DNA from: an uncultured Verrucomicrobia subdivision 3 bacterium | Lineage (GTDB): Bacteria > Verrucomicrobiota > Verrucomicrobiia > Limisphaerales > UBA11358 | Reading direction: 5' to 3' | Length of the DNA: 33,488 bases | Assembly (NCBI GenBank): GCA_903889895.1 | Contig: CAISYZ010000033.1 | Span: 1-33,488 of the forward strand | In this document: in pieces, positions 1 through 33,488 of the stretch | Position numbering within the stretch: position 1 is the first letter of the stretch | Layout: each line of letters opens with the position of its first letter | The notes under the pieces: generated by a model | Seen by the model: the letters and a program-made list of their open reading frames with translations, nothing else | Databases searched by the model: none | What the model was told of the DNA's origin: nothing | Translations under genes and position numbers: made by a program

Positions 1-688
1 GTTCATACATCGGACCTTTCATGTGCGGCGCATCAATCACCGTCAACGCGTGGTCATCCGGCGCAAAATCTTTCAGCGAATACCATTCTTCTTGAAACGC
101 GAAACTGTCGCCGACGTTTTCAAAGCCGGGAAAATTCGGATCAATCACCCGGTTCGTCGCGACCTGCTGCGCGCCGTGGATGATGAATTCGCCGCCGATG
201 AAGCACGCATACGGATCGGCATTCGTGCTGTGGTTCGCGTAGCGATCCGGGCCTTTCTGCGATTCGTTGGCGGTGTGAAACGTGTCGGTGGCCGCGTGCG
301 TGCCGATAAAACCTTTGCCACCACGCACAAAATCAAACAGCGCCTGTTTGCCGGCGGGCGTCATTGGCGGCTGCTTGTCGGTGCCTTGGCTGCACAGGTC
401 GCCGGTGGTGTAGAAAAACACCGCGTCAAACTGCGCGAGATATTCCGGGCTGAACTTCGAGCCGTCCTTGGAGAAAGTAAATTCCCAGCCGTTCTTCGCG
501 CCGAGCTCAAGCAAAACTTTTTCCGCAAAGCTGGGCTGGCCATTTTTCCACGAGATGACGGAATGCTCGAAGCCGCTGGATTTGGTGAAGAATAATATTT
601 TCTTCGGCGCGGCCGAGGCGGTGACGGCGGCGGCGAGAAACAGCAGGGCGACGGTGGAAACGAGTGGTCTGAATGGAAATGCTTTCAT
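1..688 (-). CDS. ThuA-like domain protein, exported (C-terminus outside window)
   Basis: The reverse strand reads open from an ATG at 688 to the window edge, giving about 229 residues with no stop. It opens with a signal peptide (MKAFPFRPLVSTVALLFLAA, then an Ala-rich cleavage region before APKK). The mature part starts KILFFTKSSGFEHSVI and continues with FDAVFFYTTGDL, then GKGFIGTHAATDTFH, then FIGGEFIIHGAQQ. These match the trehalose-utilisation (ThuA) family, a class I glutamine-amidotransferase-like fold. In Verrucomicrobiota and Planctomycetota such proteins are often exported and linked to sugar or glycoside breakdown, but their reaction is mostly unproven. The family match is fairly sure. 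The substrate is unknown. The C-terminal part lies outside the window. The gene is divergent from argB. Confidence 0.85.
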   Translation of the reverse strand, partial: MKAFPFRPLVSTVALLFLAAAVTASAAPKKILFFTKSSGFEHSVISWKNGQPSFAEKVLLELGAKNGWEFTFSKDGSKFSPEYLAQFDAVFFYTTGDLCSQGTDKQPPMTPAGKQALFDFVRGGKGFIGTHAATDTFHTANESQKGPDRYANHSTNADPYACFIGGEFIIHGAQQVATNRVIDPNFPGFENVGDSFAFQEEWYSLKDFAPDDHALTVIDAPHMKGPMYE

Positions 689-707
689 TGGTAGCGGAAT
701 TGGACGG

Positions 708-735
708 ATTATTGCCATTATCGGTTACGAGACAA
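708..735 (-). promoter_or_regulatory. Candidate sigma70-type promoter for the ThuA-like gene
   Basis: On the minus strand TTGTCT (735-730) is followed after 16 nt by AATAAT (713-708), which lies 19 nt before the ATG at 688. This is a reasonable -35/-10 pair. It was found by eye only, and the divergent gap to argB is short. Confidence 0.35.
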
Positions 736-759
736 TCTTTCTTTAATTTTTAAAAAACA

Positions 760-792
760 GTGTTTCATCCACGCGCCATCTATGGCTAAATC
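760..792 (+). promoter_or_regulatory. Candidate argB promoter in an element shared with gatB
   Basis: TTCATC (764-769), a 17-nt gap and TAAATC (787-792) could be -35 and -10 boxes, ending 12 nt before the argB ATG. The surrounding 31 nt (760-790) match 32134-32164 in front of gatB at 24 positions, without gaps. The first 10 nt are identical, and the last 14 nt differ at one position. The -35 is weak, so the promoter role is inference. Confidence 0.4.
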
Positions 793-804
793 TGATGACA
801 AACA

Positions 805-1686
805 ATGCAAGATCTGATTGCCAAAGCCGCGACGTTGCTTGAAGCGTTGCCCTACATCCAAAAATTCAGCGGCGAAACCTTTGTTGTGAAATACGGCGGC
901 AGTTTCATGGACTCGCCTGACGCCAGCATCCGCAACGGCGTCGCACGCGACATCGTGTTTCTGGAAGCAGTAGAAATCAACCCCGTAGTTGTCCACGGCG
1001 GCGGCAAAGCCATCACCCGCGCCATGGAAAAGGCCGGGTTGAAGGCGAATTTCATCCAAGGCCAGCGCGTCACCGACGAGGCCACGGTGCAAATCGTGGA
1101 TGACGTGCTCTCCCGCGAGATCAATCCCGAAGTCGTCAAGACCATCAACGCACTCGGTGGCCGGGCCGTGGGGTTCGCCGGGCCGGACATTTTCAAATGC
1201 AAAAAACTTTACCTTGACGACAAGGAGAATCCGGGCAAGAAAATTGATATCGGCTTTGTTGGCGAAGTCATCGAGGTCAATGTCCAGCCATTGAAGGAAT
1301 CCATGTGGTGCGGCTTCACGCCGGTCATCAGCCCGACCGCGCGCGGCGAGGACGGCAAAATTTACAATTGCAACGCTGACGTCGCTGCCGCCATGTGTGC
1401 CATCGCGCTCAATGCCAAACGGCTCGTTTTCATGTCCGACGTGCCGGGCCTGATGCGCGACTTCAAGGATTCGTCCACGCTCATCGCCCACCTGCACACT
1501 GCGGAAGTTCCCGGCCTCAAAGCCGCTGGCATCGTGGACAAGGGCATGATTCCGAAAGTGGACAGCGCCGTCGCCGCCATCAAATCCGGCGTGGAAAAAG
1601 TCTCTTTCGTGGACGGCCGCACGCCGCATTCCGTGATGCTGGAAATTTTCACCGACAAGGGCGTCGGCACCGAAGTAGTGTTGTAA
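805..1686 (+). CDS. argB: Acetylglutamate kinase
   Basis: This 293-residue protein phosphorylates N-acetylglutamate with ATP, the second step of arginine synthesis, in the cytoplasm. Its amino-acid-kinase fold is clear: KYGGS at residues 29-33 (phosphate-binding Lys and Gly-rich loop), HGGGK at 64-68, NADVAAAMCAIAL in the ATP-binding half, SDVPGLM, and DKGMIPKVDSAV near the C-terminus. Length is normal for ArgB. The usual KYGGN is KYGGS here. The start at 805 is chosen because the ATG at 782 is in another frame and hits a stop after eleven codons. No strong ribosome binding site is visible. argD and argF lie downstream on the same strand, but a minus-strand block and a repeat array separate argB from them, so argB probably has its own promoter. 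Confidence 0.96.
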   Translation: MQDLIAKAATLLEALPYIQKFSGETFVVKYGGSFMDSPDASIRNGVARDIVFLEAVEINPVVVHGGGKAITRAMEKAGLKANFIQGQRVTDEATVQIVDDVLSREINPEVVKTINALGGRAVGFAGPDIFKCKKLYLDDKENPGKKIDIGFVGEVIEVNVQPLKESMWCGFTPVISPTARGEDGKIYNCNADVAAAMCAIALNAKRLVFMSDVPGLMRDFKDSSTLIAHLHTAEVPGLKAAGIVDKGMIPKVDSAVAAIKSGVEKVSFVDGRTPHSVMLEIFTDKGVGTEVVL

Positions 1687-1797
1687 TTTCTGCTTGGCGA
1701 TTGCGGATTAACTGGAAAAACCAGCGAAACGGGCAAAATCTTTGATGAACTGCCCGGGCCGTGAAGCGAATGCGGAATTAAGAATGCAAAATGAAAA

Positions 1798-1825
1798 CCG
1801 CCGCCACGGTTGCCCGCAGCGGCGG
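1798..1825 (-). terminator. Probable rho-independent terminator for the minus-strand Sel1-like gene
   Basis: CCGCCGC (1798-1804) and GCGGCGG (1819-1825) form a 7-bp GC stem with a 14-nt loop in the convergent gap between argB and the minus-strand gene. Read on the minus strand the stem is followed by TTTTCATTTT, a usable U-tract. On the plus strand no T-run follows, so termination of argB here is less likely. Confidence 0.45.
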
Positions 1826-1838
1826 ATGAAATAAAGCA

Positions 1839-3431
1839 TTATTCAACAATCTCCGCTTCAATAATCTCCGGGCTTGATACTTGTTTTGAATCCTCCTTCA
1901 CTAGTTTTTTTATCAACCCTTGCAAACGACGTGCTACATAGGCAAACAATCCGGCAACTCCTAGGGAAACCGCAGCATTCACTTGATGTTGCAGCTTTTG
2001 TTCTCTTTGTTCTTTGGTATAGCGAGGTGTAACATGAGCATTGATTGCATCACTAATTGCATACTTTAGAAAAATGAGCGACAAGATGTAGGAAAACACA
2101 ACAAGACTAGGAAGGATTAGCTTTGTCGGAACAACCACAATAGTCTTCCCGACATTTTTTTGGTTGGCTAAATATGAACTCCTTGCAAACAATATTAAAA
2201 GCAAGACACCTAGCGCTGCAACCAGCCACCTGAAGCCTCCAATTTCGGGATCAAGAGCAAAGCCAAGAAACATACATAGCGAAACCAAAGCTAAAAATGA
2301 AACTTTAACGTCCGATTTCCCATTAAAGACTACAACTTTGTCTTTAATGCCTAAAATAGTCCCAATGGTTGCAAGTATTAAAATGGCAGAAAAAGCAATC
2401 CATAAGATCGGTGCATTATTTTGATCTGCACTTTGAATCACAACAGTCTCCGTCATAGATGTCGCGTCTTGATTGTTCGCACCCTCTTTTTGCAATGATT
2501 CTTCTGCCACCACCATTTGCACTTCTGCTGGTTGTTGTTTTGTTACAGCAGTTCTTTGGTGCGCTGCTGCGGCAGCCGTTTTTTGTGCTTCTGCTATTTG
2601 CTGTTTTTTTGCGGGTGCTTTTTGCAGTGCTTCATCTGCCGCTATCTTTTCCGCTTGAATGCGGGCAGCATCTTCTCTGTTTTTCACTTCCGCCAGCAAG
2701 GCAACGGCTGATACATTTCCCTTTTCGGCTAACGGAATTAAAAAACCTTTTGCTTTATCCGTTGCATCTTCAGAGTTTTTTGAAATTAAAACCTTGGAAA
2801 GTCCCACTTGGGCTTCTGGATTCCCATTGTTGGCAAGCAGTTCCATGCCCATGTATTTCTGATTTTCATCAGAAACCCCAGGAAAGTTAGAGGAATACAA
2901 TGATGAAAGTTTATCCAAGGAATCTTTGTCGCCGAGTTTTGCAGCCTTGATTAAGTATGTGAGAGATTTATCTGAATTCTTACCTGCATATTTCTCGTCA
3001 GCATATATCGCGGACAATTTCACAAGCGATGGAAGATAATCGTCGTGACCTGCTCCTTTTTCATATAGTGGAAGTGCTAGTTCGTAAGCCTCTGGCCGAT
3101 TAGGTGGAAAGCCTTTTTGATTCCTAGAATAATCTGGCCCACCTTCCCCCGTTTTTCCACTGAGATAACACTCTGCTAAATAGTAAGACGCTTCGCAATT
3201 CGCCTTAATACTATTTGCATCTCCTCCCCACGCTCTTGGGTCACCCGCTGCTTTATCTTTTAGATTTTCATAGGCGGAACCTTGATCTCGTAAATCAAAC
3301 TGCGGATTTCCTATCGTTTCAAATAACTCTTTTGGGGATTTGCCCCAAATTGCTTGCTGTGCGTGAACCGTGTTTAGAAGGCTGGCGCACAAAATTAGAA
3401 TGGCGACGCTATATTTATTTCTGCATTTCAT
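1839..3431 (-). CDS. Sel1/TPR-like exported membrane protein of unknown function
   Basis: The 530-residue product starts with a signal peptide (MKCRNKYSVAILILCASLLN, cleavage near VHAQQ). Residues about 60-250 look like Sel1-type helical repeats: ASYYLAECYLSG, YELALPLYEKGAG, SLTYLIKAAKLGDKDSLDKL, AQVGLSKVLIS and GFLIPLAEKGNVSAVALLAE. A Lys/Gln/Ala-rich stretch (about 255-325) follows, with imperfect internal repeats around ALQKAPAKKQQ and ESLQKEGANNQ, probably a coil or linker. The C-terminal third has about five hydrophobic segments, then an acidic tail. The base composition is clearly more AT-rich than argB or argD, which suggests later acquisition. It lies 30 bp after the UDG-like gene on the same strand, so the two may be co-transcribed. 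The Sel1 reading is moderate and no function is assigned. Confidence 0.75.
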   Translation of the reverse strand: MKCRNKYSVAILILCASLLNTVHAQQAIWGKSPKELFETIGNPQFDLRDQGSAYENLKDKAAGDPRAWGGDANSIKANCEASYYLAECYLSGKTGEGGPDYSRNQKGFPPNRPEAYELALPLYEKGAGHDDYLPSLVKLSAIYADEKYAGKNSDKSLTYLIKAAKLGDKDSLDKLSSLYSSNFPGVSDENQKYMGMELLANNGNPEAQVGLSKVLISKNSEDATDKAKGFLIPLAEKGNVSAVALLAEVKNREDAARIQAEKIAADEALQKAPAKKQQIAEAQKTAAAAAHQRTAVTKQQPAEVQMVVAEESLQKEGANNQDATSMTETVVIQSADQNNAPILWIAFSAILILATIGTILGIKDKVVVFNGKSDVKVSFLALVSLCMFLGFALDPEIGGFRWLVAALGVLLLILFARSSYLANQKNVGKTIVVVPTKLILPSLVVFSYILSLIFLKYAISDAINAHVTPRYTKEQREQKLQHQVNAAVSLGVAGLFAYVARRLQGLIKKLVKEDSKQVSSPEIIEAEIVE

Positions 3432-3461
3432 AATTGGAAGTATGTTGGTTGACTTAAATGA

Positions 3462-4160
3462 TTAATCGGCGATTGCCGCCTTAATGGCATCATTTACATA
3501 GTCTGCTCTTTTCACTGAACGTTGAGAAGGATGGCAAACCCAAACGAGTCTTTGCGCGTTTGAAATCTTAATTGATGCAGCCGTTCCAAACTGCTTCCAT
3601 TCTGATTCTCCAAAATTAAGGTCTTTCAAGATCAGGTTCATATGCGGGTTGCAGGCGAAAATAATGTTTGGCTCATACGTCTTAATCTGATCAAGAATCA
3701 CGCCACGATGTTTTTGATAGGCTTTAACTATCCTATCCCCTGGAGTTCCCTTAAGCCCCGGCAGCTTGCTTACATTTATGTAGGCGATCTTTCTGATTCC
3801 ATTTCGTATTTCTTCGGAATCATTCAACTCAGGCATATAATTCCAATCATCATCACACGTCCAAATACCGTAATTGATATAGCATATCGGCCGGAACACT
3901 CGCTCGCGCGACCATTTGTCTGGATTTTTATTTATTTCTTCAGTTATAGACCAGCCACCGTCCTCAGGGTCACCATATGTTTCCCCGTTGTCGTATGGTT
4001 CTTTGAGAATCCACAAAACACGAGGCTTTGATTGCAAATACAGTTCGGAATTTATAATGCCATCATAAATAGGTTCGGATTCGCCTACCGAATCGACATA
4101 TTCGCGTTCAATTATTTCTTTAATCCGTTTTTCTTCTTTAACTATTTGTTTTAAGTCCAT
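3462..4160 (-). CDS. Possible uracil-DNA-glycosylase-fold protein, function unknown
   Basis: The start is set at the ATG at 4160 (MDLKQIVKEEKRIKEII, 232 residues). The open frame extends to 4388, but the extra part is Arg/Pro-rich and overlaps the neighbouring gene out of frame, so it looks non-coding. Four spaced segments resemble strands and motifs of the UDG superfamily: RVLWILKEPYD near residue 45, IAYINVSKLPG in the middle, NIIFACNPHMNLILKDL, and VWVCHPSQRS near the end, where UDGs carry an HPS motif. The usual catalytic motif A is not recognisable, so DNA repair activity is not claimed. It is AT-rich like the following Sel1-like gene (30 bp gap), and the pair may be an accessory module. 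It could equally be an unrelated Rossmann-like protein. Confidence 0.6.
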   Translation of the reverse strand: MDLKQIVKEEKRIKEIIEREYVDSVGESEPIYDGIINSELYLQSKPRVLWILKEPYDNGETYGDPEDGGWSITEEINKNPDKWSRERVFRPICYINYGIWTCDDDWNYMPELNDSEEIRNGIRKIAYINVSKLPGLKGTPGDRIVKAYQKHRGVILDQIKTYEPNIIFACNPHMNLILKDLNFGESEWKQFGTAASIKISNAQRLVWVCHPSQRSVKRADYVNDAIKAAIAD

Positions 4161-4255
4161 GAAAAATTGATTTGTAGTTTTTGTGCTTTTCACTCCGCGA
4201 TCGGGATGCTCGCGACATCTCTCCATTGGCTGGTTTGGTGCAATCCTAACACTTT

Positions 4256-4978
4256 TTATTTCGTCGCCGGTGTCGCGGATGGCGTCGGCGTCGAGGCTGG
4301 CGCGTGGTTGCCGCCGTGGTCGGGCGGGAAGATGCCGAGCAGAAATTCGCCGCGCACGCCGGCGTTGGCGGGGTCGCTGGCCGGCCATTCCAGATCGGCG
4401 GCGTTTTGGATGGTCAAAATAAATTCATAGAGCTTGGCGGCGTCGGCGTTCTTTTGCGTGGTGGTGTCTTTCGCGCCGCTGATCTGCTGCACGCGGTAGG
4501 TTTCCGCCGGGCCAAAGCCGTTGCGCGCGGTTTGGAAGGCCGTGGTCTCGGCATCCGTCCAGCCTTTCTGTTTGAGCGTGGGCAGGTTCGCGGTATTGGT
4601 CACAGCGCCGAGCACGGTGTCGCAGCGGGAGAGAAATGTGGCGAGGTCGTTTTTGTCATGCGCGCCGATTTGAAATTCCTGATGGAGTTTCACGGTCTGG
4701 CCGGGGAAGGCGAGTTTGGCGGTCTTGGCGGCCTGTGTCATGCACTGATGCAGGGTGGTGAGATTCTGCTGCTGGGCGGTGGTGAGGTTGCCGAGTTCGC
4801 CTTTGGCGGTTTTCTGGCCGGTGACCTCGCCGGCAACCTGGGTGCAAAGCGCGTCGGCAGCGGTGAGGTAGGTGGGGTTGAGCCGCGTGCCGATTTCGGT
4901 GTGGTTCTTGGCAGCGGCGATGATGAGGCCGCCTTGATGGGTGAGGATGGCGGTCGGGAAGTGCGGGCGATGGGGCAT
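4256..4978 (-). CDS. Conserved-looking hypothetical protein, 240 aa
   Basis: The protein starts MPHRPHFPTAILTHQGGLII and is helical and Ala/Thr/Gln-rich, ending with a well-formed segment GVRGEFLLGIFPPDHGG and a Pro/Thr/Ala-rich tail. There is no signal peptide, membrane segment or catalytic motif that I recognise. Codon use matches the GC-rich chromosomal genes, with GC at third positions, unlike the two AT-rich genes downstream on the same strand. This argues that it is a resident gene. It stops 95 bp before the start of the UDG-like gene. The opposite strand also has a long open frame, but its Gly/Val/Arg-rich translation looks like a mirror of this gene. Confidence 0.7.
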   Translation of the reverse strand: MPHRPHFPTAILTHQGGLIIAAAKNHTEIGTRLNPTYLTAADALCTQVAGEVTGQKTAKGELGNLTTAQQQNLTTLHQCMTQAAKTAKLAFPGQTVKLHQEFQIGAHDKNDLATFLSRCDTVLGAVTNTANLPTLKQKGWTDAETTAFQTARNGFGPAETYRVQQISGAKDTTTQKNADAAKLYEFILTIQNAADLEWPASDPANAGVRGEFLLGIFPPDHGGNHAPASTPTPSATPATK

Positions 4979-5019
4979 AGTTTTTAGTGTTTAATTTTTA
5001 GTTTTGAGTGGAAAGGCAG

Positions 5020-5094
5020 GTCGCGCGAAGGGCGCGAAGGTGGCGAAGGCTGAAAAATTGATTTCCTTCGCTCCCGTCGCGGTCTTCGCGCGAC
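5020..5094. repeat. Nested inverted repeat between the unknown gene and the repeat array
   Basis: GTCGCGCGAAG (5020-5030) pairs perfectly with CTTCGCGCGAC (5084-5094). Inside it GCGAAGG (5043-5049) pairs with CCTTCGC (5065-5071). The arms also contain short direct copies of GCGAAGG-like sequence. It could fold into a long hairpin. It resembles a mobile or dispersed intergenic palindrome, but with one copy in the window this is unproven. Confidence 0.5.
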
Positions 5095-5133
5095 AAACAC
5101 ATCTAAATTGCTGTGAAACAGAGCATTGCAAAC

Positions 5134-5425
5134 CGGTTTTGGCCTCCAGAAAATCGGGGCAGAGGCTTTCAAAACCGGGGCAATGGTCAGAAATTCGGGG
5201 CAAGGCCGGAAAAAACCGGGGCAACGGTTCACGAATCCGGGGCAGCCCTTCCGAAAATCGGGGCGGTGGCTGTCAAAGCCGGGGCAGCCGTTCAAAAAAT
5301 CGGGGCAGGAGGTTTTGGATTCGTGGTGGCGGGTTTTGAAAACGGGGGAGTTGCTTTCGGATTCGGGGCAGCGATTGTCAAAGTCGGGGCAACGGCGGAC
5401 GAACCGGGGCAAAACCATTCCATAA
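5134..5425. repeat. Degenerate tandem array, 21-bp period, core CGGGGC (about 14 copies)
   Basis: The core CGGGGC begins at 5155, 5176, 5196, 5217, 5238, 5259, 5280, 5301, 5364, 5385 and 5405. Degenerate cores stand at 5134 (CGGTTT), 5322 (CGTGGT) and 5343 (CGGGGG). Spacing is 21 bp, with two steps of 20. Between cores the sequence varies but usually keeps a TT or GTT and then an A-rich run. Read on the minus strand it would give a heptapeptide pattern such as CPDFLNG and CPGFVNR. Several plus frames are also open, so open frames here reflect the repeat and not a proven gene. The rest of the gap, 5426-5609, shows nothing recognisable. Confidence 0.85.
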
Positions 5426-5609
5426 GGCGCGCAGCGTGTGCGTCTGGTTGCGGTGAGACTTTTGAATGTCCGCAGAGTGCCCATGACCGATGGTGGAATA
5501 TTTCAAAAGAGCGGCGGGCGGGGCAAGTTTTATTTGAACAATTTTTTCACATCGCCGTCGGCGCGCTGCCAACGGCGGCGGCGGATGCAATCCAGGCGGA
5601 GCATTTTCT

Positions 5610-5638
5610 TTGTGTCGCCCGTCGCTTGGTGGTAAATA
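5610..5638 (+). promoter_or_regulatory. Candidate argD promoter
   Basis: TTGTGT (5610-5615), a 17-nt spacer and TAAATA (5633-5638) form a plausible -35/-10 pair whose -10 ends 10 nt before the argD ATG. The transcript would then have a leader of only a few bases. Confidence 0.4.
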
Positions 5639-5648
5639 AACGCCGACA

Positions 5649-6932
5649 ATGAAAGAAATCGTCCCAACGCCGCCCGCCATCGTGCGGAACGACTACGAAA
5701 GTATCCGGGAACTGTTCACGAAAAATGTCGTGCCCAGCTACGGACGGTTTGAACTCGTCTTGAGCCACGGCGTCGGCAGCCATGTTTTTGATGTTACCGG
5801 CAAGCGCTACCTCGATCTCGGCAGCGGCATCGCCGTGTGCTGTCTCGGCCATGCGCATCCAGCCATCACCGAAGCGCTCGTCGAACAGTCGAAAAAACTG
5901 ATCCACGTCTCGAACCTTTATTTCACCGAACCGCAGGGCCGACTCGCCGCCGAACTCGTCAAACGCATCGGCCCCGGCAAAGTGTTTTTCTGCAACAGCG
6001 GCGCGGAGGCGAACGAAGGGCTTTACAAGCTCGCGCGGAAATTCGGCCACGACGAAGGCCGGTTTGAAATTCTGACCGCGACGAATTCCTTTCACGGCCG
6101 GACGCTCGCCGGCATTGCCGCCACCGGCCAGGACAAAGTCAAAAAAGGTTTTGAACCGGCCGTGCCCGGCTTCCGGCATATTCCGTTCAACGACCTCAAA
6201 GCCGCGCGCAACGCGATTTCGCCCGCCACCGTCGCCATTTTGATCGAAGGCGTGCAGGGCGAAGGCGGCGTCACGCCGGCCGCGCCAGAATATCTGCTCG
6301 GCCTGCGGCAGCTTTGCGACGAGAAGAAAATGCTGCTGCTCATGGACGGCGTGCAGGATGGCCATTACCGCACCGGCAAATTTCAGTGCTTTCAAAAAAT
6401 TCTCGAAGGCATCCCCGGCGGCGAGAAGTTTCTGCCCGATGGCCTTTCGATGGCCAAGTCGCTCGGCGGCGGTTTTCCCATCGGCGCGTTCTGGGTGCGG
6501 TCGCCGTATGCGGATTTGTTGAGCGCCGGCACGCACGGCACGACCTACGGCGGCACGCCGCTCGCCTGCGCCGTGGCGTTGAAAATTCTTGAAGTGATCG
6601 AGCAGGAAAATCTCGCCGAACAGGCGCGCAAGCTCGGCGCGTGGCTGAAATCCGAAATCGAACGGCTGGCGAAAACCTATCCGACCGTCGTGAAATCCGC
6701 GCGGGGCATGGGTTTCATGCTCGGCCTTGAGCTGGCGGAAAAAATCCCCGCGTTCGCCGCGAGCGATAAGACGCCGGCGCTGCAATTCGTCAACCGGCTG
6801 CACGCGGCAGGCGTATTGACCGTGCCGGCGGGAAACCAAATCGTCCGGCTCCTGCCGCCGCTGAATCTCAAGCCGCAGGAAGCCGGCGAAGGCATTCACA
6901 TCATCGAGGAAGTCGTAAAATCGCTCGTGTGA
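5649..6932 (+). CDS. argD: Acetylornithine aminotransferase
   Basis: This class III PLP-dependent transaminase (427 residues) converts N-acetylglutamate semialdehyde to N-acetylornithine. Family signs in order are YLDLGSGIAVCCLGHAHP, KVFFCNSGAEANEGLYKLAR, NSFHGRTLAG, ILIEGVQGEGGV, the PLP Lys in SMAKSLGGGFPIGAF, and GTHGTTYGGTPLACAVAL. The usual DEVQTG near the cofactor reads DGVQDG here. The Asp that pairs with the PLP ring nitrogen is kept, but the following Glu is Gly. A short insertion (FQCFQKILEGIPGGEKF) follows. ArgB and ArgF genes nearby support ArgD over other omega-transaminases, though an ornithine/acetylornithine or succinyl-diaminopimelate role cannot be excluded. The next gene begins inside its stop codon. 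Confidence 0.93.
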   Translation: MKEIVPTPPAIVRNDYESIRELFTKNVVPSYGRFELVLSHGVGSHVFDVTGKRYLDLGSGIAVCCLGHAHPAITEALVEQSKKLIHVSNLYFTEPQGRLAAELVKRIGPGKVFFCNSGAEANEGLYKLARKFGHDEGRFEILTATNSFHGRTLAGIAATGQDKVKKGFEPAVPGFRHIPFNDLKAARNAISPATVAILIEGVQGEGGVTPAAPEYLLGLRQLCDEKKMLLLMDGVQDGHYRTGKFQCFQKILEGIPGGEKFLPDGLSMAKSLGGGFPIGAFWVRSPYADLLSAGTHGTTYGGTPLACAVALKILEVIEQENLAEQARKLGAWLKSEIERLAKTYPTVVKSARGMGFMLGLELAEKIPAFAASDKTPALQFVNRLHAAGVLTVPAGNQIVRLLPPLNLKPQEAGEGIHIIEEVVKSLV

Positions 6933-7564
6933 ACGCCGCTGCGCTGAAACATCTGGCCGCCGTTGATCCGGTGATGAAAAAGCTCATCGCTGAAGTCGGG
7001 CCGTGCCGGCTGGAGCACGAGCCGTGGCGTTCACCGTTTCAATCGCTGGTGCAGGCGGTCGCGCATCAGCAGCTCAACGGCATGGCGGCAAATACGATTT
7101 TGACGCGGTTCAAAAAACTTTTTCCCAAACGCCGGTTTCCGAAGCCGGAAGATCTGGCCAAAGTCACGGACGAACAGATTCGCGCGTGCGGTTTTTCATT
7201 TTCCAAAATCGCCGCCATCCGCGACATCGCGACAAAAACTTTGGACGGGACGATTCCATCGTCACGGCAAATTGAAAAGCTCACCGACGAGGAAATCATC
7301 GCTCGCCTGACTGCGGCGCGCGGTGTCGGGCGCTGGACGGTGGAGATGCTGCTGATTTTTCAACTCGGCCGCACCGACGTGCTGCCCGTGGATGACTTTG
7401 GCGTGCGCAACGGCTTTCGGATTGCCTACCGCAAGCGGGAGATGCCCAAGCCGAAGGCGCTGCTGGCGTTCGGCAAAAAGTGGCGGCCGCACGGCACCAC
7501 GGCGGCGTGGTATCTCTGGCGCGCGGCGGACGCGGCCAAGCAAAACGCCAAGAAAAAGAAGTGA
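6929..7564 (+). CDS. DNA-3-methyladenine glycosylase II (AlkA-type, HhH-GPD)
   Basis: This 211-residue protein belongs to the helix-hairpin-helix GPD glycosylases that remove alkylated bases from DNA. Visible features are SPFQSLVQAVAHQQLNGMAA (the family's Q-rich helix), the hairpin and following helix GVGRWTVEMLLIF, and LPVDDFGVRNGF, which holds the catalytic Asp. It is shorter than E. coli AlkA because the N-terminal domain is missing, as in many bacterial relatives. The start is GTG at 6929, overlapping the argD stop by four bases (GTGA), so the two are translationally coupled. A Lys-rich tail (AKKKK) ends the protein. A repair gene inside an arginine cluster is probably incidental. Confidence 0.88.
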   Translation: MNAAALKHLAAVDPVMKKLIAEVGPCRLEHEPWRSPFQSLVQAVAHQQLNGMAANTILTRFKKLFPKRRFPKPEDLAKVTDEQIRACGFSFSKIAAIRDIATKTLDGTIPSSRQIEKLTDEEIIARLTAARGVGRWTVEMLLIFQLGRTDVLPVDDFGVRNGFRIAYRKREMPKPKALLAFGKKWRPHGTTAAWYLWRAADAAKQNAKKKK

Positions 7565-7589
7565 CGGCGCAACGCCGTTCGGTTATAAA
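7561..7589 (+). promoter_or_regulatory. Candidate argF promoter
   Basis: GTGACG (7561-7566), a 17-nt spacer and TATAAA (7584-7589) lie 38 nt before the argF ATG. The -35 overlaps the stop codon of the glycosylase gene. The match is partial, and read-through from argD is also possible. Confidence 0.3.
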
Positions 7590-7627
7590 ATTTTCTTTGG
7601 TTGGAAATTCCCCAAAACTGTTAAGAC

Positions 7628-8524
<897 letters not shown>

Positions 8525-8537
8525 CCGCCAAGTAAAA

Positions 8538-9386
8538 CTATCCCTGCTCGAATTCTGATTCTTCGTCCGGCAGGCCGCGACGGCTGGGGCCGGTGGCGTA
8601 TTGGCGCAGGTATTTCACCGCCACGCGCAAATCCTTCGGCCACTCGCTCTTGAGGTGCACCGGCTCGTGCGTGGTCGGATGCGCCACGGTCAGTTCCTCG
8701 GCGTGCAGGGCCACGCGCGCCAGCAGCGGGCGTTCATCCTTGCCCGGTTTCAGGCGGAAATCCCGTTTCAACCGCGAGAGCCACAATTTTTTGCCGCCAT
8801 AAAGTTCATCGCCGACCAGAGGAAAGCCCGCGTGTTTGAGGTGAAGGCGAATCTGGTGCGTGCGCTCGGTCAGCGGCGTGCAGCGCAGCAAACACCAGTC
8901 GGAAAATTGTTCAAGCACCTCGAATTCCGTCTTTGATTTTTTGCCGCCGCGTGGATCCACGCGCATCTGGCCGAGGCGCACCGGATGCGGGGAGAGCTTG
9001 GCATCCACTTCAAAGTGCGGTGCCGGCGGCGCGCCCCACGCGAGCGCGACGTATTTTTTCAGCGGCTTCTCCGAGCCGAACAAATTGGCGAGCGCGACGA
9101 GCGCCGGTTTGTTTTTAGCGAGCAGAATGACGCCGCTGGTCTCAAAATCCAGCCGGTGTGCGTTGGCGAGGTAATTTAGATGCCGTTCCTTCGCCCACGG
9201 CTTTTGCAGTTCGATGCCGTCGTGCAGTAGCGTCATCAGGTTCGGCCGTCCGGCGTCGTAGCGGTCCGGCGAGGTGAGCAGACCGGAGGGTTTGTCGAGG
9301 GCCAGCAAATCCCCGTCCTCAAAGAGAACGGGGATTTCCCAAAATTCCTTGGTAGCGGGTGACGAAAGCTTGATGACGGCGCTCAC
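8538..9386 (-). CDS. RluA-family RNA pseudouridine synthase
   Basis: The 282-residue protein isomerises uridine to pseudouridine in RNA. It shows DLLALDKPSGLL (motif I), HRLDFETSGVILLAKN with catalytic Asp80, KKYVALAWG, and RTHQIRLHLKHAGFPLVGDELYGG (motif III and the conserved tail). There is no N-terminal S4 domain, which separates it from RluD and RluC and makes it closer to RluA or TruC-like members. Which RNA and position it modifies cannot be read from sequence. Its ATG overlaps the stop of the upstream PpiD-like gene by four bases, so the two form a minus-strand operon. Confidence 0.9.
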   Translation of the reverse strand: MSAVIKLSSPATKEFWEIPVLFEDGDLLALDKPSGLLTSPDRYDAGRPNLMTLLHDGIELQKPWAKERHLNYLANAHRLDFETSGVILLAKNKPALVALANLFGSEKPLKKYVALAWGAPPAPHFEVDAKLSPHPVRLGQMRVDPRGGKKSKTEFEVLEQFSDWCLLRCTPLTERTHQIRLHLKHAGFPLVGDELYGGKKLWLSRLKRDFRLKPGKDERPLLARVALHAEELTVAHPTTHEPVHLKSEWPKDLRVAVKYLRQYATGPSRRGLPDEESEFEQG

Positions 9387-11056
9387 GGCTGTTTGGCCGT
9401 GCCGCCGGCGGTCGCCTTCGCGTAGAAAGGCGTGTCGCGCAGTTCGCGGTTGGCCTCGCCCTGGAGCCAGAGATTGAAGGCCTCGCTCTGCCGCGCGCGG
9501 CGCACCTGCGCGGTAAACTGCGGCAGCTCCGCGCTCTTCCGCGAAGTGTCCACCGGCAGCAACTGCTGGAGGAACAGGACAAAGCCGCCGTCGGCGGTCG
9601 CCTGGAAACTGCTCACGCGGCCGGGCTGCGTGGTGAACGCCGCCTGCTTGACCTGGTTGAGGCTGGCGCGCTCGCCGAGTTCAGGCAGCTCCTGCGTGCT
9701 CAGCGAAAACGCCGGCAGCACCAGCGGCGACTGGCCGTTGGCCACCGCTGCCTGCGCGAAGGTTTTTCCGGCCGCGATCTGCACGCTGGCGGTGTAGTAG
9801 AAGTTCGTGCCTGCGCTCTGCGCCAGCGCCACGGCGGAGTGTTCGCGGAAATCCTGCGTCACGCGCGCGCTGATCTGCTCAAGCGACGGAATCGAACTGG
9901 GCAACTGGTTGGCCAGCGCAATCACGTAAACGCCATCGGCGGCCGGAATTGGTCCGGCGAACGGTTCGTCGCTGCTCAACTGGAACGCGGACTTGGTGAA
10001 CGCGGCGGGGGCGTTGAATTCTTCCGGTCCGTAGTTGGCGGAGAACGGCGCGGTGACGCCGGCGCCCAAACCCTTTTGCTTGGCGTAGGTCGCCAGGTTA
10101 GCCGGCGTGGCCGGCGTGATGGCAAACACGGCGTTCGCAAAATCGTTCGCCTGCTGGCGGGCGGCGCGCAGCGCGCGGTCGCGGATGAGCAACTCGCGAA
10201 TCTTGGCCTTGGCCTCATCCGGCGTTTTCGCGTCGGGGAACTGGCTGGCGCCGTATTGCGCATAGACCGAGTTGACGTATTCAGTAAAGTTGGTCTTCTC
10301 CCATTCCGCCTTGGCCTGCGACAGATAATTCGTGACGTTGAAGAAAACGTAGCTCACCTGCACGCGGTCCGGTAGGCGATAGACGGCAAGATTGTTTGTG
10401 TAAAACTGCGCGACGGCAGCGGGCGTGACGGCTACCTGCGCAAGGTAGTTCGACGCATCAAAGAACACCGCCTGCGCGGAGACTTCCTGATGTTCGCGGT
10501 CGTAAAGCTGGGCGACTTCCGCCGGCGTGACCAGCACACCCGGCAGACCGTAAACCTGAATCAACTGCTGCACCACAAGTTCATCGCGTAGAAAATTCTG
10601 CAGATCCGCCACGCCGAGACCTTCCGGCTGCAAAACCTGTTCCTGAAACTTGTCCATGGCAATCGGCTGGCCGTTGCGGCCGAGCGAGCGCAGCAAATCG
10701 TTCGCGGCGGTGACCAGTGCGTCCGACCCGACCTTGATGCCGAGCTTCTGCGCCTTTTGTTCCAGCAGCAGGCGAATATAAACTTCGCGGTCCATGTCGT
10801 CGCGGTTGAAGCCCGCGCTCTTGTCCGGCCACTGGCCGTTGCGCATCCAGTAATAAAGATAGAACCCCGCCTGCGCGCGCTGGAAATCCTGCGCCAAGAT
10901 GGTGTGGCCGTAAATCGTGCCGTAATTGCCGGTGCTGCGGACACCGCCGCCGTTGCGGTTCGGGGCCTGGCCCATGAAATAGACGAACGAAATAATCGTG
11001 AGGCCGGCGATGATCCACCAGAGCCACGCGGAATGCTTGCGAATTGATCCAATCAT
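9383..11056 (-). CDS. PpiD/SurA-like peptidyl-prolyl isomerase or periplasmic chaperone
   Basis: The 557-residue protein has one N-terminal membrane anchor (SAWLWWIIAGLTIISFVYFM, residues about 8-27) and a large part predicted outside the membrane. Residues about 45-180 look like a SurA/PpiD N-terminal chaperone domain: IYGHTILAQDFQRA, IRLLLEQKAQKLGIKV and LQNFLRDELVVQQLIQVY. The centre and C-terminus contain PpiC-like stretches such as PDRVQVSYVFFNV, FAGPIPAADGVYVIALANQL and PGRVSSFQATADGGFVLFL. The likely role is folding of outer-membrane or periplasmic proteins. Isomerase activity is not certain, since a canonical parvulin core is not obvious. It is first in an operon with the pseudouridine synthase. 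The stretch upstream contains TTGCCA and TAGGCT with 17 nt between, a weak promoter candidate. Confidence 0.8.
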   Translation of the reverse strand: MIGSIRKHSAWLWWIIAGLTIISFVYFMGQAPNRNGGGVRSTGNYGTIYGHTILAQDFQRAQAGFYLYYWMRNGQWPDKSAGFNRDDMDREVYIRLLLEQKAQKLGIKVGSDALVTAANDLLRSLGRNGQPIAMDKFQEQVLQPEGLGVADLQNFLRDELVVQQLIQVYGLPGVLVTPAEVAQLYDREHQEVSAQAVFFDASNYLAQVAVTPAAVAQFYTNNLAVYRLPDRVQVSYVFFNVTNYLSQAKAEWEKTNFTEYVNSVYAQYGASQFPDAKTPDEAKAKIRELLIRDRALRAARQQANDFANAVFAITPATPANLATYAKQKGLGAGVTAPFSANYGPEEFNAPAAFTKSAFQLSSDEPFAGPIPAADGVYVIALANQLPSSIPSLEQISARVTQDFREHSAVALAQSAGTNFYYTASVQIAAGKTFAQAAVANGQSPLVLPAFSLSTQELPELGERASLNQVKQAAFTTQPGRVSSFQATADGGFVLFLQQLLPVDTSRKSAELPQFTAQVRRARQSEAFNLWLQGEANRELRDTPFYAKATAGGTAKQP

Positions 11057-11185
11057 AAAAAGCGAACGCGAAGCCTAACTTGCCCAAAGGAACATGGCAA
11101 ACGCAAAAGCAGAATGTTATCGCCCTGAACTGCGCGGCCGGAGTTGCGCGGGCGGTGGTCAATGGCCACCGTTTGAGCGAAATGC

Positions 11186-12166
11186 TTATTTCAGCCACTT
11201 CGCCACGTCCAGCGCCGCGTAGGTGATGAGAATATCCGCGCCGGCGCGGCGCATGGCGAGCAGGCTTTCCAGCGTCACCGCGCGCTCGTCAATCCAGCCG
11301 TTCGCGGCGGCTGCCTTAATCATCGCGTGCTCGCCGCTGACGGCATAAACCGCCGTGGGCAGGCCGAATTCCCGTTTGACGCGGTGCACGATGTCGAGAT
11401 AAGCGATGCCCGGCTTGACCATGACCAGGTCCGCGCCTTCCTGCACATCGAGTGCGACTTCGCGGAGGGCTTCGTTGCCGTTCGCCGCGTCCATTTGGTA
11501 ACTCCGGCGGTCGCCAAAGCTCGGCGCGGATTCCGCCACGTCGCGGAACGGCCCGTAAAACGCCGACGCAAATTTCGCCGCGTAGCTCATAATCGGCGTG
11601 TCGAAAAACCCTTCGTTGTCGAGTTCCGCGCGGATAGCGCGCACGCGGCCGTCCATCATATCGCTCGGCGCGACGATGTCCGCGCCGGCTTCCGCATGGC
11701 TGGCGGCGGTGCGCGCGAGCAGCTTCAGCGACGGGTCGTTGAGAATTTTCCCGCCGTGCACGATGCCGCAATGACCGTGGCTCATGTATTCGCAGAGGCA
11801 GACATCCGTGATGACCAGCAGCGAAGGCAGTTCCTTTTTCAACAGCCGAACCGTTTGCTGCACGATGCCGTTTTTGGTGTAAGCACCGGAAGCTTTCTCG
11901 TCTTTCTTGTCGGGAATGCCGAACAGCAGCACAGCGGGAATGCCGAGTTCCTGCGCCTTGGTGGCCTCGCGCAAGATTTCGTCGGGCGAAAGTTGAAACA
12001 CGCCTGGCATGGAAACCGTCGGGATGCGCACCTTGCGGCCGCTGCGAGCGAACAGCGGCAGGACAAGCTGCGAGGTTTGGAGCGACGTTTCGGCGACGAG
12101 CCGGCGCAAGGCCGGTGAGGTGCGCAAACGGCGCGGGCGGACGACTGGAAATCCGGGCGAATTCAT
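11186..12166 (-). CDS. hemB: Delta-aminolevulinic acid dehydratase (porphobilinogen synthase)
   Basis: HemB (326 residues) condenses two 5-aminolevulinates into porphobilinogen for haem. The zinc-type site is intact as TDVCLCEYMSHGHCG, with three cysteines. The two Schiff-base lysines are in MSYAAKFASAFYGPFR and LVMVKPGIAYLD. ADIVAPSDMMDGR and QMDAANGNEALREV are further conserved blocks. This is the Zn-dependent form, not the Asp-rich Mg form. The ATG at 12166 follows a possible -10 box TAGAAT (minus strand, 12179-12174) by 7 nt, suggesting a very short leader. It is transcribed away from glgC and appears to be a single-gene unit. Confidence 0.97.
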   Translation of the reverse strand: MNSPGFPVVRPRRLRTSPALRRLVAETSLQTSQLVLPLFARSGRKVRIPTVSMPGVFQLSPDEILREATKAQELGIPAVLLFGIPDKKDEKASGAYTKNGIVQQTVRLLKKELPSLLVITDVCLCEYMSHGHCGIVHGGKILNDPSLKLLARTAASHAEAGADIVAPSDMMDGRVRAIRAELDNEGFFDTPIMSYAAKFASAFYGPFRDVAESAPSFGDRRSYQMDAANGNEALREVALDVQEGADLVMVKPGIAYLDIVHRVKREFGLPTAVYAVSGEHAMIKAAAANGWIDERAVTLESLLAMRRAGADILITYAALDVAKWLK

Positions 12167-12274
12167 CGCGTCATTCTAGTTTTTGTGCGGCGCGGGCAAA
12201 AGCGGAAAGTTTGTTGCCGCAACCCCCGGGTTTTGGTCATCGCCAAAATTTTTGAACAAAATTTCAACTGCGGC

Positions 12275-12303
12275 TTGCGTCGCGGCGGCATTCGGCGTTT
12301 AAT
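12275..12303 (+). promoter_or_regulatory. Candidate glgC promoter
   Basis: TTGCGT (12275-12280), a 17-nt spacer and TTTAAT (12298-12303) precede the glgC ATG by 27 nt, leaving room for a leader with the ribosome-binding AAGG at 12321-12324. It is one of the better -35/-10 matches in the window. Confidence 0.45.
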
Positions 12304-12330
12304 CAGGTCGCACTTCAACCAAGGTATTTT

Positions 12331-13638
12331 ATGTCACAAACGGGTCGTCAATCACTTAACGTCAGCAAAGTTCTCTGCGTCATCATGGGTGGCGGGCAGG
12401 GCTCGCGCCTGTTTCCGCTTACGAAAGACCGCGCCAAGCCAGCGGTGCCGCTCGCCGGCAAATACCGCATCGTGGACATCCCGATCTCGAACTGCATCAA
12501 CTCCCGCTTCCGCCGAATCTATATTTTGACGCAGTTCAATTCCACGTCGCTGCACAGCCACATTTCGCGGACATACAAATTTGACCAGTTTTCCGCCGGG
12601 TTCGTGGAAATCCTCGCGGCGCAGCAGACCTTCAACAACACCTCGTGGTATGAAGGCACGGCGGACGCGGTGCGCAAAAACCTCGTTCATTTCATGAACC
12701 ACGATTTCGACTACCTGCTCATCCTGAGCGGCGACCAGTTGTATCGCATGGATTTTCAGGAACTCGTCGAGCAGCACCACGACACCGGCGCGGACATCAC
12801 CATCGCCACGCTGCCCGTCGGGCGCGACGAGGCTGGCGCGCTCGGCATCATGCAGATTGACGGCGAGAAACGCATCACGCGCTTCGTGGAGAAACCCAAG
12901 GACCCCGCCGTGCTGGACACGCTGAAGATTGCGCCGGAGATGAACGCTGCGCTGGCCATCCCCGGCGGTCGCGAATCGTATCTCGCTTCGATGGGCATTT
13001 ACGTCTTCAACCGCCAGGTCATTGCGGAACTGCTGGATAATCCGCTCTCCGACTTCGGCAAGCACATCATACCGCACGCCATCAACACGCACCGCGTTTT
13101 CTCTTACGTCTATCAAGGTTATTGGGAGGACATCGGCACGATTCGCAATTTCTTCGAGGCCAACCTCGACCTCGTCAGCGAACTCCCGCGCTTCAATTTC
13201 TTCGACATGAGCGCGCCCATCTTCTCCCGCCCGCGCTATCTGCCCGGCTCCAAGATTAACGGCGCGCAGATTGACCACGCCGTGATTTCCGACGGCTGCA
13301 TCATCAACCGCGCGCGCATCCGCCAGAGCATTGTCGGCCTGCGCACTATCATCGGCGACGAGACCGAGCTGAACCGCGTGGTCATCCTCGGCAGCGACTA
13401 TTACGAATCCCAGGAATCCGTCGAGCGCCACGAGCACCAGGGCCTGCCGCGCGTGGGCATCGGCGCGCACTGCAAAATCGAGAACGCCATCATCGACAAA
13501 AACGCGCGCATCGGCAACAACGTCACCATCTCGCCCGCCGGCAAGCAAGAAAACGTGGACCACGCGCTCTATTTCATCCGCGACGGCATCGTCATCATTC
13601 CCAAGGACGCGGTGATTCCGCACGGCACGGTGATTTGA
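12331..13638 (+). CDS. glgC: Glucose-1-phosphate adenylyltransferase (ADP-glucose pyrophosphorylase)
   Basis: GlgC (435 residues) makes ADP-glucose from glucose-1-phosphate and ATP, the committed step of bacterial glycogen synthesis. The nucleotidyltransferase core shows GGGQGSRLFPLTKDRAKPAV at residues about 15-34, DIPISNCINSRF, WYEGTADAVRKN, LSGDQLYRMDF and ITRFVEKPKDP. The C-terminal part (SDGCIINRARIRQSIVG, then GIGAHCKIENAIIDKNARIG) is the left-handed beta-helix that binds allosteric effectors. Length fits the plant/cyanobacterial-style branch. The ATG at 12331 has AAGG six bases upstream. No other glycogen gene is in the window. A repeat array follows directly. Confidence 0.95.
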   Translation: MSQTGRQSLNVSKVLCVIMGGGQGSRLFPLTKDRAKPAVPLAGKYRIVDIPISNCINSRFRRIYILTQFNSTSLHSHISRTYKFDQFSAGFVEILAAQQTFNNTSWYEGTADAVRKNLVHFMNHDFDYLLILSGDQLYRMDFQELVEQHHDTGADITIATLPVGRDEAGALGIMQIDGEKRITRFVEKPKDPAVLDTLKIAPEMNAALAIPGGRESYLASMGIYVFNRQVIAELLDNPLSDFGKHIIPHAINTHRVFSYVYQGYWEDIGTIRNFFEANLDLVSELPRFNFFDMSAPIFSRPRYLPGSKINGAQIDHAVISDGCIINRARIRQSIVGLRTIIGDETELNRVVILGSDYYESQESVERHEHQGLPRVGIGAHCKIENAIIDKNARIGNNVTISPAGKQENVDHALYFIRDGIVIIPKDAVIPHGTVI

Positions 13639-13674
13639 ACCGGCCTTGCGCCGAAATTGCGCCAAATCGGAAGC

Positions 13675-13926
13675 CTGATTTCCAGCAACTGAAAGCTAAA
13701 AGTTGCGGTCAAGAGACTAAATTTTACCGTCGCAAGACTAAAAGTTAAGGTTGCAAGACTAACTTTTAATGTCAGGAGACTAATCCTTGATGCTAGAAGG
13801 CTAACTTTTAATGTTAAAATCTAAATATTTAAGGTTAGAAAGCTAATTTATATTGTCAGAGCACTAAAATTTAATGGTGGAAGACTAACTTTATTGGTTG
13901 CAGTCCAAAAAAGTCTTGTCAAAGCC
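13675..13926. repeat. Degenerate tandem array, 21-bp period, core CTAA (about 12 copies)
   Basis: CTAA starts units at 13696, 13717, 13738, 13759, 13780, 13801, 13821, 13843, 13864 and 13885. A variant CTGA stands at 13675 and CAAA at 13906. All steps are 21 bp except one of 20 followed by one of 22, which restores phase. The approximate unit is CTAACTTTTAATGTCAGAAGA. The array is AT-rich and fills most of the gap between glgC and the ArsR-like gene. One plus frame reads RLNFTVA, RLKVKVA and RLTFNVR for six units, then ends at a stop after the 20-bp unit, so it is probably not coding. Confidence 0.85.
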
Positions 13927-13958
13927 TGGCCGACTGGGTGTAATCCTCAAAAATCCAA

Positions 13959-14309
13959 ATGAATACGCCAAATACACCCGTTTCCACCGCCAGCACCGTT
14001 CCCGCCCATCTGCACCCGGACAAAGACGCGCTGCTTAAGGCCATCGGCTCGCCGTTGCGGTGCGGCATTTTGACGGAAATGATCTCCGGCGAACCGCGCA
14101 TGGCCGTGGAGATTGCCAAAAAAGTCGGCATCACGCCCGCGATGACCTCCAAGCATCTGGCCGTGCTGCGCCGCGCGGGGCTGATTGTGTTGAGCCGGCG
14201 GAACCACCAGATCCCGCGCCATTTCATCCTCAACGCCGAGCTGGGGCATCTGGATTTCGGCCACTGCCTGCTGCGGCTGAAACCGCCTGCCGAGACGCCG
14301 GCGGCGTGA
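13959..14309 (+). CDS. ArsR-like winged-helix transcription regulator
   Basis: The 116-residue protein carries one winged helix-turn-helix domain: LLKAIGSPLRCGILTEMI (helix 1), MAVEIAKKVGITPAMTSKHL (helix-turn-helix, residues about 47-66) and AVLRRAGLIVLSRRNHQIPR with the wing. This is the ArsR layout. The metal-binding CVC motif of ArsR/SmtB sensors is absent, so a metal signal is not supported. A His and Cys near the end (FGHCLL) are isolated. A Thr/Pro-rich stretch of about 20 residues precedes the domain. The target is unknown. The repeat array ends about 30 bp upstream of its start, so it could act on that array or on glgC, but this is only position-based. Confidence 0.8.
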   Translation: MNTPNTPVSTASTVPAHLHPDKDALLKAIGSPLRCGILTEMISGEPRMAVEIAKKVGITPAMTSKHLAVLRRAGLIVLSRRNHQIPRHFILNAELGHLDFGHCLLRLKPPAETPAA

Positions 14310-14492
14310 ACCCGATGGGTCACAACCGGTGCCGAATCATCAGGTGTGCCTGAACGCGCGACGGTGCTTGTGAGCTAGGCACGGTAGCCGTCCGCAAGGA
14401 CTGGGGATAATCTTTGACAGAAATTCGCAAGTCCGCGTTCATAAACCCATGCTCACAAAGGCCGTCGCCAAAACCCCCGTGCACGGACTGCG

Positions 14493-14510
14493 GCCTACTA
14501 TCTGTTAGGC
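14493..14510 (+). other. attC-like right-hand simple site (partial)
   Basis: GCCTACT, four bases, then GTTAGGC. The last heptamer fits the integron core GTTRRRY, and the first roughly fits its inverted partner RYYYAAC. It ends 5 nt before the ATG of the next small gene, the usual position at a cassette boundary. No convincing left-hand half was found upstream. The rest of 14310-14492 has no recognisable gene. Confidence 0.35.
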
Positions 14511-14515
14511 TGCTT

Positions 14516-14986
14516 ATGCGTATCGCTATATTGTTTCTTATTGTCTCTGCCACGAGTCTTTTGGCTTGGTTAACTCCACCGACAGCAATTTTTGATGGCA
14601 GAGTTATTTCAGCAAAGAAAGTAAGTGACGTCAGCTTCCACAAAGAAGCAAATGGAGGTTTAGAGAGACAGGTCACGCCAGCAAAAGTAAATGATGGTGT
14701 TAAAGACAAAAACGACCACTTGGAAATCTGGAAGGCCGAAGTGTCTGTGGAGAGGGTAAATGCGGAGCCAGGTTTATCTTCGAATCTAGCGAGGGTGGTT
14801 TCCGTTTATTACGATCAGGACTCAGCCACCGATTTTGTGACACCTTACGGTGTAGAAGCTGGCCGCCCGTCACGACTACGACTCACCACAAACCAGGTTT
14901 ATACATTTACTTGCTGTCGTTTAGATATACCAGATGATGAAACAAACGCTTTTACTGCCTTTGATGGCGGGATAATACCAAAATGA
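14516..14986 (+). CDS. Small exported or anchored protein of unknown function (candidate cassette gene)
   Basis: The start is set at the ATG at 14516 (MRIAILFLIVSATSLLAWLT, 156 residues), because it begins with a proper signal or anchor helix. The upstream in-frame extension (from 14414) contains no recognisable protein segment. The body, with IFDGRVISAKKV, EIWKAEVSVERVNAEPGLSS, VVSVYYDQDSATDF and QVYTFTCCRLDI, looks like a small beta-rich extracytoplasmic domain, similar in flavour to netrin/TIMP-like exported proteins, but I do not recognise the family. It is clearly more AT-rich than glgC or kdsA. It lies between two attC-like sites, which suggests a mobile gene cassette. Confidence 0.65.
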   Translation: MRIAILFLIVSATSLLAWLTPPTAIFDGRVISAKKVSDVSFHKEANGGLERQVTPAKVNDGVKDKNDHLEIWKAEVSVERVNAEPGLSSNLARVVSVYYDQDSATDFVTPYGVEAGRPSRLRLTTNQVYTFTCCRLDIPDDETNAFTAFDGGIIPK

Positions 14987-14990
14987 CGCA

Positions 14991-15120
14991 GTCTAACCAG
15001 ATTAGATGAGAAGGCAGACCACTGACGCTATGGTGCGTTGGCGCTGGCAGTTCCGCTGTTCCGCCTGCGTTTCACTTCGGCGCGACAACTCCTTCAACAT
15101 GCCTTCTTTTTTCGTTAGGC
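14991..15120 (+). other. Candidate integron attC site (130 bp)
   Basis: The element opens with GTCTAAC (fits RYYYAAC) 4 nt after a stop codon and closes with GTTAGGC (15114-15120, fits GTTRRRY). The two ends pair over 7 bp with one G-T wobble. An inner pair AGAAGGCA and TGCCTTCT forms 8 bp. A spacer of 6 nt lies on the right side and about 10 on the left. Total length is in the range of long attC sites. The centre has no strong stem by eye, and no integrase gene is in the window. Confidence 0.45.
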
Positions 15121-15133
15121 CGCGAAACTCTTT

Positions 15134-15535
15134 ATGAAACTGTCACCGTTCGTTTTACTGGTTGCGCTAATCGGTTGTAGCCGTTCAGAGGCTCCGAATC
15201 CGGCTTCACAGATGAGCCAGCAGATTCAGCAGTGGATTCCCCAAGGGACACCAGTTGTCGAGCTTCGACAGATTATGGAGCAGCACCAGTTTGTTTGCAC
15301 AGTTGGTTCGTATGACAGCAAGGCAGCGATGCCACCAGGTTCTGATCCGCTTTGGTGGGATGTCGGTGGTTTCATCACCAAAGGCGGCAAGACTTTACCC
15401 GTTACCAATGTTGCCATATTTACCTGTAAGCGAACCGACACAAATAGTGATGGATGGGCTTACGAGGCGAGATTGACTGCCGTAGATGGAGAGTTTGACG
15501 GTCGTTATCTTGTTTCGGCAAATCATGTAAGATGA
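15134..15535 (+). CDS. Small lipoprotein of unknown function
   Basis: The 133-residue product begins MKLSPFVLLVALIGCSRSEA. LIGC at residues 12-15 is a lipobox, so the mature protein should be lipid-anchored. The rest includes WIPQGTPVVELRQIMEQHQF, a segment like small SmpA/BamE-type or outer-membrane-associated folds in which a short helix follows the linker, and VAIFTCKRTDTNSDG near the end. I do not recognise the family. The gene begins 13 nt after the right end of the attC-like site and is AT-richer than the core genes. The next lipoprotein gene begins 24 nt after its stop. Confidence 0.65.
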   Translation: MKLSPFVLLVALIGCSRSEAPNPASQMSQQIQQWIPQGTPVVELRQIMEQHQFVCTVGSYDSKAAMPPGSDPLWWDVGGFITKGGKTLPVTNVAIFTCKRTDTNSDGWAYEARLTAVDGEFDGRYLVSANHVR

Positions 15536-15559
15536 AAACGTGGTTTAGTTTCACACTCT

Positions 15560-15847
15560 ATGAGATTATTATCATTCATCACTTGTTTGGCGGTCGTCGG
15601 AATCACCGGTTGCGCGAGTGTGCATCAGGCGTCTCTGCCTGACACATCTGGCCGACGGATGACCGAGGCGCAGGTGTTATCATCGGCCACGGCTTTATTG
15701 CCACCACAAATTGGAGATTCATATCATGTGGCTTTCAAAGATGGCGTGTGGGAGGTTTCATACGAGTCGAGCAGCCAAGCGCGCAGCGCAAAAGTTGTGA
15801 CGGTGCAAGATTCTGATGGGAAGACTGAGCTGGTAAACAGGTTTTGA
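15560..15847 (+). CDS. Very small lipoprotein of unknown function
   Basis: This 95-residue protein starts MRLLSFITCLAVVGITGCAS, with the lipobox ITGC at residues 15-18. The mature part is about 78 residues: RMTEAQVLSSATALLP, then SYHVAFKDGVWEVSYES, then a short strand pair. This PepSY-like or small beta-hairpin layout is not assigned to a family. It follows the previous lipoprotein gene after 24 bp with no attC-like sequence between, so the two may share a transcript. The next attC-like half-site lies 17 bp past its stop codon. Confidence 0.6.
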   Translation: MRLLSFITCLAVVGITGCASVHQASLPDTSGRRMTEAQVLSSATALLPPQIGDSYHVAFKDGVWEVSYESSSQARSAKVVTVQDSDGKTELVNRF

Positions 15848-15864
15848 GATATGAGCGACCTACC

Positions 15865-15882
15865 GCCTAATTACTGTTAGGC
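15865..15882 (+). other. attC-like right-hand simple site (partial)
   Basis: GCCTAAT, four bases, then GTTAGGC, which is also a near-perfect hairpin. It closely matches 14493-14510 (GCCTACT, four bases, GTTAGGC). The left half of a full attC is not recognisable in the 17 bp after the preceding stop. Confidence 0.35.
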
Positions 15883-15902
15883 GACTTCACACATTTACAT
15901 AT

Positions 15903-16124
15903 ATGACAAAAAGAACCGTTGGTGCATTATTCTGCTGTTTGGCAGTTGTGCTGTTTCTAGCCCGCTATGTCTTTGCTTGCTGGTATGGCGGCGCAGGCGG
16001 GACATTGAGCGCAGAGCTATTTGACGGCAGGCTGCAATACATTGGGATTGCGCCGTGGATATTTTCAGCTGCTTTTCTCGTTGCTGGCATTTTTTATTTG
16101 GTTCGAGCAGAGTGTGACAAATGA
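15903..16124 (+). CDS. Small two-helix membrane protein, unknown
   Basis: The 73-residue protein has two hydrophobic helices, VGALFCCLAVVLFLARYVFA (residues about 6-25) and IAPWIFSAAFLVAGIFYLV (about 49-67), joined by a short Gly-rich loop, GGAGGTLSAELFDG. No family is recognised. The start follows an attC-like half-site by 20 nt. The opposite strand has a longer open frame over this stretch, but its translation lacks any family feature, while this frame gives a sensible membrane protein. Confidence 0.5.
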   Translation: MTKRTVGALFCCLAVVLFLARYVFACWYGGAGGTLSAELFDGRLQYIGIAPWIFSAAFLVAGIFYLVRAECDK

Positions 16125-16188
16125 GCCAGCCGTTTAGGTTCACAATTGTAGTGCGCCAAATTTGTCGGTAGCAGTCTTCCACGCGCCA

Positions 16189-16217
16189 TTTACTTTCCTG
16201 CGCCCCGCCGCTAGACT
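16189..16217 (+). promoter_or_regulatory. Candidate kdsA promoter
   Basis: TTTACT (16189-16194), 17 nt and TAGACT (16212-16217) lie just upstream of the GTG start at 16223. With only 5 nt between -10 and GTG, transcription would begin at or next to the start codon, so the message could be leaderless. Confidence 0.4.
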
Positions 16218-16222
16218 GCCGC

Positions 16223-17038
16223 GTGCCTGATTCCGCCGCCATCTGGAAACATCTCAACACGAAAGGCCGCCTGTTTCTTTTGGCCGGGCCGTGCGTGATT
16301 GAGAACGAAAAACTCTGCCGCACCGTCGCCGCGTCGCTGGTGAAAACCTGCAAACAGCTCGGCATCTACTATGTTTTCAAGGCCAGCTTCGACAAGGCGA
16401 ACCGCACTTCAGGAAAAGCCTTTCGCGGGCCGGGCATCGCGGACGGATTGAAGGTGCTCGCGAAAATCCGCGATGAATTCGGCGTGCCCGTCGTCACCGA
16501 CATCCACACCGAGGAACAGGCGCGGCTCGCCGGCGAAGTCGCGGATATCCTGCAAATCCCCGCGTTTCTCTGCCGCCAGACCGATTTGATTGAAGCCGCC
16601 GTCGCCACCGGCAAGATTGTGAACATCAAGAAAGGCCAGTTCCTTTCGCCGCAGGAAATGGGGCGCGTCGCCGAAAAGGCGCGGCTCGCCGGCGGCAAAA
16701 AAATTCTCCTCACCGAACGCGGCACGACCTTCGGCTACAACAATCTCGTCGCCGACATGCGCTCGATTCCGGTGATGAAAAGTTTCGGCTTCCCCGTCGT
16801 GTTCGACGCCACGCATTCCGTGCAGCAGCCCGGCGGCGGCGGCGACAAGACCACCGGCCAGCGCGAATTTGCGCCGGTGCTCGCGAAGGCCGCGCTCGCC
16901 GTCGGCGCGAACGGCCTGTTCATCGAGACGCATCCCAAGCCGGACGCAGCCATGAGCGACGGCCCGAACATGATTCCGCTCGGCGAAATAGCCACGGTGC
17001 TGCGCTCGCTGCTGAAAATTTACGAAGCGGCGAAATGA
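16223..17038 (+). CDS. kdsA: 3-deoxy-8-phosphooctulonate synthase (KDO-8-P synthase)
   Basis: KdsA (271 residues) condenses phosphoenolpyruvate and arabinose-5-phosphate to KDO-8-phosphate for the LPS core. Conserved blocks are [81 protein letters not shown] and [14 protein letters not shown], ending with [16 protein letters not shown]. The Asn in KANRTS is conserved in metal-independent forms as well, so metal dependence is not called. The GTG start at 16223 is preferred because the N-terminus fits the family and no better start is near. kdsC, which acts next, lies 1.4 kb downstream. A small gene and an SDR gene separate them. Confidence 0.97.
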
Positions 17039-17056
17039 AATCAGGTGACCATTCTC

Positions 17057-17494
17057 ATGGATTACAACGAACTGATGCAGCAAATCAAATCTGCATTTGC
17101 AACCGCACCCGCTCCAGAGGATGACAACATCATCTGTCACGAGTGTGAGGAGTGCTTCGTTCTTCGCGATGGTGTTCGTGGCCGCACGGCAGACGAACTT
17201 TCAGATTCTTGGGTTGAGGAAAACTTTGACCAGCTTCCATTGTTTTCAGACGACGCAAAGCGCTTTTATTTTCCGGCATATTTTCGCGTTGCTGCGCTCA
17301 AGCCAGATTCGCTTGTTGCACAGTTTGTTCTTTATTCGTTATCAAGCGATTTCAGGTTGCAGCCCAGCGACGGCTATTCCCCACAGCAAATGCAAGCCAT
17401 TCGAGATTTTCTTGAATACATTGAAACACGCATTGACGAACTCGACAAAGAGGATGTTGCGAAGGCTAAAGCATTGTGGCAATCAGTCGCCTAA
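17057..17494 (+). CDS. Small cytoplasmic protein of unknown function (DUF6714-like?)
   Basis: The ATG at 17057 gives 145 residues (MDYNELMQQIKSAF). A GTG at 17045 is an alternative. The segment IICHECEECFVLRDGV has a Cys cluster that could bind metal. The part DELSDSWVEENFDQLPLFSD followed by RFYFPAYFRVAAL is the pattern I associate with DUF6714 proteins, a weak memory-based match. The C-terminus YSPQQMQAIRDFLEYIETRI is a helix. The gene is AT-richer than kdsA, which ends 18 bp before it. Its stop codon lies inside GCCTAAC (17489-17495), which fits the left core of an integron attC, so it may also be a cassette gene. No right half was found. Confidence 0.6.
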   Translation: MDYNELMQQIKSAFATAPAPEDDNIICHECEECFVLRDGVRGRTADELSDSWVEENFDQLPLFSDDAKRFYFPAYFRVAALKPDSLVAQFVLYSLSSDFRLQPSDGYSPQQMQAIRDFLEYIETRIDELDKEDVAKAKALWQSVA

Positions 17495-17525
17495 CGATGT
17501 TTAATATTTTTCATTTTTGAATTCC

Positions 17526-17567
17526 ATGCCCGTAAAAATTTCCGCCGCCAACCGCCAACGCGCCTAA
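17526..17567 (+). pseudogene. Duplicated fragment of the kdsC start (13 codons)
   Basis: ATG at 17526 reads MPVKISAANRQRA and stops at 17567. The start of kdsC at 18409 reads MPAKISSALRQRA. Over 39 nt the two differ at six positions, and both have AATTC just before the ATG. The fragment ends immediately before the SDR start. It is probably a leftover of the original kdsC 5' end from the insertion or rearrangement that brought in the SDR gene. Confidence 0.6.
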
Positions 17568-18404
17568 ATGATGCCACCCACCAATGTCATCGTCGTCATC
17601 GGGGCCGGCTCCATCGGTCAGGCCATCGCGCGGCGCGTCAGCGCGGGCAAACGCGTTCTGCTGGCCGATTTGCGTCCGGAAAACGCGGCAGCGGCGGCGA
17701 AGGTTTTGAGCGAAGCCGGATTTGAGGTCGGCACCGCGACGGTGGACGTTTCCTCGCGCGCCTCCGTTCACGCATTGGTCGAGCAAGCCACGGCGCTGGG
17801 CGAAGTCACCGGCGTCATTCATGCCGCCGGCGTTTCGCCCACGCAGGCGTCGCCGGCCACGATTCTGAAAGTGGATTTGTATGGCACGGCGCTCGTGCTG
17901 GAGGAATTTGGCAGCGTCATCGCGCGCGGTGGCGCGGGCGTGGTTATCGCGTCGCAATCGGGCCATCGCCTCGGCGCGCTGACGGCGGAACAAAATAAAC
18001 TGCTGGCCTTGACGCCGACGGAGGAATTGCTCGCGCTGCCGATGTTGCAGCCGGATAAAATCACCGATTCACTTCACGCCTACCAGATTTCCAAGCGCGG
18101 CAATTCGTTGCGCGTGATGGCCGAGGCGATTCGCTGGGGCAAGCGCGGCGCGCGCGTTAATACCATTAGCCCCGGAATTATTATTACGCCGCTCGCCAAA
18201 GATGAATTGAATGGTCCACGTGGCGCAGGATACAAACGGATGATTGAACTCTGTCCCGCCGGTCGCGCTGGCACGCCGGACGAAGTCGGAAACGTCGGCG
18301 CGCTGCTGATGGGCGCGGATGGCGCGTTCATCACCGGCAGCGATTTTCTCATGGACGGCGGCGTGACCGCTGCGTATTGGTTTGGCGAACTCGCTCCAAA
18401 ATAA
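17568..18404 (+). CDS. Short-chain dehydrogenase/reductase (SDR) of unknown substrate
   Basis: The 278-residue protein is an SDR. Its N-terminal Rossmann motif is VVIGAGSIGQAIARR (residues about 9-23), a variant of the usual TGxxxGxG. Next come an acidic ADLR at the end of beta 2 (NAD rather than NADP is likely), IHAAGVSP in place of NNAG, and the active-site YQISKRGNS with Tyr and Lys. The conserved tail includes RVNTISPGIIITPL, AGRAGTPDEVGNVGALL and FITGSDFLMDGG. The first two codons are both ATG, so the start could be 17571. Substrate is unknown. It sits between a duplicated kdsC start and kdsC itself, so it may have been inserted, and a role in sugar or LPS synthesis is not implied. Confidence 0.85.
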   Translation: MMPPTNVIVVIGAGSIGQAIARRVSAGKRVLLADLRPENAAAAAKVLSEAGFEVGTATVDVSSRASVHALVEQATALGEVTGVIHAAGVSPTQASPATILKVDLYGTALVLEEFGSVIARGGAGVVIASQSGHRLGALTAEQNKLLALTPTEELLALPMLQPDKITDSLHAYQISKRGNSLRVMAEAIRWGKRGARVNTISPGIIITPLAKDELNGPRGAGYKRMIELCPAGRAGTPDEVGNVGALLMGADGAFITGSDFLMDGGVTAAYWFGELAPK

Positions 18405-18408
18405 ATTC

Positions 18409-18951
18409 ATGCCCGCAAAAATTTCATCCGCCCTCCGCCAGCGCGCCGCGCGCATCAAACTGTTTTTGTGCGACGTGGACGGCGTGCTGACCGACGGCTC
18501 GATTTTCATCGGCGGCGAGCGCGAGTTCAAACGCTTCAACATCCGCGATGGTCTCGGCCTCGTCGTGGCGCGCCGCGCGGGCTTGCGCGTCGGCTGGGTT
18601 TCGGCGCGGCCGTCGCTGGCGACGAAATTGCGTGCGGAGGAATTGAAGATTGATTTTCTCGTGCAACAAGGCGACAACATCAGCAAAACGCAGGCCGTGG
18701 AAAACCTGCTCGCGGAACAAAAATTGAACTGGAGCGACGTTTGCTTTGTCGGAGACGACATCATTGACCTCGGTCCGCTCACGCGCGCCGGCCTGGCCGT
18801 AGCCGTGGGCGACGCGGTGCCGGAGGCGAAGGCGGCGGCGCATTTCACGACGCAAGCCGTCGGCGGACGCGGCGCGGTGCGCGAGGCGGTGGAATTGATT
18901 TTGAAAGCGCAGAAAAAATGGCAGCCGTTCGTGGAAAAATATTCGGCATGA
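18409..18951 (+). CDS. kdsC: 3-deoxy-D-manno-octulosonate 8-phosphate phosphatase
   Basis: KdsC (180 residues) removes phosphate from KDO-8-phosphate. HAD-type motifs are present: CDVDGVLTDG (nucleophile Asp22 and Asp24), GWVSARPS where motif II is expected, and VCFVGDDIIDLGPL for the metal-binding motif. KAAAHFTTQAVGGRGAVREA near the end matches YrbI-type proteins, which lack a cap domain. The ATG at 18409 is chosen, since an earlier in-frame ATG at 18382 lies inside the SDR gene and adds only a non-conserved leader. The next gene begins within its stop codon (ATGA), the start of a tight kdsC-lptC-lptA-lptB unit as in E. coli. Confidence 0.93.
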   Translation: MPAKISSALRQRAARIKLFLCDVDGVLTDGSIFIGGEREFKRFNIRDGLGLVVARRAGLRVGWVSARPSLATKLRAEELKIDFLVQQGDNISKTQAVENLLAEQKLNWSDVCFVGDDIIDLGPLTRAGLAVAVGDAVPEAKAAAHFTTQAVGGRGAVREAVELILKAQKKWQPFVEKYSA

Positions 18952-19412
18952 ATCTCAACGCGGCAAAAATTTGTCTGGCGGCCGGCGCGGCGCTGTGGCT
19001 TCTCGCGGAGCCGGGCGGTCGCGCGCAGGAAAAGCTACCGGTCGGCCACGGCCAGGATTTCACCACGGAATCGTATTTTGAACCGCCGCATGACCGGCAG
19101 ATCAAGATGCGCCTGTCCGGCGCGGAGGTCACGTCGTTGCCGGGCAGCTTGGAGGACATCCGCCAGATGCGGTTGGAAACGTTCGGCGTGGACGGCAAGC
19201 TGGCGATGGTGGTGCGCGCGCCGCAATGCACCTTCGCGCCGTTCGACGGCCTGGCGAATTCGCCGGGGCACATCGAACTTCAGACCGGCGACGGCAAGTT
19301 TCACGTGGAGGGCGAAGGATTTATGTGGCGGCAGAACGAGCAGTTCCTCACGATTTCAAATCGCGTGCGGACCGTGATTGATATGCCGGCGGTGAAGATG
19401 AACGCATCATGA
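18948..19412 (+). CDS. lptC: LptC-like LPS export periplasmic protein
   Basis: The 154-residue protein has a signal or anchor helix (MNLNAAKICLAAGAALWLLA) and then a beta-rich body: QIKMRLSGAEVTSLPGS, MRLETFGVDGKL, MVVRAPQCTFAPFDGLANSP, GHIELQTGDGKFHVEGEGF and FLTISNRVRTVI. This is the jellyroll of the LptC/OstA superfamily. LptC hands LPS from the LptBFG transporter to LptA in the periplasm. The start is taken at 18948, overlapping kdsC by four bases, and its end overlaps lptA by four. The LptC name rests on position and fold, since sequence identity in this family is low. It could also be described as a second LptA-like protein. Confidence 0.75.
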   Translation: MNLNAAKICLAAGAALWLLAEPGGRAQEKLPVGHGQDFTTESYFEPPHDRQIKMRLSGAEVTSLPGSLEDIRQMRLETFGVDGKLAMVVRAPQCTFAPFDGLANSPGHIELQTGDGKFHVEGEGFMWRQNEQFLTISNRVRTVIDMPAVKMNAS

Positions 19413-19984
19413 AAAAAATATTTTTACTTTTGGCGCTGGGTCTGGGTGGCGCAGCGCTGGCGCAGGTTCCGCCGGCCATTCCGGCCTCGGCAATCGCGAC
19501 GAATTTGCCGGCCGCAAAATCCAAGCCGCGCGCACAAACCGAAATAACCTCGGACGCGGCGGATTTCGACATGAACATCCATCAGGCGGTTTATCGCGGC
19601 CATGTCACTGTGCGCGACCCGGAGGTGAAGCTGACCTGCGATTGGATGGTGGTGGATTTGCCGGCAACGGGTTCGCACCTGAACCATGTGCTCGCGGACA
19701 CGAACGTGGTGGTGGATTTCACCGACGAGAAAGGCGAGACTTACCACGTCACGTCGGCACGGGCGGTGTATGATTACAAGGTCGTGGGCGTCGCGACCAA
19801 CGAGACGGTGACGTTTTCCGGCAGCCCGAAAGTCGTGACGAGCCAGAGCACGATTGAGAGCGAGCCGATGATCTGGGACCGCGCGCGGAACAAGTTTTCG
19901 TTCATCGCGCCCATCATGAAATCCACCGCCGGCCTCGGCGGCAGCGGCGATACGAACGCGCCGATGCTGAACTTTTTGAAATGA
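19409..19984 (+). CDS. lptA: LptA/OstA-like periplasmic LPS transport protein
   Basis: This 191-residue protein begins with a signal peptide ([20 protein letters not shown]) and a Pro/Ala-rich linker. The OstA domain follows: [59 protein letters not shown] and [11 protein letters not shown], alternating beta-strands typical of LptA. LptA forms the bridge that carries LPS across the periplasm. Its ATG overlaps lptC and its stop overlaps lptB, each by four bases. The protein is similar in length to E. coli LptA. Confidence in the name is good because of the order kdsC-lptC-lptA-lptB. Confidence 0.85.
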
Positions 19985-20727
19985 ACACCGCCCCGACCGA
20001 AAACGGCGCATTGCTCGCCACGGACAAGTTGGTGAAGGAATACCGCACCCGGCGCGTCGTCAACGGCGTGTCGGTGGATGTGCGCGCCGGCGAAATCGTC
20101 GGCCTGCTCGGCCCGAACGGCGCGGGCAAGACAACCACGTTCAACATGGTCGTCGGCGTCGTGAAGCCGGACGAGGGCCGCGTCACTTTTCAGGGACGCG
20201 AAATCACCAACCTGCCGATGCATAAGCGCGCGCGGCTGGGCATTGGTTATCTCACGCAAGAGCCATCGGTATTCCGCAAGCTGACGGTCGAGGAAAATAT
20301 TCTGGCGATTCTGGAAACGTGCAAACTGTCCCGCGCCGAGCGCGACGTGCGGTTGAAATATCTTTTGGAAGAACTGGATTTGACGCCCATCCGCAAGAGC
20401 AAGGCGTATCAGTTGAGCGGCGGCGAAAAACGGCGTTTGGAAATCACGCGCGCGCTGGTGACGAGTCCGAAATTGCTTTTGCTCGACGAGCCGTTCAGCG
20501 GCATTGACCCGATTGCGGTTTATGAAGTGCAAAAAATTGTGCGCCGGCTCAAGGAGCGCGGCCTCGGCATCTTGATTACCGACCACAACGTGCGCGAAAC
20601 GTTGAAGCTGATTGATCGCGGCTACATCATTCACAAAGGTCAGGTGCTCGTGGCCGGCAGCGCGGAATTTCTCGCGAACGATCCGAAGGCGCGGGAAATT
20701 TATCTGGGGCCGGAATTCAACCTTTGA
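19981..20727 (+). CDS. lptB: LPS export ABC transporter ATP-binding protein
   Basis: LptB (248 residues) powers extraction of LPS from the inner membrane with LptF and LptG, which are not in this window. It shows Walker [10 protein letters not shown] at residues 44-52, the Q-loop [18 protein letters not shown], signature [15 protein letters not shown], Walker [17 protein letters not shown], and the switch His in [20 protein letters not shown] and EPSVFRKL are characteristic of LptB among the many ABC ATPases. Translation is coupled to lptA. hprK starts 4 nt after its stop, so LPS export and the HPr kinase are probably in one transcript. Confidence 0.95.
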
Positions 20728-20731
20728 ACTT

Positions 20732-21688
20732 ATGGAACGCCAAGCCATCACCGTCGGACAATTTTTCAAGGAGCACGGTCCGTCTTTGGAAATGAAGCTG
20801 CTGGCGGGCGAGGCCGGTCTGGAGCGCGTGATTCGCGAGCCGACCGTCAACCGCCCCGGCCTGGCGTTGAGTGGTTTCACGCGCTACTTTGCCTACAAGC
20901 GCATGCAGGTGATGGGTCATGCGGAGGTTTTTTATTTGCGCGAACAGCGGCAGGAGGAGCGCGAGTCGCGCTACGCTTATTTGTTCGCCTACAAGATTCC
21001 GTGCGTCGTGTTCAGCCGCGGGCTGAAGCCGGACAAGGAATTTCTCGCCGCCGCCGCCCAGGCGGGCGTGCCGATTTTTCAGACGCCGCTGGTCACGATG
21101 AAATTCATCAACAAGGCCACGCTGGAGCTGGAGATGATGTTTGCGCCGCGCACGAGCGAACATGGCTGCATGGTGGACATCCTCGGCGTGGGCGTCATCA
21201 TCAAGGGCGAAAGCGGCATTGGCAAAAGCGAGTCTGTGCTGGCGCTGATTGAACGCGGCTACAGTCTGGTCGCCGACGACGTGGTTCGCGGCGTGCTTGT
21301 GGACGGACGCGATGTGCTTTGCACCAGCTCCGAGTTGACGCGCGACCACATGGAGGTCCGCGGCATTGGCATCATCAATGTCGCGCAGATGTTTGGCGTG
21401 AAGGCCATCCGCAAGGAGAAGAAGCTCGACCTCATTGTCACGCTCAAGCCGTGGGATGACGTTTCTGACGTGGAGCGAGTGGGCATGGAGCAGGAATTCG
21501 TCAAGGTGCTGGGCGTGGACATTCCGCACGTCACACTGCCGGTGCGACCGGGCCGCGACATCGCGCGGCTCATCGAGGTGGCGGCGTTCCAGATGAAGCT
21601 CCGCAAGTCCGGCTACAATGCCGCCGAGGATTTGAACAACCGTCTGCTCGCGCAGATGAACCCGTCCGCGCCCACGCCGGCGGAATAA
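20732..21688 (+). CDS. hprK: HPr kinase/phosphorylase
   Basis: HprK (318 residues from ATG 20732) phosphorylates and dephosphorylates a serine of HPr in response to metabolic state. Residues 1-130 are the N-terminal domain. The catalytic half has the His of SEHGCMVDILGVGVIIKG, the P-loop GESGIGKSE at 159-167, VADDVV, the family signature MEVRGIGIINV, and LPVRPGRDIARLIEVAA. A longer in-frame reading back to 20612 overlaps lptB and is discarded. It is placed right after lptB. The HPr gene starts 55 bp after its stop. No EI or EII genes are seen here, so the pair may act in regulation rather than sugar uptake. Confidence 0.95.
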   Translation: MERQAITVGQFFKEHGPSLEMKLLAGEAGLERVIREPTVNRPGLALSGFTRYFAYKRMQVMGHAEVFYLREQRQEERESRYAYLFAYKIPCVVFSRGLKPDKEFLAAAAQAGVPIFQTPLVTMKFINKATLELEMMFAPRTSEHGCMVDILGVGVIIKGESGIGKSESVLALIERGYSLVADDVVRGVLVDGRDVLCTSSELTRDHMEVRGIGIINVAQMFGVKAIRKEKKLDLIVTLKPWDDVSDVERVGMEQEFVKVLGVDIPHVTLPVRPGRDIARLIEVAAFQMKLRKSGYNAAEDLNNRLLAQMNPSAPTPAE

Positions 21689-21743
21689 CCTGATTTTTGT
21701 GGCGGAAAATTTATTGCCGCATTAGATTGCCGTGAGACCGCCC

Positions 21744-22040
21744 ATGAGCGCCAAAAAAGCCACCGATGCCGAGTTCCTGACCAAGGAGCTGACCGTGCTG
21801 AACAAATCCGGCATCCACGCCCGGCCGGCGGCCATGTTCGTCAAGACCGCCAACCGGTTTGGCTGCGAAATCTTCGTGGAAAAGGACGGCGAAAAAATCA
21901 ACGGCAAAAGCATCATGGGCCTGATGATGCTGGCCGCCGGCCCCGGCAGCAAAGTCACGCTCCATGTCAAGGGCGCGGATGCCGCCGCCGCGCTCGATGA
22001 ACTGGAAGCGCTCGTGCAGCGCAAGTTCGACGAGGAGTGA
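21744..22040 (+). CDS. ptsH: HPr phosphocarrier protein
   Basis: From ATG 21744 this gives 98 residues, a little longer at the N-terminus than the usual 85-90. It holds the PEP-dependent site SGIHARPAAMFV (His25), the regulatory Ser site GKSIMGLMML (Ser56), and MLAAGPGSKVTLHVKGADA. Both sites are intact, so it can be phosphorylated by HprK on serine and, if EI exists elsewhere, on histidine. An alternative GTG at 21732 adds four residues. A box TAGATT (21723-21728) precedes it closely. Its position after hprK fits the kinase-substrate relation. It could equally be called an NPr-like regulatory HPr. Confidence 0.93.
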   Translation: MSAKKATDAEFLTKELTVLNKSGIHARPAAMFVKTANRFGCEIFVEKDGEKINGKSIMGLMMLAAGPGSKVTLHVKGADAAAALDELEALVQRKFDEE

Positions 22041-22047
22041 TTCAATT

Positions 22048-22069
22048 CCAATCTGCAAATTCAGATTGG
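22048..22069 (+). terminator. Hairpin after HPr, possible terminator
   Basis: CCAATCTG (22048-22055) and CAGATTGG (22062-22069) form a perfect 8-bp stem with loop CAAATT, 7 nt past the HPr stop. No clear T-run follows, so it may weaken rather than end transcription into gatC, or protect the message end. Confidence 0.35.
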
Positions 22070-22119
22070 CGGCAGACTTTGGGCTTTCAACTTCGGGCTT
22101 GGGACTTTATTTTCCCCGC

Positions 22120-22407
22120 ATGGCAACTGGAGAAATTGATGTGAAATACGTCGCGCACCTCGCGCGGCTGGCGCTCACGCCGGACGAGGAAAAAAAACTG
22201 TCCGCGCAGCTCGGCAGCATCCTCGGCTACATCGAAAAACTACGCGAGCTGGACGTGGCGAACGTCGAGCCGACCGCGCATGCCGTGCCGCTGGTGAACG
22301 TGACGCGTGCCGACGAAATTCGCCCCTCGCTGCCGCACGACGAAGCGTTGCGTAACGCGCCCAAAAAATCCGGCGGCCTTTTCGTGGTTCCTAAAATCGT
22401 GGAATAG
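22120..22407 (+). CDS. gatC: Glutamyl-/aspartyl-tRNA amidotransferase subunit C
   Basis: GatC (95 residues) is the small subunit that steadies GatA and GatB in the enzyme turning Glu-tRNA(Gln), or Asp-tRNA(Asn), into the correct amide form. Typical features are VKYVAHLARLALTPDE at the start, LGSILGYIEKLRELDVANVE in the middle, and TRADEIRPSLPHDEALRNAP followed by GGLFVVPKIVE at the end. The ATG at 22120 is chosen because the protein matches the family length. The longer in-frame reading overlaps the HPr gene. gatA lies 1.8 kb downstream and gatB nearly 10 kb downstream, so the three subunits are not in a single short operon. Confidence 0.95.
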   Translation: MATGEIDVKYVAHLARLALTPDEEKKLSAQLGSILGYIEKLRELDVANVEPTAHAVPLVNVTRADEIRPSLPHDEALRNAPKKSGGLFVVPKIVE

Positions 22408-22436
22408 CCTGTGGATTTTGAGTCGGCAAACATCTC

Positions 22437-23225
22437 ATGAATCTTCCTAGCGTCGGTGGCTACATTGATCTCATCCGGCTGATTCTCGGCGAGTCGGTGC
22501 GCTACTTCGCCGTCCTGCTGTTTGCCGTGCTGGCCATCCGGCTTTGGCGTGGCGGACGGCGGCTCGCTGGCAGCCACCGCTGGCAAAGCCTTTTGGTGGC
22601 AGGCGTTTTTGGCGTGCTGGCCGCGGGCATTGGTTGGTTTTCCATTCGCGGCAGCATGGCGATGCTGTATTCCCATTACGCCACGCAGGCGTTTGAAGCC
22701 GGCCGGTTGGATTCAGCCTGTGTGCTTTTCGACACCTCCACGAAATACCGATCCGACGCCGCCGCCATCGGCAAAGAAGGCGTCTGTCTGCTGTGGCTGG
22801 GCAATTCCGCCCAGGGCGAAGCGTTGCTGGAACGTGCCCGGCAACTGCGTGGTGGCCCGTCGGCGTTTGAAGATTATTATCACGGCCTTTATTACATTTT
22901 GAACGGCGAAACGAAGCGCGGCGTGCCATTTTTTGAAACCGCCTCCCCGGACGCGGCGTATCATTGGCCGGTGCTGAAATATTTCGCCGCTCTGGCGCTG
23001 GACGTGAATGACCCGACGAACGCCGCCGACCTGATGAAGCCTTACATGGAAGCTGACGTCACCGATGCCGACCAAGCCTACATCGTCGCCTCGCTGAAAT
23101 TCCTCGCCGGCCAAAAGGCCGAGGCGCAAAAATTGGCGGACAAATTTTATTCGCCGGATTTGCCGCCGTTCTGGAAAACGCGTTTTGAAAAATTGCAGGC
23201 CAGATTGAAAGCCGACCCTCACTGA
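22437..23225 (+). CDS. Membrane protein with TPR-like repeats, unknown
   Basis: The 262-residue protein has two N-terminal membrane helices, VRYFAVLLFAVLAIRLW (residues about 21-37) and SLLVAGVFGVLAAGIGWFS (about 51-69). A soluble helical part of about 190 residues follows, with TPR-like pairs: YATQAFEAGRLDSACVLFDT, GKEGVCLLWLGNSAQGEALL, YYHGLYYILNGETKRGVPFF and AYIVASLKFLAGQKAEAQKL. It probably works as a protein-protein scaffold at the inner membrane. No specific family is recognised. It begins 29 bp after gatC, and the following PAP2-family gene starts one base after its stop codon, so it is likely in the same transcript. Confidence 0.75.
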   Translation: MNLPSVGGYIDLIRLILGESVRYFAVLLFAVLAIRLWRGGRRLAGSHRWQSLLVAGVFGVLAAGIGWFSIRGSMAMLYSHYATQAFEAGRLDSACVLFDTSTKYRSDAAAIGKEGVCLLWLGNSAQGEALLERARQLRGGPSAFEDYYHGLYYILNGETKRGVPFFETASPDAAYHWPVLKYFAALALDVNDPTNAADLMKPYMEADVTDADQAYIVASLKFLAGQKAEAQKLADKFYSPDLPPFWKTRFEKLQARLKADPH

Positions 23226-23226
23226 T

Positions 23227-23778
23227 ATGTTTGGAAAACTGATTGCTGTTGTCCTGCGCCGCCGGTTGGAAGATATCATGGCCGTGGGCGTCTCGCTCGT
23301 GCTGCTGGTTTTTTCTGGCGTTACGGAATTTTACCACGCGTTTCAGTTCAAGGCGCTGGACTTCGCCTTCATCCTGCTGCCGGTCGGAATTCTCGGCGTG
23401 AAATATCTGCTGGAATTGTTGGTGACCGGCGAGGAAGAAACCAACGCCCAAGGCGGACCGCTTAACATGCTCGCTGCGTTTTTCCGGCCGCTGGTTGGAA
23501 TTTTCCGCGACTGGTTTCCCTTCGTGCTGTTGAGCGCCAGTTATTATTCGCTCTACAGCAATCTGATTTTCCGCATCAAGCCGCAGACCGACGATGCGTT
23601 GCTCGGCAAGATTGACGCGTTTCTGGTGGGCACGCAACCGTCCTTTTTGCTCGAACCATGGATCTCGCCAGGCCTGACGGATTTCTTGTCGCTGGTTTAT
23701 TTTCCTATGTGCTTTCGCTGCCGACGGTGGCGTTTTATTTTTATGTCGCGGATAAAAAAAGTGTTTTCCGCCGCGTGA
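23227..23778 (+). CDS. PAP2-family membrane phosphatase or transferase, N-terminal part (frameshifted)
   Basis: This frame carries the first half of a membrane protein: VSLVLLVFSGVTEFYHAF, LDFAFILLPVGILGVKYLLE and WFPFVLLSASYYSLYSNLIF are membrane segments. It then reads [14 protein letters not shown] and turns into unrelated Arg/Cys-rich sequence after about 23705. The natural continuation ([19 protein letters not shown]) lies in the next frame. One extra T in the run at 23700-23703 would join the two. The full protein would be about 332 residues, covering 23227-24224. Either the gene is broken or the run of T has been miscounted. The gene starts one base after the TPR-like gene. Confidence 0.65.
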   Translation: MFGKLIAVVLRRRLEDIMAVGVSLVLLVFSGVTEFYHAFQFKALDFAFILLPVGILGVKYLLELLVTGEEETNAQGGPLNMLAAFFRPLVGIFRDWFPFVLLSASYYSLYSNLIFRIKPQTDDALLGKIDAFLVGTQPSFLLEPWISPGLTDFLSLVYFPMCFRCRRWRFIFMSRIKKVFSAA

Positions 23779-24224
23779 TGATGGGCTACCTGACCTTGAT
23801 GATGATGGGGCTTGCCAGCTACCTGCTCGTGCCAGCGATGGGACCCCAGTCTCATTTTGCCGACCAATACACGCGCGACCTATTTGGCCAGCGGTTTTCC
23901 AAGAGCGTGGATTATATTATGAATGCCGGCCGCGTCGGCTTCGACTGTTTTCCGTCGCTGCACGTAGCTATTCCGTTCCTGCTGTCGCTTTATTTGCACG
24001 ATTACCGCAAAAAATTATTTCTGCCGTGCCTCGTCTACGTCTTGCTCATCGCTTTTGCCACAATTTATCTGCGCTACCACTATCTCACCGACGTGCTGGC
24101 GGCGTTTGTGTATGCGCCGGTCGCCTACTGGCTCAATGACTTTCTGCTCGCCAAATGGCCGGGCGAAGCCATTATCAAAACCTCAAAACCTGCCGGCGAT
24201 AACGCCGCAAAACCGGTATGCTAA
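23658..24224 (+). CDS. PAP2-family (PAP2_3/Aur1-like) catalytic half, frameshifted from the upstream part
   Basis: The catalytic half has [28 protein letters not shown] (the PSxH motif with the phosphate-binding Ser and catalytic His) and [16 protein letters not shown] (the final motif with Arg, His and Asp). This pattern is typical of PAP2_3 proteins such as inositol-phosphoceramide-synthase-like enzymes, which transfer or remove phosphate groups on membrane lipids. It is out of frame with the N-terminal half. The region before about 23703 in this frame is not real protein, and the ATG at 23658 is only formal. Its stop overlaps the gatA start by seven bases. Substrate is unknown; lipid phosphate recycling or LPS modification is possible. 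Confidence 0.7.
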
Positions 24225-25672
24225 ACCAACTCACCATTTCTGAACTCAACGCGAAACTGACCCGCCGCGAAGTCTCCGCGCGCGAAACCACGCAAGCCTG
24301 CCTCGACCAGATTCAGCGAGTGGACGGAAAAATCCACGCCTTTCTCAGCCACGATGACGCCGATGCGCTCGCGCAAGCAGACGCGGCGGATAAAGCCATC
24401 GCTGCCGGCGAACAGAAACCTTTGCTAGGCGTGCCCATTGCAGTGAAAGATGTGCTGGCAGTGAAAGGCCAACCGCTGAACTGCGCGTCAAAAATTCTCG
24501 GCAATTTCATTTCGCCCTACGATGCGACGGCGATCGAAAAATTGAAGGCTGCCGGCGCGATTGTTTTTGGGCGGTTGAACATGGATGAATTTGCGATGGG
24601 CAGCTCCACGGAAAATTCCGCGTTCGGGCCGACCAAAAATCCGTGGGACATCACGCGCATTCCCGGCGGCTCGTCTGGCGGCTCGGCGGCGGCGGTCGCG
24701 GCGGACGAGTGCATCGCGTCGCTTGGCTCAGACACCGGCGGCTCGATTCGCCAGCCGGCGGCGCTTTGCGGCTGCGTGGGTTTGAAGCCGACTTACGGAA
24801 GAATTTCCCGGTATGGCCTCGTGGCGTTCGCGAGTTCACTGGATCAAATCGGCCCGTTCACCAAGGATGTGCGCGATGCGGCGACGCTCCTCGGCGTGAT
24901 GAGCGGCGTGGATCCGCGCGATTCCACCAGCGTGCCGCAGCCGGTGCCCGATTACACACGGGCGCTGACCGGCGACATACGCGGGATGAAACTCGGCCTG
25001 CCGAAGGAATACATGATCGGTGGCCTTGATGCGGAGGTGAAGACTTCCGTGGATGAGGCTGTAAAAAAATTTCAGGCACTTGGCGCGGAAATTGTGGAGA
25101 TTTCTTTGCCGCACACGGATTACGCCGTGGCGACGTATTACATCATCGCCACCGCCGAGGCATCGGCGAACTTGGCGCGGTTCGATGGCATCCGCTACGG
25201 CGCGCGCGTGGAGGGTGCGGATCCGATAGAGCTTTACGCGAAGACGCGCGGCGCGGGTTTCGGGTCGGAAGTGAAGCGGAGAATTATTTTGGGCACCTAC
25301 GTTTTGAGCAGCGGTTACCACGACGCCTATTATTTGCACGCGCAAAAAGTTCGCACGCTCATCCGCAATGATTTTCTGAAAGCGTTCGAAAAAGTGGATG
25401 CCATCGTGACGCCGACGACGCCGACGGCGGCATTCAAAATCGGCGAGAAGTCGGACGACCCGCTGCAAATGTATCTGTCGGACATCTTCACGATTTCCTG
25501 CAACCTCGCCGGCATCTGCGGCGTGAGCGTGCCGTGCGGGTTTACGAAAAATCCCAAGCTGCCGGTCGGTTTGCAATTGCTCGGCCAGCCCTTCGGCGAG
25601 GAATCGCTTTTGAAGCTTGCGCACGCCTACGAACAGGCGACGCCGTGGCATAAAGAAAAAACTGTAATTTAA
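24218..25672 (+). CDS. gatA: Glutamyl-/aspartyl-tRNA amidotransferase subunit A
   Basis: GatA (484 residues) is the glutaminase subunit of GatCAB and belongs to the amidase-signature family. The catalytic Ser-cisSer-Lys triad is visible: Lys in [13 protein letters not shown], the Gly/Ser-rich [20 protein letters not shown] with the cis-Ser, and the nucleophile Ser in [36 protein letters not shown] and [16 protein letters not shown] follow, as in GatA rather than general amidases. [18 protein letters not shown] near the end is also characteristic. Length is normal. The start at 24218 overlaps the preceding gene slightly. gatC is upstream with two genes in between. Confidence 0.97.
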
Positions 25673-25699
25673 GCCGACCTGCATTAGATTCCCAAAAGA

Positions 25700-26530
25700 A
25701 TGCTGGCTTCACCGCAAACCAAAAAAATTCTCTTTTGGCTGGGATTGTCCCTGCCGATGGTGGCGTTGCTGGCGATGGCGTGGTTGGTGCACCAGACCGG
25801 CGGCCGCTTCAACAACTCCTTCACCTATGTCATGCAGAATTACAAGGTGCTGGATATCTTCGAGCAGACGCAGGCGCATATTGTGGATGCCGAGGCCGGC
25901 CAGCGCGGCTATCTGCTGACAGGCCGACCGGAATATCTCGAACCTTACCAGCACGGGATGCAATCCATCCGCGATAACATAGCGGATCTGAAAAAGCTCA
26001 CCACCGGCGATCCCGTGCAGCAAGCTAATCTGGCAGTGCTAGCAAAAATGGTGGATGAAGAGCTAGTCTTTGATCCGAACACCGTGCCACGTCCCGGCAG
26101 CACGGCGAATGACGCCTCGGTGGTGACGCTGACCGCGCGTGGCCGGGAGAAGCTGGAGCATATCCGCAGCGTGCTGTTTCAGGCGCTGGAGCAGCAGCAG
26201 CAGGCGTTGAGCAAGCACCAGCAGCAGGCCGAGGAGGATGTGGTTTCCAGCCAGGTCATGTCGCTGACATTGATTGCGGCCGTGGCGATGGCCTTGATTT
26301 TGGTGGTGGTCATTTTGCTCCGGCTCGAGCGACTGCAGGAATTCGTCACCATCTGCGCGTGGACCGGTCAGGTGCAGTATCGGGGCCAATGGCTTCGGCT
26401 TGATGAATACCTCAAGAAGCAGTTTGGCGTCTCGGTGTCGCACAGCTTGTCGCAAGATGCCGCCGCGAAGATGATGCGCGAAATCGAGGAGTTGAACCGT
26501 TCCCAGAAACCGCCGCCGGCCGCCGGCTGA
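25700..26530 (+). CDS. CHASE3-domain membrane protein with a degenerate zinc-tail motif
   Basis: The 276-residue protein has an N-terminal helix (ILFWLGLSLPMVALLAMAWL, about 10-29), a CHASE3 sensory domain (DAEAGQRGYLLTGRPEYLEP and a long helical part to about 185), and a second helix, LTLIAAVAMALILVVVILL. The cytoplasmic tail FVTICAWTGQVQYRGQWLRL, followed by DEYLKKQFGVSVSHSLS, aligns with the short C-terminal module often found after sensor or receiver domains (pattern ICxxC, W, YI, SHGxC). Here only the first Cys and the SH remain and three of four cysteines are lost. There is no kinase, cyclase or HAMP domain. It may be a signal input subunit for another protein. A box TAGATT (25685-25690) stands 9 nt before the ATG. 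Confidence 0.8.
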   Translation: MLASPQTKKILFWLGLSLPMVALLAMAWLVHQTGGRFNNSFTYVMQNYKVLDIFEQTQAHIVDAEAGQRGYLLTGRPEYLEPYQHGMQSIRDNIADLKKLTTGDPVQQANLAVLAKMVDEELVFDPNTVPRPGSTANDASVVTLTARGREKLEHIRSVLFQALEQQQQALSKHQQQAEEDVVSSQVMSLTLIAAVAMALILVVVILLRLERLQEFVTICAWTGQVQYRGQWLRLDEYLKKQFGVSVSHSLSQDAAAKMMREIEELNRSQKPPPAAG

Positions 26531-26544
26531 AGTTTCCATCTTGC

Positions 26545-26573
26545 TTGCTAGTAGCCTTTTGGTTACTTATAAC
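26545..26573 (+). promoter_or_regulatory. Promoter with palindromic operator in the spacer, in front of the TetR-type gene
   Basis: TTGCTA (26545-26550), exactly 17 nt, then TATAAC (26568-26573) is a good sigma70-type pair. The spacer holds the near-palindrome GTAGCC-TTTT-GGTTAC (26551-26566, one mismatch), a suitable TetR operator that would block RNA polymerase. The ATG at 26576 is only 2 nt after the -10, so either translation starts further in or a different start site is used. Confidence 0.5.
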
Positions 26574-26575
26574 AA

Positions 26576-27196
26576 ATGACATCCAAAGGAAAAAAGCCGA
26601 CCGGTGTTTCCGTGCGTGATCCCGAACGCACCCGCCGCCGCATTTTGGAGGCCGCGCTGAAGGAGTTTTCCACGCGTGGTTTTGCCGGTGCCCGTGTGAG
26701 TGGCATTGCCCGCCGCGCCAAGGCCAACAAACGGATGCTTTACCATTATTTCGGCGACAAGCAGGGCTTGTTCCGCGCCGTGCTGCGCTACAAAATCAGC
26801 GACCGCTTGAGCCGCATCGAGGAGCAAGCGCCCCAGACCGACGTGGCGACCAGCCTGCCGCTGTGGTTCAAACAAAATTGCCAGGACACCGACTGGGTGC
26901 GCCTGCTCGCGTGGGAATCGCTCCAGACGACAAAGGATGCCGTGATGGATGAAACGGAGCGCCGTCGCGTTTCGAGGCAGTCGGTCGCCCGCATCAAGCG
27001 GAAACAAGCCGCCGGAGTTTTGCGCCGGGACGTGCCCGCCGAGTTTCTGCAACTGGCCAAGGTCTCGCTGGCGATGTTTCCGCAAGCGCTGCCACAACTG
27101 GCGCGGATTATCACCGGCCGTTCGCCGCACAGCCCCAGCTTCCAGCGGGAATACGCGCGCTTCCTTGAAACTATTTCTACCGGGTTTCGTCCATGA
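26576..27196 (+). CDS. TetR/AcrR-family transcription repressor
   Basis: The 206-residue protein has the TetR DNA-binding domain at its N-terminus: TRRRILEAALKEFSTRGFAG, VSGIARRAKANKRMLYHYFG, then DKQGLFRAVL. The C-terminal ligand-binding part is helical and typical in length (LPLWFKQNCQDTDWVRLLAW and later helices). It lies 25 bp upstream of an RND efflux pair on the same strand, the classic arrangement for a local repressor of that pump. The likely operator is at 26551-26566. The ATG at 26576 is nearly on top of the -10 box. An in-frame GTG at 26612 would still give a complete DNA-binding domain. Inducing ligand unknown. Confidence 0.9.
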   Translation: MTSKGKKPTGVSVRDPERTRRRILEAALKEFSTRGFAGARVSGIARRAKANKRMLYHYFGDKQGLFRAVLRYKISDRLSRIEEQAPQTDVATSLPLWFKQNCQDTDWVRLLAWESLQTTKDAVMDETERRRVSRQSVARIKRKQAAGVLRRDVPAEFLQLAKVSLAMFPQALPQLARIITGRSPHSPSFQREYARFLETISTGFRP

Positions 27197-27221
27197 AGCC
27201 GGGGCTGAAATTCAATCTACG

Positions 27222-28301
27222 ATGTCTGTGAAAAAAACATTCTACGGTGCGACGGCAATTCTGGCATTGATGCTTGCCGGTGCCTGCTCGCGCGGCCCGG
27301 TTGTCAAGGGCACCGCGCCGGTGCCGGTGCTAACGGCGCGGGCTATGGTCAAAAACATGCCGGTGCTGATTGACCCGCCGCCGGTCGGTCATGTCCTGCC
27401 GGTTTTGACGGTCACCATCCGGCCGCAAATTGGCGGCCTCATCAGCACGGTGAATTTTCAGGAGGGGCAGGAAGTCAAAAAGGGCGACCTACTGTTTACG
27501 ATTGACCCGCGACCGTCGCAGGCACAACTGGCGCACGACCAGGCGCAGCTGGAAAACGCGCAGATTCAATTCGACCGCGAACAAAAACTATTCGCCGACA
27601 AGTTGATTTCTCAGGATGAATTCGACACCAGCAAATCCGCGCGCGACACGCTGGTCGCCACGGTGGAGGCCGACAAACTGAATCTGGAATACTGCGAGAT
27701 CCGCGCGCCGATTGACGGCCGCACGGGAAGCCTGCAATTTCATGAAGGAAACGTCGTCAAATCGCCGGATGACGTGCTGCTGACCATCAACCAGATTCAT
27801 CCCATCTACGCGGCGTTCGCCGTGGCGGAACGATATTTACCGGAAATTCAGCGGCAGATGCGCGCCCGCACGCTGGCGGTCACGGCGAGCTTTGAAAACA
27901 TGGTCGGCGATGCGCCGCAGGGTGAACTGTCGTTCGTGGACAATTCCGTGGATACGGCGACCGGCACCATTCTGCTCAAGGCGACGTTTCCCAACCGGCG
28001 TGGCAAGTTGTGGCCTGGCCAGTTCGTGCAAGTTACGCTCCAGCTTGATGAATTGACGAATGCCGTCGTGGTGCCGTCGCAGACGGTGCAAAACGGCCAG
28101 AACGGACAGTTCATCTTCGTCGTCAAAGCGGATCAGACCGTGGAACAGCGCGCGGTGAAAACCTCCGTGACGGTCAATGGCGAAACCGTCGTCGCGTCCG
28201 GCGTCAGCGCCGGGGAAACCGTCGTGACCGACGGCCAGCTTCGTCTCGCGCCGGGCGTCGCCATCAGCGACAAAAACCAGCCGGCGGCCAGCGCGCCATG
28301 A
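27222..28301 (+). CDS. RND efflux membrane-fusion (periplasmic adaptor) lipoprotein
   Basis: From ATG 27222 the product has 359 residues. The signal MSVKKTFYGATAILALMLAG ends at a Cys (GACSRG, residue 22), which suggests lipid anchoring. The HlyD/AcrA layout follows: IRPQIGGLISTVNFQEGQEV (lipoyl half), QAQLAHDQAQLENAQIQFDR (hairpin), LEYCEIRAPIDGRTG (second lipoyl half), then beta-barrel PNRRGKLWPGQFVQVTLQL and a C-terminal domain. It connects the inner-membrane RND pump to an outer-membrane channel. The permease gene starts within its stop codon region (4-bp overlap). No outer-membrane channel gene is in the window. The substrate is unknown, probably drugs or other toxic compounds. Confidence 0.93.
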   Translation: MSVKKTFYGATAILALMLAGACSRGPVVKGTAPVPVLTARAMVKNMPVLIDPPPVGHVLPVLTVTIRPQIGGLISTVNFQEGQEVKKGDLLFTIDPRPSQAQLAHDQAQLENAQIQFDREQKLFADKLISQDEFDTSKSARDTLVATVEADKLNLEYCEIRAPIDGRTGSLQFHEGNVVKSPDDVLLTINQIHPIYAAFAVAERYLPEIQRQMRARTLAVTASFENMVGDAPQGELSFVDNSVDTATGTILLKATFPNRRGKLWPGQFVQVTLQLDELTNAVVVPSQTVQNGQNGQFIFVVKADQTVEQRAVKTSVTVNGETVVASGVSAGETVVTDGQLRLAPGVAISDKNQPAASAP

Positions 28302-31300
28302 GCGTTTCGGAAATCTTCATCCGCCGGCCCGTGATGACCACCTTGGTTATGGCGGCAATTTTGCTATTCGGTTTTTTTGGTTTCCGCTTGCTGCCGGTGA
28401 GCGATTTGCCGAGCGTGGATTTCCCGACGATTCAAATCACGGCCACGCTGCCCGGGGCGAGTCCGTCCACGATGGCGTCGTCCGTGGCGACGCCGCTGGA
28501 AAAACAATTTTCCACCATCGCCGGCGTGGACTCGATGACGTCCATCAGCGCGCTGGGCATCTCGCAGATCACCGTTCAATTCGCGCTCGACCGCAACATT
28601 GACGGCGCGGCGCAGGATGTGCAGGCGGCCATCACCCGCGCGGCCAAGCAACTGCCGCCGAACCTGCCCTCGCCACCGACGTATCAAAAGGTCAATCCTG
28701 CCGACTCGCCGGTGTTCTTCCTCGCGATGTCCTCGGCCACGCTGCCGCTTTCGACGGTGGATGATTACGCGGAAAATCTTTTTGCGCAGCGCATCTCGAT
28801 GGTGGACGGCGTGGCGCAGGTCGGCGTGTTCGGTCCGCAGCAATTCGCCGTGCACGTGCAGGCGGACCCGAACAAACTCGCCGCCTACGGCCTCGGCATT
28901 GACACGGTCGCCGCCGCCGTTGCCGCCGGCAACGTGAACCAACCGCTCGGCACGCTTTACGGCACGCATCAAGCATTCACGATTCAGGCCAACGGCCAGT
29001 TGAAAAACGCCGCCGCCTACCGGCCGCTCATCGTCGCGTATCGCAACGGCAATCCGGTGCGTCTGCAGGAAGTCGCCAACGTCATTGACAGCGTGCAGAA
29101 CGACAAGGTCGCCGCGTGGTTCAACGGCACGCGCGGCATCGTGCTGTCCGTGCAGCGCCAGCCGGGCGTGAACACCGTCGCGGTGGTGGACGCCATCAAG
29201 AAACAGTTGCCGATGTTGCGCTCGCAGATTCCGGCGGCGGTGAATATTGACATGCTGTTCGACCGTTCGGAGGGCATCCGCCGCTCGGTGGCCGACGTGG
29301 AAAAAACGTTGATGCTGACCGTCTGCCTTGTGGTGATGGTGATCTTCGTTTTTCTGCGCAATATTTCCGCGACGGTCATTCCCAGCCTCGCGCTGCCGCT
29401 GTCCATCGTCGGCACGTTTGCGGCGATGAAAATTGCCGGCTTCAGCCTCGACAACCTTTCGCTCATGGCGCTCACGCTGTCCGTTGGCTTCGTGGTGGAC
29501 GATGCCATCGTGATGCTGGAAAACATCGTGCGCCACATGGAAAACGGCGAGCCGCCGATGGCCGCGGCGTTGCGCGGCGCGAAGGAAATCGGCTTCACCA
29601 TCATCTCGATGACGCTGTCGCTCTCGGCGGTGTTCATCCCGGTGCTGTTCATGAGCGGGCTGCTCGGCCGGCTGCTGCATGAATTCGCCGTCACCATCAT
29701 TTGCGCGGTGCTGGTGTCCGGCTTCGTGTCACTTTCGCTCACGCCGATGATGTGCAGCCGGTTCGTGCATTCCGTGCGTGAGGAAAAACACGGCGGAATT
29801 TACAACGCCTTTGAACGGTTTTTCGAGCACGTCCGCTCGCTCTACGAACGCACTCTCCGCGTTGCGATGCAACACCGCCGGATCACGCTCGGCATTGCGG
29901 TGGCGACGTTCGCGGCCACGGTGGTTTTGTTCTACCTGATTCCCAAGGGCTTTTTCCCCGACGAGGACACCAACCAGATTTTCTGCATCACCGAAGGCGC
30001 GCAGGACATCTCCTTCGAGGCGATGAAGGCGCACCAGCAGCAGGCGGCAAAAATCGTCGCCGCCAATCCCAACGTCGCCGCGTTCATGTCGGCGGTCGGT
30101 CTCGGCGGCTCGACCATCAGCGGCAACAACGGCCGGATTTTCATGCGCCTGAAGGACCGTTCCGAGCGTCGGCAAGGCGCCGCTGAAATTATTCAAGATC
30201 TGCGCAAGCAGTTCGCGCAGATTCCTGGCTTCAATGTTTATCCGCAGATGCCGCCGCTGATCCGCGTCGGCGGCATGCTTTCGAAGACGCTGTATCAATT
30301 CAGTTTGCAGGACACCGACACGGAGGAATTGTTCAAGTGGGCGCCGGTAATCCGCGCCAAGATTGCGGAGCACCGCGATGTGTTTCAGGATGTGACGAGC
30401 GATCTGCAAATCGCCAGCCCGCAGGTTATCGTGACCATTGATCGCGACAAGGCCGCTGCGCTCGGCGTCAACGCCGAGCAAATCGAGAACGGCCTTTACG
30501 ATGCGTTCGGCTCCGGCCAGATCTCGACGATTTACGGCGACCTCGCGGAATACTGGGTGGTGTTCGAGGTGCTGCCGGAATTTCAGCGCGACCCCGACGC
30601 GCTCGGCCGGCTCTACATCACGTCCGGCAGCGGCAAGCTCGTGCCGCTGAGCGCCCTGGCGAAACTCTCGCGCGGCGTCGCGCCGATGACCATTTCGCAC
30701 GTCGGCCAGCTGCCGTCCGTCACCGTGTCGTTCAACCTCGCGCCCGGCGTCGCGCTCGGCACGGCGGTGGATAAAATCCACGAACTCGAAGGCGAACTGC
30801 ATCTGCCCGCGACCATCAGCGCGAGTCTCCAGGGCTCGGCGGCGGTGTTCCAATCGTCGCTCGCCGGCCTCGGTTTTTTGCTGATCATGTCCATTCTGGT
30901 GATTTACATCATCCTCGGCATCCTTTACGAAAGCTTCATCCATCCGCTGACGATTTTGTCCGGGCTGCCGTCGGCGGGCTTCGGCGCGCTGGTCACGCTG
31001 ATGCTTTTCAAGCTGGATTTGAACATCTACGGCTTCGTCGGCCTCATCATGCTCGTCGGCATCGTGAAGAAAAACGCCATCATGATGATTGACTTCGCCA
31101 TCGAGGCGCAGCACCACGGCAAAAAACCTTACGACGCCATTTTCGAGGGCTGCCTTCTGCGGTTCCGGCCCATCATGATGACGACGATGTGCGCGCTGAT
31201 GGCGTCGCTGCCGATTTCGCTCGGCCTCGGGGCCGGCGGCGAATCCCGCCGCGCGCTCGGTCTGGCGGTGACCGGCGGCCTCATTGTGTCGCAGGCCCTG

Positions 31301-31384
31301 ACGCTTTACATCACGCCGGTGATTTACCTCTACATGGAACGCTTCCAGCAGCGGTTCAAGAAAAATGCACAAAAGCTGGCTTGA
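28298..31384 (+). CDS. RND efflux permease (AcrB/MdtB type, HAE1 family)
   Basis: The 1028-residue protein starts MSVSEIFIRRPVMTTLVMAA and has twelve expected membrane segments in two halves with two large periplasmic loops. The proton-relay Asp pair is in SVGFVVDDAIVMLENIVRHM and the Lys of the second half in VGIVKKNAIMMIDFAIEAQ. Other conserved parts are LPGASPSTMASSVATPLEKQ, QLPPNLPSPPTYQKVNPADS, which resembles the MdtB/MdtC branch, and LMLFKLDLNIYGFVGLIML. It exports hydrophobic or amphiphilic compounds by proton exchange, as a trimer with the adaptor encoded upstream. Only one permease is present, where E. coli MdtBC needs two. Length is complete. Confidence 0.95.
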   Translation: MSVSEIFIRRPVMTTLVMAAILLFGFFGFRLLPVSDLPSVDFPTIQITATLPGASPSTMASSVATPLEKQFSTIAGVDSMTSISALGISQITVQFALDRNIDGAAQDVQAAITRAAKQLPPNLPSPPTYQKVNPADSPVFFLAMSSATLPLSTVDDYAENLFAQRISMVDGVAQVGVFGPQQFAVHVQADPNKLAAYGLGIDTVAAAVAAGNVNQPLGTLYGTHQAFTIQANGQLKNAAAYRPLIVAYRNGNPVRLQEVANVIDSVQNDKVAAWFNGTRGIVLSVQRQPGVNTVAVVDAIKKQLPMLRSQIPAAVNIDMLFDRSEGIRRSVADVEKTLMLTVCLVVMVIFVFLRNISATVIPSLALPLSIVGTFAAMKIAGFSLDNLSLMALTLSVGFVVDDAIVMLENIVRHMENGEPPMAAALRGAKEIGFTIISMTLSLSAVFIPVLFMSGLLGRLLHEFAVTIICAVLVSGFVSLSLTPMMCSRFVHSVREEKHGGIYNAFERFFEHVRSLYERTLRVAMQHRRITLGIAVATFAATVVLFYLIPKGFFPDEDTNQIFCITEGAQDISFEAMKAHQQQAAKIVAANPNVAAFMSAVGLGGSTISGNNGRIFMRLKDRSERRQGAAEIIQDLRKQFAQIPGFNVYPQMPPLIRVGGMLSKTLYQFSLQDTDTEELFKWAPVIRAKIAEHRDVFQDVTSDLQIASPQVIVTIDRDKAAALGVNAEQIENGLYDAFGSGQISTIYGDLAEYWVVFEVLPEFQRDPDALGRLYITSGSGKLVPLSALAKLSRGVAPMTISHVGQLPSVTVSFNLAPGVALGTAVDKIHELEGELHLPATISASLQGSAAVFQSSLAGLGFLLIMSILVIYIILGILYESFIHPLTILSGLPSAGFGALVTLMLFKLDLNIYGFVGLIMLVGIVKKNAIMMIDFAIEAQHHGKKPYDAIFEGCLLRFRPIMMTTMCALMASLPISLGLGAGGESRRALGLAVTGGLIVSQALTLYITPVIYLYMERFQQRFKKNAQKLA

Positions 31385-31416
31385 CCTTGGTGCCGGTCGC
31401 TGTGAAACATTCCAGC

Positions 31417-32115
31417 ATGGGAATGGACGGCGTCGAAATCGTGATGGCAGTGGAAGAAGCTTTCGATATTCACATCGAAGAAGCTGAAGCGGCAAAACTG
31501 CTTACGCCGCGCCAACTCATCGAATTGGTTCAAACCAAAGTCTCCGTGGCGACCGCTTCCGTATGTCTGACCCAGCGCGCCTTCAACCTCCTACGAAAAT
31601 CACTGCTCCACCACGGCGGCTGGAAACGATCTGAAATAACTCCCGCCACCAATCTGGCGGCGCTGATTGGCCGCGACCAACGGACGAACTTGCTGGGAAA
31701 AATTACCGCAGAAATGGGAATTAAAACCCCACCGAAATTAGTTCGGGCAAATTGGTTAAGCATCACCTTGCTGACTAGTTCATTAATGGCCGGCATTGGG
31801 GTGGCTTGGGCTGCGAGAGACACTTTGGGTTCAATCGCCTTATGGATTTTTATCATCGTCGCTATTTCAACCGCCGGAGTCGCCTTGCGCCTTACCGAAC
31901 CACTTTGCAAAGAGTTCCCCGACAACTTAAAAACCGTCGGCGATCTCGCTCGTTGGGTGATGACTCACAAGGCCGATCTTGCCACCGCGACCGCGCCGGC
32001 TTGGACCCGCGAACAAATCACCGCGCGCATTCGTGAAATCATCGTTGAGCAACTTGGCTGCAAACCTGATTTCAATGAAGACGCAAACTTCGTCAAAGAT
32101 CTCGGCTTGAGTTAA
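31417..32115 (+). CDS. Membrane protein with an acyl-carrier-like domain split between its two ends
   Basis: The 232-residue protein starts at ATG 31417. A GTG at 31402 is possible, but the family-like N-terminus begins MGMDGVEIVMAVEEAFDIHI. Residues 1-42 align with ACP helices II-IV (E. coli ACP from DSLDTVELVMALEEEF onward), with Gly in place of the phosphopantetheine Ser. Residues 197-232 (TREQITARIREIIVEQLGCK to FVKDLGLS) align with ACP helix I and the loop up to DLG, then stop. Between are CLTQRAFNLLRKSL, a helical domain, and two membrane helices (about 113-132 and 138-157). It appears to be a circularly permuted or end-paired carrier fold that cannot carry a prosthetic group in the usual way. 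Its function is unknown. It lies between an efflux permease and gatB. Confidence 0.8.
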   Translation: MGMDGVEIVMAVEEAFDIHIEEAEAAKLLTPRQLIELVQTKVSVATASVCLTQRAFNLLRKSLLHHGGWKRSEITPATNLAALIGRDQRTNLLGKITAEMGIKTPPKLVRANWLSITLLTSSLMAGIGVAWAARDTLGSIALWIFIIVAISTAGVALRLTEPLCKEFPDNLKTVGDLARWVMTHKADLATATAPAWTREQITARIREIIVEQLGCKPDFNEDANFVKDLGLS

Positions 32116-32130
32116 GCACGGCTGAAAAAA

Positions 32131-32166
32131 TCTGTGTTTCATCTGTGTTTCATCTGTGGCTAAAAT
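32131..32166 (+). promoter_or_regulatory. Short 11-bp direct repeats and candidate gatB promoter
   Basis: TCTGTGTTTCA occurs twice in tandem (32131-32141, 32142-32152) and is followed by TCTGTGGCTAA. TTCATC (32138-32143), 17 nt and TAAAAT (32161-32166) give a -35/-10 pair that ends 9 nt before the gatB ATG. Part of this element, 32134-32164, recurs before argB (760-790). Confidence 0.45.
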
Positions 32167-32175
32167 GTCCGCGTA

Positions 32176-33488
32176 ATGGAATACGAAGCCGTCATCGGAC
32201 TGGAAACGCACGTCCAGCTCAAAACCAAATCCAAGATGTGGTGCGGTTGTGCGAACCAATACGGTTCCGAGCCGAACACCAACGTCTGCCCCGTCTGCCT
32301 CGGCATGCCCGGCGTGCTGCCGGTGCCGAACGAGGAGGCGCTGCGCAAAACGGTTTTGACCGGCTACCTGCTGAACTGCGAGATTCCGCACTACGCGAAG
32401 TTCGACCGAAAAAATTATTTCTATCCCGACGCCTCCAAGAATTACCAGCTCACGCAATACGACAAACCCAGCACCGCGAACGGCTTCGTGGAATTTGAAT
32501 TCAACGGCCTTGGCTCCGTCAACGGCCTGGGCAAAGTCCGCATCACCCGCGCGCACTTGGAAGAAGACGTGGGCAAGCTCACGCATTTCGACCGCACCAG
32601 CGGCGTGGATTTTAACCGCGCCGGCGTGCCGCTGCTCGAAATCGTTTCCGAGCCGGACCTCACCGGCGCCGACATGGCCTACGCCTATCTCAACGCGCTC
32701 ACGGAGATTTTACACCAGGGCGGCGTGAGCGATTGCGACATGGAAAAAGGCATGGTGCGCTGCGACGTGAACATTTCCGTCCGCCCCGTCGGCACGAAGG
32801 AACTCGGCGCAAAGATCGAGATCAAAAACATGAATTCATTTTCCGGCGTGCGCCGCGCGGCGGAATACGAAATCGCCCGCCAAATCGAAGTTTTGAAATC
32901 CGGCGGCACGCTCATCCAGTCCACACGCCGCTGGGATGACGTCGCGGGCATCACCGAGGAAATGCGCACGAAGGAAAACGCTCACGACTACCGCTATTTT
33001 CCCGAACCTGACATGATGCCGCTCGCGCCGACCGATGCGTGGCTGGCCGACGTGAAGTCCCGTGTTATCGAATTGCCGCTCGCGCGCAAGCAGCGGTTCA
33101 TGCGCGATTACCAGTTGCCCGCTGGCGACGCGGAAGTGTTCAAGAGCAACGTCGCGTTGGGAAATTATTTTGAAGGCCTCGCCAAGCAGGCGAAAAATCC
33201 CAAAGCGCTCGCCAACTGGATCATCAATAACCTCCTCGCCAAACTCTCCGAGGCAAACGAGGCGGAAGCCGAGGAACAGGCCGCGCTCGGCCTCGATCTG
33301 ACCGACATGAAGCTCTCCACGCTCGCTGACTTGAAGTTCAAGCCGGAGGCGTTGCTGGAACTTGTCGCGCTCGTCGAGGCCAAGACCATCAGCAGTTCCG
33401 CCGCGCAGCAGGTGTTTGCGGAAATGTTCGCGACCGGCAAAGCACCCGCCGTCATCGTGCAGGAAAAAGGACTGGCGCAAGTCAGCGA
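32176..33488 (+). CDS. gatB: Glutamyl-/aspartyl-tRNA amidotransferase subunit B (C-terminus outside window)
   Basis: The plus strand is open from ATG 32176 to the window edge (about 437 residues). GatB is the kinase-like subunit that activates the tRNA-bound acid. It begins MEYEAVIGLETHVQLKTKSK, and the zinc site is WCGCANQYG with NVCPVCLGMPG. Then follow DRKNYFYPDASKNYQLTQYD, HLEEDVGKL, NRAGVPLLEIVSEPD, MVRCDVNISVRP and EIKNMNSFSGVRRA. The HDYRYFPEPDM motif is present. The C-terminal helical tail (LANWIINNLLAKL onward) is mostly included. The gene is separated from gatA by six genes. Confidence 0.97.
   Translation, partial: MEYEAVIGLETHVQLKTKSKMWCGCANQYGSEPNTNVCPVCLGMPGVLPVPNEEALRKTVLTGYLLNCEIPHYAKFDRKNYFYPDASKNYQLTQYDKPSTANGFVEFEFNGLGSVNGLGKVRITRAHLEEDVGKLTHFDRTSGVDFNRAGVPLLEIVSEPDLTGADMAYAYLNALTEILHQGGVSDCDMEKGMVRCDVNISVRPVGTKELGAKIEIKNMNSFSGVRRAAEYEIARQIEVLKSGGTLIQSTRRWDDVAGITEEMRTKENAHDYRYFPEPDMMPLAPTDAWLADVKSRVIELPLARKQRFMRDYQLPAGDAEVFKSNVALGNYFEGLAKQAKNPKALANWIINNLLAKLSEANEAEAEEQAALGLDLTDMKLSTLADLKFKPEALLELVALVEAKTISSSAAQQVFAEMFATGKAPAVIVQEKGLAQVS

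Follow-up and report, generated by a model that had tools for sequence, protein, structure and literature searches.

Encoded in the window, a 33,488-nucleotide stretch of DNA from an uncultured Verrucomicrobia subdivision 3 bacterium, is a natural circular permutant of the acyl carrier protein (ACP), and profile comparisons show its chain to be opened between ACP positions 35 and 36. ACP is a classic small protein, central to fatty-acid synthesis, which carries fatty acids during their building. The permutant, referred to here as P0001, is the product of the open reading frame (ORF) at 31417–32115 on the forward strand (232 codons, opening ATG GGA); re-examined with its translation, this ORF has the length and both end motifs described in the earlier note. 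At the N-terminus is the second half of an ACP (residues 1–43; 31417–31545, +), which matches profiles past the ACP serine and comprises helices II, III and IV (model helices 3–16, 22–26 and 31–44). At the C-terminus is the first half (residues 196–232; 32002–32112, +), formed by helix I and the loop up to DLG-L-S and ending at ACP position 35. Gly2 occupies the position of the phosphopantetheine-bearing serine. In this branch of the family the old ACP ends are joined, as the sequence shows, by a linker that contains a second ACP-like domain, which we refer to here as domain B, with a transmembrane hairpin.

Residues 47–111 (31555–31749, +; motif CLTQRAFNLLRK) form the first part of domain B and correspond to helices I and II of a second, serine-less ACP-like fold with a basic surface. 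Inserted into this domain is the transmembrane hairpin (residues 112–159; 31750–31893, +), with model helices at 112–132 and 140–159 and mean hydropathies of 1.23 and 2.25, the first stretch being weak (best 19-residue window 1.59). The structure model and an ACP structure match assign helix III/IV to the last part of the domain (residues 160–190; 31894–31986, +; motif TVGDLARWV), and the structure match of domain B runs across a whole ACP. The helical domain that the earlier note had placed between the two ends is therefore present, but it itself resembles ACPs, and the membrane hairpin lies within it.

Both halves of P0001 match the Pfam PP-binding model, giving similarity to a whole ACP domain (4.4e-06, 27.3 bits with a cut-off of 20.8, summed from two stretches); the best stretch is residues 204–231 on profile positions 2–29. 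Scanned separately, each end still finds this model (0.0091 for the C-terminal end and 0.022 for the N-terminal 107 residues, on profile positions 33–67), but both remain under the gathering score, and for the C-terminal end alone an unrelated Nab2 model is slightly ahead of PP-binding (0.0045 versus 0.0091). P0001 also lies below every curated NCBIfam ACP cut-off among the 10 models listed (for TIGR00517, 48.4 versus 70.45 bits). Joining the ends in ACP order turns the two stretches matched by TIGR00517 into a single stretch of 59.5 bits. A local hidden Markov model (HMM) was built from 36 ordinary ACPs, and members were scored against it as they stand and rotated. The score of P0001 is 27.4 bits in native order and 71.0 bits rotated, and rotation gives the higher score in 74 of 74 members consisting of the permuted ACP alone and in 76 of 76 long members, P0001 included, with median gains of 47 and 38 bits, respectively. 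As a control, the halves kept in native order with the middle removed score a median of 38 bits. Against the Aquifex ACP (PDB 2ehs), the C-terminal end of the family profile covers residues 4–34 and the N-terminal end residues 36–76; the sole residue skipped between them is the serine of the DSL motif, and Gly2 takes its place. The helix order of P0001 is II–III–IV…I, which differs from that of ordinary ACPs, and the phosphopantetheine serine of the ACP DSL motif is absent. The earlier proposal of a permutation at the phosphopantetheine site, with serine replaced by glycine, finds support in these profiles, in a cross-phylum family with fixed termini and in single-domain permutants.

The single-domain members, or bare permutants, are represented among the loci described below by an 86-residue protein (L075), and four more of 86–93 residues came from a genome search. 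A profile of these five forms gave 1,529 matches, of which 120 were listed and sorted into 75 bare permutants, a further 3 whose called start is late, and 42 ordinary ACPs; cultured hosts named there are Verrucomicrobium sp. BvORR034 and Lentisphaera profundi. Among these listed matches, residue 2 of the 75 bare permutants is Gly in 72 and Ser in 3; counted from the same Met, 74 are 83–93 residues long (mostly 86) and one has 116; and 72 end exactly at ACP position 35, the others being one shorter and two longer by one residue (two judged by eye). Ser2 is found in P0144 (Verrucomicrobium sp. BvORR106), P0145 and P0148 (by internal Met), so that the serine of the phosphopantetheine site would become N-terminal once Met is removed. 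Many bare forms begin MGLDSVEL, and Ser5 was considered as an alternative phosphopantetheine site; on reading of the alignments it was rejected, because relative to helix II it is out of register by three residues and long forms mostly have Gly or Ala there. Bare forms are rare: 4 of 337 genomes of the phylum have a full-length match at E 1e-12. Together, bare and long forms occur in at least 11 of 288 genomes, one of the 11 being broken, where only matches from profile position 1 were followed.

The AlphaFold2 model of a bare permutant (alignment of 66 of the 75) has a mean pLDDT of 90.8 and a pTM of 0.79, with helices at residues 3–16, 22–26, 31–44 and 51–66 corresponding to II, III, IV and I. 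As helix IV of an ACP ends near the start of helix I, the short linker of bare permutants is feasible. A fold search with this model returns ACPs and HAD-type phosphatases in a tie; the ACP rows have mostly 6–9% identity, and these low identities and the matched ranges suggest that the superposition was made in sequence order. Because bare permutants are single-domain proteins of mostly 86 residues, their halves must either fold together within one chain or be exchanged with a partner chain. Pairing of N- and C-halves from different chains, yielding dimers or chains at the membrane, would suit the tandem copies of L026 and a long-form linker that is a whole domain, but bare permutants with their short linker are confidently modelled as a single chain, and we consider such swapping quite unlikely.

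The family extends well beyond the window. A protein search gave 243 matches, of which 120 were listed, the window's own among them, and P0001 was aligned with the 119 others. Among these listed matches, Gly2 is present in all 110 aligned sequences whose called start includes residue 2 (P0001 counted), and none of the 120 sequences extends beyond the last C-terminal residue. A genome scan with three search patterns confirmed 90 loci, of which 80 were kept, from Verrucomicrobiota, Lentisphaerota, Kiritimatiellota, Planctomycetota, Acidobacteriota, Thermodesulfobacteriota, Pseudomonadota, Myxococcota, Cyanobacteriota and Sumerlaeota; the relatives mentioned in the earlier note, in Planctomycetota and Verrucomicrobiota, are thus found. 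Most loci come from metagenome-assembled genomes (MAGs), and where a phylum is represented by one find only, contamination may be the cause; isolates with a species name that have a member include Desulfogranum japonicum, Oryzomonas japonica, Chitinilyticum aquatile and Rhodopirellula rubra. In six of the 80 loci the gene is broken or runs off the end of its contig (L009, L040, L041, L060, L077 and L080). The 74 intact loci end exactly at ACP position 35 in 66 cases (3 of them missed by the pattern and placed by eye), one residue earlier in 5 and one later in 3. Gly2 is present at 80 of 80 loci, a count that is partly favoured because MG[LM]D was part of one of the three patterns and hits of a word-based search may have their start words in common. 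Distribution is patchy, with a match at E 1e-20 in 3 of 25 genomes of the genus. Where members have been given a name, it is 'acyl carrier protein', 'hypothetical protein', 'carrier domain-containing protein' or 'phosphopantetheine-binding protein', and names implying a carrier function are misleading for permuted ACPs.

Substitution rates indicate purifying selection: dN is 0.22–0.38 in 10 pairs from five genes, well below dS, which is 1.1–2.1 in the 8 pairs where it is defined. The slowest region by codon positions 1 and 2 is the N- or C-half in 10 of 10 pairs, although the pairs are not independent. This selection contradicts the reading of the gene as functionless debris of a tandem ACP gene, which is further opposed by the fixed ends and conserved start signals. 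Tandem ACP genes as the simplest origin and the existence of broken copies (L084, L009 and L040) would agree with debris, but we regard it as extremely improbable. Those three copies are broken by early stops, suggesting that the gene is also lost, or else assembly errors.

The simplest route to the permutant, we infer, leads through tandem ACP genes. One 151-residue tandem ACP (P0169) has DL in its first domain versus the usual DS in its second, and offers a possible picture of how a permutant originates. A tree was built from the rotated sequences of 74 bare members and 76 long members together with 40 ordinary ACPs, over 77 columns. A single branch separates all ordinary ACPs from the rest (99/88, 98% of bootstrap trees, the bootstrap not being settled), and bare members are interspersed with long ones (11 and 10 changes). 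A single origin of the permutation is not contradicted by this tree, since the ordinary ACPs fall on one side of a branch, within the bounds set by a narrow ordinary-ACP sample and few columns.

Upstream of the P0001 gene, ending 32 bases before it, is the gene of an AcrB-type RND pump, part of a TetR, membrane-fusion and RND set (window 26576–31384); gatB starts downstream. A putative, near-leaderless promoter of its own (31381–31409, +) has TTGAC at −36 and, directly before the ATG, a −10 region that matches poorly. Of 76 loci, 8 have TTGAC at precisely −36 (L002, L003, L005, L006, L007, L009, L054 and L064), compared by eye with the window, and 10 more have it at other distances, from −19 to −111. 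Shine–Dalgarno-like motifs lie between −22 and −7 in 42 of the 76, versus 13–23 in windows starting at −13 or further. Together with TTGAC at −36, these motifs support the start codon of the permuted ACP. Among the 80 loci, the TetR, membrane-fusion and RND order beside a permuted ACP recurs only in L003, and no ORF cluster besides the family itself occurs in more than 4 (ORFs from a simple script). Same-strand neighbours were judged by eye from their first residues, and seven proteins (four from the window, three from loci) were scanned with Pfam; within this coverage the gene context is uninformative. In plasmids, no match was obtained for the long form or for the one bare form tried.

These features suggest a carrier-like protein kept for docking and not for carrying, a plausible but putative role. 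Carrying by way of a phosphopantetheine arm is unlikely, because the usual serine is absent and an ordinary ACP is also encoded in the window's genome (121 bits; the genome is ~76% complete). The two ends of P0001 would meet and rebuild an ACP-like domain on the cytoplasmic face, unable to accept the arm in the usual way but keeping the acidic helix II through which partner proteins recognise ACPs. Docking is indicated by this retained helix: the rebuilt domain may dock ACP-recognising proteins, holding them at the membrane or competing there with the real ACP. Opened at the serine, rebuilt from its ends and docking such proteins at the membrane: this explanation as a whole has, in our judgement, an even chance of being right.

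P0001 shares with AcpP (TIGR00517, PF00550) the sequence of all four helices, the acidic helix II and the DLG motif; unlike AcpP, it has its halves swapped, Gly2 at the chain start in place of Ser36, and no DSL motif. The ACPs of AcpM–MmpL5, Emb–AcpM, complex I and MukB–AcpP are, unlike the permuted ACP, ordinary, serine-bearing, separate soluble proteins. In these complexes the ACP fold serves docking, as proposed here for the permutant. Like doublet or tandem ACPs (for example, PDB 5y08), P0001 has two ACP-like folds per chain, but one of them lies within the other, permuted one, and neither has the serine. The plant saposin-like insert is likewise a natural circular permutant of a helical domain, with a different fold and a cut that is not known to lie at an active site. 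Passages of PMC8602292 report comparable activity of apo- and holo-AcpP on MukB, the apo form sufficing for MukB stimulation, and AcpM is reported bound to MmpL5 (PMC11633376 and PMC12346298). Such docking without an arm, together with the kept helix II, favours a membrane-tethered adaptor or competitor. Titles and abstract openings of the open-licence literature, with part of PMC2965948, yielded nothing on natural permuted ACPs. A family that reopens ACP at its active site, drops the cofactor and keeps the recognition helix separates docking from carrying, and the 86-residue forms are small enough for NMR at once.

Domain B, with its mostly basic helix II, may bind the acidic face of an ordinary ACP or of the permuted domain itself. 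It could thereby make P0001 a regulator of ordinary ACP, recruiting or sequestering it at the membrane, with the permuted domain as a built-in competitor. The charge of B is inverted relative to that of the permuted domain (A), and B occurs only together with a permuted ACP, in 2 of the 2 genomes with a match among 115 (the window's own included). Bare permutants nevertheless lack B, charge alone is weak evidence, and a net positive charge is lacking from the B helix in 15 of 81 and 10 of 58 cases; we consider regulation of this kind unlikely.

Docking leaves unexplained why the cut falls exactly at this position and why residue 2 is nearly always Gly, which leaves some room for the chain end itself as the active handle. 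After Met1 removal the Gly2 amine, or the C-terminal carboxylate, would stand at the phosphopantetheine site and could itself take an acyl or other group. The constancy of Gly2 in the 110 aligned sequences among the matches listed, the 80 loci and 72 of the 75 bare forms (Ser in the other three) agrees with this, as do a join that is gapless in ACP register once Met is removed and the lack in these sets of Ala or Thr at residue 2, either of which would likewise permit Met removal. However, chains end in different residues (S, G, D, N, E and others), the searches that collected the members favoured Gly (through the MG[LM]D pattern and shared start words), Gly may serve backbone shape alone, and the sole acyltransferase among the few Pfam-scanned neighbours is the apolipoprotein N-acyltransferase of L046. 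Such an armless carrier is improbable, and that opening the ACP at its serine put a free Gly amine at the arm site, the terminus directly bearing cargo or a membrane-seeking acyl group, we would call a long shot.

Several loci have unusual arrangements. The acyltransferase gene of L046 (8635–10611), a single case, follows one member. A Burkholderiaceae MAG (L026) has a tandem pair of long-form permuted ACP genes (7017–7940 and 8001–8693), the first starting at an internal Met of the listed ORF. A 426-residue member (L081, 8001–9281) has the unit of domain B with its hairpin twice between the ACP halves. In L087, a bare permuted ACP gene (3033–3275, −) is followed within 100 bases, on the same strand, by the gene of an ordinary ACP (3366–3644, −) whose DSL motif is intact.
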